A stretch of 64,000 nucleotides of DNA from Betaproteobacteria bacterium (GTDB lineage Bacteria > Pseudomonadota > Gammaproteobacteria > Burkholderiales > Burkholderiaceae_A): positions 1 through 64,000 of the forward strand of contig VGHK01000005.1 of the NCBI GenBank assembly GCA_016868305.1, written 5' to 3'. The notes under the pieces were generated by a model. That model made no database searches. It was not told the origin of the DNA and worked only from the letters and a program-made list of their open reading frames with translations. The first letter of the stretch is position 1. Each line of letters begins with the position of its first letter. The position numbers and the translations under genes were made by a program. Shown piece by piece: positions 1 to 64,000 of this stretch.

Positions 1-1
1 G

Positions 2-1114
2 CTAAAAGGCTACAGCCACTTTGGCCCTGGGCAAGTCGGTTCGAATCTCATCAATGCACTCGGTGGTCCTCTTGAGGCAGGTGAATACAGTGTCTGGATT
101 CAGCAAATAGGAGCAAAAACGGACTATAGCTTTTCGTTACAGACAGTGCCTGCGCCTGTGCCGACCCCGGTGCTCAATCCCAGCTACAGCTTGAGTGCTT
201 TTGCTAGCTCTGTAAACGAAGGCTCCACTGCGTCGTTCACTTTGAGTACCTCTAATGTTGCCGCAGGCACTGCCCTTTCCTACGTAATCTCCGGGGTTCA
301 GGCGGCAGACATTGTGGGGGGGCAGCTAACCGGGTCGGTGAATGTGGGTAGCAACGGACAGGCAACGATCTCAATTCCCATCGCTGCAGACAACCTCACC
401 GAGGGGCCCGAGACCATGACGGTAACGGTGCGTTCCCCCCAGGGCGCGGATGTTGCCTCAGCGAATGTCACGATTAACGATACATCTCGATCGCAGCCTA
501 TCTCGAACAGCAGAGAGTTCATAGCAGGCGTCGGTGACGAGATTTTTCAAGGCGCCACGGATCAACTGGACATCGTAAGAGTTACTGGGAGCTTCCGAGA
601 CTTTCAAATTCAGAAGACTGGGGCAACCACTGTTGTAACGGACCGAGTTGGGAGTAATGGGAGAGACACACTCGTAAACATCGAGCGAATCAAGTTCTCT
701 GATAAAGCTGTAGCTTTGGATACTGAGGCCGTCGGTGGCCAGGCCTACCGGGTATACAAGGCAGCCTTTAACCGAGAGCCCGACCAGGGTGGGCTTGGGT
801 ATTGGATCGCCCAGATGGATTCGGGCATGACATTAATAGAGGCCGCTGCCCGGTTTATCGACTCCAACGAGTTTCGGGCGATGTACGGAACCTCTCCCAC
901 GGATGAGCAGTACCTAACCAAGGTGTATCAAAACGTATTAGGAAGAGACCCAGAGCCCGCTGGCTACAACTGGTGGCTAAACGAGATACGAACCAACCCA
1001 GAGAAGACGCGAGCCAAGGTGCTGGCAGACTTCTCGGAGTCGGTAGAGAACAATGCAGGAACCGCGCAATTGGTGGGTCAGGGTATTATCTATGAGCCTT
1101 GGGTGGGGTCATAG
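2..1114 (+). CDS. C-terminal part of a DUF4214 domain-containing, RTX/T1SS-substrate-like secreted protein (5' end off the window)
   Basis: The frame is open to the window edge upstream of the listed ATG (LKGYSHFGPGQVGSNLINALGG...). Calx-beta/cadherin-like segment, then a 'DIVRVTGSFRDFQI...DRVGSNGRDTLVNIERIKFSD' motif and a DUF4214-like 'VYKAAFNREPDQGGLGYWIAQM...VYQNVLGRDPEPAGYNWWL' repeat pair. Confidence 0.8.
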   Translation, partial: LKGYSHFGPGQVGSNLINALGGPLEAGEYSVWIQQIGAKTDYSFSLQTVPAPVPTPVLNPSYSLSAFASSVNEGSTASFTLSTSNVAAGTALSYVISGVQAADIVGGQLTGSVNVGSNGQATISIPIAADNLTEGPETMTVTVRSPQGADVASANVTINDTSRSQPISNSREFIAGVGDEIFQGATDQLDIVRVTGSFRDFQIQKTGATTVVTDRVGSNGRDTLVNIERIKFSDKAVALDTEAVGGQAYRVYKAAFNREPDQGGLGYWIAQMDSGMTLIEAAARFIDSNEFRAMYGTSPTDEQYLTKVYQNVLGRDPEPAGYNWWLNEIRTNPEKTRAKVLADFSESVENNAGTAQLVGQGIIYEPWVGS

Positions 1115-1151
1115 GCAAGGAAGTCCAGTCGGGGTGGGCATTCGACTTAAC

Positions 1152-1185
1152 TTGGAATTACGGAAAGATAAATTGGAATTACGGA
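1152..1185. repeat. 13-nt direct repeat TTGGAATTACGGA, two copies 21 nt apart
   Basis: Read directly: 1152-1164 and 1173-1185, between two convergent genes. Confidence 0.8.
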
Positions 1186-1521
1186 TCACTGCTCGCGGGC
1201 GTGATTGATGGTGTAGCGTGGAATTTCTACCTCAAGGTCTTGGGCGCCCACCGCAACCTGGCAGCTTAGCCGTGACTGCGACGAGAGGCCCCAGGCACGA
1301 TCCAGTAAATCGTCTTCGTCTTCGTCCGAGGGCGTAAGCGAATCAAACCCCTTGCGAATAATCACATGGCAGGTGGTGCAGGCCCGAGACATCTCGCAGG
1401 CATGTTCAATCTCCACGCCATTAGCGAGCAGGCTGCGGCACAGGTTCGCACCCTCGGGCAGCACAAACTCGGTGCCCCGCGGGCAGAGTTCGACATGCGG
1501 AAGCACACGAATCTTTGGCAT
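1186..1521 (-). CDS. fdx: ISC-system 2Fe-2S ferredoxin
   Basis: CEMSRACTTCHV cysteine motif plus distal C; last gene of the isc operon. Confidence 0.95.
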   Translation of the reverse strand: MPKIRVLPHVELCPRGTEFVLPEGANLCRSLLANGVEIEHACEMSRACTTCHVIIRKGFDSLTPSDEDEDDLLDRAWGLSSQSRLSCQVAVGAQDLEVEIPRYTINHAREQ

Positions 1522-3413
1522 CAGCGCGGACTATGCAGATCGTGAACCGACTGACCAGTTAATGCCTGTGCAATGGCGCGGTTCATGCGCAATGCGGCAA
1601 AGGGCTCTGATAGACGATTAAGGGTCTCGGCCGCAGAACGCAGACTGGCCAGATCGGAGGCCCCGCAATGCACCCGACAGTTGTCGATCGCCTGAGACAG
1701 AGCACGCCGTTCTTCTTCGTGCAAAAGATCCCCATCGGATGCCAGCGCTGCACTCACCGCACGCAATAACTGTTCGGCATCGACCTGCGCCTCCGCAAGG
1801 GCCCGCGCATCTTTATCCTCCTGGGCAGAGGCAAAAGCCTCTTGCAGCATCCGGGCCACTTCAGCGTCGCTTAATCCATACGAGGGCCGAACCTCAATCG
1901 ACGCCGAGACACCTGCGGACTGCTCCTGCGCCGTCACCGACAACAGCCCATCGGCATCCACTTGAAAGCTCACCCGAATGCGGGCCGCACCCGCAGTCAT
2001 GGGAGGAATGCCCTTGAGGTCAAACTTGGCCAGAGACCGGCACTGCGAGACCATCTCACGCTCACCCTGCACGACATGAATCGACAGCCCTGTCTGGCCG
2101 TCTTGAAAGGTGGTGAACTCCTGGGCGCGGGCCACGGGAATCGGGCTGTTACGGGGAATAATGCGCTCGACCAGCCCCCCCATGGTTTCAAGGCCGAGGC
2201 TTAGCGGCAAGACATCGAGCAGGAGCCAGTCGTCGCCCTCTGCCCGATTACCCGCCAACAGATTGGCCTGCAGGGCTGCCCCAATCGCAACCACCTCATC
2301 GGGATTGATATTGGCCTTCGGCATCTGACCATAAAAAGCCTCCACCGCATGCTGCACATTGCGCAGACGCGTGGAGCCCCCGACCAAGACCACCCCCTGA
2401 ATATCAGCAACCGAAAGGCCGGCATCAGACAATGCCTGGCGACAGGCGGCAAGGGTTCTATCCACCAGGCCTTGCGAAATCTCTGCAAACCGTGCACGGG
2501 TCATGGTCACGGTTCTGGTTGGACTGCCTGCGGTTGCCCAGTGTCCTTCAATAGGCGTCTGATCCGTTGGGCAAGAGGAAAGCGATTCTTTCACCGAGCG
2601 CGCGAGCCTGAGCAGGCCCTGCCAGGCATCACTTGCAAGTGAAGACCGCGAGACCGCCCATTGACCAAGCCAGTCTTCGGCAAGCACAGCATCAAAGTCG
2701 TCCCCGCCGAGTTCTGGGTCTCCACCCGTGGCAACGACTTCGAATACACCACGGGTGAGCCTGAGAATGGAAATATCAAAAGTACCGCCACCCAGGTCAT
2801 AGATGGCATAGACGCCCTCTGCTCCCGACTCCAGGCCATAGGCCAAGGCCGCTGCCGTAGGCTCGTTGATCAGCCGCAGTACCGACAGCCCCGCCAACTG
2901 GGCTGCGTCTTTGGTCGCCTGACGCTGGGCATCATCAAAATAAGCAGGCACGGTAATCACCGCGCCCACGAGACTATCTCCAAGGGTTTGCTCTGCCTGA
3001 AGACGCAGCCGGCGCAGAATTTCGGCAGAGACCTCTACCGGAGACACAGGACCGGCGGCGGTGACGAAACGGACCATGCCCTGACCCTGGGTATCCAAGG
3101 TATAAGGCACACGCAGGCGTTGGGCGTCTGCCAGGCCACGGCCCATGAGGCGCTTGACCGAGACTATGGTGTTGGCCGGATCGCGACTAGCCTGATCAAG
3201 AGCGGCATCACCCAACAGGTCGGCACCAGCGGAGCTGTAGTGCACCACCGAAGGCAGTAGCCGGCGGCCCTGGGCATCGGGCAGAATTTCAGCAACCCCC
3301 GAGCGCACCGCGGCAACCAAGGAATGCGTAGTGCCAAGGTCAATACCCACCGCATGGCGACGCTCATGGGGAAGTGTGGACTGTCCCGGCTCCGCAATCT
3401 GCAACAGGGCCAT
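1521..3413 (-). CDS. hscA: Fe-S assembly chaperone HscA (Hsp70 family)
   Basis: [41 protein letters not shown]; position in isc operon. Confidence 0.96.
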
Positions 3414-3454
3414 TAGCTATCCTCCATGAGATAGCCTCCGTTGGGCAGACTGCA

Positions 3455-4063
3455 TCAGGCAGCCTCCGCCTGAAGCTTCTTGACAAACATTAAGGCCCTG
3501 ATCTGCTCCGCAGCCAGACGACAAAGATCTCGATCGGGTAGGACATCGCCGGACTGCGCCGCGGAGTCTGCGCCATGGGACTGCGCGAGCACTGGGTCTA
3601 GCAGTGAGGTTAACCGATCTATGCCCTGCGACATCTGCTGTGAACACTGCGCGCGCAAGGCCGATAGGGCCGCCTCCCGTGCTGGCGACTGAGGGAGGTC
3701 GTGAATCTCGGAAAGCTCTTCACGCAGGCGCATCTGTACCTCCAAAAAGTCCTCAGGCATCCGGGTATTCGAATGCGCATCCACCGAAACACCGGCAAGG
3801 CCGCAGAGATATTCCGCGCGCCGTAGGGGGTCTTTTAACACCGCGTAGGCCTCGTTGATCAGTGTGGACCACTGCAGGGCAAGCCTCTTTTGCGCGTCAT
3901 CGGCGCAGGCAAAGCGATCGGGGTGCACGGTGCGCTGCATCCGCTTCCAGCCCGCCTCTAGGCCGGCACTATCGACACTAAAGGAAACAGGCAGGCCAAA
4001 CAGTACAAAGTAATTCTTCTGAGCCAAGCCCTCGGGCTGAGACTCAGACCTGGAAAGATTCAC
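3455..4063 (-). CDS. hscB: Fe-S assembly co-chaperone HscB
   Basis: J-domain with HPD (RTVHPDRF) and HscB-type C-terminal domain; between iscA and hscA. Confidence 0.93.
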
Positions 4064-4367
4064 CGCAACCGCACTCGCTTTTCACATTGGGGTTATTGAA
4101 CTTGAACCCCTCGTTGAGTCCTTCACGAGCGAAGTCGAGCTCGGTGCCATCAATGTAGGGCAGGCTCTTGGGGTCGACAAACACCCGTACGCCGCGACTC
4201 TCGAACCGAAGATCTTCATGGGCCACCTGATCAACAAACTCAAGCTTATAGGCCAGGCCAGAGCAGCCGGTGGTGCGCACCCCAAGACGAATGCCTTCGC
4301 CCTTGCCGCGCTTTTCCAAAAACCGCGCTACGTGCTGGGCGGCCGCCTCAGTCAACGAGATCGACAT
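4044..4367 (-). CDS. iscA: Iron-sulfur assembly protein IscA
   Basis: [13 protein letters not shown]... [11 protein letters not shown] ... CGCGESF; start placed at internal ATG (4367). Confidence 0.94.
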
Positions 4368-4740
4368 GCTTCTTCCTGTAGTCTTCGACTGCCGCCTTAA
4401 TGGCATCTTCGGCAAGAATAGAGCAATGAATCTTCACTGGAGGCAAAGACAACTCCGAGGCTATCTGGGTATTTTTAATGGTCATCGCCTCATCGAGCGA
4501 CTTGCCCTTCACCCATTCGGTAACCAACGAGGAGGACGCAATGGCAGACCCGCAGCCGTAGGTTTTAAAGCGGGCATCTTCGATAATGCCCTGGTCGTTC
4601 ACCTTGATCTGAAGTTTCATCACATCACCGCAGGCAGGGGCACCCACCATGCCAGTGCCCACGCTCGGGTCGTTCTTGTCAAGCGCCCCCACATTGCGGG
4701 GGTTTTCATAGTGGTCGATTACTTTGTCGCTGTATGCCAT
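4348..4740 (-). CDS. iscU: Fe-S scaffold protein IscU
   Basis: [18 protein letters not shown]...; [29 protein letters not shown]. Confidence 0.97.
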
Positions 4741-4828
4741 TGTGTGTTTCCTCTAACAGATAAAACGCAGTGCAGAATGTGACTCAGATAGCGGTGAACG
4801 AAATAAGAGGAATGAGAAAAACCAAGCC

Positions 4829-6043
4829 TTAATGGGCAGCCCATTGAATGCTGTTGAGGTCAACGCCTTCTTGCACCATTTCCCACAGCGGCGACATCTC
4901 GCGCAGCTTGGCAACTTTTTCCTTTAACAACGAAACCGCAAAATCAATGTCCGCCTCGGAGGTAAACCGCCCCACCGAAAAGCGAATTGACGAATGGGCA
5001 AGCTCGTCGCTGCGGCCAAGCGCACGCAAGACATAAGAGGGCTCTAGGCTAGCGCTGGTGCAGGCTGAGCCTGAAGAGACCGCAATATCTTTGACCGCCA
5101 TCAGCAACGACTCCCCTTCTACATAATTAAAGCTGACATTGAGGTTATGGGGTACGCGATGGTCAAGGTCGCCATTGAGGTAGACCGCCTCAATTTGAGA
5201 CAAGCCATTCCAGAGTCGGTCGCGGAGCATGCGAATGCGCTCGTTTTCGGTGGCCATCTCGGCCTGGGCAATCTCGAACGCGGCGCCCATGCCTACGATT
5301 TGGTGGGTAGGCAACGTACCCGAACGCATGCCACGCTCATGGCCCCCGCCATGAATCAAGGGCTCTAGCCGTACCCGGGGCTTTCTGCGCACAAACAAAG
5401 CACCCACGCCCTTAGGGCCATAGGTTTTATGGGCACAGAATGACATGAGGTCAACCTTCAGAGACTGAAGGTCGATAATCACCTTGCCGGTGGCCTGGGC
5501 ACTATCCACGTGAAACACAATACCCCGCGCGCGGCAGAGTTCACCAATCGCGGCAATATCCTGAATCACACCAATCTCGTTATTCACATACATTACCGAC
5601 ACCAGAATGGTGTCTGGCCGAAGACTGGCCTCGAAGGCCTTGAGGTCGAGAAGGCCGCTGGGTAAAACATCAAGATAGGTAACCTCGAATCCTTCGCGCT
5701 CAAGTTCGCGGCAGGTATCCAGCGTTGCCTTGTGCTCGGTCTTCACGGTAATAATGTGACGACCCTTGTCTTTATAAAAGTGCGCTGCACCCTTAAGCGC
5801 CAGGTTAATCGACTCGGTGGCGCCAGAGGTCCAGACCAGCTCTTTTGCGTCGCAGTGCACCAGTCGTGCCACCTGCCCCCGCGCATGCTCCACTGCCTCT
5901 TCGGCCTTCCAGCCAAAGGCATGGCTTCGCGAGGCAGGATTACCAAAATCCTGTCGCAGAAACGGCAACATGGCGTTGAGCACCCGCTCATCTACGGGCG
6001 TTGTGGCCGAATAATCGAGGTATATCGGAGTATTCATAGCCAC
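4829..6043 (-). CDS. iscS: Cysteine desulfurase IscS
   Basis: [57 protein letters not shown]. Confidence 0.97.
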
Positions 6044-6048
6044 CCGCT

Positions 6049-6567
6049 CTAACGGCTTACCACGGCACTGGTTATAGGATCTGCCACCACAGGCCGACGT
6101 TCACGGTCTTCGTGGAAGACCACCTGGCGCGTGACAGGCGCGTCAGCGCCGGGGCGCTGCTTTTGGCGCTGCTCGTCTACGAGGTCTTGTAGCGACACCG
6201 AATCGAGAAAATCAACCATATGGCGATTAAGGCTGGCCCAGAGTTCGTGGGTCATACAGACCTGATCATCAAGACAGTTCTGCTTGCCCCCACACTGGGT
6301 GGCATCGAGAGGCTCGTCGACCGCGTAAATGATGTCCGCCACGGTGATGTCGCGGCCTGCGCGGGCAAGGCGATAACCGCCGCCGGGGCCCCGCATCGAC
6401 TCAACGAGTTCGTGCCGGCGCAGCCGACCGAACAACTGCTCAAGATACGAGAGGGAGATCTTCTGACGCTGGCTAATCGCCGATAAGGTAACCGGCCCCT
6501 TATCCTGCCGCAGCCCCAGATCAATCATCGCGGTTACCGCAAAACGACCCTTTGTTGTGAGACGCAT
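6049..6567 (-). CDS. iscR: Fe-S cluster assembly regulator IscR (Rrf2 family)
   Basis: [17 protein letters not shown]..., C-x5-C-x5-C motif ([13 protein letters not shown]); heads isc operon. Confidence 0.95.
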
Positions 6568-6641
6568 ACGACCTCCTGTGCACTATTTGCCCGAGAACCC
6601 CCACCAGCAAACCAGCGGGGGAAGGCTCCCTGATGTCGGTT

Positions 6642-6666
6642 AATTCCGACTAATTTACTTGGTAGT
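6642..6666. promoter_or_regulatory. Candidate IscR box 1 (distal)
   Basis: AATTCCGACTAATTTACTTGGTAGT; resembles type-1 IscR sites (YYGAC-AT-rich-ACTYRR). Upstream of iscR. Confidence 0.6.
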
Positions 6667-6672
6667 TTACGG

Positions 6673-6695
6673 AAGTTGAGCGAATTACTCAACTA
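6673..6695. promoter_or_regulatory. Candidate IscR box 2
   Basis: AAGTTGAGCGAATTACTCAACTA with perfect 7-bp arms (AGTTGAG/CTCAACT), 30 bp from box 1. Confidence 0.6.
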
Positions 6696-6761
6696 CTGGG
6701 GGCATTGCCCCTGCAAACCCTAGGTCTTCAGTGCACAGGCTTCAGAAACTCACATCTCACA

Positions 6762-7316
6762 TTAGGCAGCAGCCACCATACTCGCCCGGCGCCGCACCAC
6801 CTCCATCAGGCCATTACAGGCGTCTTCAATGTAGTCTAAGGCCTGCTCGAAACCCTGGTTTCCGCCGTGATAGGGATCGCTAATTGTGGCAGCCTCAAAC
6901 TCAGTCGCAAACCGCATTAAGAGCTGCAGCTTGTGCTGTAACCCTCTTGGGGAGGAGCGTTGCAACAACGCCAGGTTATCCCAGTCCATGGTGAGGATGT
7001 AGTCATACTCGCTGAAGTCGGCAAGTTCTACCTTGCGGGCCACGTGCTCGGTGAGGTCGTAGCCCCGTTTCTGCGCGGCGGCAACCGCCCTTGGATCGGC
7101 GGGCTCTCCGGCGTGAAAGCCATGCGTACCCGCAGAGTCGGACACCACCAGATCAGACAGCCCAGCTGCCTTGACCATCGAGTCAAAGACGCCCTTAGCC
7201 ATGGGAGAGCGGCAGATATTGCCCATGCAGACAAACAAGACCCGGGTTTTGACACCTACGGGCTTTAATGGCTTGGCGGAAGGAGTGTCTATTCTTTTAT
7301 TCTGGGTACGGCTCAT
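6762..7316 (-). CDS. Low-molecular-weight protein-tyrosine phosphatase
   Basis: CxGNxCRSP signature VCMGNICRSPMA and DPYHGG general-acid region. Confidence 0.92.
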   Translation of the reverse strand: MSRTQNKRIDTPSAKPLKPVGVKTRVLFVCMGNICRSPMAKGVFDSMVKAAGLSDLVVSDSAGTHGFHAGEPADPRAVAAAQKRGYDLTEHVARKVELADFSEYDYILTMDWDNLALLQRSSPRGLQHKLQLLMRFATEFEAATISDPYHGGNQGFEQALDYIEDACNGLMEVVRRRASMVAAA

Positions 7317-7349
7317 TTTCAAAAGTTCCTTTATACGAACGTTCAAAGG

Positions 7350-9443
7350 TTATGCGGCGCGGGCTTGTGGCCCTTGCACGCGGGAGGACAACGGTGCTTC
7401 TAAAACCTGGTCTTCAAGGCGGCCCGCCCCGAAGGCCTGAGCCTTGAGTCGCGAGAGTTCATCGCGGGCGGCCGCGGCCTTTTCGAACTCAAGATTGCGG
7501 GCATGCTCCAGCATGGCCTTTTCGAGGCGGGAGATTTCTTTGGCTAAGGCCTTCTCTGACATACCCTCAACCGACAGCGCCCCGGCCGCCGCAATTCCAG
7601 CCTGCCGGCGCTGCTGCTCTTTGTTACTTACCGCGCCGTCGATCAGCTCGCGAATGTCTTTTGCGACACCCCGTGGGGCGATGCCATGGGCCAGGTTAAA
7701 GGCCTTCTGACGGGCTCTACGGCGGTCGGTCTCATCAATGGCGCGGCGCATCGAGTCGGTGACCTGATCGGCATACAAAATTGCCTTGCCATTCAGATGC
7801 CGGGCCGCACGGCCTATGGTTTGAATAAGGCTACGCTCAGACCGCAGAAAACCTTCTTTGTCGGCATCAAGAATAGCGACCAGCGAAACCTCGGGCAGGT
7901 CGAGTCCTTCTCGTAGCAGGTTAATGCCCACCAGCACATCAAAACTGCCAAGCCGAAGATCGCGCAAAATCTCGACCCGCTCAACCGTGTCAATGTCCGA
8001 GTGCAGATAGCGCACCCGTACCCCGTTTTCGGCAAGGTAGTCGGTGAGCTGCTCGGCCATTTTCTTGGTAAGCGTGGTAACCAACACCCGCTCAGAGACG
8101 CCCACCCGCAGCCGAATTTCGGACAAAAGATCGTCCACCTGGGCCCGCGCGGGGCGCACCTCAATGTCGGGATCGGTGAGGCCCGTAGGACGTACCAACT
8201 GTTCGACGACAGCCCCCTGTGACTTTTCAAGCTCATAGGCCGCAGGCGTGGCCGAGACAAAGACTGCCTGTCGTAGTTTGGGCTCAAACTCATCGAACCG
8301 CAGCGGCCGGTTATCGAGCGCCGAGGGCAGTCGAAAGCCATATTCCACAAGCGTTTCTTTGCGCGACCGGTCGCCTCGATACATGCCTCCGAGCTGGCCC
8401 ACCATGACATGGCTTTCGTCAAGAAAAATCAAGGCATCGCTCGGCAGATAGTCGATGAGGGTGGGCGGCGGCTCACCGGCCGCAGCACCGGAGAGATGGC
8501 GCGAATAGTTTTCAATGCCTTTACAAAAACCCAGTTCTCCGAGCATCTCAAGGTCGAACCGGGTACGCTGCTCGAGCCGCTGGGCCTCAACAAGCTTGCC
8601 CTGCGAGACAAAAAACTGCACCCGATCGTGGAGCTCGGCCTTGATGGTTTCGATTGCCCGAAGCACCACCTCGCGGGGGGTGACATAGTGCGACGATGGG
8701 TAGACCACAAAACGCGTGATCTTCTGGCGAATGCGCCCTGTGAGCGGGTCGAACAAGTGCAACGACTCGATCTCGTCGTCAAAGAGCTCGACCCGCAGGG
8801 CGAGTTCCGCATGCTCAGAGGGGAATACGTCAATGGTGTCGCCGCGCACCCGAAACACGCCACGGGTGAATTCGAGGTCGTTACGCCGATACTGCATACG
8901 CACCAGCTGGGCAATAAGTTCTCGCTGGTTCATTTTGTCGCCAGAACGCATGGCGAGCACCATGGCATGGTAGTCGGCAGGGTTACCAATACCGTAGATG
9001 CAAGAGACGGTAGCAACAATAATGGTGTCTCGGCGTTCTAACAAAGACTTGGTGGCCGACAGCCGCATCTGCTCGATGTGCTCGTTAATCGCAGAGTCTT
9101 TCTCAATAAAGAGGTCTCTCTGCGGCACATAGGCCTCGGGCTGGTAATAGTCGTAGTACGAAACAAAGTACTCAACGGCATTACGCGGAAAGAAATCGCG
9201 CATCTCCGCATACAACTGCGCCGCCAGTGTTTTATTCGGGGCAAGCACCAAAGCAGGGCGTCCGAGCTGCGCAATGGTGTTGGCCATAGTGTAGGTCTTG
9301 CCTGAGCCCGTAACGCCCAAGAGCGTCTGAAAGGAAAGCCCATCTTGAACGCCCTGCACCAGCGCCGATATAGCCTGCGGCTGGTCGCCAGCAGGCGCAA
9401 AAGGGCTTACCAGGTGAAATGGGCTAAGTGTCTGAGCAGACAT
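7350..9443 (-). CDS. uvrB: Excinuclease ABC subunit B
   Basis: [45 protein letters not shown]-terminal UVR motif. Confidence 0.98.
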
Positions 9444-9570
9444 GGTAAAGTGAGTGTTCGTGTTTCAAAGAGCGCTAATAGGAATCAACCGCATATTGTG
9501 GCGAGGCCTAGGCCAAATTTCCAATCCTTTTTTTCATTCCAACCTATTGACTTTAGGTCTTAATCCGCCT

Positions 9571-10788
9571 ATGAACGCCCCGCATCCCTCTTTATTCGCC
9601 CAGGTAGACCTTGCTCCGCGCGACCCCATTCTTGGCCTTAACGAGGCTTTTGCCACCGATACCCGGGCCGACAAGGTTAACCTTGGCGTTGGAGTGTATT
9701 ACGACGAAAACGGCAAATTACCGCTACTTAAGTGCATAAAGGCCGCTGAAGAAGAAAGAACCGCCCAATCACTCGCCAAGGGCTACCAGCCCATAGAGGG
9801 TGCCGCGGCCTACAACAAGGCCGTGCAGCAGATGATCTTTGGTGCTGGCCATCCCCTTCTGGCCCAAGACAGGGTAGTTACTATCGAGGCCCTTGGCGGC
9901 ACCGGTGCTCTCAAAGTGGGGGCTGACTACCTTAGGCAGCTTCTCCCCCATGCGGCCGTTGCAATCAGCGATCCGAGCTGGGAAAACCACCGGGCACTCT
10001 TTGAGGCCGCCGGTTTTGCGGTGCACAACTATAGGTACTACGACCCTTCCTCCCGAGGCGTGGACTTTGCCGGCATGATCGCAAGCCTCAAGGCCCTGCC
10101 AGCCCAGACCATCGTGGTGCTGCATGCCTGCTGTCACAACCCCACTGGGGCCGACCTTACTGACAGCCAATGGAACGAGGTGGTGTCTGTCTGTGCTACC
10201 CGTAACCTGGTTCCCTTTCTCGACATGGCCTACCAGGGGTTCGGCCACGGCCTGCACGAAGATGCCGCTGCGCTGCGCAAGTTCGCCGAGGCAGGCCTGA
10301 GCTTTTTTGTCTCGAGTTCTTTTTCGAAGTCGTTCTCGCTCTATGGCGAGCGGGTAGGCGCCTTATCCATCGTCACTGGCAGCGCAGAAGAGTCCAAGCA
10401 CCTGCTAAGCCAGGTAAAACGGGTGATCCGCACCAATTATTCCAACCCGCCCACCCATGGTGGCGCCCTGGTAACCATGGTGCTGAACTCCACTGCGCTG
10501 AAGGCCCTATGGGAAGAGGAACTGGCCGCCATGCGTGACCGCATCCGCAGCATGCGTGAGGGCCTGGTGCAGGGCCTGAAAGACCAGGGTGTCCGGCAGG
10601 ACATGTCGTTTGTAACCCAGCAAAAAGGCATGTTCAGCTACTCTGGGCTCACCGAATCGCAGGTGACCCGACTGCGTGAAGACCATGGGGTCTACGCCGT
10701 GGCAACCGGCCGCATTTGTATTGCCGCCCTAAACAGCAAAAACCTTCCCAAGGTGTGTCAGGCCATTGCCAGCGTGATAGCTAAATAA
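9571..10788 (+). CDS. tyrB: Aromatic amino acid / aspartate aminotransferase (class I PLP)
   Basis: LAPRDPILGLNEAFATDTRADKVNLGVGVYYDENGK; SSSFSKSFSLYGERVGAL PLP-Lys region. Start placed at 9571. Confidence 0.88.
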   Translation: MNAPHPSLFAQVDLAPRDPILGLNEAFATDTRADKVNLGVGVYYDENGKLPLLKCIKAAEEERTAQSLAKGYQPIEGAAAYNKAVQQMIFGAGHPLLAQDRVVTIEALGGTGALKVGADYLRQLLPHAAVAISDPSWENHRALFEAAGFAVHNYRYYDPSSRGVDFAGMIASLKALPAQTIVVLHACCHNPTGADLTDSQWNEVVSVCATRNLVPFLDMAYQGFGHGLHEDAAALRKFAEAGLSFFVSSSFSKSFSLYGERVGALSIVTGSAEESKHLLSQVKRVIRTNYSNPPTHGGALVTMVLNSTALKALWEEELAAMRDRIRSMREGLVQGLKDQGVRQDMSFVTQQKGMFSYSGLTESQVTRLREDHGVYAVATGRICIAALNSKNLPKVCQAIASVIAK

Positions 10789-10871
10789 GGCCGGGCAGGT
10801 ATCCAAACAATCCGCGATTGGTTTAGTCTTTCAGCATCAGAAAATCCAGCAACCAAGGAAAGGGTGTCGCC

Positions 10872-12056
10872 ATGCTCAAGCCGCAGACAAAGTTTATGTG
10901 GGAAGACCCGCTGCTCCTGTCGGACCAGCTTACCGATGAAGAGCGGATGATCCGGCAGGCCGCCCGTGAGTACTGCCAGGACAAGCTCGCGCCTCGGGTG
11001 CTTGCGGCCTTTCGGCATGAAAAGGTCGAGCCCGAGATCTTCCCCGAGATGGGCAGCCTGGGATTTCTCGGCCCCACCATCCCCACCGAATATGGCGGGG
11101 CCGGCGTGGGCGATGTTGCCTATGGCCTCATCGCGGCCGAGGTCGAGCGCGTGGACAGTGGCTACCGCAGCATGTTTAGCGTGCAGAGTTCTCTGGTCAT
11201 GCTGCCAATCTATGCCTTCGGCAACGAGGCCACACGGCAAAAGTTTCTGCCCGGCCTGGCCAAGGGAACGCTCATCGGCTGCTTTGGGCTTACCGAGCCC
11301 AACCATGGGTCTGACCCCGCCGGCATGACCACCCGCGCCAAGAAGGTCGATGGCGGATACAGCATCTCGGGGGGCAAAACCTGGATCTCCAATAGCCCCA
11401 TCGCCGATGTCTTTGTGGTCTGGGCCAAAGACGATGCCGGCGAGATCCGGGGCTTTGTGCTCGAAAAAGGCATGAAGGGCCTCTCCGCCCCTGCCATCCA
11501 TGGAAAGATCGGACTGCGCGCCTCCGTCACCGGCGAAATCGTGATGGACCAGGTGTTTGTTCCCGAAGAAAACGCCTTCCCGGATATTCGCGGGCTCAAA
11601 GGGCCGTTTACCTGCCTGAACTCCGCACGGTTTGGCATCGCCTGGGGCGCACTCGGCGCGGCCGAGTCTTGCTGGCACACGGCACGGCAGTATGTCATGG
11701 ACCGCCAACAGTTTGGCAGACCACTGGCAGCCAACCAGCTTATTCAAAAGAAGCTTGCCGACATGCAGACCGAGATCACCCTGGGCTACCAGGCGGCGTT
11801 ACGGCTGGGCCGCATGAAGGAAGAAGGTACTGCCTCGGTCGAGGCCACCTCGATTCTCAAGCGCAACAACTGCGGCAAGGCGCTTGACATCGCCCGCACC
11901 GCGCGCGACATGCTCGGGGGCAATGGCATCACCGATGAATTTGGGGTGATGCGACATATGGTGAACCTTGAAGTCGTCAACACCTACGAAGGCACCCACG
12001 ATATCCACGCGCTTATTCTTGGGCGTGCGCAGACTGGCATTCAGGCATTCTTTTAA
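10872..12056 (+). CDS. gcdH: Acyl-CoA dehydrogenase, glutaryl-CoA dehydrogenase type
   Basis: [70 protein letters not shown]; glutaryl-CoA DH-like C-terminus. Confidence 0.88.
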
Positions 12057-13243
12057 TGTCGGGCGGGGCATCCGCAATCCGCCACGGGCAGGCCGATCTG
12101 CTGTCGGGCGTTCGGGTGCTCGACCTGTCTCGTATTCTGGCAGGGCCCTGGTGCAGCCAGCTACTGGCAGACCTTGGGGCCACCGTGCTCAAGATCGAAC
12201 GGGCGGGCCCCGGTGATGACACCCGACAGTGGGGGCCTCCCTGGTATACGCCTGAAATTGCCAGCTATTACACCTGTACCAACCGCGGTAAGGTCTCCTT
12301 ATCGGCGGACTTCAAAAATCCGGAACATCTCGCGCAGATTCGGCTGCTGGCCAGCCGAGCCGATGTGGTCATTGAAAACTTTAAGGTCGCGCAGCTCAAG
12401 GGCTTTGGCCTAGACGCCGAGTCGCTGCGGGCAGCCAACCCCGGCCTTATCTATTGCTCGATTAGTGGCTTTGGCCAGAACGGTCCGCTGGCCTCCCAGG
12501 CGGGCTATGACTTTGCGCTGCAGGCCTACACCGGACTCATGCGCATTACGGGCGAACCCGGGCGAGAGCCACAGAAAGTCGGTGTCGCGGTGATAGACCT
12601 TTTTACGGGTCTCTACGCCTGCAATGCCATTACCGCAGCGCTTTTGCGAAAGGGCCGCACGGGCGAAGGCGCAACCATTGACTGCGCCCTGCTCGACACC
12701 GGCGTAGCCCTTCTGGCCAACCAAGCGGCAGGCTTTCTGGTGGGGGGAAAGGTGCCGCAGAGTCTGGGCAATGCCCACCCCAGCATCGTTCCCTACCAGG
12801 CCTATGCCACCGCAGACGGCTACATGGTGATTGCCGTTGGCAACGACGGCCAGTTTGCCGCCTTAGCCCAGGCACTGGGGCAGCACGACTGGATTGCCGA
12901 TGCCCGGTTTGCCACAAACCCTGCCCGGGTTGCCCACCGCGATGCCCTCAACCAGGTGCTCGCGCCAATTCTGTCTCAGCGGCCCCGCCAGGAATGGATT
13001 GGGCTACTCACACCGTTGGGCGTGCCCTGCACACCGGTATTAGGGGTGAACGAGATTTTCTCTGAGCCACAGGTGACCGAACGGGCGCTATGCGTGTCGT
13101 CCGAAGGCAGCGATGGGTTTCCCGCAGTGACCACCCTCGGGCAGCCCATGGTTATCGATGGGCTGCGCCCCGCCCATCCGCTCGCGCCCGGACCGGTGGG
13201 GCCAGAGGTGACTACTTACAGTTCGGGTCAAACCCCTTTTTAA
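12056..13243 (+). CDS. Class III (CaiB/BaiF) CoA-transferase, probable succinyl-CoA:glutarate CoA-transferase
   Basis: LLSGVRVLDLSRILAGPWCSQLLADLGATVLKIERAGPGDDTRQWGPPW; overlaps gcdH by 1 nt (TAATG). Confidence 0.88.
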   Translation: MSGGASAIRHGQADLLSGVRVLDLSRILAGPWCSQLLADLGATVLKIERAGPGDDTRQWGPPWYTPEIASYYTCTNRGKVSLSADFKNPEHLAQIRLLASRADVVIENFKVAQLKGFGLDAESLRAANPGLIYCSISGFGQNGPLASQAGYDFALQAYTGLMRITGEPGREPQKVGVAVIDLFTGLYACNAITAALLRKGRTGEGATIDCALLDTGVALLANQAAGFLVGGKVPQSLGNAHPSIVPYQAYATADGYMVIAVGNDGQFAALAQALGQHDWIADARFATNPARVAHRDALNQVLAPILSQRPRQEWIGLLTPLGVPCTPVLGVNEIFSEPQVTERALCVSSEGSDGFPAVTTLGQPMVIDGLRPAHPLAPGPVGPEVTTYSSGQTPF

Positions 13244-13418
13244 GCCGGGCAAGCTTCTTTTCGGTCTCGGTCATGTACTCCTTAGACTGCGCCACCGGGT
13301 CGGGGCAGTCGCGCGTTGCCTCTGATTTGCACCCAGTGGCCACTAATACCGATAAGGCGAGCACTGTGAGAAGGCACCGAAGATGACAGCATAAGCTGCC
13401 AGGGATCAAAGGACACAT
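13212..13418 (-). CDS. Small putative lipoprotein
   Basis: Hydrophobic leader ending LVATGC lipobox-like; 3' end overlaps the CoA-transferase antisense by 32 nt. Confidence 0.45.
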   Translation of the reverse strand: MCPLIPGSLCCHLRCLLTVLALSVLVATGCKSEATRDCPDPVAQSKEYMTETEKKLARLKKGFDPNCK

Positions 13419-13559
13419 TGGCAATGACAAAACTGCTCGTTTAAGTCGGCTTCCATAACCCATACTGTACGATGAACTAGGGAAATTGCTGATCCATTAG
13501 CCCGAGACCTGCGGTGGAAAAATGGGGCATGACAACAAAGATCAGGCACAATCCGCTGT

Positions 13560-14150
13560 GTGAAATCAGGCATTCTTATTACCGCTCCCTTCTTCCGGGC
13601 CATTGACAGGCTCTCGGGAATAATCGGAAGTGTCTTGCGTTGGTTGGTTTTAGCAGCAGTTCTGCTCAGCGCCGGTAACGCCGTGGTTCGCAAGGCGTTT
13701 TCCACGAGTTCCAACGCCCTGCTTGAGGGGCAGTGGTATCTCTTCTCGGCTGTCTTCATGCTCGGGGCGGGCTATGTACTCCTGCACAACGCCCATGTTC
13801 GAATCGATTTTATTTCGGCGCGCCTTTCTGCAAGATCACGAAACCTGATTGATATTTTCGGAATCATCCTGATTTTGATGCCTACATCCGCATTTGTGGT
13901 GTGGCTATCGTGGCCCTTGTTCTCGATCGCATTTGCGAGTGGCGAAATGTCGCAGAATGCCGGCGGGCTGATTCGATGGCCCGTGCTTTTGATGATCCCA
14001 TTGGGTATGGCCCTCCTATTTCTGCAGGCGCTGTCTGAACTACACAAGCGGCTCGGTTTTCTGGCGGGTCTCGGCCCAGACCCACTCGCAGGCGTCGGTA
14101 GCAAGGATGCAGACCTCGTGAAAAATGACGAGGAAAAACCGCAGCCATGA
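13560..14150 (+). CDS. TRAP transporter small permease (DctQ/FcbT2-like)
   Basis: Four TM segments; start codon GTG; overlaps the next gene by 4 nt. Confidence 0.88.
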   Translation: MKSGILITAPFFRAIDRLSGIIGSVLRWLVLAAVLLSAGNAVVRKAFSTSSNALLEGQWYLFSAVFMLGAGYVLLHNAHVRIDFISARLSARSRNLIDIFGIILILMPTSAFVVWLSWPLFSIAFASGEMSQNAGGLIRWPVLLMIPLGMALLFLQALSELHKRLGFLAGLGPDPLAGVGSKDADLVKNDEEKPQP

Positions 14151-15913
14151 TTGAGGTGCTCGCCGCACAATTTCCGGTATTTATGTTTCTGGGGCTCTTT
14201 GTGCTCCTGATCAGCGGCTTTCCTGTCGCCTTTGGGCTTGCCGCCGTTGGCCTCGGCTTTGGGCTCATCGGTGTGGCCGTCGGACTGTTTCCAACGGTTT
14301 TGTTTCAGGCCCTGCCCCTGCGCATTTTTGGAATCATGCAAAACGATACGCTGTTGGCCATTCCCTTTTTTACGCTCATGGGAATCATCCTGCAGCGCAG
14401 TGGCATGGCCGAAGACCTTCTTGACACCATCGGACAGCTTTTTGGCCCAGTACGTTCGGGGCTTGCCATCGCAGTGGTCCTCGTGGGCACCCTGCTGGCG
14501 GCAACCACAGGCGTCATTGCTGCGGCGGTCATTTCGATGGGGTTGATCTCACTGCCCATCATGCTACGTTATGGCTACAACCGTTCTGTAGCCACGGGCT
14601 CTATTCTGGCTGCGGGTACACTCGTTCAGATCATCCCACCGTCTCTGGTCCTCATTGTCCTCGCCGACCAAATGGGACGCTCTGTGGGCGATATGTACAG
14701 CGCCGCCATTAAGCCCGGCCTCGTCCTCGTCGCGGTCTATCTTGGTTTTCTCGCCATTCTTGCCTTTATTCGTCCGTCGGCGGTACCTGCCTTGCCCCCT
14801 GAGGCTCGGGTCTATAAAGAACCCGACGGTAGCGCTGGCTACCGATCGCTCTTGGTTCTACTGAGCTTCTGTGGCCTTGGAGGCTTCCTCTGGTACTCGG
14901 TGCATGACAGTGTCATGGGACCGCTGCTCGGCCGCGTCGACCCAGCACCCGCTGATGAGGTCGCGGTGCTGTCGGTCACCATCGCCAGCCTTCTTGCACT
15001 AACTGTTGCGCTAATCAATCGCTACTCGGGGCTCAGGCTTTTGTCTGTTATTGCCGAGCGGGTCACATTCGCGCTCATTCCTCCGCTCGTGCTCATTTTT
15101 CTCGTGCTGGGAACCATTTTTCTTGGGGTAGCAACGCCCACAGAGGGGGGAGCCATGGGGGCCGTGGGTGCCCTATTGATGGCCTTGTCAAAGCGGCGAC
15201 TGAGCATGGCGACTCTCACCCAGTCTCTGGACCAGACCACCCGACTCTCCGTATTCGTAATGTTTATTCTGGTCGGTTCTACGATTTTCTCTTTCACGTT
15301 TAATGCCGCCGACGGCCACATATGGGTCGAGTCGCTGTTCGAGCAGCTTCCGGGCGGTCAAACAGGTTTTCTGATTCTAGTAACGGCGCTCGTCTTTATC
15401 CTGGGGTTCTTCCTCGACTTCTTTGAGATTGCATTCATCATCGTTCCCTTGTTGGTTCCAGTCGCGAATAGCCTTGGAATCGATCTCATCTGGTTTGGCA
15501 TCGTGCTGGCAATGATTCTTCAGACGTCATTCCTTACGCCACCTTTCGGCTTTTCGCTTTTTTATCTTCGCAGTGTTGCGCCCTCAAAGGGCTATGTTGA
15601 CCAGGTAAATGGAAAGCTCATAGAAGGCATCAAGACCGCAGAAATATATCGTGGAGCGTTCATTTTCGTCGTGCTACAGGTTCTTATGACTCTTGCGGTG
15701 ATCTTCTACCCGAGTCATTTACTTGGAAACTATAAGAGTGCATCCCCCTCTTACAGCGGCGGTATCGAACTTCCTGTCGCTGACCCGCTAGATGCAGCTA
15801 TAGATCCCTCAGACACAGAAACCGACTCTGAAAGCGAAGACACTGCCTCGGAAGAAGAGTCTGATGTTGATCCAGGCGCAGCGCTACTTCGGGAAATGAG
15901 GCAGCAGAAATAG
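14147..15913 (+). CDS. TRAP transporter large permease (DctM/FcbT3-like) with acidic C-terminal tail
   Basis: DctM motifs (FTLMGIILQRSGMAEDLLDTIG, ATPTEGGAMGAVGAL); ~588 aa long-form; Asp/Glu/Ser-rich tail. Confidence 0.9.
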   Translation: MIEVLAAQFPVFMFLGLFVLLISGFPVAFGLAAVGLGFGLIGVAVGLFPTVLFQALPLRIFGIMQNDTLLAIPFFTLMGIILQRSGMAEDLLDTIGQLFGPVRSGLAIAVVLVGTLLAATTGVIAAAVISMGLISLPIMLRYGYNRSVATGSILAAGTLVQIIPPSLVLIVLADQMGRSVGDMYSAAIKPGLVLVAVYLGFLAILAFIRPSAVPALPPEARVYKEPDGSAGYRSLLVLLSFCGLGGFLWYSVHDSVMGPLLGRVDPAPADEVAVLSVTIASLLALTVALINRYSGLRLLSVIAERVTFALIPPLVLIFLVLGTIFLGVATPTEGGAMGAVGALLMALSKRRLSMATLTQSLDQTTRLSVFVMFILVGSTIFSFTFNAADGHIWVESLFEQLPGGQTGFLILVTALVFILGFFLDFFEIAFIIVPLLVPVANSLGIDLIWFGIVLAMILQTSFLTPPFGFSLFYLRSVAPSKGYVDQVNGKLIEGIKTAEIYRGAFIFVVLQVLMTLAVIFYPSHLLGNYKSASPSYSGGIELPVADPLDAAIDPSDTETDSESEDTASEEESDVDPGAALLREMRQQK

Positions 15914-15945
15914 AAAATGCCCAACGGCGAAGTTGGGCATTTTCT
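15912..15945. terminator. Bidirectional Rho-independent terminator
   Basis: AGAAAATGCCCAAC-GGCGAA-GTTGGGCATTTTCT: perfect 14-bp stem, 6-nt loop, A/T-rich flanks on both strands. Confidence 0.93.
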
Positions 15946-15979
15946 AAGAGAAACGAACAACCAAAACCGAGCTACAGGG

Positions 15980-17059
15980 CTACAGCTTTAGTCCCTGCAT
16001 ATAGCTATCAAATCGCGATTCTGTAAATCTGAACCACTGGTTGACGTTACGTCTGAAGTCTGAGTAGTCCGCATAAATCTTCTGCCAACGCGGGTTTGAA
16101 GCAGAGAGCTCGGAATAGTAGGCGGTGGCCTCTTTAAACGCTGCATCCATAATTGGCTTGGGCATTGCAAAAAGCTTAGCGCCATTCTTCACTAATTCAC
16201 GAAGGGCTGCGGGGTTGCGGGCATCGTACTTGGCCTGCATTTCATTATGCGCAAACGCCGCAGCAGTCTCGACGATGTTCTTGAGGTCATTGGGAAGGGC
16301 GTCATAGGCCTTCTTGCTCACATAAAGGGACAATTGAGGGCCACCCTCCCACCAAGCAGGATAGTAATAATTCTTGGCGACTTTGAAAAATCCGAGCTTA
16401 AGATCATCGTACGGACCCACCCATTCGACAGCGTCTAGAGTACCTCGCTCAAGGGCCGGATAGATTTCCCCGCCGGGAATATTCTGCGGAACCCCACCGA
16501 TACGCTCGAGCACCTTGCCGCCAAAACCACCAATACGCATCTTAAGGCCCTTGATATCGGCAAGTGTCTTAATTTCTTTACGATACCACCCGCCCATTTG
16601 CGCGCCGGTATTACCCATAGGGAAGTTAACGATGTTGTAATCAGCATAAAACTCACGGAAAAGCTTCAGCCCGTTGCCGTCGTACATCCACGCGGTCATC
16701 TGGCGTGAGTTCAGGCCAAAGGGGATAGCGCAATCCATCGCAAACGTTGGGTCTTTACCGAAAAAGTAATACGGTGCAGTGTGCGACATTTCCACCGTGC
16801 CCTGCTGAATCGCGTCCACCACCCCAAACGGGGGGACAAGCTCACCGCCCGCATGAACCGAAATGGTCAGGCGCCCGTTTGAGGCGGCGTTAACTCTTGC
16901 CGCAAAAGTCTCAGCCGCGCCGAAGATAGTATCAAGAGCCTTTGGGAAGCTTGATGCGAGCCGCCAACGGATGGCCTCCTGGGCCCGAACCGCGGGCGCA
17001 ACCCCAGTGGCAAGGATACCGGCTACCCCAGTACCGGCAACAAAATCACGTCTTTTCAT
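15980..17059 (-). CDS. TRAP transporter substrate-binding protein (DctP family, FcbT1/TakP-like), Tat-type leader
   Basis: MKRRDFVAGTGVAGI twin-Arg leader; WRLASSFPKALDTIFGAAETFA; DAVEWVGPYDDLKLGFFKVAKNYYYPAWWEGG. Confidence 0.92.
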   Translation of the reverse strand: MKRRDFVAGTGVAGILATGVAPAVRAQEAIRWRLASSFPKALDTIFGAAETFAARVNAASNGRLTISVHAGGELVPPFGVVDAIQQGTVEMSHTAPYYFFGKDPTFAMDCAIPFGLNSRQMTAWMYDGNGLKLFREFYADYNIVNFPMGNTGAQMGGWYRKEIKTLADIKGLKMRIGGFGGKVLERIGGVPQNIPGGEIYPALERGTLDAVEWVGPYDDLKLGFFKVAKNYYYPAWWEGGPQLSLYVSKKAYDALPNDLKNIVETAAAFAHNEMQAKYDARNPAALRELVKNGAKLFAMPKPIMDAAFKEATAYYSELSASNPRWQKIYADYSDFRRNVNQWFRFTESRFDSYMQGLKL

Positions 17060-17145
17060 AATGTCTCCATAAAGAGTTGGTTAAAACCGCATTACCTTAT
17101 ATCTGTATCGGAAAAAACACTAGCAACGTGGGTGGAGTGTTTTCC

Positions 17146-18357
17146 CTAGGTCTTTTTCAGAAGAACCGGCTCTGCTACCCGCCGTACATGATCCGGCACC
17201 ATGGTCTTCATCTTTGCGGGTAGCTCGCGCGATAGGTGAATTACCGTTTCGGCAGCCTTCATTTCGATTCGGGCACGCGCAAACTCCATGCCCTTGGGGC
17301 CAAACCAGGTCATCAGACGGCCTACAACTGGGCGTAACCAGTTCGGCATGCGCCGAAGCGGAAGACCCCCGGCCGCACGCTGCGTATTCTCAACAAATCC
17401 CCGCACCGCAGCATGACGATTCCCCGAATCGGTGGGCTTTGTCAGCACCAGTTCATCGCCAAGCAGTTCTACCAGTTTCTGGCCTTTGGCATTGCGCACA
17501 ACCAGCCACTGCTGCCCTTCTCCGCCCATATAGCCCACGGTAATGTCGGACAATGCATTGACATAGTCGACACAGGTACGGCAGGTGAGCGGAAAGAAAT
17601 CGGCGGGCAGGTCTGCCAGTGGCAGTTGCAGAAAGGGGATAAGCTTTTTACGCCCGTCCTCAAACCGCAACTCCACCTGGTAATCGGCCCGGAACTCAAG
17701 ATAGCTCACTGTTTGGGGAGTCTCGGTCAGTTTTTCCAGAAACAGATGAAAGTTCTCTGTCGTAGTGTTGTCCGAGCACGGTGTGCCTATCACCCATAGG
17801 TCGGCAAAGCCATATTGCTCCGCAAGGGCGCGCAGTGCATAGACCTGACAAGGAATTCCGATAACAGCAAGCCTTTTAATCCCCTGCGCCAACGCGGGCT
17901 CTATCAGCGACAACAGAGGAGCATAACCCATGCGCATACCCCGACAGGCCGCAATATCACTTGGCTTACGCACGAGTACCGGCTCCGGACGCCAACGGTC
18001 CTCGGCTGCGGGCTTCATGGTAAGCACAGCATCGACAAGATTCTCTTCAAGCAGCCGTTCGGCCATACGGGTGGTAATCCCCGTCCATTGAGCCCCCGCC
18101 AATGGCTGCCGCAGACGGGCACGCCAGATAGCCTGGTGCGGACCAAAGTAGAGCTGGCTGGGGTCTTCTAGGGCGCGCTGCGCACCATGCACCTGCCGCT
18201 CCCAGCGCGGATAGTCTGGCGCAATAAACTGGCACGCGGTTGCGCAGTTTTTAGGAGAAGAAGACCGAGACACCCCGCAGTCAGTACAAAGCCTTCGGTA
18301 CGGCGGCGCAGTCGCCGCCAAAAGTGTTACGACCTTTTTGGATGGGTCTGTAGCCAC
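17146..18357 (-). CDS. bciB: FrhB/BciB-family Fe-S flavoprotein, putative 3,8-divinyl chlorophyllide 8-vinyl reductase (ferredoxin type)
   Basis: LCTDCGV...C..ACQFI, LYFGPHQAIWRARLRQPLAGAQWTGITT, LAVIGIPCQVYALRAL, CRTCVDYVNALSDITVGYMGG, GPKGMEFARARIE: collinear with BciB/HCAR sequences as recalled. Confidence 0.75.
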   Translation of the reverse strand: MATDPSKKVVTLLAATAPPYRRLCTDCGVSRSSSPKNCATACQFIAPDYPRWERQVHGAQRALEDPSQLYFGPHQAIWRARLRQPLAGAQWTGITTRMAERLLEENLVDAVLTMKPAAEDRWRPEPVLVRKPSDIAACRGMRMGYAPLLSLIEPALAQGIKRLAVIGIPCQVYALRALAEQYGFADLWVIGTPCSDNTTTENFHLFLEKLTETPQTVSYLEFRADYQVELRFEDGRKKLIPFLQLPLADLPADFFPLTCRTCVDYVNALSDITVGYMGGEGQQWLVVRNAKGQKLVELLGDELVLTKPTDSGNRHAAVRGFVENTQRAAGGLPLRRMPNWLRPVVGRLMTWFGPKGMEFARARIEMKAAETVIHLSRELPAKMKTMVPDHVRRVAEPVLLKKT

Positions 18358-18713
18358 CGCTTGGTCTTCTGATCCAGTTCTTGGATAGCCTGAACCAGCT
18401 TTGGCGTGACTGTGATCACTTTTCGCCGCGTGTCTATCGCATCGACCTCAGCCTGAATAAGCCCCTCACGGAGCAAGGCAGAAAGGCATTTATGCAGCGT
18501 CGCAGGCGAAGCCACTTTAGACTTGGTGATGATCGTCTGCACATACAACGGCTCTGGCGACGACCGCGCCGAGTAGATCCAGTCGACGAGGCGAATAGAG
18601 AGGGTGTCGAGAGCGCGCAATGGACTTTCCGCAATGGCCCTTTCGGCAAAGGACCGAATGCCATACCATGCACTCATGTTTGCTGCTGCGTTGGAAGAGG
18701 TTTTTTTATTCAT
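18327..18713 (-). CDS. MarR-like winged-helix transcriptional regulator
   Basis: wHTH pattern SPATLHKCLSALLREGLIQAEVDAIDTRRKVITVTPKLVQAI; overlaps bciB-like start by 31 nt. Confidence 0.7.
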   Translation of the reverse strand: MNKKTSSNAAANMSAWYGIRSFAERAIAESPLRALDTLSIRLVDWIYSARSSPEPLYVQTIITKSKVASPATLHKCLSALLREGLIQAEVDAIDTRRKVITVTPKLVQAIQELDQKTKRWLQTHPKRS

Positions 18714-18749
18714 AGAGAGAGTTTAAAGTAATCTACGAAGTCTTTTCTT

Positions 18750-18770
18750 GTGTTCGTATTTTTAGAACAC
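18750..18770. promoter_or_regulatory. Inverted repeat GTGTTC-N9-GAACAC, candidate operator
   Basis: Perfect 6-bp arms in the 90-nt divergent intergenic region between the MarR-like and HtrA-like genes. Confidence 0.5.
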
Positions 18771-18803
18771 GGTTACATGAAATAAAAAGGGTAGCTGATT
18801 TCT

Positions 18804-19865
18804 ATGCGCTTAAACATTTATTGCAATGCGGAGATAAAGCCGAAGAGTTGGTGCAGCAAAAGGCTGGGCATCACACTCTGCCTCGCCGTCATGCTTACGC
18901 TGCCTGCAGTATCGGCGCTACCACAATCAACAGTGCGCACGAAACCCGAGGAAAAAGTGGTCGCCCGCATTATGCAGAGCGTGGTAACGGTACAGGCCAT
19001 CGCCAGCCCTAATGCCGCTAGCGCCCAGAGTCTCGGGCCTTACCGCGAAGGTTCCGGCATCGTCATAGACCGCGATACCATTGTTACCGTAGGCTACCTG
19101 CTCATCGAAGCCGAGACGGCTGACATCATCGATAACCAGGGCCGAAAGATCCCCACAACAATACTGGGGCATGATCCGGTCAGTGGCTTTGGCCTTCTGA
19201 AGACATTGATTCCTTTAAAACAATTCCCTGTGACCTTGGGAGACTCCGACCTCCTAGCCTCGCCGCAGCGGCTGCTCACCCTGGGGCAGGGGGAGTCCGA
19301 GGTTACCGAACTCCTGCTCGCGTCTCGAAAGCCCTTCGCGGGAAACTGGGAGTATCTGGTGGATGCTCCCCTACTAACGATACCCGCAGTTAATAACTGG
19401 AGCGGCGCCGGGCTGTTTGATGACCGAGGCGCCCTGGTGGGTCTGGGCTCGCTCCTTGTCGCCGATGCAACCGATGAGCCCAGGCCCCGCCCCGGAAACT
19501 TGTACATTCCGATCAATTTATTTAAGTCGGTTCTGCCGGATCTACTCAGGTTTGGTCGTCGGTCTGGCCCTGCCCAGCCCTGGCTCGGAGTCCATAGCGA
19601 ACCCCATCCTCAAGGGGGGTTGGTTATCCAACGGATTGCCGCCAAAAGCCCGGCTGAGCTGGCCGGACTGCAGCAGGGAGATCGCATTCTGGCGCTACAA
19701 GACCAGGCTATTCTCAGCCTTGCTGACTTCTATCGTCGAATCTGGGCATCGGGACCAACCGGCAGCGCGCTGGCACTGTCGGTCGTGCGTGAAGGCGTTA
19801 CCCTGCGCATTACCCTTATTACGGGCGATAGGCTCAAGGCACAACAGCGCCCTTCTGGTGTTTAA
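18804..19865 (+). CDS. HtrA/DegP-like trypsin-fold plus PDZ protein, predicted pseudoprotease
   Basis: Trypsin-like fold (GSGIVIDRDTIVTVGYLL... GHDPVSGFGLLK... NNWSGAGLFDDRGALVG) and PDZ (GLQQGDRILALQDQ); His and Asp of the triad appear replaced. Confidence 0.8.
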   Translation: MRLNIYCNAEIKPKSWCSKRLGITLCLAVMLTLPAVSALPQSTVRTKPEEKVVARIMQSVVTVQAIASPNAASAQSLGPYREGSGIVIDRDTIVTVGYLLIEAETADIIDNQGRKIPTTILGHDPVSGFGLLKTLIPLKQFPVTLGDSDLLASPQRLLTLGQGESEVTELLLASRKPFAGNWEYLVDAPLLTIPAVNNWSGAGLFDDRGALVGLGSLLVADATDEPRPRPGNLYIPINLFKSVLPDLLRFGRRSGPAQPWLGVHSEPHPQGGLVIQRIAAKSPAELAGLQQGDRILALQDQAILSLADFYRRIWASGPTGSALALSVVREGVTLRITLITGDRLKAQQRPSGV

Positions 19866-19881
19866 TGAGGACTGACGCATC

Positions 19882-20091
19882 ATGAAAGAATGGCTTCTCA
19901 TTGTTTGGATCGGAACTTCTACGAATATGCAGGTGGTAGAGCAGCACTGGTCTGAATCCGCCTGCCAGGCGCGTATGAAAGAGGTACAGGAGCAGGTCGG
20001 CGAGTCGTTTACTGTAGCCTGCACCCAAGACCTCAAAGAAGGCCGGTCCCAGTTACCCAAGCGCGTTCAGGGTGTGGGTGTAACCAAGTAG
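19882..20091 (+). CDS. Hypothetical small protein (69 aa)
   Basis: Follows the HtrA-like gene by 16 nt, same strand; hydrophobic N-terminus. Confidence 0.5.
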   Translation: MKEWLLIVWIGTSTNMQVVEQHWSESACQARMKEVQEQVGESFTVACTQDLKEGRSQLPKRVQGVGVTK

Positions 20092-20113
20092 TCTGCGGTC
20101 GAAACCCCTGGGT

Positions 20114-20767
20114 ATGACCCTGCCCTCAGAGGCCGAGATACAGAGAGTCTCGATTGCGAAATACCAGAGGCGTGCCGCAGGCTATGACAAGTCATGCGGG
20201 CCCACCTGGCCCATTCGCACCCGGGCTATCGCTGGTCTGCAGCTGCAGCCCGGGGAGGTGGTCCTCGACGTGGGCTGTGGTACCGGACTGAGCCTGCCAC
20301 TTTTGCAGTCGGCCGTGGGAACATCCGGTAAGGTCTACGGCTTTGACCAAAGCCCCGATATGCTGGCGAAGGCCCTGCACCGGGTGCAGACAGAAGGCTG
20401 GTCGCAGGTAGAGGTCTTTGCTTGCAGCGCCCAGTCTCTCACCCTTCCCCAGAAGGTAGACGCCTTTTTGTTTCACTACACGCATGACATTCTGCGATCC
20501 CCCACAGCCATTTCCCGGTTGCTGGCCTGGGCCAAGCCCGGTGCACGGGTTGCTATTGCAGGCATTCAATATTTTCCTGCATGGATGGCGCCACTCAACC
20601 TCTGGGTCTACTTCAAGAACTATGGCTATAACGGCGCACCAGGCGACCTTCGATCGCCCTGGGACCGCATCGCCCCGTATCTCGATGACTTTGAAAGAAC
20701 CTCTACCCAATGGGGCATGGGCTACATTGCCTTCGGACGGGTAAAGGCAATCCCCTCAGACGCATGA
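20114..20767 (+). CDS. Class I SAM-dependent methyltransferase
   Basis: VVLDVGCGTGLSLPLLQSAVG, VYGFDQSPDML. Confidence 0.85.
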   Translation: MTLPSEAEIQRVSIAKYQRRAAGYDKSCGPTWPIRTRAIAGLQLQPGEVVLDVGCGTGLSLPLLQSAVGTSGKVYGFDQSPDMLAKALHRVQTEGWSQVEVFACSAQSLTLPQKVDAFLFHYTHDILRSPTAISRLLAWAKPGARVAIAGIQYFPAWMAPLNLWVYFKNYGYNGAPGDLRSPWDRIAPYLDDFERTSTQWGMGYIAFGRVKAIPSDA

Positions 20768-22398
20768 ACCAGAAAGGCTGGTTGCCGGGGCTCGCCGCAC
20801 TGGTGATCTTGAATGGCCTGTTGAGCTTCACCGCCTGGTGGCCAACCCCTGCGGTGCTTCCCGATCTTCGCATTGCGCCCGAGTTCGTCCTGCTCTGGCT
20901 GACACTCTTGCTTATTGCGCGACTGCACGGAAGCCTGGCGCGACCCCTACTCTGGACACTCACGTTAATCTACTCCGTATTTGTCTTCGCCCGTTATCTT
21001 GATGTCACCGCGCCCGCGCTCTTTGGCAGATCCGTAAGCCTCTACTGGGACATTCCCCAGATCCCTCGGTTTCTCTGGGTATCCGCCTCCGAGGGGCCAT
21101 GGTGGCTCGGCCCCTTAACGATTGCCAGCATGGGAATCGGCATCAGTATTCTGGTGGGGCTGATTTCCTGGTCGATCCGTATGGCCACCAGCAGCCTTGC
21201 CATCCCGCTCTGCAAAAGGCCCTGGCTCTGGATCGTCACAGGCTTGGCAACCGCTCTGATTTCGGCAAACTATGCGGGCGTTCAGGCAACCTGGCCGTAT
21301 GTCTCTAAGCCGGTCATTCCCACCTACTACCAACAGTTGGAAATCCTATGGGATGCCCAGTCACCGAAGTCTCTTGCGCGCCTATTGCCCGATGAAACCC
21401 CCATTGAATCGGCACTGAGGCATCCGCCTGATGCCGTGCTCGGGCAGCTCAGGCAGCGTGACCTCAGCATTATCTTTTTAGAATCGTTCGGGGCCATGCT
21501 CTACGATGACCCCCAGGCAGCCAAGGACACTGCCGCCGCACGAAACGCCCTACACCAGGCCATTACCGCAAGCGGACGCAGTGTGGTCACAGCCTTTTAC
21601 CGTTCTCCTACGATCGGTGGCGCCTCTGACCTTGCGCATATGTCTGTACTGTCTGGCGTAGACCTAAGCGACCCTCGGCGTCACGATCTGCTGCTCACTA
21701 CGGGCAGGCCCACCCTCATTCAACTCTTACAGACAAAAGGGTATGAGGCCTTCGGTCTTTACCATGCCGTCTCTTGGCCCTGGCCGGAACGCGTTTTCTA
21801 CCGGTTCGACCACTACCTTGATGGGCCGTCTCTGGGCTACCAGGGACCCCCACTCGGATTCTGGTCCATTCCCGACCAATTTGCCATCGCACGGTTTATG
21901 GATCTGCATCCGATTCGGCCGGAAACCCCGCCCCGGTTTCTTCTTTTCCCCACAATCACATCGCACTTTCCCTTCAGCCCCGTGCCCCCCTATCAGCCAG
22001 ACTGGCGGCAGGTTCTCACCGAGAAGCCTTTCGGCGACAGAGATACCGAAATTGCCTTAGCCGAGAAACCCAACTGGCGCAATATGCGCCCCGACTACCT
22101 ACGCATGGTGAACTATGTTTATCAGTGGCTCAGCGGATTTTTTCTTCTGCCAGAGTCACGCGATACGGTCTATCTGCTTATCGGGGATCACCAGCCCACG
22201 GCAAACGTCAGCGGAGAGGGCGTGACATGGGATGTCCCGGTTCATATCATCAGCAGAGACCCCAGCCTGTTGCAGCCACTTCTCGCGGCTGGATTCTCCG
22301 AAGGGCTAAACGCCAGCCGCGCGATACTAGGAGGCCTGCACGAGCTACCCGCCCTTTTGCTTCAGGTCTGGTCAACTCCGGCCCCCGGCAGGCCGTAG
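20764..22398 (+). CDS. Membrane sulfatase/alkaline-phosphatase-fold protein (LtaS/OpgB-like phosphoglycerol transferase superfamily)
   Basis: N-terminal TM helices, IIFLESFGAML, GGASDLAHMSVLSGV, LLIGDHQPTANV (metal-binding DH). ATGA overlap with the methyltransferase stop. Confidence 0.78.
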   Translation: MNQKGWLPGLAALVILNGLLSFTAWWPTPAVLPDLRIAPEFVLLWLTLLLIARLHGSLARPLLWTLTLIYSVFVFARYLDVTAPALFGRSVSLYWDIPQIPRFLWVSASEGPWWLGPLTIASMGIGISILVGLISWSIRMATSSLAIPLCKRPWLWIVTGLATALISANYAGVQATWPYVSKPVIPTYYQQLEILWDAQSPKSLARLLPDETPIESALRHPPDAVLGQLRQRDLSIIFLESFGAMLYDDPQAAKDTAAARNALHQAITASGRSVVTAFYRSPTIGGASDLAHMSVLSGVDLSDPRRHDLLLTTGRPTLIQLLQTKGYEAFGLYHAVSWPWPERVFYRFDHYLDGPSLGYQGPPLGFWSIPDQFAIARFMDLHPIRPETPPRFLLFPTITSHFPFSPVPPYQPDWRQVLTEKPFGDRDTEIALAEKPNWRNMRPDYLRMVNYVYQWLSGFFLLPESRDTVYLLIGDHQPTANVSGEGVTWDVPVHIISRDPSLLQPLLAAGFSEGLNASRAILGGLHELPALLLQVWSTPAPGRP

Positions 22399-24041
22399 AC
22401 CAGGCCTGTCATGACCAACAACACCGCCATCGTGACCGCCTGAGGATTTTCTAGCCCCTCTAGCAAGGCCAATCCGATTCCTGCGAGGCCGGCAGTCACC
22501 GCCATGACGCGCAGCAGCCACGGACGCCAGCACTGGTAGGCCCACACCGCGTCGCTCAGGCGCCATGCAGCGGCAAACACCACTGGGCCAAGCAGTAACG
22601 GCCAGCCAAACGGGCGATAGCGCCCATCCATGATCAGCCAATAGACCTGCCAGAGCACCAGACAGAGCCACAGAAATATCAGCCCCCGAAGCAGATGGTC
22701 CGTCTGATGTAACAGCCTTGGGTCGTCCCCGAAAAGGCCGCCAGTGGTCGCAATGCCCTTATCACGCGCCTTGTCATATCCGGCAATAGCAATGGCGAAA
22801 CTATGACCACCAGCCTGCCGGGGCAGACGAAGGGCGAGACCAAGACAAAGCGCTGTGGAAATAAAAACGCCGGCCATGGCAACGCCCCACTCGGCTGCAG
22901 TGCGACTCCATAGCCATGCCATTTCGGTCTGAACGGCTGCTAATCCAGCGATCAACAGCCCGATGGACAGAGCCCACCGAAGACGCGGCCCTGCCAGTAG
23001 CAATAGGCTCCAGCCGGCCATCAGACCTGTCAGAAAAACCCAGGATTGCGTCTGCGACAACGACTGGGTCCAGTCAACCCGTCGGCTTCCATCAGAGGCA
23101 AAGACGCCCCAGGAACCTCCCATTGCCCCCTCCTGTACCCGCTTCCAAGGCTGATCAAAGGACTCAATCAGGTTGAAATCAATAGGCGTGACATCCTGAC
23201 GCGTCAGTAGGCCATGCACAAAGTAACGCTGCTCCTGCACTCCTGGTAGCGCAGGCCCTCGCGCCCGCCCCCAGGCCGGCCAGCCAGTCTCTCCCACCCA
23301 GACAGGCAGTGGAGAGAAAAGCCTTTGCATCTCGGCATAGCGCTCGTGCACATAGTCGACCGCCCGAGAGACCCCAACCGGATCATCCTCCCAGTAGGGA
23401 AGGATATGCACCGTTACCAGGTCGGTATGCGGCAGTAGATCCTGGGCATACCGCTGCCAAAAAGCCCAGACATCGGCATAGGTAACCGGGATAGCGAGCG
23501 CTGCCCGCAGCTCCGAAAGAAGCTTAGCCAGTTCCCCAACCGGCAGGTCACCGCGCAATAAGACTTCGTTACCCAGAATCACCATCTCAATCACATCGGG
23601 ATACTCTCGAGCCAGAGCTACCGCGCGTGCAATCTCGCGGCGATTGGCCTGCCGATCTGGGCCAATCCAGACACCCATGCGCAGGCGCAGCCCCATAGAC
23701 CGGGCAAGTTCAGGAATCGCCTCCATTCCTTGGTCGAGGCCGTAGGTACGCAGGCAGGGGCTTATGGTCCGGATCTGCTGCAGATCCCGCTGCAACTGCT
23801 CTCGCGAGAAGCGCAGCATCGGGTCGAAGGGTGAATCGGCGGGGTGCCGAAAAGGGGCATACGATACGCATGGCAGAATGGCAGAAGGCAAGGGTGCCAG
23901 CGGCCTCTCCCAGAATCGCTGTCCTGCCCAAAGGCTCAGGCCCAGACAGGCAGCAAAAATAACCGCCAAGGCTGCACGAGGGCTGACGCCTGAGCGCCAT
24001 ATCTTGTCTGCGGTGTCATGCATTCTCGATAAACCTGTCAC
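22362..24041 (-). CDS. GH17-family beta-1,3-glucanase/transglycosylase-like domain with multi-TM C-terminus
   Basis: GH17 motifs ILGNE (acid/base) and VGETGWPAWG (nucleophile); C-terminal hydrophobic helices. Confidence 0.82.
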   Translation of the reverse strand: MTGLSRMHDTADKIWRSGVSPRAALAVIFAACLGLSLWAGQRFWERPLAPLPSAILPCVSYAPFRHPADSPFDPMLRFSREQLQRDLQQIRTISPCLRTYGLDQGMEAIPELARSMGLRLRMGVWIGPDRQANRREIARAVALAREYPDVIEMVILGNEVLLRGDLPVGELAKLLSELRAALAIPVTYADVWAFWQRYAQDLLPHTDLVTVHILPYWEDDPVGVSRAVDYVHERYAEMQRLFSPLPVWVGETGWPAWGRARGPALPGVQEQRYFVHGLLTRQDVTPIDFNLIESFDQPWKRVQEGAMGGSWGVFASDGSRRVDWTQSLSQTQSWVFLTGLMAGWSLLLLAGPRLRWALSIGLLIAGLAAVQTEMAWLWSRTAAEWGVAMAGVFISTALCLGLALRLPRQAGGHSFAIAIAGYDKARDKGIATTGGLFGDDPRLLHQTDHLLRGLIFLWLCLVLWQVYWLIMDGRYRPFGWPLLLGPVVFAAAWRLSDAVWAYQCWRPWLLRVMAVTAGLAGIGLALLEGLENPQAVTMAVLLVMTGLVYGLPGAGVDQT

Positions 24042-24081
24042 TCTTCTTCCGGTTGAACAACGCCATGCAAACGCCTAAGGC

Positions 24082-26880
24082 ATGATCCCACCACAGTCTG
24101 CTCCGCCGGTAGTCGTAAAAAGCCTACGCAGGAATCCTGCGCGCGTCATGATGGGCTTGGCTGGCATGATCCTGGTCTTGGCGGCGCACTTTCTTTTCTG
24201 GAGGCTGGGCAACCCTGAGTCAGCCGCACCCCAGATTCATGGTCCCACGGCAGGCATAGCCTACAACGGCTACGGCCGCTGGAACGGCCCCCAGGCAGCA
24301 GCAACGCCTTCTGCCGAAGAGGTCTCAAACGATATAGCGCTCTTGGCTTCGGTTACCAAACGCATACGTACCTACAGCAGCACGGAGATGCCCAGCCTTC
24401 TGGAGCATGCCAGGTCACATGGCCTATCGGTGAGCCTTGGGGCCTGGCTGGATCAAGACTCCCGGCGTAACCACCAGGAGCTCGCTGCTGCTGTCCTTGC
24501 TGCGCAGGCCCACAGCCATGTAGACCGACTTATTCTGGGAAACGAGACGCAGCTCACCAAAAGGCTGCCTGCCCAAGCGCTTTATCAGATACTCGATGAG
24601 ACCCGGGTGCGGCTGCGCACTCCGGTATCCACGGCCGAACCCTGGCATGTCTGGCTATCGCAGCCAGAGATCGCCCGACACGTCGACTTTATTACGGTAC
24701 ACCTCTTGCCCTACTGGGAGGGAATACCCGCCGAGTCAGCAGTGGACTATGCCCTAGATCGCCTGGCCGAGGTGCAGGCACGATTCCCCCGGATGCCCGT
24801 GGTCATTGGAGAAATAGGCTGGCCGAGCCAAGGTACGGTGCAGGGATATGCAAAGGCCTCTCCGCAGATACAGGCGGCATTTATTCGAGAGTTCGTGCAG
24901 CGGGCCGAGGCACTTGGGCTGGACTACTACCTTATGGAGGCCATTGACCAGCCCTGGAAGCGGTTACAAGAGGGCAAGGCAGGCGGCCACTGGGGCATCT
25001 GGGATGTGTCCCGGTCACCGAAATTTGCATGGACAGGGCTGCTTGCGCCAGACCCGCAGGCAACTATGGTCGCGCTCGGGGCCGCTATTCTTGGCCTGGT
25101 GCTTGCGCTCCCAGTCCTCTTTGGAATTAGGCGGATGCGCCTACAGGCACGGGTTACCCTGTTGGTTGGAACGCAGATGATCGGATACGCCTTTGTCTGG
25201 TTCGCCTGCTGGCCGTTCTCAGACTACCTGAGGCCATCCGAGCTTTTTATGGCCCTGGGGCTCATCGCAACAATCACACTCATCGCAGCGCTGATGCTTG
25301 CCCTGCTTTTCGAGTTTAGTGAAGTATTCTGGCCCGGTAGCCTAAGATCCGATCCGCCGATTCCCCTGAGGCTGCAACCCCACGACGCACCCAAGGTGAG
25401 TCTGCATCTAGTCTGCAGCAACGAGCCGCCTGCCATGGTGATTCGGGCGATCGACCAGTTACTGGCAATAGACTGGCCCGCACTGGAAGTTGTGGTGGTC
25501 GACAACAACACCCGTGACCCAGGTCTCGTTGCGCCGCTTGCAGACTTTGTTCGTAGCCGCGCAGACCCTCGGCTGCAGTTCTTTAGCCTGCCGCACTGGC
25601 CAGGGTTTAAGGCAGGTGCCTTGAACTTTGCGCTAGAAAAGTCAGACCTTCAGGCCTCCTGGATTGGGGTGGTAGATGCCGACTATCAGGTGCATGCAGA
25701 CTGGATCGCCCAGTTGGCAGGATACTTTCGCCAAGAGAATGTCGGACTAATACAGGCGCCCCAGGCGCATCGTGACCCCCTTAACCAGCCATTCTTACGA
25801 ATGGCCTATTGGGAATATGAGGGGTTTTTTCGCATTGGTATGCATCACCGTAACCAGCGTAACGCTATCATTCAGCACGGCACCATGACCCTGATCCGTG
25901 CCCAGACCCTCCGAAGACTGGGCGGATGGGACGTCCACTGTCTATGCGAGGACTCGGAACTTGGCCTGCGCATCCTGGCCACTGGTGCCCGGGCAGTATA
26001 TGTTGACCAGGTATACGGAACCGGGTTACTTCCCGCAGACTTCATGGCCTACCGCAGGCAGCGGCGTCGTTGGGCCCACGGGGCTATGCAGATTCTCAAG
26101 TCTCATATAGGGTCAGTTATCGGCCGATCACCACTGCGCCTCGGGCAGCGCTATCACTTTCTTGCAGGCTGGCTGCCTTGGATGGGCGATGCCCTGCACC
26201 TCGTCCTCACGCTTGGGGCAATCGGCTGGAGCCTGGGAACAATCATCGCACCGGCGCTTTTTCCCTTGCCGACCCCAATGCTCGTCGTTCCGCTTCTTGG
26301 GCTGATCCTATTTAGATTAGCCAGCGCACTGGCGCTCTATTCCCGTCGGGTTGACTGCGGGTGGAGAGAGAGCCTTGGCGCAAGCTTAGCCGGAATGGCC
26401 CTCTCCCATATCATTGCCCGAGGGATATTGAGCGGTCTTTCCGGACGCGCTGCCCGCTTTGAGATAACCCGCAAGTCCCGGGAACACAGCCAGGCCCTGA
26501 ACCCCGCCGGCACGCACCGACAGGCTGAAAAAAAATCCTTCAAAGACATCGTCTGGAGCCACCTTGTCGCAGCACGCGAAGAACTACTGCTTCTCGCAAT
26601 ACTGGTTTCTGTGCTGTGCCTGTTCTGGGCTCTGCCACAGTCGCCAGTTATTCCCATAGATAACCGGCTTGCCTGGTCTGCCATCTTGGGGCTTCAGGCA
26701 CTGCCCTACCTGGCTGCAGTCGCCTGTTCCATGCTTAGCGCCATCGGGCAAGCCACTCCCCATGACCAAGAGCGAGTTCAGACAACGACTGCGCGTACGG
26801 TGCATTGGGCCAGCCCAGAAGGTTCGAGATCCGGAATGACTGCCGAAGCAGTGACTCGGAATCCTCAGCCACCAGGTTAA
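24082..26880 (+). CDS. ndvB: GH17-GT2 fusion, NdvB-like beta-1,3-glucan synthase/transglycosylase
   Basis: N-terminal GH17 (LILGNE, VVIGEIGWPSQG), then processive GT2 (VVVDNNTRDPG, GVVDADYQVHADW, CEDSELGLRIL, RRQRRRWAHGAMQ) and TM helices. Confidence 0.82.
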   Translation: MIPPQSAPPVVVKSLRRNPARVMMGLAGMILVLAAHFLFWRLGNPESAAPQIHGPTAGIAYNGYGRWNGPQAAATPSAEEVSNDIALLASVTKRIRTYSSTEMPSLLEHARSHGLSVSLGAWLDQDSRRNHQELAAAVLAAQAHSHVDRLILGNETQLTKRLPAQALYQILDETRVRLRTPVSTAEPWHVWLSQPEIARHVDFITVHLLPYWEGIPAESAVDYALDRLAEVQARFPRMPVVIGEIGWPSQGTVQGYAKASPQIQAAFIREFVQRAEALGLDYYLMEAIDQPWKRLQEGKAGGHWGIWDVSRSPKFAWTGLLAPDPQATMVALGAAILGLVLALPVLFGIRRMRLQARVTLLVGTQMIGYAFVWFACWPFSDYLRPSELFMALGLIATITLIAALMLALLFEFSEVFWPGSLRSDPPIPLRLQPHDAPKVSLHLVCSNEPPAMVIRAIDQLLAIDWPALEVVVVDNNTRDPGLVAPLADFVRSRADPRLQFFSLPHWPGFKAGALNFALEKSDLQASWIGVVDADYQVHADWIAQLAGYFRQENVGLIQAPQAHRDPLNQPFLRMAYWEYEGFFRIGMHHRNQRNAIIQHGTMTLIRAQTLRRLGGWDVHCLCEDSELGLRILATGARAVYVDQVYGTGLLPADFMAYRRQRRRWAHGAMQILKSHIGSVIGRSPLRLGQRYHFLAGWLPWMGDALHLVLTLGAIGWSLGTIIAPALFPLPTPMLVVPLLGLILFRLASALALYSRRVDCGWRESLGASLAGMALSHIIARGILSGLSGRAARFEITRKSREHSQALNPAGTHRQAEKKSFKDIVWSHLVAAREELLLLAILVSVLCLFWALPQSPVIPIDNRLAWSAILGLQALPYLAAVACSMLSAIGQATPHDQERVQTTTARTVHWASPEGSRSGMTAEAVTRNPQPPG

Positions 26881-28084
26881 CCACTGCGTACCGATGGCTT
26901 CCCATCCAGGCCAGTTCCCTGTGTACTGAAAAGGGTACGCGCGAAAACTGTGCGAGCTGTGCCCCAGGAAACTCCCGAGACAAAGCCGCTATAGCCCCTT
27001 TTGGCGGACGGGGCGGCAACTCGTCGCGGGCAAAAGCACGCCAGACCAGGCTTGCACCGACCTTCCCAGTAGGTGGCTGTCGAGAAACCGAACTGCCTGT
27101 GCGCCCCAGCGCGATTGCCAAGGCCATAGCATGTGGATTGAGGCCCAAGACCCCGCGATAGAGGTCTCCGAACTGGGAAGACAGCCTCGGGTTAAATTCA
27201 ATGACCGAGATGCGGTCCGAGACCTTATCGTAGAAAAATTCCATATTGAAGAACCCCTGACCGAAACCCACCGCAGCCAGAAAACGCTGGGCTACAGCTA
27301 AGGCCCGTGCGATAACCGTCTGAGGAAGCCTAGAAGGAAATTCCCAGCGCTGAAACGCCTGTGTTCCTGGATAGGACACTGCATCCACCACCCCGAGCAG
27401 ATGGATCCCGGACTGATCCCTATATCCATCCAGGTTGTACTGCGGGTGCCAGACAGGCTCTTCAGCAAGAAACCGGAGAGACGGTCCTGCCTCAGGCAGG
27501 TGTCGCGCAATTGCCTGTTCAAAAGGCGCTAGGAGCCGTCTCATTAGCCAACTATCCGCAGACACATTCGCAAAATAGTCACGCCAGGCCATCGGGCCAT
27601 CGATACCCCGGGCGAGCATCGAAAAGGTCGCCCGCACGGGCTTTAGATAAACGGGAAGCCCGAGAGACTCAGGAGGGCTTTCATTCAGTCGGGCGTCCAC
27701 TGCTGTGAAACGAAGATTCTCTTGCGGACAGACCTGCTGCAATACGCGTCTCGCATACAGCTTGTGCTGACAGGCGAGCACCGCAGCCACGTTCGGGCCG
27801 GCAAGGCCGAGACGCTCGGCAATCATGGCCGCCACAAGGGTGCCGTAGAGTTCATGATGCGACACTACGGCGGCCCAGTTTCTAGCTCGGCCACGCCTAG
27901 CCATCTGGTCAGCATACCGGTCTAGGTCCAGAGTCAAGAGGCGTAACACACCGGAGAGCGAGATCGGATTAAAACCCGCATCGTCAGCAGCTAGGCCCTT
28001 TAGAACCTCGTGGTGGGCAGAGGCATCCCAGTCGTAATTAAATAAAAGACCGACTCGGGTGGGGACTGACCGCGCCATATTCAT
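26735..28084 (-). CDS. ATP-grasp domain protein of unknown substrate
   Basis: ATP-grasp-like C-terminal motif ISVIEFNPRLSSQFGDLYRGVLGLNP; start 1 nt after the EamA gene stop. Confidence 0.72.
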   Translation of the reverse strand: MNMARSVPTRVGLLFNYDWDASAHHEVLKGLAADDAGFNPISLSGVLRLLTLDLDRYADQMARRGRARNWAAVVSHHELYGTLVAAMIAERLGLAGPNVAAVLACQHKLYARRVLQQVCPQENLRFTAVDARLNESPPESLGLPVYLKPVRATFSMLARGIDGPMAWRDYFANVSADSWLMRRLLAPFEQAIARHLPEAGPSLRFLAEEPVWHPQYNLDGYRDQSGIHLLGVVDAVSYPGTQAFQRWEFPSRLPQTVIARALAVAQRFLAAVGFGQGFFNMEFFYDKVSDRISVIEFNPRLSSQFGDLYRGVLGLNPHAMALAIALGRTGSSVSRQPPTGKVGASLVWRAFARDELPPRPPKGAIAALSREFPGAQLAQFSRVPFSVHRELAWMGSHRYAVVNLVAEDSESLLRQSFRISNLLGWPNAPYAQSLSELALGHGEWLARWR

Positions 28085-28085
28085 G

Positions 28086-28967
28086 CTACCTACTGCCTGG
28101 GATGGTCTGACGAGAAACAGTGTTAAAAACCAGAGCGCCAAGGATTAAGCCCGCACCCTGCAATGTCACCACAGTGATTACCTCGCCCCCCCATAACCAG
28201 GCCCATATGGGCCCAAGCACCACCTCAAATAGTGACAGCAGCGCAATCTCCTGGGCAGGCAGGTAACGGCTAAGCCAGACCATTAGGCTACAGGGCACCG
28301 CGAGTTGGAAGACTCCGAGAAAAGCGAGCCATGCAAGGTCAGACTCGGTTGCCCTTAACGGAAAAATTAAGGGGAGCATCAATAGCGCAGAAAAAATACC
28401 GCCGAGCATGACCGCCGGAATCAGGCTCACGCCCCCTCGAAACCGTCGCAAAAGCACCAGATTAGAGGCGGCTGCGATAGGGGTACCCAGTGCAATAACC
28501 ACCCCCAATAAGCCATCGCCACTGAGCCCCTCGCGCAGCATCCACCACAGCCCAATACCAGCCACCAGTATCGAAATTGCCGTGACCCTGGAGATCGGTT
28601 CCCCGAGAATCCAGCGAGCGAGTATCGCTGCAAACAAAGGCGCCAGGCTCACGATCAGTAAGGTATTGGTTACCGAGGTCAGCTGAATGGCCACCATAAA
28701 ACAGGTAAACATCGTGGCCCAGAAAAGCCCCGATAGCAGGCCAGGAAGTCCCATGCTGCGAACCAGGCGAACCAGCCCCACGGGGCCCTTTTGCACTGCC
28801 AAAACGAGAACCAGCGTCAGGCCACAAAAAAAACTTCGCCAGAATGTCACCTCAAAAGAGGCTGCCGACTCAAGCTGCCGCGACACCACGCCTGCAGTAC
28901 TCCATAGGGTGCAGATCAGGATCATCCAAAAAAAGCCCGACACAGAGCCGGGATTATGCATAGGCAT
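28086..28967 (-). CDS. EamA/DMT family transporter
   Basis: Ten hydrophobic helices, EamA repeats. Confidence 0.88.
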   Translation of the reverse strand: MPMHNPGSVSGFFWMILICTLWSTAGVVSRQLESAASFEVTFWRSFFCGLTLVLVLAVQKGPVGLVRLVRSMGLPGLLSGLFWATMFTCFMVAIQLTSVTNTLLIVSLAPLFAAILARWILGEPISRVTAISILVAGIGLWWMLREGLSGDGLLGVVIALGTPIAAASNLVLLRRFRGGVSLIPAVMLGGIFSALLMLPLIFPLRATESDLAWLAFLGVFQLAVPCSLMVWLSRYLPAQEIALLSLFEVVLGPIWAWLWGGEVITVVTLQGAGLILGALVFNTVSRQTIPGSR

Positions 28968-29091
28968 TTGATACTTTCTAGTGGGGGGCCGCCAGGTACC
29001 TTACTCTACAGCAAAGACTTACCCGCACAGGCTGGCCCTATCCCGGTAAAGGGCTTACCATAAGGCGCACTGTCTTCCTCAGGAGCCTGAC

Positions 29092-29352
29092 ATGGCTACA
29101 GTTTCTGCGGCAATCGCTTCGGTTCTTCTTCTTTATGGAGGATTCACTGCACAAAGATCAGCCGACCCATTGCTGCTCATCCAATCTCAGGCAAAAGCCA
29201 GTAAGAGTATGAACTGCCACATTGCCAGTCGCGATCCCAATCGGGACAACACTCGAATCAAGTGCCTCTACAAATGTCCCAACGGCAAAACAGAGGCAGA
29301 GGTTATCCCCAAAGGCTCGTCCTGCCCTGCCTATATCAATGTTCCCCAATAG
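29092..29352 (+). CDS. Small Cys-containing putative secreted protein
   Basis: Hydrophobic N-terminus; CHIAS...CLYKCPNGKTE...CPAY; immediately upstream of the tautomerase gene. Confidence 0.45.
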   Translation: MATVSAAIASVLLLYGGFTAQRSADPLLLIQSQAKASKSMNCHIASRDPNRDNTRIKCLYKCPNGKTEAEVIPKGSSCPAYINVPQ

Positions 29353-29369
29353 CTATCAAGGACCCCACT

Positions 29370-29560
29370 ATGCCCACTATTCGTGTAGAAATGTTTGAAG
29401 GCCGTACCGAAGACCAGAAGCGCGAGTATGCCAAGGCCCTCACCGAGATCACCACCAAGATTCTCGGGGGTAGCCCGGAGTCGGTTGATATTCTTTTTTA
29501 TGAACTACCCGCGCGCCACTGGGCCACTGGCGGCGAACTCTGGAGCGATAAACAGAAATA

Positions 29561-29561
<1 letters not shown>
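29370..29561 (+). CDS. 4-oxalocrotonate tautomerase family protein
   Basis: MPTIRVEMFEGRTEDQKREYAKALTE with Pro after Met. ATG at 29370 is internal to the listed ORF. Confidence 0.9.
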
Positions 29562-35339
<5,778 letters not shown>

Positions 35340-35365
35340 TTATTTAAAACATCGAGCCTGGGCCA

Positions 35366-35402
35366 ATTCTTTATGGCTATGGAATAGATAGCCTGAGCCT
35401 TT
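35366..35402. promoter_or_regulatory. Candidate OxyR-like site upstream of katG
   Basis: ATTC-N7-CTAT-N7-ATAG-N7-CTTT versus ATAG-N7-CTAT-N7-ATAG-N7-CTAT (13/16 defined positions); core GGCTAT-N7-ATAGCC is a perfect palindrome. Confidence 0.45.
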
Positions 35403-35428
35403 CGGCTCAGCCCCAGGTACTCCTCTAT

Positions 35429-35857
35429 ATGAACGCCTCTGTAATCGGTGCAGCCCTTTATGCTGTGGAAGTTATTGGAATTGCGGCCTTTGCCCTGTCA
35501 GGCATCATCGAAGCGGCCCGGCGTCGCATGGATGCCGTTGGCGTAACTGCGGTTGCTGGCCTGGCGGCATTCGGCGGCGGCACCCTACGCGACTTTCTAC
35601 TTGATCGCCGGCCGCTCTTTTGGGTGGAACATAGCGAACTACTCTGGCTGGTACTTGCGCTCGCACTGGGCTCGCTCATTTTTCTCAGGGGTAGGCACTT
35701 AGCACTTACCGAACGGGCTATGCAGCTGCCCGATGCCATCGGACTCGGACTTGAGCAATGGCTCTGCCTGCTACTGGGCGCATCCTCAGCCACCTTGATG
35801 CGCGTGGCGGCAGTGCTTCGTGACTGGCGTATTCCCCAGTGGAAGACTGAGCAGTAA
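35429..35857 (+). CDS. TRIC/UPF0126-family membrane protein, internally shortened (142 aa)
   Basis: GIAAFALSGIIEAARRRMDAVGVTAVAGLAAFGGGTLRDFLLDRRPLFWV; second repeat largely missing. Confidence 0.75.
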   Translation: MNASVIGAALYAVEVIGIAAFALSGIIEAARRRMDAVGVTAVAGLAAFGGGTLRDFLLDRRPLFWVEHSELLWLVLALALGSLIFLRGRHLALTERAMQLPDAIGLGLEQWLCLLLGASSATLMRVAAVLRDWRIPQWKTEQ

Positions 35858-35862
35858 GAAAG

Positions 35863-37053
35863 CTAACCAGACTCTTGCACAAGGGAATCTTTCTGTCGGC
35901 CCCGCAGCATGCCTAGCAATACGCTTCCCACAACCATGGTAGCCGCGGCCCAAATAAGCCCCACGCGGTAATCGCCCGTTTTCTCTGCCAAGAGCCCCGT
36001 CGCTGCGGGGGCGAGAATCTGGGCTAGCCCATAGGCCAGCGTCATCTTGCCCATCATCTTTGCAGGACGCGTTGGGTAGTAGCGCCCGGCCATGGTGAGT
36101 ACAAGACTCACCATGCCAACGAAGGTAGCACCAAAGATAACCGCGCCCACAAGATTGGTCACCAGGCCATGCGAGAACACGGGTGTGAGTATCCCCAGAA
36201 CCTGCAAAAGGGCCGCGAGAATCAGTGCATCAAGGGTGCCAATACGGCGGGCAACGAGATCCCAGACAATACAGGCGGGGGCAGCACCAACCCCTATCGC
36301 AATAAACGCAATATTTCCCATCGCATCGAGACCCGCAAGGCGGTTTACGATAGCGACAATAAAGGTGGTGCTCACCACAAAGCCCACGCCTGCACAAAAA
36401 TAGGCAGCCATAAACAATCGCAGCGCAGCGACTGATGGCGGACGGTCTTCGAGTCTTTGGCCTGTCTGATCAAAGGGGCTGGTGTCTACAGTGGGAAACC
36501 AGGCTAGGCTGGGTATAAGAAGCACCAGGGCAATAGCCGTAAAGACATACCATTGCGCCTGCCAGTCGAAGCCAGGGCTGAGACCCTCGACTACCACGGC
36601 AGCGCCGATCATGCCGAGCCCAATGCCACTAAAATGAAATCCCAGTTCGCTACGCAGGTTGTGGCGTATGAGCCAGTTTAAGATTAGCCCGGTTCCCAGC
36701 AGCATTCCCGCTGTTCCGCTCAGCCCCGCCAGAAACCGTGCCAGCATCCAGAGCACAAGGTTTTCGCTCATCCCCATCATAGCGGTACTGACCACGGCCA
36801 TGACCAGGCCCCAACGAAAGAGTCGCATCTTGAAATGCAGGTCGGTAACGACAAAGGCCACCAGAGCCCCCGTAAGGTAGCCCGCATAGTTTATGGCGGC
36901 CAGCCAGCCCGCTTCCGCGATACCCAGGCCCGCCTGTTCCTGCATAAGTGGCAGCAGCGGTGTGTATGCAAACCTTGCGACGCCAAGCGTCAGCAGTAAC
37001 GAGAAAATTCCCGCCGACAAAACCTGAAACCGACTAAGCGACGAGCTTGCCAT
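35863..37053 (-). CDS. YbfB/YjiJ family MFS transporter
   Basis: 12-TM pattern, GVARFAYTPLLPLMQEQAGL. Confidence 0.85.
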   Translation of the reverse strand: MASSSLSRFQVLSAGIFSLLLTLGVARFAYTPLLPLMQEQAGLGIAEAGWLAAINYAGYLTGALVAFVVTDLHFKMRLFRWGLVMAVVSTAMMGMSENLVLWMLARFLAGLSGTAGMLLGTGLILNWLIRHNLRSELGFHFSGIGLGMIGAAVVVEGLSPGFDWQAQWYVFTAIALVLLIPSLAWFPTVDTSPFDQTGQRLEDRPPSVAALRLFMAAYFCAGVGFVVSTTFIVAIVNRLAGLDAMGNIAFIAIGVGAAPACIVWDLVARRIGTLDALILAALLQVLGILTPVFSHGLVTNLVGAVIFGATFVGMVSLVLTMAGRYYPTRPAKMMGKMTLAYGLAQILAPAATGLLAEKTGDYRVGLIWAAATMVVGSVLLGMLRGRQKDSLVQESG

Positions 37054-37107
37054 GACACGTTATCTTACAGTGGAGGCGGGTTGCCCCACTTCAGACCGCA
37101 CTCCGCG

Positions 37108-37998
37108 CTAACGTGCGATGCCGTTGCGCCTTTCCATGACCGCGCACACCGAAGCGGTGTCCTGCATCTCAAACCCCTGGGCTATCGCCTGCTCGTGCAC
37201 CTGTGCCGCAATACGAAAAAGAGGGGTGTCCGCGCCAAGGGCATCTAGGTAGGCCCCAATAATCGATAAGTCCTTGTGCATCAGGCGGTGGGTTGCAGAA
37301 AGCCCCGTGAGGTAATCACCGGCCACCATCATCGGCCCGCGTACCTCAAAAATACGCGAGCTTCCTGCCCCGCCATAGACTGCCTTATAGGCTGATTCCG
37401 GGGTAACTCCCGCCTTCTGGGCAAATGCGAACGCTTCGGCAGCAGAGACGTTATGAATCGCAACCAACAAATTGGCGACATACTTCATCTTTGAACCGTT
37501 TCCAAAATCACCCAGGCAATGGGTGAGTCTGCCTATGGCCGAAAACGCAGGCACCATGCGCGCGATACCCGACTCCTCGCCGCTGGCATAGACGATCAGA
37601 TCTCCTTTAACGGCCTGTGCACCGGTACCACTCACGGGGCAGTCAAGCAGCATGCCTCCGGCTGCCTGCAGGATGTCGCGCGCCTGCTGTTTGTCGGTCA
37701 TCGCCAGGGTACAGGTATCCGCGACCACTACCTCGGAGATGCGCTCCCCCATTGCAGCCAATTCCATTGCAACATCATGCAGTGCCTGCGGACTGGGCAG
37801 AGAGGTGATGATTTCGTTGGCCCGCCGCGCAACATCGGCACTCGACTTGGCCAACTGCATGCCCTCCCCGGCCAAAACAGACGCCTTAGCGGAGTCAACA
37901 TCGAAACCGACAACCTGGAACTGGTTTTTCAGGAGATTTCGCACATAGGAGGAACCCATGATTCCCAGGCCAATCACCCCAACGATCTGCTTCGGCAT
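37108..37998 (-). CDS. 3-hydroxyisobutyrate dehydrogenase-family NAD(P)-dependent oxidoreductase
   Basis: VGVIGLGIMGSSYVRNLL, DCPVSGTGAQAVKGDL, GNGSKMKYVANLLVAIHNVSAAEAF. Confidence 0.9.
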   Translation of the reverse strand: MPKQIVGVIGLGIMGSSYVRNLLKNQFQVVGFDVDSAKASVLAGEGMQLAKSSADVARRANEIITSLPSPQALHDVAMELAAMGERISEVVVADTCTLAMTDKQQARDILQAAGGMLLDCPVSGTGAQAVKGDLIVYASGEESGIARMVPAFSAIGRLTHCLGDFGNGSKMKYVANLLVAIHNVSAAEAFAFAQKAGVTPESAYKAVYGGAGSSRIFEVRGPMMVAGDYLTGLSATHRLMHKDLSIIGAYLDALGADTPLFRIAAQVHEQAIAQGFEMQDTASVCAVMERRNGIAR

Positions 37999-38179
37999 AT
38001 CCAAGTCGTATCCTTCCAGAAAAAACCTTGCCCCTCGGGGCAATTCATGACTTAATCGCTAAGAACTTATTGGCAAGACCCTGAAAAGTCATCAGACTCA
38101 CCAATGCGCTTATTGATCGAAAGATTAATTTCGCGCATAGTGCAATGCTACGCCTACTAAAACATGCAAGGAGACAAAC

Positions 38180-39262
38180 ATGGGAGATATTCGGGAAATC
38201 ACTGCCCTGGACACGGCACACGGTCAGGATGCGCGGGCTGCAAACACCGACCACAGGGCCATCCCAGTCGTCGATCTCGGGCCCCTCATGCGCGGAGAGC
38301 CAGGGGCTGCAACCTGCATCGCGTCAGACTGGCGGCATACCTGTGAGAACCTAGGGTTTTTCTGCATCGTAAACCACGGCATCGACAAAGCCCTAATTGA
38401 CGACATGGAGCGGCAGTCACGGCGCTTCCATGATGCCCTTAGCATTGATCAGAAAATGGCGGTTCAGGTCACCCGAGATCAAAAGGGCTTCGTGCCGTCA
38501 AAGGCCACCATCATTACCCACTCGTCTTATCACGCACATACCAAGCTTGACAGCGTCGAGTGCTTTGTCGTGGCTACCGACTTCCCCGCCGAACATCCCG
38601 AGGTTCAAAAGGGTACGCAGTTCTATGGCCCCACTCCCTGGCCCAACGAAGACGATCTTCCCGGATTTCGTAAATCGGTCAGCCAATATATGAAGGCTAT
38701 TAAGGCTCTGGGTGTACGACTGCTCCCGGTCTGGGAAGAGGCGCTAAATCTGCAACCGGGATTTTTCAAGCCTTTCTTTACCGACCCCTACTGCTATCTT
38801 CGTATCGCAAAGTACCCCAAGGTCGACTTTGTACAGAACAATGAGTTTGGGCTCGGCGCCCATGCCGACACCGGGTTCATGACATTTCTACCCCCCGCTC
38901 GAGAGGCGGGTCTTCAGATTCTCGACACCGATAAGAAGTGGTTCTGGCCCATCGTACCCAAAGACGCAATCATCGTAAACACCGGGCAATTTCTAGCGCG
39001 CTGGTCCAACGAACGGTTCCGCGCAACGCCCCACCGTGTCTTGCCACCAAAAGACAACGATCGCTATTCGTTTGCCTGCTTTGTCAATACCAACCTAGAG
39101 GCAGTTGCGGAGTGTCTGCCCAGTTGCCTTCCCAAAGACGCGCCACCCAAATACCCGGCGCAGAGCTATTGGTCATTTTTTGAGTGGTACATGAAACGCA
39201 CCTATGTGCACTACAGCGACTTCACCGATTCCGCCGCAGAGAAGGAAAATGCCACAGGCTAG
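38180..39262 (+). CDS. Isopenicillin-N-synthase-family 2-oxoglutarate/Fe(II) oxygenase
   Basis: NLGFFCIVNHGI; HxD...H (GAHADTGFMTFL ... ATPHRVLPP). Confidence 0.88.
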   Translation: MGDIREITALDTAHGQDARAANTDHRAIPVVDLGPLMRGEPGAATCIASDWRHTCENLGFFCIVNHGIDKALIDDMERQSRRFHDALSIDQKMAVQVTRDQKGFVPSKATIITHSSYHAHTKLDSVECFVVATDFPAEHPEVQKGTQFYGPTPWPNEDDLPGFRKSVSQYMKAIKALGVRLLPVWEEALNLQPGFFKPFFTDPYCYLRIAKYPKVDFVQNNEFGLGAHADTGFMTFLPPAREAGLQILDTDKKWFWPIVPKDAIIVNTGQFLARWSNERFRATPHRVLPPKDNDRYSFACFVNTNLEAVAECLPSCLPKDAPPKYPAQSYWSFFEWYMKRTYVHYSDFTDSAAEKENATG

Positions 39263-42200
39263 TGGGCAGCCCCTTGGGGGCTGCCCTAGGCCGCATGAAC
39301 AGCAGATATAGAAGCGGCACTACGAAAAGCGTCAAAAGAGTCGAGACCGCGAGGCCCCAGACAATACTTGCTGCAACCGGCCCCCAGAGAAGACTCTTTC
39401 CTCCAAGCCCAAAGGCAAGTGAAAAGAGCCCGGCAATTGTGGTGGTGGCGGTAATCAGAACCGGAACGACTCGTCTGCGCCCTGCCCCAATAACCGCATG
39501 AGTTGCCGACAGGCCTGCGACAAGTCGGGTATTTGCGGCATCGATGAGCACGATGGCCGAATTCACAGCAATACCGCACAAGGCGATAACGCCATACAGG
39601 GTGTAGAGCGATAAGGGATTTTGTGAGATTGCAAGGCCGTAGGCCACCCCCGTAAAGGCCAAGGGTACCGACACCAAGACCATCAAAGGCTGCCAGTAAC
39701 TTTTAAACTGGGCTGCCAAAATGAGATAGATCAGGCCGATTCCCAAGAGAAACAACGACTGCATGGCCGCTAGGCTCTCTTCGATGTCTTCAAGTTCCCC
39801 GGAGAAATCAAGGTCAATTCCCGGATGCTGACCACGAATCTTGTCCCATTCCTGCGCGATAAACTGGTTCGCAGCCCTGGTGTCGGTCTGGTCTTTGTCC
39901 AGGTTGGCCTCTACCGTCACGGTACGTCTTAGGTTGTAATGCCGGATAGCGCCTCGGCCGGGCACTACGTCGGCCTCAACCATATCCCCGAGTCGGGCCA
40001 GCCCGCCCCCGGGCAAGGCTATCTGCTGGGTCAGCAGGTCCTCAAGACCCCGGCGCACCGGGTCGCCCGGGACCGAGTCGGCAGACCGAATTCGCAGGGC
40101 AATCCGATCGCCCTCATCACGCGTAAACGACAAGACCTCGCCATCCACACTAAGCCGCACCAGTCGCGCGAGCTGGGCCGCAGACAGCCCCATCTGCTGA
40201 AGGGCCTGGGTATCCGCAACCAGCTGCAGCTGCGGCCGGCCTGGCTGCCCATCATCCTGTATATCGGTAGCCCCAGGCACCCTGCGGACAATGTCTTTGA
40301 CCGCAGCAACCGCCGCCTCTATTTCAGGGAAACGATCACCCCTAACCTTTACGTTAATGGGCTTTCCCGAAGGCGGACCACCCGAGATCACCGTAAAGCT
40401 TTTGTTCGCCCGACCCGGCAGAGCCTCGATAGCGCTACGCATCTCTTCAACAACCACCTGAACATCCCGCGAGGCCTCCGATCGAGGCTGCAGGGAGACA
40501 GTGACCTGGCCATAGGCATCTCCCCAGATCTGCTCGGTATCGGTGAACTTCAAGCCGGCCGTTGCGGTTACCGCGCGTGCCTCTAGTCCCGGGCCGACTC
40601 CTGCAAGCTGACGACGTACCGCCTGTTCGACCGCTTCCGTCTCTGCGAGGGTCTCATACAAGGTGGCATCGGCAGGCATGTCTACATTTACATAGAAAAG
40701 ACGAATAGGATCAAAGGCAAAAAACTGTACGCGCACCAGTCCGGTTACCACCAGCCCTACCGCGAGGGCCAGACTCGCCAGGGCCGCAACCGCGGAGGCC
40801 TTTGGCCGCCGTAAGACCTTAACCAGAAGCTGACCATACCGAAGGCGTAGCATCCGATTGAATCGAACCCGCCAGGCAGGATGACTCGTCAGAGCGAGCG
40901 ATCCCGGTGCCGGGCGAGACACCCCCAACGACGAGACGTGCACCGGAGCAATCCAGAATGCCTCGGCAAGTGAGATTAAAAGCGCTAGCGTGACCACAAA
41001 AGGGATCACAAACATAAACTTTCCAACAATTCCCGGAAGCAGCATCAATGGCAAAAACGCCGCAATAGTGGTCACCACAGACGCAAGCACCGGTTTCCAT
41101 ACCTCAGCCACGGCATCGATGCTCGCCTGCACCGCCTGGGCACCGCGCATGATCCGATAATAAATCGCCTCGACAATCACCACGGCATCGTCAACGATCA
41201 TACCCAGTGCAATGACCACACCCAGCAGTACTGAGACATTCAGGGTGTAGCCTAAGGCACCGAGTACCGCGAAAGAACCTAGCAGAGAAAACGGGATACC
41301 CAGGGCCACGATCACACTGATCCGAGCACCCAGAAATAGCCAACAGACTGCCAATACAAGCAGCATGCCCAGTAAGGCATTACGCTGCATCACATCGATA
41401 GCCTCGCGGGTAGGCACAGTCTGGTCATCGGTGAGTACCAGCGAAAGACCCTGAGCCTTGAGCTGCTCATTCTGTAAGGCAATGTAGCCATCCAGACGCT
41501 CGACTAGGTGCAGCGTATTTACACGCGACTTCTTGGTAACAGAATACAAAATAGCGGTCTGCCCGTCTGAGGAGGCTAGTTGCTCTGCAGGCGCCCGTGA
41601 CCGCTCCACCCGGGCAACATCGCCCAGCCTAACCGACTGCGCGAGGCGAGAGCCAGATGCCCCCGCGACGGCGATGCGCAGTTCTGCCAAGGCCTGTGGA
41701 TCGGTCTGTACACCCTTAAGGCTTACTACCCATGCGCCATCCTGCGTAGTCAGGCTTCCGGCAGCAGTATCCCTCCAGTATCCAGATAAAGCGTCACCAA
41801 GATCCAGCACCGTAAGCCCGCGAGCCGCTAATGCCTGGGGGCTGGGGCTTACCAAAACCTCCGCGTCGCGTAACCCCGAGGCGAAGACACGATCCACCCC
41901 TTTGATGCGCTCAATATCCGTTTTGATCCGGCGGGCATTGCGTCTGAGAACCTCATCGTCGGCCTGTCCCGTGAGCATGAGCGAGGCTGTGGGAAAGCCA
42001 TTGGAGGTCGTGATCTCCGTCACTACAGGGTCTTTAACCTCTCGGGGCAGTTCGCTACCTGTCTTATTCTGAATCTCCCGCCGAAGATCATTCATCCGCT
42101 TATCAAAGGCTGCGTCAGATAACTCCTGAAAACGAACAAGAAGTGTGGCTACTCCTTCGCGCGCAGTTGATAAGACAAACCGGATATCGGAAACATTGCT

Positions 42201-42413
42201 GATCGCGTCTTCCAGGGGGTTCACCACCAGGCGCTCGACATCCTCGGCACTCGCGCCTGGCATATTTGCGCTGATCGCAACCCAGTTAAAGTTGATCTCG
42301 GGATCCTGCTCTCGGGGCATCGATAGAAAACTCATCAGCCCAAGAAGCAGCACGACCACAAAGGCAATATTGGCCAGTGGTCGGTTACTGAGAAGCGCCT
42401 GAAAGAAGGTCAC
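39222..42413 (-). CDS. Efflux RND transporter permease subunit
   Basis: 1063 aa RND; RPLANIAFVVVLLLGLMSF, GMIVDDAVVIVEAIYYR, C-terminal TM block. Confidence 0.94.
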   Translation of the reverse strand: MTFFQALLSNRPLANIAFVVVLLLGLMSFLSMPREQDPEINFNWVAISANMPGASAEDVERLVVNPLEDAISNVSDIRFVLSTAREGVATLLVRFQELSDAAFDKRMNDLRREIQNKTGSELPREVKDPVVTEITTSNGFPTASLMLTGQADDEVLRRNARRIKTDIERIKGVDRVFASGLRDAEVLVSPSPQALAARGLTVLDLGDALSGYWRDTAAGSLTTQDGAWVVSLKGVQTDPQALAELRIAVAGASGSRLAQSVRLGDVARVERSRAPAEQLASSDGQTAILYSVTKKSRVNTLHLVERLDGYIALQNEQLKAQGLSLVLTDDQTVPTREAIDVMQRNALLGMLLVLAVCWLFLGARISVIVALGIPFSLLGSFAVLGALGYTLNVSVLLGVVIALGMIVDDAVVIVEAIYYRIMRGAQAVQASIDAVAEVWKPVLASVVTTIAAFLPLMLLPGIVGKFMFVIPFVVTLALLISLAEAFWIAPVHVSSLGVSRPAPGSLALTSHPAWRVRFNRMLRLRYGQLLVKVLRRPKASAVAALASLALAVGLVVTGLVRVQFFAFDPIRLFYVNVDMPADATLYETLAETEAVEQAVRRQLAGVGPGLEARAVTATAGLKFTDTEQIWGDAYGQVTVSLQPRSEASRDVQVVVEEMRSAIEALPGRANKSFTVISGGPPSGKPINVKVRGDRFPEIEAAVAAVKDIVRRVPGATDIQDDGQPGRPQLQLVADTQALQQMGLSAAQLARLVRLSVDGEVLSFTRDEGDRIALRIRSADSVPGDPVRRGLEDLLTQQIALPGGGLARLGDMVEADVVPGRGAIRHYNLRRTVTVEANLDKDQTDTRAANQFIAQEWDKIRGQHPGIDLDFSGELEDIEESLAAMQSLFLLGIGLIYLILAAQFKSYWQPLMVLVSVPLAFTGVAYGLAISQNPLSLYTLYGVIALCGIAVNSAIVLIDAANTRLVAGLSATHAVIGAGRRRVVPVLITATTTIAGLFSLAFGLGGKSLLWGPVAASIVWGLAVSTLLTLFVVPLLYLLFMRPRAAPKGLPTSLWHFPSLRRNR

Positions 42414-42442
42414 GTGCGGGCTGCGATCTCTCGCGTACGGAG

Positions 42443-43540
42443 TTAAGGCTGAACGCGCACGAGACCGGCATCCACTTGCTGGCCATCCTGCAGACTATCC
42501 TGACCCCGCACCACTACAAGCGAGCCGGCTTCTAAGCCTGCGACCTTATCAAGCCCTGCAGGCCGCCCCTCCTGCGCAAACGGTAATGGTACAAAGCGCA
42601 CGATGTACGACTGCGCCGTTTTGCTCAGCACGAAAATTCCCAGAGCCGACCCGCGACGAACCAATACTGCGCGGGGTATCTCCGACTGAGCGCCCTTCCA
42701 GACAAGCTTCCCCGTGACACCCGATAGCGGGCGTTGACCAGCGGGAAGCAGACCGAGGCGCACCGTCTGGGCTCGCGAAGGCATCAGGGCAACATCACTA
42801 ATGCGAAGAATGCGCAGCTGCGACTCCCCCGAGGCCCACCGAAATACGATCGAACGGGCGGCTCTGAGGCTCTGCACCTGTTCTGCGGAAAGGCGGGCCT
42901 CAACCTCCACAGAAACCGGGTCTGAGAGTAAAAAGGCGACCGAACCTGCTGCAAGGGTCTCTCCTTTCTGGGCAAATCGCTCCAGTACCACTCCCGCGAA
43001 GGGCGCATGCAATACGGTCTTCTCAATTGCCCGCTGAGCAAGGTTTGCTCGGGCATTTGCCGCAGCAAAATCGGACTGGGCAAGCGCCCTTTCTGTTGCC
43101 CTTTGCAAGAGCGCCTCTTGCGAGAAAAAGCCTTGGGCCACCAGCCCTTCGGCTCTTTTGTACTGTGCATCGGCAAGCGCCAGCCGGGCTTGGGCGGCCT
43201 CGACCTGTGCCTTCGCCTGGGCAAGGTCAAGCTGGGCATCTCGGTCATCTAAAGACAACAACCGATCGCCCTTCTGAACCCGACTACCGACATCTGCATG
43301 CCAGTCACGCACCACCCCCGCAGACTCAACCGCAAGCCGGGCGGCATTGAGCGACATGACTTCTGCAAAAGCATCGTGTTCGGAAGTCTGCACGACTCGC
43401 GAAAGACGATCGACCTGCAAGGCAACGCCGGTGGCCACCTGGGTCGGGCCAGAGGCATAGGTTTGGCTCGAGGGCGAGGCACTGACGATCAGAAACGCAG
43501 ACGATAAAGCCTGCGCAATACGCCGTATGGGAAAAGTCAT
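42443..43540 (-). CDS. Efflux RND periplasmic adaptor (HlyD/MFP) subunit
   Basis: Lipoyl/hairpin motifs VVRDWHADVGSRVQKGDRLLSLD; upstream of RND permease. Confidence 0.92.
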   Translation of the reverse strand: MTFPIRRIAQALSSAFLIVSASPSSQTYASGPTQVATGVALQVDRLSRVVQTSEHDAFAEVMSLNAARLAVESAGVVRDWHADVGSRVQKGDRLLSLDDRDAQLDLAQAKAQVEAAQARLALADAQYKRAEGLVAQGFFSQEALLQRATERALAQSDFAAANARANLAQRAIEKTVLHAPFAGVVLERFAQKGETLAAGSVAFLLSDPVSVEVEARLSAEQVQSLRAARSIVFRWASGESQLRILRISDVALMPSRAQTVRLGLLPAGQRPLSGVTGKLVWKGAQSEIPRAVLVRRGSALGIFVLSKTAQSYIVRFVPLPFAQEGRPAGLDKVAGLEAGSLVVVRGQDSLQDGQQVDAGLVRVQP

Positions 43541-43581
43541 GAGGCAAGGATATCCTAGCTTTTCGTAATTATCGGGATGGT

Positions 43582-44157
43582 ATGGAAGCCTTGCTCGTCT
43601 CAACTGGAGTTGTTGCACTGGCCGAAATCGGCGACAAGACACAGTTGCTAGCGTTTGTCCTCGCGGCTCGGTTCAAGGCGCCACGGCCAATCATTCTGGG
43701 TATTCTTCTGGCTACCCTTGCCAACCATGGGGTTGCTGGAGCCCTAGGCGCCTGGATTACCACCCTGCTTAGCCCTGCGCTTTTAGGCTGGATTCTGGGC
43801 TTGGGCTTTCTTGCCATGGCCATATGGACCCTTGTACCCGACAAGCTTGAGAATACCGATACCAGCACCGCCACGCGCTGGGGGGTATTTGGTACAACCT
43901 TCATTACCTTTTTTCTCGCAGAAATGGGGGATAAAACACAGATTGCCACTGTGGCACTGGCGGCCCACTACGCGCTACCCGTTGTTGTCGTGATCGGTAC
44001 CACGATAGGCATGCTGATCGCCAATGTGCCCGCGGTATTTGCCGGCGAAAGGCTCTCCACGAAGATCCCCTTGAGGCTCATTCGGGCAATTGCAGCATCC
44101 CTGCTTGCCCTGCTAGGCCTCCTCACTCTTTTCGGGGGACGGTATCTGCAGAGCTAA
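43582..44157 (+). CDS. TMEM165/Gdt1 family (UPF0016) putative Mn/Ca transporter
   Basis: Two ExGDKTQ motifs: LAEIGDKTQLLAF and LAEMGDKTQIATV. Confidence 0.95.
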   Translation: MEALLVSTGVVALAEIGDKTQLLAFVLAARFKAPRPIILGILLATLANHGVAGALGAWITTLLSPALLGWILGLGFLAMAIWTLVPDKLENTDTSTATRWGVFGTTFITFFLAEMGDKTQIATVALAAHYALPVVVVIGTTIGMLIANVPAVFAGERLSTKIPLRLIRAIAASLLALLGLLTLFGGRYLQS

Positions 44158-45221
44158 CGGCGATAGGCCACCACATGGTCAACCTCGAGCCTGATGCCAA
44201 TCTTCTCGCCCACCGCGTGATTATGGTGCGACGGCACGAGGGCGAGCACCTGGGCACCGCTCGGAAGCCTCAGAGTATAGATAAACTCCGCACCCCGAAA
44301 AGCCTTACGCGCCACCTCCGCGACCATCAGACTGTCATCATCATGCACGATATCGTCCGGGCGAATCAGCACCTCAACCGTGTCTCCGGTATGAAAAAGC
44401 GTCTGAGCCCCTGCCTCGTATTCGCTTGCCTTGCCAGCTGCAAGGTTGCCAAGTTCAATCGCTATCTGGTCACCCGAAAGAACCTTCCCGGGCAGAAAGA
44501 CTCCCTGGCCGATAAAGTCTGCAATAAATCGGGTGTGCGGCTCGTGGTACAGGTTGTAAGGGGTATCCCACTGTTGAATCACACCATCGGTCATCACGCC
44601 CACGACATCGGCAATGGCAAAGGCCTCAAACTGGTCATGGGTCACAAGAAGTCCGGTAATTGCTTCGTTCTTAAGAATCTCACGAACCTCCAAGGCAAGC
44701 TTCTCGCGAAGCACGACATCGAGGTTAGAGAAAGGCTCATCAAGCAGCAGCAGCCGAGGCTGGGGGGCTATAGCCCGGGCCAGCGCAACCCTCTGCTGCT
44801 GCCCGCCGGAAAGCTCGTGGGGATAGGCATGCGCCCGCCCCGTGAGGCCCACTGTTTCCAACATTACCGCCAGACGCTCTGCCCGGGAATCGGGGTCAAG
44901 ATGTCGCAGCCCAAAGGCGATGTTGCCTGCCACCGTAAGGTGGGGGAACAGGGCATAGTCCTGGAACATCATGCCGATCTTGCGAGCCTCTGGGGGCTCT
45001 ACCTTGCCAGAGATGCTGACCTGCTGCCCATCGAGATAGATCTCGCCCTCGGTGGGCGCATCGAATCCTGCTATGAGGCGAAGTACTGTGGTCTTACCGC
45101 AGCCCGAGGGGCCCAGTAGACACCCAAGCTCTCCAGCGGCCAGTGCGAAGCTCACCCCTTTGAGCACTTCTTTAGAGCCAAAGCGATGGGCGAGTGATCT
45201 GACTTGCAGCGCGAGTGTCAT
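44154..45221 (-). CDS. fbpC: Ferric iron ABC transporter ATP-binding protein
   Basis: Walker A GPSGCGKTT, LSGGQQQRVALARA, C-terminal TOBE. Confidence 0.9.
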   Translation of the reverse strand: MTLALQVRSLAHRFGSKEVLKGVSFALAAGELGCLLGPSGCGKTTVLRLIAGFDAPTEGEIYLDGQQVSISGKVEPPEARKIGMMFQDYALFPHLTVAGNIAFGLRHLDPDSRAERLAVMLETVGLTGRAHAYPHELSGGQQQRVALARAIAPQPRLLLLDEPFSNLDVVLREKLALEVREILKNEAITGLLVTHDQFEAFAIADVVGVMTDGVIQQWDTPYNLYHEPHTRFIADFIGQGVFLPGKVLSGDQIAIELGNLAAGKASEYEAGAQTLFHTGDTVEVLIRPDDIVHDDDSLMVAEVARKAFRGAEFIYTLRLPSGAQVLALVPSHHNHAVGEKIGIRLEVDHVVAYRR

Positions 45222-45284
45222 TCAGAACCACAGTCTGGAAGAAACAAGGGAGTCTGGTCTCGGGACGGAAGAACCATCTAAACA

Positions 45285-45303
45285 AATGCGAATAATTCTA
45301 TTT
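45285..45303. promoter_or_regulatory. Candidate Fur box between fbpC and fbpB
   Basis: AATGCGAAT-A-ATTCTATTT (6/9 symmetric positions, GAATAATTC core). Confidence 0.6.
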
Positions 45304-45402
45304 TACAATAAGGGGGCTGGCAATAAATTGAACGGGCAATAATTTGAAAATCCCAGCCATCGTCTTATCGGTTGTTCTCGATACCCTTCAGTGCTGGCCT
45401 GC

Positions 45403-47028
45403 ATGACTGCCTACCGAACCCGATACCCTCCCCTGCTCATTACCGCGATTTTCATGGCGCTGCTGGTGTCTATGCCCGTGATCAGCATCGTGTTTCATGC
45501 ATTGCAGACAGCTTCCGGGGGCGTCTGGTCTCATCTGGTCAGCACGGTACTGGGCGACTACGTTTTCAATAGTGTCGCTCTGGCTCTAGGTGCGGGGCTT
45601 GGTGCGGCCGTGCTCGGAACAGCCACTGCCTGGATAGTCGCCATGTATCGGTTCAGGGGGCAAAGCTTTTTACAATGGGCACTGCTGCTACCTCTGGCCA
45701 TGCCCACCTATGTCATTGCCTATGCCTACACCGATTTTTTCCAGTACGCAGGCCCTCTTCAGACGCAGCTGCGGGACTGGTTTGGCTGGACACGCAGCGA
45801 CTACTGGTTTCCCGAAATTCGATCGCTACCGGGCGCCATCGTTATCTTCAGTCTAGTCTTTTATCCCTATGTATACGTTCTGGCGCGAGCGGCCTTTGTA
45901 GAACGGTCCGCATCTCTTATTGACGCGGCTCGCTGCCTCGGATGTAGCCCCAGAGAGGCGTTTTTTCGAGTCGCGCTTCCGCTGGCACGACCGGCAGTGG
46001 CAGGAGGAGTCGCCCTCGTGGTCATGGAGAGCCTTGCGGAGTTTGGGGCGGTCTCGTACTTTGGCGTACCCACCTTTACAACAGGCATCTACCGCGCCTG
46101 GTACAGCTTCGGCGACCCCGTGGCGGCCTCGCAACTTGCCGCGAGTCTTTTGGGTGTGGTTGCGCTGGCTCTGGTTCTAGAGCGGGCAAGCCGAGGGCGG
46201 GCCACTTTCGATGACAAAGGGGGAAGACCACGACCACGGCCCGTGTTGTCAATTCCGCGCGCGATCCTGGCCTGGTCGCTTTGTTCCGTGCCCCTAATAG
46301 GAGGGTTCGTTCTCCCTGCAGGCCTTCTGCTGTCCATGGCCGCTAGTGAGGGCGATCGAGAGTTTGGCATGAAGTATCTATCCCTTGCGGGAAACAGCCT
46401 TGTTTTGGCGGTGACGGCAAGCCTGCTCACCCTTGGGGTAGCGCTTTTGCTCGGTTATGCGGGCCGGCTCCATCCTGGCCGACTTACCACAAGCGTTAAA
46501 CGGTTTGCCGCACTGGGTTATGCGGTCCCGGGCACTGTGATCGCCGTGGGCGCACTGATCCCGCTGACCGCTCTTGATCACCTGCTTATCAATTGGGCGC
46601 AGAGGCATCTCGCAGAAGACATAGGGCTGGTAATCACCGGATCCGCAATCGCACTCGTATTTGCCTACCTTGCCCGTTTTCTTGCAGTAGCGCTTAACGC
46701 CATTGAGGCCAGCCTCTCAAGGTTACGACCAAGCATTGACGAGGCGGCCCGCAGCCTTGGCGAAAAAGGAATTGGCCTGCTCGCCCGGGTACACATCCCA
46801 CTGCTCTCGGGGGGAATCATCTCAGGCATGCTTCTGGTGTTTGTGGATGTCATGAAAGAGCTGCCCGCTACTATCGTGCTACGGCCTTTTAACTTCGAAA
46901 CTCTAGCCACCCAAGTCTACATTCTGGCCGCTGATGAACGCCTCGCCGAGGCTGCAACCCCTTCCTTGATAATCGTCGCGGTCGGGCTGCTGCCTGTCAT
47001 TCTGCTGTCACGTACCCTTCGATCCTAG
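45403..47028 (+). CDS. fbpB: Ferric iron ABC transporter permease
   Basis: Two BPD permease halves (LPLAMPTYVIAYAYTDF; DEAARSLGEKGIGLLARVHIPLL). Start 45391 (GTG) or 45403 (ATG). Confidence 0.9.
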   Translation: MTAYRTRYPPLLITAIFMALLVSMPVISIVFHALQTASGGVWSHLVSTVLGDYVFNSVALALGAGLGAAVLGTATAWIVAMYRFRGQSFLQWALLLPLAMPTYVIAYAYTDFFQYAGPLQTQLRDWFGWTRSDYWFPEIRSLPGAIVIFSLVFYPYVYVLARAAFVERSASLIDAARCLGCSPREAFFRVALPLARPAVAGGVALVVMESLAEFGAVSYFGVPTFTTGIYRAWYSFGDPVAASQLAASLLGVVALALVLERASRGRATFDDKGGRPRPRPVLSIPRAILAWSLCSVPLIGGFVLPAGLLLSMAASEGDREFGMKYLSLAGNSLVLAVTASLLTLGVALLLGYAGRLHPGRLTTSVKRFAALGYAVPGTVIAVGALIPLTALDHLLINWAQRHLAEDIGLVITGSAIALVFAYLARFLAVALNAIEASLSRLRPSIDEAARSLGEKGIGLLARVHIPLLSGGIISGMLLVFVDVMKELPATIVLRPFNFETLATQVYILAADERLAEAATPSLIIVAVGLLPVILLSRTLRS

Positions 47029-47035
47029 CGCCCAT

Positions 47036-48061
47036 TTACCGCCACCCCGCCTGATCGATAAACTGCTGCGCCTTGGGCGAGTATTGTGCCAGCGCCCCTG
47101 CACGCAGACCATCCACCTTAAACCCGCCGAGCTTTTCAAGATAGGGGTTGTTGGGCTTTGCTGACCTCACCACGGGCCACTCATTGTTACCATTGGCAAA
47201 GTAAAACTGCGCCTCATCGGAAGTGAGGTACTCGAGAAACTTCTGGGCAGCAACCTTATTCGGCGCAGTCTTGAGCATGCCTCCCCCCGAAATGTTGACA
47301 TGGGTGCCCTTGCCATTCTGATCCGGAAAGACAATACCTACGCGACGCACAACCTCCTGATCTGCGGGCTTATCTGAGGCCATTAGGCGTGCAAAGTAAT
47401 AATGGTTGCTTAGGGCAAGATCGCATTCGCCCGCGGCCACAGCACGAATCTGATCGGTGTCGCCACCCTTGGGGGCACGTGCCAGATTCGACACTACGCC
47501 TCTGGCCCAGGACAACGCCTTATCATTGCCATGGTTATAGATAATCGATGCCATTAGGCTTCGGTTGTAAACATGCCCCCCGGAGCGCACACAGACCCTG
47601 CCCATAAACTTTGGGTCAGCAAGGTCGGCATAGTTTTGAACATCGGCCGGGTTAACCTTATCCACGTTGTAAAAGATCGTACGGGCGCGATAAGAAAATC
47701 CAAACCACCTGTCGTCCGTGCCCCGAAACTGGATGGGAATACGATCCCGAATCAGTGTTGAGTTTATTGAGACAAAAAAGCCTGCGTCGTCTGCCGCCTG
47801 CAGGTTTGCGGCATCGACCGTGATAAAGACATCTGCAGGACTGGCACTACCCTCACGGCGTATGCGCTGGATAAGCTCATCTTCCTTGCCATCGATGCGA
47901 TTGACCTTGATGCCCGTAGCCTTGGTGAAGTTGGCATAAAGGATCTCGTCAGACTGGTAGTGGCGAGAGGAGTACAGGTTGAGAACCTGTTGTTGTGCGG
48001 TGACTGCACCGGAAAGAAAGAGCCCAGAAGCCAGGGAGACAACCAGAGTGCGAAAAATCAT
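47036..48061 (-). CDS. fbpA: Ferric iron ABC transporter substrate-binding protein
   Basis: VLNLYSSRHYQSDEILYANFTKATGIKVNRIDGKEDELIQRI; signal peptide; start at 48061. Confidence 0.92.
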   Translation of the reverse strand: MIFRTLVVSLASGLFLSGAVTAQQQVLNLYSSRHYQSDEILYANFTKATGIKVNRIDGKEDELIQRIRREGSASPADVFITVDAANLQAADDAGFFVSINSTLIRDRIPIQFRGTDDRWFGFSYRARTIFYNVDKVNPADVQNYADLADPKFMGRVCVRSGGHVYNRSLMASIIYNHGNDKALSWARGVVSNLARAPKGGDTDQIRAVAAGECDLALSNHYYFARLMASDKPADQEVVRRVGIVFPDQNGKGTHVNISGGGMLKTAPNKVAAQKFLEYLTSDEAQFYFANGNNEWPVVRSAKPNNPYLEKLGGFKVDGLRAGALAQYSPKAQQFIDQAGWR

Positions 48062-48158
48062 GAAGTCCTCAGCAGAAAAAGGTTGGTTGCGACACCATGC
48101 CACCCGTGCATACGGAGTTACCCCGAAAGTTTGGGCATAGCCACGACAACCTAATATT

Positions 48159-48177
48159 AATGAGATTCGTTCGCATT
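48159..48177. promoter_or_regulatory. Candidate Fur box upstream of fbpA
   Basis: AATGAGATT-C-GTTCGCATT. Confidence 0.6.
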
Positions 48178-48374
48178 TGCAACAAGACGGGGAATTCACT
48201 CACCCCCTGCACCCGGGCACGCCCTCTGGAAAGGGTAGCCGATAGCCCGTCACCGCCTCCTGCAAAGCCTTCCGGCAGGCATCACCCAGGCCCCTCAGGG
48301 CTGCCCAAGGCAAAAATAAGGTCATAATTCAATCTTATCCTCGTCCATCCACCCCAACCCACCCCGACACCGCA

Positions 48375-49091
48375 ATGACGCAAACCACCCCCTCTCCCCA
48401 ACAGCGACCACGGATTATGCGGATTTTTATTGCCGGAATCCTCGCGATACTGCCACTCTTAGCCACCGCTGTTCTGTTCATCTTTACAGCAAAAATCGCG
48501 ATCGAGTGGTTTGGACCATCCAGCGGATTTGGCAAGATACTGATTGCTATGGGATTCGGAGTAACTGGGTCTGAGTGGGCGGGCTATGCCATCGGACTAG
48601 CGCTGGTATGCGGCCTGATTTTCGTACTCGGGTTCGTAGTAGAAAAAGGTCTGCAGAAATGGTTCCATAGCCTTGTCGATGGCCTGGTTGGCAGAATTCC
48701 TGTTGTTAGAACCGTCTATGAAACCATCCGTCAGTTTCTTAACCTGGTTGCTCGTAAAGATAACAACGAGGCTCTCAACAGCATGCAACCGGTATGGTGC
48801 CAGTTCGGCGGCAAGAGCGGTGTTACCGCACTTGCCCTACTCTCGTCATCTCAGCCGGTATATGTGAATAGTCAGCTTTGTTATGCAGTAATTATTCCGA
48901 CGGCCCCGGTGCCCATTGGCGGTGGACTACTTTTCGTCCCCGTCGACTGGATTGCCAATGCCGACATTGGCATGGACGCCCTGACAAGTATCTATGTTTC
49001 CATGGGCGTTACTGCGCCGCAGTTCATCAAACCGGTACCATCCATCGCCACGCCAGTCACGCCCGGTACAGCGTCAAACCCTGGAACCTAG
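48375..49091 (+). CDS. DUF502 domain-containing membrane protein
   Basis: GRIPVVRTVYETIRQFLNLV; two N-terminal TM helices. Confidence 0.9.
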   Translation: MTQTTPSPQQRPRIMRIFIAGILAILPLLATAVLFIFTAKIAIEWFGPSSGFGKILIAMGFGVTGSEWAGYAIGLALVCGLIFVLGFVVEKGLQKWFHSLVDGLVGRIPVVRTVYETIRQFLNLVARKDNNEALNSMQPVWCQFGGKSGVTALALLSSSQPVYVNSQLCYAVIIPTAPVPIGGGLLFVPVDWIANADIGMDALTSIYVSMGVTAPQFIKPVPSIATPVTPGTASNPGT

Positions 49092-49127
49092 ACCCCCTTA
49101 ACGAGATCACTACTTTTCGAGGTTCTT

Positions 49128-49565
49128 ATGCCCGTAACCAAACTCGCCCATTATTCGGTACGCACAACAGACATCGACGCCTCCAGGCACTTTTACACTA
49201 AGGTGCTAGGCTTTAGAGAAGGATTCCGACCTGCCTTTAAGTTCCCAGGAATCTGGCTCTACCACGGCGAAGATGAGGCGGACTACGGAGTGGTGCATAT
49301 TGTTGGCATCGATCCAGACAATCCTGAGGGGCTCACCGACTATCTCGGTGAGATAGATCCAGGCACCCTTCACGGTAGTGCGGCTGTAGACCATTTGGCA
49401 TTTCTTGCCAAAGACCTTGCTCAGATGCGGGCAACCTTAGGGCGCGAAAAGATCGCGTTCCGCGAACGTACGGTGCCAGATCTCGGTCTACATCAGGTCT
49501 TTTTCGAAGACCCCTCCGGAGTAACAATCGAACTCAACTTTCCCGTATCAGAGGCGGCCGTCTAG
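49128..49565 (+). CDS. VOC (glyoxalase/dioxygenase) superfamily protein
   Basis: LAHYSVRTTDIDASRHFYTKVLGFREGFRP ... VFFEDPSGVTIELNFP. Confidence 0.88.
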   Translation: MPVTKLAHYSVRTTDIDASRHFYTKVLGFREGFRPAFKFPGIWLYHGEDEADYGVVHIVGIDPDNPEGLTDYLGEIDPGTLHGSAAVDHLAFLAKDLAQMRATLGREKIAFRERTVPDLGLHQVFFEDPSGVTIELNFPVSEAAV

Positions 49566-49684
49566 AGCACAACCAGCTGAGGTCCGCGACGCCGGGTAGC
49601 GTTTGTCGCGATAAAAATCGGGGTATAGGCAGCCAGCGGTCGGGGCCTTGAAATCCGAAAAATCATCACCACCTTTCGGGATGT

Positions 49685-49739
49685 AAGGTGCCTTCGGGGC
49701 CTTGCTTTCCCTTTTTAACTCGCTTTCTTTTAAAGGAGT
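49685..49739 (+). promoter_or_regulatory. ROSE-like RNA thermometer in the hsp20 5' leader
   Basis: ACTC(g)CTTT-CTTTT-AAAGGAGT (49718-49739): 8 bp pairing occludes the SD AAAGGAG with a single bulged G; anti-SD contains UCGCU (ROSE consensus U[U/C]GCU). Second hairpin at 49685-49703. Confidence 0.65.
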
Positions 49740-49745
49740 ATTTTG

Positions 49746-50216
49746 ATGAACTATTCATTTGGTCGTGACCTGCTTCTCTCTTCGGTGGGATTCGAGCGCC
49801 TGCTTGACACTTTCTCTGAAATGGAAAAGTCAGGAACCGGCAATCTTGCGCCAAACTATCCCCCGTACAACATCGTTAAGCAGTCAGAAAATCAGTACGT
49901 CATTGAGTTGGCTGTCGCTGGCTTCAAGCGCGAGGAGATCGAAATCACCGCAGAGGCCACCAAGCTCAGTATCGTCGGCAAAATTGCAACACCGCGTAAT
50001 GGGGAGTTCTTGCATCGGGGCATCGCCACCAGAGACTTTCGGCACGAATTCACCCTGGCAGAAACAGTGGTAGTGCGGGCCGCAGACCTCGTGGGTGGTC
50101 TCTTGGTGGTACGCCTTGAAAACGTGATTCCAGAAGAGAAGAAACCACGCAAGATTCTCATCGGGGCAACCGAGCCTTCACTGGTAATCGAAAACCAGCA
50201 GGCAAGAGCAGCATAA
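49746..50216 (+). CDS. Small heat-shock protein Hsp20 (IbpA-like)
   Basis: YPPYNIVKQSENQYVIELAVAGFKREEIEITAE alpha-crystallin/IbpA motif; ATG at 49746 with SD AAAGGAG. Confidence 0.94.
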   Translation: MNYSFGRDLLLSSVGFERLLDTFSEMEKSGTGNLAPNYPPYNIVKQSENQYVIELAVAGFKREEIEITAEATKLSIVGKIATPRNGEFLHRGIATRDFRHEFTLAETVVVRAADLVGGLLVVRLENVIPEEKKPRKILIGATEPSLVIENQQARAA

Positions 50217-50286
50217 ATCTTGTGGTTAACAGGGGGGATTCATTCCCCCTCACCTCGCCTTCGAAATTAGCTCAGTGCCAAAGGTC

Positions 50287-50645
50287 CTAGTTCTTATGGG
50301 CCGCCAACACGGCTTTTACAAGCGCATAAAGCCCAGGTAGATCATTGCGAACCGTCCTCCAAACTATTTCGAAATCAATCTTGTCATAGCCATGGGAAAG
50401 GCGATTTCGCATTGCATACATAGCCTGCCTGGGGATGTCGGAATTCGAGGCAGCGAAGCCAGGATTAACTCTCTGAATGTTATTGGCAGCTTCGCCAATT
50501 ACCTCAATATTTCTCGCCACAGCGTCTTGCAACAACTCGCTTTTAAGGAAGGCGGCATCATCAACGCTGTTAAATGTCGCTCAATCCGTTCGATTGCGGA
50601 GAGTATGTGCTCCAGATAGTCGATAAGACGCAAAGCCTTGTTCAT
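50287..50645 (-). pseudogene. hepT: hepT (DUF86 HEPN RNase toxin) disrupted by a single frameshift
   Basis: Minus strand from 50645: MNKALRLIDYLEHILSAIERIER, then the homologous frame resumes as ATFNSVDDAAFLKSELLQDAVARNIEVIGEAANNI...MRNRLSHGYDKIDFEIVW. Shift near 50577-50583. Confidence 0.75.
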
Positions 50646-50944
50646 AGAGGCACCGCCTCAGCTAGAACGACATGACGAAATTTTTCGGGCAAAGCTTTTG
50701 GCGTCAGAACATCAACTTTCACACCCAGTAGCGCCTCAAGTTCAACTTGAATTTTTGCTACATCCATCAGCGACGTTTTCGGGGTGGGATCAATTAAGAT
50801 GTCGAGGTCACTCTGATCACTGTCAGCACCGTGGACGACTGAACCAAATACCCTTGGATTCAGAGCGTTGTGGCTCTCTACTATCGAGCGTATGACTGCG
50901 CGCTTGGCCTGCAAAGCAATTGATGGCTTCATGACGACTTTCAC
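50642..50944 (-). CDS. mntA: MntA-type minimal nucleotidyltransferase antitoxin
   Basis: GSVVHGADSDQSDLDIL (GSx10DxD); ATGA overlap with the hepT start. Confidence 0.88.
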   Translation of the reverse strand: MKVVMKPSIALQAKRAVIRSIVESHNALNPRVFGSVVHGADSDQSDLDILIDPTPKTSLMDVAKIQVELEALLGVKVDVLTPKALPEKFRHVVLAEAVPL

Positions 50945-50992
50945 CGCCGGAAGTGATACGGGGTCAATAAACTGCGCTGCTACAAGAACTAG

Positions 50993-51068
50993 TGGCTCCC
51001 CGACCTGGGCTCGAACCAGGGACCTACGGATTAACAGTCCGGCGCTCTACCGACTGAGCTATCGGGGA
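50993..51068 (-). tRNA. tRNA-Asn (GTT), CCA encoded
   Basis: Minus strand TCCCCGATAGCTCAGTCGGTAGAGCGCCGGACTGTTAATCCGTAGGTCCCTGGTTCGAGCCCAGGTCGGGGAGCCA; complete cloverleaf. Confidence 0.98.
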
Positions 51069-51277
51069 AAGAATAAGGTTAAAGGTGGTAAACACCTGTT
51101 AAACCGGACTGCCTTAGATTGCGCTAGCCCAGATTACCCTCAAATTGTAACAAAGATCAGCTGAGCGGGCGCAACCCTTTTTACCCAAGTTCCTCTGACG
51201 ACCTTAGTTTGCTATTCTTCAATTATTCAAAAAGTCCCCCGCCACCGCTCCCCATCACCCTAAGGTCTGCGTTCACC

Positions 51278-51961
51278 ATGAAAATTCCGGCAAGTGCAAA
51301 GTCTATCGTTCCGTTCCTGATCACGTTTTTAGCATCGGGGCAGGTCCTCGCCCAGCCTCCCGGCAGCGGATATGTCCGCGACGGATCGGGCTCCGTGGTG
51401 CGCAGCGGGTTTGGCTTCTGTGTCACCACGGGGTACTTTACCCAGAGCCTTGCCACTGAGGAATGCGACCCCAGTCTAGCCAAGCCGCCGGCGCCCGCGC
51501 AAGCGCCGGCCCCCCCACCCCCCGCCCCGCCGGCGCCTGCTGCTGCAACACCGCCAACACCATCGCCAGCGCCCGCCTCTATTCCGGTGGTCGTGCCTGC
51601 CGCGCAGAATGTCACCTATAAGGCAGACAGCTTTTTTGACTTCGATCGGTCAGCGGTAAAGCCTGAAGGCCAGGCCGCCTTGCGCAATCTTTTGTCGCAA
51701 GCAAAAGGCGCAACCATCGAGCAGATTCGTATTGAGGGCCACACCTGCTCCACAGGGCCTGCAAACTACAATATGGCGCTCTCGTTACGCCGGGCGGAGG
51801 CAGTGAAAGCATTCCTGGTTAAAGAAGGGGTTCCAGCCGACAAGATCGTTACCGAAGGTTTTGGGGAATCACAGCCCACAGCCTCGAACACCACCTCGGA
51901 GGGGCGTAGCCGCAACCGCCGGGTTGAGGTTCAGTTTGCAGGAAGTCGCATTGCGCGCTGA
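51278..51961 (+). CDS. OmpA family outer-membrane protein
   Basis: Signal peptide, Pro/Ala-rich linker, OmpA C-terminal domain ([17 protein letters not shown]... IRIEGHTC... [25 protein letters not shown]). Confidence 0.93.
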
Positions 51962-52673
51962 ACCGCGGGCCGGAAATGTCGACCAGGGCGAACTTCTTAA
52001 GTTCAGTGCCCTTGCCAGTCGCTGGTGGGACCCCAACAGCGACTTCAAACCGCTGCACCGTATCAACCCTTTGCGCCTAGGCTGGATAGACGGCTTATGC
52101 CCATTGGCAGGAATAAAGGCGCTCGACGTTGGTTGCGGAGGCGGCATTCTGGCCGAAGCAATGGCACAAAAAGGAGCCACGGTAAAGGGCATTGACCTTG
52201 CTGAGAAGCCGCTTAAGGTCGCGGAGCTTCATAGTCTGGAGTCAGGGGTGACGCTAGACTACGAGCGGATCGCTACGGAGGCTCTGGCTGCGAGAGAGCC
52301 AGGCCGATACGCACTGGTAACCTGCATGGAGATGCTTGAACACGTGCCCGACCCCGGGGCCATTGTGAGCGCCTGCGCCACCCTGGCCCAGCCCGGTGGC
52401 ACCGTCGTGTTTTCCACTCTGAACCGCAACCCAAAAAGTTTCCTGTTTGCCATCGTCGGGGCGGAATACATTCTGCGCCTATTGCCGCGCGGCACCCATG
52501 AGTATGAAAAGTTTATAAAGCCCTCGGAGCTCGCAGACTACGCACGGGCGGCAGGTCTGCAGCTTCTGCAAATGGTGGGCTTGCACTACAACCCCTTTAC
52601 CCAGGTCTATTCTCTCGGGCGCAATGTAGACGTCAACTACATCATGGCCTTTCGTAAGTCAGACACAGCCTAA
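51936..52673 (+). CDS. ubiG: Ubiquinone biosynthesis O-methyltransferase UbiG
   Basis: [49 protein letters not shown]. Start uncertain (TTG 51936 suggested; listed ORF begins 51861 inside ompA). Confidence 0.92.
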
Positions 52674-52681
52674 GGGCAGCA

Positions 52682-53440
52682 TTGTTTATGTCGCAGAACC
52701 TTGCCTACAACCCAGACCTGCAGGCTAATAACTGGCCTAGGGCGCAGCCCCGCCCCGACTGGCAGGCGCGCTGGAGGGCTCAGAGCCGACAGGCAGTTTT
52801 GTTTGATTTAGACGGAACGCTGTTAGACACCTCAGCAGACCTCGGTGCGGTCGCAAATAGCCTTAGGGCAGACTTTGGGTTGGAGCCACTGTCACTTGAT
52901 GTGCTGCGGCCCTTCACCTCCCAAGGCGCCCGGGGAATGATTTTTAGGGGCCTTGACGTCAGCGATACCGACCCCCGCTACCCCGCGCTGCGAGAAACCT
53001 TCCTAAGCCGATATCAGGAGCATCTCTGCGTCCACACCCAGTTCATGCCGGGCCTTGAGGATCTGGTTAGTAACATTGAGGCGGCTGGTCTGCCCTGGGG
53101 CATCGTAACCAATAAGTTTTCCCGGTTCACAACGCCTCTTGTCGCAGCCTTGGGGCTTACCCCTCGTATGGCCGTCTGTGTATCAGGCGACACAACGGCC
53201 CATGCAAAACCCCACCCCGCCCCCTTATTGCACGCCTGCTCGCAGATAGACTTGCCGCCTGAGGCCGTGGTGTATGTGGGCGATGATCGCCGGGATATCC
53301 AAAGTGGGTTTAATGCCGGCTGCTTTACAGTGGCAGTAAACTTTGGGTTCGGCAGCGTCGGCGAACCTCTTCATCAGTGGGGAGCCGATGCCATAGTGGA
53401 AGACGCCCAGGCTCTGACCACGATTCTGCTTGCGACATAG
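52682..53440 (+). CDS. gph: Phosphoglycolate phosphatase-like HAD-IA hydrolase
   Basis: VLFDLDGTLLDTSADL; VYVGDDRRDIQSGFNAG; classical ompA-ubiG-gph order. Confidence 0.88.
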   Translation: MFMSQNLAYNPDLQANNWPRAQPRPDWQARWRAQSRQAVLFDLDGTLLDTSADLGAVANSLRADFGLEPLSLDVLRPFTSQGARGMIFRGLDVSDTDPRYPALRETFLSRYQEHLCVHTQFMPGLEDLVSNIEAAGLPWGIVTNKFSRFTTPLVAALGLTPRMAVCVSGDTTAHAKPHPAPLLHACSQIDLPPEAVVYVGDDRRDIQSGFNAGCFTVAVNFGFGSVGEPLHQWGADAIVEDAQALTTILLAT

Positions 53441-53709
53441 AAATAACAGGCCTACACTCAAGCTGTCTGTGGCGCCATGGCATTTGTTTCTCTGAACCAA
53501 TGCTTACGAGCTCGGGCTGAGAAATTGCCGGGTGGGCGTGAGCGTTCCACCGTCGAATGAACCCGAAACCTGGCTGACTCTACCCACCTGAACCGCGGTT
53601 CAGGAGTCTCAGGGCCGTGGAGGGCCACAGGCACTTCCCGAGCAATATTCTGATAGTCTGGCGGGCTGAAGTGGGTGAGCCCCATATCTCTTTTGTGCCT
53701 GCTCGTCTC

Positions 53710-54882
53710 ATGCAAAACCTTTCTAAGTCCTCGTCTCAGTCTTCTTCCCCATCTAATCAGGGCCGGGTATTGTTTGACTTTCCCCGGCAAAACGCCGCGG
53801 GAAGCGTATGCACAGCCCAGGCCTGGGCACGAGTTCCCGAGCCCGTAGAGGGCAGCCGAAAAGAGGCGCTACTAACGGAGATCAAGGGGCAGCTCATAGC
53901 CCGTAACGCAGTCCTCATAGCCCACTATTATGTCGACGGTGCAATACAAGATCTGGCATGGGAGTCTGGCGGGTTCGTTGCAGATTCCCTGGAAATGGCT
54001 CGGTTCGGTAGGCAGCATTCAGCGCAGACCCTGGTAGTAGCCGGTGTGCGGTTTATGGGCGAGACGGCCAAGATTCTCTCCCCCGAAAAAACGGTTCTCA
54101 TGCCCGATCTAGAGGCAACCTGCTCACTCGACCTGGGCTGCCCTGCCGAAGACTTTGCGGCATTTTGCGATGCGCACCCTGAGCGCACGGTGGTGGTCTA
54201 TGCCAATACCAGTGCGGCAGTAAAGGCCCGGGCGGACGTCATGGTGACATCGTCTTGCGCGCTGGCAGTCGTCCACGATCTACATCAAAAAGGACAGAAA
54301 ATTTTATTTGCCCCAGATCGGCATCTGGGGCGATACATCCAAGAGCAAACCGGGGCTGACCTCTTAAACTGGGAGAGCCACTGTATCGTGCACGACGAAT
54401 TCAAGGCCAGCGAGCTCGCCGCCTTGAAGCAGCGACATCCCAAGGCTTTGGTGGTAGTGCACCCCGAAGCCGCGAAAGCGGTGATCGACCTCGCTGATGT
54501 AGTGGGATCAACCAGTGCCATGATTAGGGCCGTGGTAGAGGGAACAGCCGATGAGTACATTGTGGCCACCGACCAGGGTATTCTGCACCGCATGCGCCAA
54601 CTCGCACCCGGAAAGCGGCTTATTGAAGCCCCTACTGCGGGTACCAGTGCTACTTGTAAGAGTTGTGCCCACTGCCCCTGGATGGCCATGAACAGCCTGG
54701 TTGGGTTACGAGACTGTCTGGTATTTGGTGGCGCCCCTAACCCTTATGAAGTGCTCGTTGATCCAGCGATTAGTAACAAGGCGGTTCAGTGTATTGAGCG
54801 TATGCTGCGGTTTATTGCGGAGAACCCGGATAAGCTCGCACGCGCGCAGCATGGGTTTGTGAAGAATATCGGCGCGGCGTAA
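53710..54882 (+). CDS. nadA: Quinolinate synthase
   Basis: [53 protein letters not shown]; start placed at 53710. Confidence 0.95.
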
Positions 54883-54933
54883 TTGGTTTGTCTATTAGGG
54901 TGGATTTTCCGCAACGGGCTTGCCGGTCCGACT

Positions 54934-54994
54934 ATGATGGTCCAACCACAACCGTCCGACGACAACCGTCCCAATACAACGGCCGAACCACAAC
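54934..54994. repeat. 14-nt imperfect tandem repeat upstream of nadC
   Basis: ACAACCGTCCGACG / ACAACCGTCCCAAT / ACAACGGCCGAACC / ACAAC (54948-54994), with a degenerate unit before; ends one base before the ATG. Confidence 0.75.
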
Positions 54995-55870
54995 ATGTTC
55001 TCCATTAACGAAGATCTGGCAGCAGCCCGTACCCGTAACATAGAGGACGCATTACGCGAGGATATCGGGCGCTGCGACCACACGGCTTTGCTTATATCCG
55101 ACGCGCCCGCCACGGCCGTCTTAAAAGTACGTGAGTCGGCGGTACTCTGCGGACGCGACTGGTTCGAAGGCTGTTTCCGGCGGCTGGACCCCGCGGCCAA
55201 AATCAACTGGGACTACGCCGAAGGTGAGCTCATGCAGGCCAACAGCAAGGTATGCCAGGTGTCTGGACGATCAAGGGCGCTGCTTACGGGCGAGCGGCCT
55301 GCTTTGAATTTTCTGCAACTCTTGTCAGCCACTGCGACCGCAGCCAGTAGGCATCGCCAGGCCATCGAAGGCGCAAGCCCCAACCCGAAAGGCTGCCAGA
55401 TACTCGATACTCGAAAAACCCTCCCCGGCCTTCGCCAGGCGCAGAAGTACGCCGTTCGAGTGGGTGGCGGCGGCAATCAGCGGCTAGCCCTCTGGGATGG
55501 CATTTTGATTAAAGAGAACCACATTGCAGCAGCCGGCGGCATTGCCCCGGCCCTCCAGGCCGCCCGAGCACTTCATGCAGGCGTGTCGATTCAAATCGAA
55601 GTGGAATCGTTAGACGAATTACGGCAGGCGCTTGACGCGGGAGCAGAGAGTATCTTGCTGGACAATTTTGGGCTCGAGGCCATGCGCGAGGCGGTGAAAA
55701 TTGCCCAGCAACACGCGGGTAGGGGTAGCGCCCAGGCCCTGCTTGAGGCCTCTGGCGGGCTGGGCTTAGAAGACCTGCGTGCGGTTGCCAAAACCGGAGT
55801 CGACCGTATCTCGGTGGGGCGCCTCACCAAAGACGTTCAGGCGGTGGATTTTTCGCTGCGCATTGTCTAG
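54995..55870 (+). CDS. nadC: Nicotinate-nucleotide pyrophosphorylase (carboxylating)
   Basis: LDTRKTLPGLRQAQKYAVRVGGGGNQRLALWDGILIKENHI; SGGLGLEDLRAVAKTGVDRISVGRLTK. Confidence 0.96.
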   Translation: MFSINEDLAAARTRNIEDALREDIGRCDHTALLISDAPATAVLKVRESAVLCGRDWFEGCFRRLDPAAKINWDYAEGELMQANSKVCQVSGRSRALLTGERPALNFLQLLSATATAASRHRQAIEGASPNPKGCQILDTRKTLPGLRQAQKYAVRVGGGGNQRLALWDGILIKENHIAAAGGIAPALQAARALHAGVSIQIEVESLDELRQALDAGAESILLDNFGLEAMREAVKIAQQHAGRGSAQALLEASGGLGLEDLRAVAKTGVDRISVGRLTKDVQAVDFSLRIV

Positions 55871-55905
55871 CCTAGGTCATTGCGAGATACCCTCTTCGTC
55901 TCGAA

Positions 55906-56661
55906 ATGCAAAACTCCCCTTCTCACGAAAACGGCCTTGTTCGGGTGTCCAAGCTTCTTGCCGAACGCGGATTTTGTTCACGCCGCGAGGCGGACCTCTA
56001 CATTGCACAGGGAATGGTGCTGGTGGACGGCAATGTAATAACCGAGCTCGGTACACGGGCCCATCCGAGCCAGACGGTAAGCCTCGCCAAAGGCGCTCAG
56101 TTACAGCAGGCGCAGCGCGTCACCGTAATTTTGAATAAGCCCGTGGGCTACGTATCGCATGCAGACGACGATAAGGCATACCCTGAAGCGGTCACCCTAA
56201 TTACGTCGGAGAACGAATGGGCAGAAGGTCCTGCAAAAACAGGCGTTCGACTAAACACCCGGGGCCTTGCCCCTGCAGGCCGGCTCGATATCGACTCCAC
56301 TGGCATGTTGGTACTTACGCAAGACGGACGGATTGCACGACAGCTCATAGGGGAAGACTCTCCCTTCGAAAAGGAATACCTGGTACGGGTACAAGGACGA
56401 CTGAGCCCCGAGGGACTGGCCCTGCTCAACCATGGTCTATCGCTCGATGGCAAGGCACTCAAGCCCGCGAAGGTGTCCTGGCAGAACGAAGATCAGCTGC
56501 GGTTTGCCCTGCGCGAGGGCAAGAAGCGTCAGATACGGCGAATGTGCGAACTCGTTGGGCTCAAAGTGGTCGGCCTCAGGCGCATTCGTATTGGTCGCAT
56601 CATGCTGGGCAGTCTACCTGTGGGGCAATGGCGACGGTTAGGAGCCGTGGAGAGGTTCTAA
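55906..56661 (+). CDS. rluF: rRNA pseudouridine synthase (RluF-like, S4 domain)
   Basis: [71 protein letters not shown]. Confidence 0.88.
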
Positions 56662-56680
56662 CTGCGGCCCTCAGTAGCAA

Positions 56681-56752
56681 TCGCTCGGGCCCTGCAGGGG
56701 ATTCGCGACTCCACCTTCGTTCCGTCGCAAATAACCCCTGCAGTCCCTCGGG
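56681..56752. repeat. Intergenic hairpin repeat A, copy 1 (72 nt)
   Basis: TCGCTCGGGCCCTGCAGGGGATTCGCGACTCCACCTTCGTTCCGTCGCAAATAACCCCTGCAGTCCCTCGGG; 69/72 identical to 60574-60645; internal inverted repeat CTGCAGGGG/CCCCTGCAG and GCGAC/GTCGC. Confidence 0.9.
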
Positions 56753-56870
56753 CTGCGCACCGCAAATAGCTGCCGCATATCACCACAAAGCACAGCTGCC
56801 ACACCAAGCACGAAGGGCCGGGGAGCGCATGAACGGGACGCCGACGAGCGTTGCGAATGCCGCGAGGAGG

Positions 56871-56895
56871 CGACCGGTCATGGGCTAGACCGGCC
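56871..56895. repeat. Intergenic repeat B, copy 1 (25 nt)
   Basis: CGACCGGTCATGGGCTAGACCGGCC; 23/25 match to 60513-60537. Confidence 0.75.
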
Positions 56896-56933
56896 CGAAC
56901 CTAAGCACATGCTCGGGCGGCCCTCAACCTAAG

Positions 56934-57359
56934 TTACTTCGCAAACAACCGATCTGGATGCGCCATAGCCTTGAACTCAATGGCATTGCCCGACGGGTCG
57001 AGGAAGAACATCGTTGCCTGCTCCCCCACTTCACCCTTAAACCGAATGTAAGGCTCAATGATGAACTTGGTACCCGCTTTTTTCAGGCGTTCGGCCAAGG
57101 ATTCCCACTCGGGCATAGACAACACAATGCCAAAGTGCCGCACGGGAACGTCGTGCGCATCGACCTCATTGTGCCCCGCACCCCGTGCTTCCCCCTTAGA
57201 AAGATGGGCTACGATCTGATGCCCGTAAAAGTTAAAGTCTACCCACTCGTGAGAGCTACGGCCTTCCGAGCAGCCCAGAAGCTCCCCATAAAACCGGCGC
57301 GCCTCGGCAAGGTCGTCGACCGGAAACGCCAGATGAAAAGGGTGTTTTACTGTTGACAT
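56934..57359 (-). CDS. VOC superfamily (glyoxalase-like) protein
   Basis: [31 protein letters not shown] ... [18 protein letters not shown]. Confidence 0.88.
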
Positions 57360-57479
57360 GTTGGTACCTACTCCTTTCACAATACCGGGAAATCTAGCAT
57401 AAGCAATACCTAAGTTTCTTGGTAGAAAAGCCAATCGGCCCATGAAGGCGGCCACACGATCATGGCCACTGCTCCCAAT

Positions 57480-59141
57480 TCAGTCGAGCCCCATTGCTCC
57501 TTTCAGCGTAGGAAAAACCCGATGACTTCCTATAGCGTCAATAAGACCAAGGCGCGTCATGGTGGCCAAAGGCTCTGGTCGAATTGACGCAAGGTGCAGA
57601 GTAACCCCCCTTGCGGCAAGAAAGGCATCCGAAGACTGCAATGCATCGACGCCAGTGCTGTCTATCGCCAGAAGCGTTGAACAGTCAAGCACCAGGGTCT
57701 TGGGAAGGGCCAGCTTTGGATCCATCAGGGGCTCTAAGCAGCTCACCGCCCCAAAGAACAATACACCGGTGATGCGCTGTACCTGTATCTCAGGGGCAAC
57801 GATGCCGCGTGCATGACGCTCGGCATCGCTAATAACCTCAAGCTTGGTGAGCTGAGACATGCGCCAGATAAAAAAGATGCAGGCAAGGCCAATACCTACC
57901 TCAACCGCCACAGTGATATCCACCACAATTGTCAGCAAGAAGGTAGACAGCAGGGTGATGCGATAGCCCATCGAGTACTGCCTAAGCCGCCCAAAGATAC
58001 GCCACTCTCCCATGTTGTAGGCCACTACCAGGGCGGTTGCCGAGAGCGCTACCAGCGGGATGTCTTCTGCAAGCGGGGCAGCCCCCAGAACAATTAAAAG
58101 TAAGGCCAGCGCATGAACCATGCCAGAGACTGGCGACTTCGCCCCCGCCCGAATATTGGTAACGGTCCGAGCCACCGTGCCTGTTGCGCAGAACCCCCCA
58201 AACAAGGGGCTCGCAATATTGGCAATCCCTTGGGCCATGAGTTCCTGATTCGGGTCGTGTCGCGCCTTGGTCAGACCGTCTGCCACCCGAGCACAGAGCA
58301 AAGACTCCACCGCTCCAAGAAGAGCGATAGTGATAATTGGGGCGAAAAGAAACTGGATCGTGCCCCATTCGAAAGCCGGTAGCTCGAAAGTTGGCAGACC
58401 TCGCGGTATTTCACCGAACCGACTGCCAATCGTCTCGATCGGCAGACCGCTCATCGCGACCACAACCGTGCTGCCCACGATAGCAATCAGGCTCCCCGGA
58501 AGCCGCGAGATAACCCTGCCCAAAAGCCCAGGCTGCTCGTTATAACTCTTAGGCCAGAGCAAAATGGTGGCCAGACAGGCAAGCCCGAAGGTAAAGGTGA
58601 TCCAGTCAATTCCCGAAATCAAAAGAGCAATCGCCTTGATCTTGGCGAAGAACTCGGCAGGCAAGGCCGGGCCAGGAAGACCCAGAAACTCCTTGACCTG
58701 AGACAACGCAATGAGAACCGCAATGCCGCTGGTGAACCCGGTGACAATCGAAATAGGAATCAGTCGTATCAAATCCCCCATGCGCAGAAAACCCATAATG
58801 ACCATTAAGACACCAGCGCAGGCCGTCGCGATAAGCAGATTGGGGATTCCGTAGCGCTCGACGATGGCATAGACCACCACAATAAAGGCGCCCGCGGGCC
58901 CCCCTATCTGGACACTGGAGCCACCTAGCGCTGAAATCAGAAAGCCAGCAATAATCGCCGTGAACAATCCTGCCTGAGGTGGCAGACCTGATGCGATTGC
59001 AAAGGTCATGGCCAGAGGCAGGGCTACAAAGCCCACCGTGATACCGGCCGAAAGGTCTGCCAAGAAGTGTTGGCGACTGTACTGGGGAAGGTGATCGAGA
59101 AGCCGAGGCCTGAAGCGATTAACGGTGTGCGGCAAACCCAT
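57480..59141 (-). CDS. SulP family inorganic anion transporter with STAS domain
   Basis: GITVGFVALPLAMTFAIASGLPPQAGLFTAIIAGF; NPELMAQGIANIASPLFGGFCATGTVART-like region; STAS LVLDCSTLLAIDSTGVDAL. Confidence 0.93.
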   Translation of the reverse strand: MGLPHTVNRFRPRLLDHLPQYSRQHFLADLSAGITVGFVALPLAMTFAIASGLPPQAGLFTAIIAGFLISALGGSSVQIGGPAGAFIVVVYAIVERYGIPNLLIATACAGVLMVIMGFLRMGDLIRLIPISIVTGFTSGIAVLIALSQVKEFLGLPGPALPAEFFAKIKAIALLISGIDWITFTFGLACLATILLWPKSYNEQPGLLGRVISRLPGSLIAIVGSTVVVAMSGLPIETIGSRFGEIPRGLPTFELPAFEWGTIQFLFAPIITIALLGAVESLLCARVADGLTKARHDPNQELMAQGIANIASPLFGGFCATGTVARTVTNIRAGAKSPVSGMVHALALLLIVLGAAPLAEDIPLVALSATALVVAYNMGEWRIFGRLRQYSMGYRITLLSTFLLTIVVDITVAVEVGIGLACIFFIWRMSQLTKLEVISDAERHARGIVAPEIQVQRITGVLFFGAVSCLEPLMDPKLALPKTLVLDCSTLLAIDSTGVDALQSSDAFLAARGVTLHLASIRPEPLATMTRLGLIDAIGSHRVFPTLKGAMGLD

Positions 59142-59165
59142 GCCAGATTATGCAATGATCTGGCC

Positions 59166-60479
59166 GTGAAAATTCTTGTTAGCCTGCTTTTAGCCCATAT
59201 TTTTTCGATGCTGGGCTTCTCGAGTTACGCAGTGGCTCTTACCCATTTACAGGACCTGTGGCAGCTCTCTAATACCGAAGCAGGACTTATCGCCAGCGGG
59301 TTTTTCGCCGGCTATATGGTGAGCGTGTCTATGTGGTCGGCGATGACCGATCGGCGAGATGCACGCCGAATCTATGCCCTTGGCTGCCTGGTAAGTAGTG
59401 CCGCCTCCCTGGGGTTTGGGCTCTTTGCCCAGGGCTTTGCCTCGGCGATGGTCTTTCAGCTGCTCCTGGGGGCGGGGGTCGCCGCAACCTACATGCCGGG
59501 GCTGCGAATCCTCGCCGAACGGCTTCTCGGAGAGGCTAATCAGAGCCGCGCGGTGTCCTTCTACACTGCCTTCTTTGGGATTGGTGTGGCAAGTTCGTTG
59601 GTCTTATCTGGATGGGCCTTGGATGCCTTGGGGTGGCGCTGGGCTATGGCACTTCCGGCCATGGGGCCGGTCGTTGCCCTCAGCCTTATGGCGTTTGCCA
59701 CCGGCTGGTTAACAGAGGGGCAACGGTACAGGGCGCAAGGGTCGCCGCACACGAGGGCTGGATCAGCATCAGGGCCGCGGTCCGACAAAGAGGGCCCGGC
59801 GCCAAAGGCCATCCCTGGCTTTTTTGAACTGATCTTTCCGGTGCGCGCCTGGAGGCAGGCCTTGCGTGAAAAGGCGGTCGTGGGCTATACCGTGGGCTAC
59901 GGGGTGCACTGCCTAGAGCTCTTCGGCTCTCGCTCCTGGACGGTGGCCTTTCTTGCGTTTATGGTCTCGCTCAACCCCGAAGGTACTGTTCCTATGACAG
60001 CAGCGGCTATGGCTGCGGTTGTCAACCTTATTTCCGTTCCCGCGTCCATCCTTGGCAACGAGATGGCGCTGCGCCTGGGCCGTCGCGCCTGGATTGTTCT
60101 GGTGATGACTTCGGGAAGCTTAGTCGGCGTCGCTATGGGTCTTCTCGCCGATGCCCACTGGATGCTGGTCTTTGCGCTCGTAGGCCTGCACTCAATGCTC
60201 ATCATGGCCGACTCGGCCTCACTCACAGCGGGCATGGTGGCAAGCGCTCCCGCCGAGGTGCGGGGGGCAGCCATGGGCTTTTATTCCCTGGTCGGGTTCG
60301 GCGCCGGCGCGCTAGGGCCCGCCATCTTCGGGCTAGCGCTAGACCTCTCCGGTGGGGCTACCGAGCCAATCGCCTGGGCCGCGGGGTTTCTGGCCCTTGG
60401 ACTGGGATGTCTTGCCTATCCATTCATTGACCGACGGCTCTTTGGATCCAGCCCATTTAAGGCAAAAACAGGCGGTTAA
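59166..60479 (+). CDS. MFS transporter
   Basis: 12-TM pattern; GTG start at 59166 (KILVSLLLAHIFSMLGFSSYAVAL). Confidence 0.85.
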   Translation: MKILVSLLLAHIFSMLGFSSYAVALTHLQDLWQLSNTEAGLIASGFFAGYMVSVSMWSAMTDRRDARRIYALGCLVSSAASLGFGLFAQGFASAMVFQLLLGAGVAATYMPGLRILAERLLGEANQSRAVSFYTAFFGIGVASSLVLSGWALDALGWRWAMALPAMGPVVALSLMAFATGWLTEGQRYRAQGSPHTRAGSASGPRSDKEGPAPKAIPGFFELIFPVRAWRQALREKAVVGYTVGYGVHCLELFGSRSWTVAFLAFMVSLNPEGTVPMTAAAMAAVVNLISVPASILGNEMALRLGRRAWIVLVMTSGSLVGVAMGLLADAHWMLVFALVGLHSMLIMADSASLTAGMVASAPAEVRGAAMGFYSLVGFGAGALGPAIFGLALDLSGGATEPIAWAAGFLALGLGCLAYPFIDRRLFGSSPFKAKTGG

Positions 60480-60512
60480 CCCGGGATTATTATTGCTCTG
60501 AAGCCATAGCCA

Positions 60513-60537
60513 CGACCGGTCACGGGCGAGACCGGCC
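60513..60537. repeat. Intergenic repeat B, copy 2 (25 nt)
   Basis: CGACCGGTCACGGGCGAGACCGGCC. Confidence 0.75.
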
Positions 60538-60573
60538 TTCAATCTTAGTTATTGCCCGGGTCCTGGATCCAGT

Positions 60574-60645
60574 TCGCTCGGGCCCTGCAGGAGATTCGCG
60601 ACTCCACCTTCGTTCCGTCGCAAATAACCCCCGCAGTCCCTCGAG
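60574..60645. repeat. Intergenic hairpin repeat A, copy 2 (72 nt)
   Basis: TCGCTCGGGCCCTGCAGGAGATTCGCGACTCCACCTTCGTTCCGTCGCAAATAACCCCCGCAGTCCCTCGAG. Confidence 0.9.
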
Positions 60646-60652
60646 CCCGTCT

Positions 60653-60997
60653 CTAAATCCGAGGGGCCGGCGCCGCGGGATTAACCATCACGTCGCCACT
60701 GCACCCCGCCATTCGGGCCACAGGCGTAGGCATCGCAACCACAATGCGCGCACCCGCAGAACGCAAGAGCGTGCGCTGCACAGGGCTTGCCTCTATCCAC
60801 CACCAGCCGTCTGCAAGCTGGTCGCGCACGGGCAGCCCTAAGGCAAAGACCGCTTCGGGCGGAACCTGAGGTGCCCAGACAAGACTGGGTAGGGGCTCTT
60901 CGCGTGCGGACTGCACGGCAACCCATAGACTAACCGCTGCAAAAACGAGCGCAACCAAGAAGCCCAGTGCAGCGAGGTGTGGGTGTCGGTGCGCCAT
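60653..60997 (-). CDS. Hypothetical protein with one N-terminal TM helix
   Basis: MAHRHPHLAALGFLVALVFAAVSLWVAVQ...; same strand as downstream genes. Confidence 0.6.
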   Translation of the reverse strand: MAHRHPHLAALGFLVALVFAAVSLWVAVQSAREEPLPSLVWAPQVPPEAVFALGLPVRDQLADGWWWIEASPVQRTLLRSAGARIVVAMPTPVARMAGCSGDVMVNPAAPAPRI

Positions 60998-61033
60998 GAT
61001 CAGAGTGCGGCCTAGCCCTGAGGGGCGCTGGGC

Positions 61034-62317
61034 TTAGCCCGCTACGGGTACCGCCACCTTGGGGCTAAACAACCGCTCACGAATGGGCAGGTGCACGATC
61101 GCGGCGGCTACCGCGAGAACAACACTCATCCACCAGACCACATCGTAACTACCGGTGCGCGCGAAGAGGTACCCCCCGAGCAAGACGCCCACAAAGCCAC
61201 CGATCTGGTGGGAGAGAAAGACGAACCCAAACAAGGTGGAAAGATACTTGCTGCCAAACATGACGCCTACGAGCTGCACGGTCGGCGGCACGGTGGAGAG
61301 CCAGAGCAGCCCCATCAGGGCCCCAAACAAAAGCGTCGTCACCGGTGAGATCGGTAGCAAAAGAAAGCCTGCCGTCACCACTGCGCGCAGAAAATAGATC
61401 CAAGACAACAGTAGCCTGCGCGAGAACCTTTCACTCAAAACACCGGCCATATATCCGCCAATAACGTTAAAGAGGCCCACCATGGCAAGAGCCCAGCTTG
61501 CCGTACGTGCGGAGATACCCAGGTCACTCAAGTAGGGCGGCAGGTGCACGGTAACGAAGGCGAGCTGAAAACCACAGACGAAGAACCCCGCGGTGAGAAG
61601 CCAGAAACTTGTGTGGCCAAAGGCCTGACGAATCGCCTCGCGCAAAGAAGCAGCGGTGCTGGTCACACTATGACTCACCGCGGCCGCGGCAGCAGCGACA
61701 TTTCCAGAGGTCTTTTTCTCTTTCCGCGGCCGCAGGGCCAGTGCCAGTAAAGGGGTGCTGGCCATGCCCACACCCATGATCATCATGGCGGCCATCCAGC
61801 CATAGGCCTCGATAAATGCCTGGCCTACCGGTACGACCAGAAACTGCCCCAGGCTTGCGGTGGCTGTACCCAGACCCATAGCCCAGGCACGTCGCTCCGG
61901 CGGCATAAGCTGACCAAAGGCGGCGAGCACGGTGTTGTGGCCTGCACCACTCATACCAATCCCGACCAAAAGGCCCGCCGTAATCGAATACGAAACGGGG
62001 TCAGAAGACATGGTCGAGAGAAAAAGACCCGCGGCAAAAATAACGCCGCCACCCGCCAGCACACGCCAAGGGCCGTATCGATCGGCGAGCGCGCCCGCGA
62101 TAGGCTGACCGACACCCCAGGCAAGGTTTTGAATTGCCATGGCAATGGCGAAGGCCTCTCGGCCGAAACCAAAGCTGCCCTCAGCATCGGGGCTGGAGAC
62201 GGGATCGACAAAAAGCCCAAAGCTCGAACGAAAGCCGAAGGCGAGCATGCCAATGAGGCAGCCGCAGATGACCATGAGCCATAGGGCAGTAGAAAGCTTG
62301 GGACGTGCCGAACTCAT
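61034..62317 (-). CDS. MFS transporter (OFA/monocarboxylate-like)
   Basis: GFRSSFGLFVDPVSS, GVGQPIAGALADRYGPWRVLAGG. Confidence 0.88.
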   Translation of the reverse strand: MSSARPKLSTALWLMVICGCLIGMLAFGFRSSFGLFVDPVSSPDAEGSFGFGREAFAIAMAIQNLAWGVGQPIAGALADRYGPWRVLAGGGVIFAAGLFLSTMSSDPVSYSITAGLLVGIGMSGAGHNTVLAAFGQLMPPERRAWAMGLGTATASLGQFLVVPVGQAFIEAYGWMAAMMIMGVGMASTPLLALALRPRKEKKTSGNVAAAAAAVSHSVTSTAASLREAIRQAFGHTSFWLLTAGFFVCGFQLAFVTVHLPPYLSDLGISARTASWALAMVGLFNVIGGYMAGVLSERFSRRLLLSWIYFLRAVVTAGFLLLPISPVTTLLFGALMGLLWLSTVPPTVQLVGVMFGSKYLSTLFGFVFLSHQIGGFVGVLLGGYLFARTGSYDVVWWMSVVLAVAAAIVHLPIRERLFSPKVAVPVAG

Positions 62318-62333
62318 AAAAGGGTAGGCCTAC

Positions 62334-62386
62334 GAAAAAATCGTTCGATCAATAACGTCACGCACACTGCGCGTGACCACCGAACG
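62334..62386 (-). terminator. Rho-independent terminator downstream of the nitronate monooxygenase gene
   Basis: Minus strand: CGTTCG..GTCACGC-N7-GCGTGAC..CGAACG nested stems followed by ATTTTTTCG. Confidence 0.65.
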
Positions 62387-62390
62387 CATG

Positions 62391-63344
62391 TTACTGGTGT
62401 GGGAGCGAAAGCCCCTTGAGCGCCAGATGATACTCCTGTGCGAGATGCGCGACGATCGATGCGGCAGGAAGTACAGCATCAATGCCGGACACGCTCTGGC
62501 CTGCACCCCAGATGTCTTTCCAGGCCTTCGCGCCCATGGCATCGCGTAGACTGCCCATATCCATCTTTGATTTATCAGAGCTTACCAGTGCGGCCGGGTC
62601 GAGCCCCGCGCGCACGATACTGCCCTTAAGGTAGTTGCCCAGAACCCCGGTAAAGCTGTTGGTGTAGACGATATCTTCGGCATGCGAGTCGACCACCATC
62701 TGCTTGTATTCGTCTGCAGCGCGGGCCTCGGTAGACGCGACAAACCGCGTGCCCATATAGGCAAGGTCAGCGCCCATAGCCTGCGCTGCCAAGATGTGCT
62801 GCCCCCGGCTCATTCCGCCAGAGAGAATAAGTGCGCCCTGATAAAACTGACGCACTTCTTCGATGAGGGCAAAAGGACTCAAAGCACCTGCATGCCCGCC
62901 CGCCCCCGCAGCCACCAGAATAAGGCCATCGACCCCTGCCTCGGCCGCCTTCTGCGCATGACGCCGGCTGATAATGTCGTGAAACACTAGCCCGCCATAG
63001 CTATGGGCAGCAGCGACCACCGGCGTGGGTGCATGCAGGCTGGTGATCATGATCGGAACCTTATAACGCACGCAGGCGGCGACATCGCTTTCGAGCCGCG
63101 GGTTGGAGGCATGCACAATCTGGTTTACTGCAAAGGGCGCAGCCTTCGGGTCTTCTGCTAAGGCCTCGGTAATCTGGCGCAGCCAGTCGTCGAGTTCTTC
63201 GGGCGTGCGGGCGTTAAGTGCTGGAAACGACCCGACAATGCCAGCCTTGCACTGGGCAATAACAAGTGCCGGGTTGGAGACAATGAAAAGCGGCGCCCCG
63301 ATGAGGGGCAGTCGCAAGTGTTGCAGAAGTGGTGGAAGAGCCAT
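62391..63344 (-). CDS. Nitronate monooxygenase (NPD/FMN family)
   Basis: LPLIGAPLFIVSNPALVIAQCKAGIVGSFPALNAR; GVDGLILVAAGAGGHAG; YMGTRFVASTEA. Confidence 0.9.
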   Translation of the reverse strand: MALPPLLQHLRLPLIGAPLFIVSNPALVIAQCKAGIVGSFPALNARTPEELDDWLRQITEALAEDPKAAPFAVNQIVHASNPRLESDVAACVRYKVPIMITSLHAPTPVVAAAHSYGGLVFHDIISRRHAQKAAEAGVDGLILVAAGAGGHAGALSPFALIEEVRQFYQGALILSGGMSRGQHILAAQAMGADLAYMGTRFVASTEARAADEYKQMVVDSHAEDIVYTNSFTGVLGNYLKGSIVRAGLDPAALVSSDKSKMDMGSLRDAMGAKAWKDIWGAGQSVSGIDAVLPAASIVAHLAQEYHLALKGLSLPHQ

Positions 63345-63407
63345 ACAGCCACTACTGTAACAGGGCCCGCAAAGCGCAGAGGGCAAACAACAGCCCCCTG
63401 TGCTTTT

Positions 63408-64000
63408 CTAGGCGGCGGCCCGACTGCCCAGCTTGGCCGCGTCGCGAGCCAGAGCCTCGCGGTCAGAGATGCGCCTAAACCACAGTGTGATGGCTGTACT
63501 GGTAAGCACAATAAACAACGAATACAAAAGAGGCACCAACAAGACCTGTTGCTGCAGGTCTCCTGTGAAGGTCAGCGTGACGATAAGCGCCGCAAGCGGA
63601 CCATTTTGAATGCCGGTTTCAAGGGCAATCGTGCGGCTGCGGTTGGCGTCTTGGCGCAGCACGCGAGCAAAGAAAAACCCCAAGGCCATGCCAATGAGGC
63701 CCAGACCAATCGCGCTGAAGTAGACCGGCCAGGGGGTCGTGGCGAGAAGCTGATGGTTGCGCGGCACCCAGGTAACGATCAAAAAGAGAATTACCACGAC
63801 ACCCAGGAGCGCACCCAGCAGTTCTATGGTGGCACCAATGTTGGGGTTGAGTTTGCGCAAAACCATACCAATCATGGTAGGCACCAGCAGCACCACCAAC
63901 ACCTGCGCCACATTGGCGGGCGGAATACGAAAGTCGCCCGAGATGCCCGCCTGGCCCGAATAAAATTCCAAAAGAAGTGGCACCATTACCAAGGCCACAA
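63408..64000 (-). CDS. Bile acid:sodium symporter family protein (C-terminal part; N-terminus beyond window)
   Basis: Multi-TM; LEFYSGQAGISGDFRIPPANVAQVLVVLLVPTMIGMVLRKLNP; ETGIQNGPLAALIVTLTF. Confidence 0.8.
   Translation of the reverse strand, partial: VALVMVPLLLEFYSGQAGISGDFRIPPANVAQVLVVLLVPTMIGMVLRKLNPNIGATIELLGALLGVVVILFLIVTWVPRNHQLLATTPWPVYFSAIGLGLIGMALGFFFARVLRQDANRSRTIALETGIQNGPLAALIVTLTFTGDLQQQVLLVPLLYSLFIVLTSTAITLWFRRISDREALARDAAKLGSRAAA

Follow-up and report, generated by a model that had tools for sequence, protein, structure and literature searches.

A conserved NdvB-type glucan synthase locus of a betaproteobacterium with a linked, putative serine-nucleophile phosphotransferase

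The locus described here, from a Betaproteobacteria bacterium (GCA_016868305.1), is a real and conserved variant of a known glucan-synthase system, and its new part is the company that the synthase gene keeps. The window, that is, the whole stretch of DNA analysed, comprises positions 1-64,000 of the forward strand of contig VGHK01000005.1, with the locus at 20114-28967. The analysis observed which genes are present, that their catalytic motifs are intact, that their linkage is conserved, and that they co-occur across genomes. The preferred reading, with a probability of about 0.63, is that a beta-1,3-glucan is produced by the locus on the outer side of the inner membrane and receives a phospho-headgroup from a sulfatase-fold membrane protein (SULF), with a methyltransferase (MT) and an ATP-grasp protein (ATPG) taking part in the decoration module. 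The six genes, all open at the coordinates given, are:

20114..20767, plus strand: MT, a class I SAM-dependent methyltransferase of 217 aa with no predicted membrane segment
20764..22398, plus strand: SULF, a membrane protein whose PF00884 domain (alkaline-phosphatase/sulfatase fold) follows an N-terminal hydrophobic bundle
22362..24041, minus strand: GH17m, a membrane-anchored GH17 domain followed by about six hydrophobic segments
24082..26880, plus strand: GH17-GT2, a predicted synthase of the NdvB/"Orphan" type with GH17 and GT2 motifs
26735..28084, minus strand: ATPG, an ATP-grasp ligase-like protein of 449 aa, counted from the ATG at 28084
28086..28967, minus strand: a transporter of the EamA family, supported by Pfam and lying 1 nt upstream of ATPG

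The coordinates of these open reading frames bear out the arrangement given in a first-pass annotation of the same DNA: GH17-GT2 and GH17m diverge across a gap of 40 nt, SULF converges with GH17m in a 37-nt overlap, and SULF is coupled to MT through an ATGA at 20764 that overlaps the end of the methyltransferase gene. A longer SULF frame opens at 20710. The 146-nt convergent overlap between GH17-GT2 and ATPG had gone unrecorded. The ATG of ATPG at 28084 lies 1 nt past the EamA stop, and the TTG listed at 28141 is probably not the true start of this gene. Pfam searches support MT, the GT2 domain (E 9e-21), EamA, and the Sulfatase domain (30.3 bits, with a cut-off of 25).

Judged by its sequence, the GH17-GT2 protein is a beta-1,3-glucan synthase of a known kind, the NdvB/"Orphan" type, a family that has already been described (PMC10237404). 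It has an N-terminal periplasmic-type GH17 domain with two catalytic glutamates, in LGNET and GEIGWP, and a C-terminal processive GT2 domain with D, DxD, [TC]ED, and QxxRW motifs (VVDNN, VVDADY, CED, and QRRRW) and flanking transmembrane helices, and these glutamates and GT2 motifs are conserved in all seven aligned loci. GH17m carries its GH17 domain at approximately residues 50-330, with catalytic glutamates in LGNEV and GETGWP, and its catalytic pair and multiple transmembrane segments give it an NdvC-type architecture. Both GH17 proteins keep the pair LGNE and GE[T/I]GWP, as originally annotated. Both domains score below the curated cut-off of Pfam, so their assignment is drawn from these motifs and from PDB searches, in which they matched the solved beta-1,3-glucanosyltransferase 4wtp (E 1.5e-21 and 5.5e-20). 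The same searches matched the GT2 domain to the cellulose synthase BcsA.

Related loci were sought first with GH17m as the query against GTDB genomes, which gave 43 loci, and then in the order and class to which the window belongs. Seven genomes (the window, L012, L013, L055, L058, L065, and L066) carry SULF next to GH17-GT2 or to the accompanying GH17m gene; they are those of the window, of a congener, of two Accumulibacter species, and of three others, and represent at least five lineages. Besides SULF, these loci contain a second GH17 gene (six of seven), MT (four), and ATPG (four). In both Accumulibacter loci (L012 and L013) the glucan genes have SULF and MT as neighbours, and in one of them ATPG comes after MT. 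SULF, MT, and ATPG also occur together in L067 and L115, where the synthase is on another contig; the placing of synthase and SULF on different contigs, as in G289 and G703, counts against the preferred reading; and a 3.3-kb contig, L061, holds the tail of MT, then SULF, with an ATPG fragment at its end. Gene orders vary, from MT-SULF-GH17m-GH17GT2 in L065 to ATPG-GH17GT2-GH17m-SULF in L055 and L066; the loci are thus not repeated sightings of a single inherited block. As the set is kept in further genomes, it is more than a chance grouping. Most GH17 loci, notably those of Rhodospirillales and Magnetospirillum, have no SULF within the stretch examined.

The first-pass annotation had staked its proposal of a glucan-plus-decoration locus on conservation beyond the GH17 pair, and the recurring SULF linkage supplies it. 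The synthase, the second GH17 protein, and a linked membrane phosphotransferase-like protein of that proposal are all found in distant genomes, but EamA falls outside the conserved set. EamA, HtrA, FrhB, and a downstream ferredoxin oxidoreductase were each tested as cluster members and were not conserved in related loci; EamA, with no recurrence there, is probably not part of the system.

The version in the congener (G007) is more divergent from that of the window (SULF 43%, GH17-GT2 39%) than are those of Accumulibacter (51-52%). The set was therefore not simply inherited with the genus, and these identities suggest its horizontal transfer. Across the seven loci, the identities of SULF rise and fall with those of GH17-GT2 (r = 0.95). 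The GH17m gene is present in two of 26 genomes of the family (G000-G025), those of the window and G007, in divergent versions; the pattern points to separate acquisitions.

Several other genes were observed in the vicinity. A FrhB/FdhB-family protein, resembling the F420 hydrogenase beta-subunit, is encoded near the cluster at 17146-18357 of the window, and PEP-CTERM proteins adjoin the glucan cluster in two genomes (L013:4524-5129 and L065:11377-11979). The catalase-peroxidase KatG is encoded within ~5 kb of the cluster at 33150-35306 of the window, and a KatG with 60% identity to it lies directly beside the cluster in Accumulibacter (L012:4221-6416). KatG was rejected as a cluster member, being near the cluster at these two loci and no other.

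Co-occurrence was assessed in one fixed set of 349 genomes of the order, in which SULF was found in 6, GH17-GT2 in 18, ATPG in 37, and OpgG in 49; the tests take genomes as independent of phylogeny. SULF and GH17-GT2 are both present in five genomes, that is, in five of the six with SULF. When the window is left out, GH17-GT2 is present in four of five SULF genomes, compared with 17 of 348 overall (hypergeometric p = 1.9e-5, phylogeny-uncorrected), and those four genomes lie in four different families. ATPG accompanies all five synthase genomes with SULF and none of the 13 without it (Fisher p = 4e-4 excluding the window, likewise phylogeny-uncorrected), a stronger association of the ATP-grasp gene with the locus than had been supposed at first. 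Nine of the 11 SULF-bearing genomes have GH17-GT2 and no OpgG, and the other two have OpgG and no GH17-GT2, so SULF tracks the capacity to make periplasmic glucans, be the backbone machinery of the one type or the other. OpgG (PF04349) is absent from the genome of the window. Over the order sample, GH17-GT2 and OpgG never coincide (0 overlap, p = 0.06), an exclusion that by itself is not significant. In 13 of the 18 genomes with GH17-GT2 there is no SULF, and any decoration by this protein would accordingly not be general. DgkA, which in E. coli recycles the diacylglycerol left by headgroup transfer, did not track SULF as a sign of lipid-headgroup donors and is missing from six of the 11 SULF genomes, including that of the window.

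The neighbourhood might instead be fortuitous or the product of hitch-hiking, with SULF, MT, and ATPG acting on a non-glucan target, for example ATPG together with MT and EgtD-like enzymes in the synthesis of small molecules. Such an origin would suit a GH17 pair that is widespread without SULF, as well as an ATPG that is present in 37 of 349 genomes, most of which lack SULF, and has VTT-domain, EgtD, DUF547, or ArsS genes as neighbours. It is nonetheless hardly probable, given a linkage that recurs in at least five lineages with differing gene orders, the co-occurrence statistics, and the OpgG complementarity among SULF genomes.

Its sequence features make SULF, on the best reading, a phosphotransferase of lipid headgroups that uses serine as the nucleophile. 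Its PF00884 domain, matched by eight of nine SULF members, lies behind an N-terminal transmembrane bundle, as in the OpgB/LtaS transferases. Seven residues (E240, S288, W340, Q372, H401, D475, and H476) are invariant in 17 homologues, distant ones included; E240, H401, D475, and H476 are the E, H, and D-H of the OpgB/LtaS-type metal/substrate site and, with S288, would fit a serine-nucleophile phosphotransferase. The position before S288 varies (A, G, or T; Q, R, or M in distant homologues). The threonine nucleophile of OpgB and LtaS was not found in SULF, S288 being invariant in all 17 homologues. BcsG uses Ser278 to take phosphoethanolamine from a lipid and hand it to cellulose (PMC11379886). 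The spacing from S288 to a downstream glycine, 10 residues, is the same as that after the catalytic Thr302 of LapC (PMC7576196) and after the corresponding threonine of E. coli OpgB.

Motif spacing alone was used in these comparisons, and hhalign of SULF with E. coli OpgB, OpgE, BcsG, and LapC gave no significant score (OpgB, E 0.21). An NCBIfam search yielded no hit for SULF, phmmer and profile searches of the PDB found nothing, LtaS and LapC included, and AlphaFold runs on the full-length protein and on its soluble part (three sequences each) gave a mean pLDDT of 36-37 and no confirmation of the fold. A formylglycine sulfatase was rejected, as the C/S-x-P-x-R motif is absent and S-D-L-A-H stands at the nucleophile. 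The original description of SULF as LtaS/OpgB-like is sound at the level of superfamily and active site, but the nucleophile is Ser and not Thr and the searches found no specific sequence relationship to OpgB; SULF is not demonstrably OpgB or LtaS, and would be a serine-nucleophile relative at superfamily level. A second SULF-like clade (L116-L122), with GGxSWLAH in place of GGxSDLAH, was observed in other families of the class with no GH17 neighbours.

The LapC-like motif spacing, together with the activity of LapC, which has the same fold, in envelope regulation, would also agree with a phosphatase or a LapC/YejM-like regulator or sensor that controls the synthase and is not a glucan transferase. 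That role is very unlikely for a protein whose full catalytic residue set is invariant, and the occurrence of SULF with OpgG where the GH17 synthase is absent is more readily explained if SULF acts on glucan than if its partner is the synthase.

For a SULF that acts as a transferase, the likeliest headgroup by analogy would be phosphoglycerol, which has the closest product precedent, as the P. aeruginosa NdvB product is a glycerol-phosphorylated beta-1,3-glucan (PMC10237404, PMC2997053). A tentative alternative, unlikely though substantial, is the same glucan system with SULF transferring phosphoethanolamine or phosphocholine, in which MT could N-methylate phosphatidylethanolamine as the donor. 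The precedent for phosphocholine is Bradyrhizobium japonicum, whose beta-1,3/1,6 cyclic glucan bears this group (Rolin 1992, as cited in PMC4881576), and in E. coli the glucans receive phosphoethanolamine from OpgE (PMC3818809). The Ser nucleophile is that of the phosphoethanolamine transferase BcsG (PMC11379886), and MT, which is coupled to SULF, has the PE N-methyltransferase 8ys9 among its weak PDB matches. However, this match is at superfamily level, its 31.8 bits lying far under the 65.3 bits of 3dh0, MT is missing from four of the 11 SULF genomes, and SULF has no profile match to OpgE or BcsG.

All matches of MT, those in the PDB included, are to the class I methyltransferase superfamily, and a family-specific search for the PmtA type gave scores at that level only. 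MT lies beside SULF in L012, L013, L061 (as a tail), L065, L067, and L115. The ATPG protein of the window scores just under the ATP-grasp Pfam cut-off and a homologue scores 1.3e-10; its metal ligands in the pattern E..E.N (E284, E298, and N300) are invariant, as expected of an ATP-grasp domain, and it weakly resembles carbamoyl-phosphate synthase and L-amino-acid ligases. The part of MT and ATPG in decoration is a statistical link and not a mechanism.

ATPG homologues also recur, mostly without SULF, beside VTT/DedA-type membrane proteins, EgtD, DUF547, and ArsS (the arsenosugar radical SAM enzyme) or a related methyltransferase (L103, L104, L105, L106, L107, L110, L112, L114, and L066). They are possibly an undescribed ligase family with a pathway of its own.

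In the preferred scheme, in which all activities are inferred, as are the type of linkage, the substituent, and which way the group is transferred, the GT2 domain would polymerise glucose through its own membrane channel, most likely to a beta-1,3-glucan. The periplasmic GH17 domain of the synthase and the separate GH17m would then cut and re-join the chain, resulting in elongation, branching, or cyclisation, a step modelled on the NdvB/NdvC pair of Bradyrhizobium. S288 of SULF would take up the headgroup of a membrane phospholipid as a phospho-serine intermediate and hand the phospho-group on to the glucan, the likeliest substituent being phosphoglycerol from phosphatidylglycerol. MT and ATPG would work in the cytosol as part of the decoration module. 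A more elaborate scheme, considered quite unlikely, has these two proteins build an unusual N-methylated or amino-acylated headgroup on a lipid or other carrier for SULF to move to the beta-1,3-glucan, where it would be a substituent of a kind new to periplasmic glucans, with SULF, MT, and ATPG as a dedicated, horizontally moving module that can be coupled to an NdvB or OpgGH backbone.

Several known systems share parts of this design. LtaS and LapC (YejM) have comparable site residues (E, nucleophile, D-H, and H, with W and R as near the LtaS glycerol-phosphate site), but have Thr where SULF has Ser, and neither was matched in phmmer or profile searches of the PDB. BcsG also decorates a polysaccharide beside a BcsA-type synthase and likewise has a Ser nucleophile and an N-terminal transmembrane bundle, whereas it has no significant sequence match to SULF and its glucan and partner genes differ. 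The osmoregulated periplasmic glucans of E. coli follow the same logic, in which a glucan backbone made by OpgGH receives lipid-derived phospho-groups from membrane enzymes of the sulfatase superfamily (phosphoglycerol from OpgB and phosphoethanolamine from OpgE); however, the backbone machinery is different, the genome of the window lacks OpgG, and neither OpgB nor OpgE gives a significant profile match with SULF. Bradyrhizobium likewise pairs a synthase, NdvB, with a second protein, NdvC, which is also a GH17 membrane protein, and we know of no linkage of SULF, MT, or ATPG genes there. NdvC is needed for beta-1,6 links, which are lost in an ndvC mutant (PMC4881576).

The first-pass annotation knew of no described system with this exact set. 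Its core is in fact known as NdvB/"Orphan", but no description of the SULF-MT-ATPG set was found in the literature searched, which took in only a minority of subscription journals. To our knowledge, no enzyme has yet been assigned to the addition of phosphoglycerol or phosphocholine to NdvB-type beta-1,3-glucans. Pseudomonas NdvB/"Orphan" (PA1163; PMC10237404) shares the GH17-TM-GT2 architecture, motifs, and probable beta-1,3-glucan product of the window's synthase. A second membrane enzyme was proposed to substitute its glucan, for which the 2023 analysis of the synthase family named only distant, unlinked MdoB homologues as candidates and one linked case, in Desulfofustis glycolicus (PMC10237404). 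No linked decorating gene has been reported for Pseudomonas, whereas the linkage seen here, in seven genomes, is to a different protein of the sulfatase fold, together with MT and ATPG. The locus offers as candidates a specific linked enzyme family with a probable nucleophile and two further linked genes, present also in Accumulibacter, a wastewater-treatment organism, and it suggests that the genes for decorating a glucan can move as a module of their own, separately from the synthase that makes the backbone.
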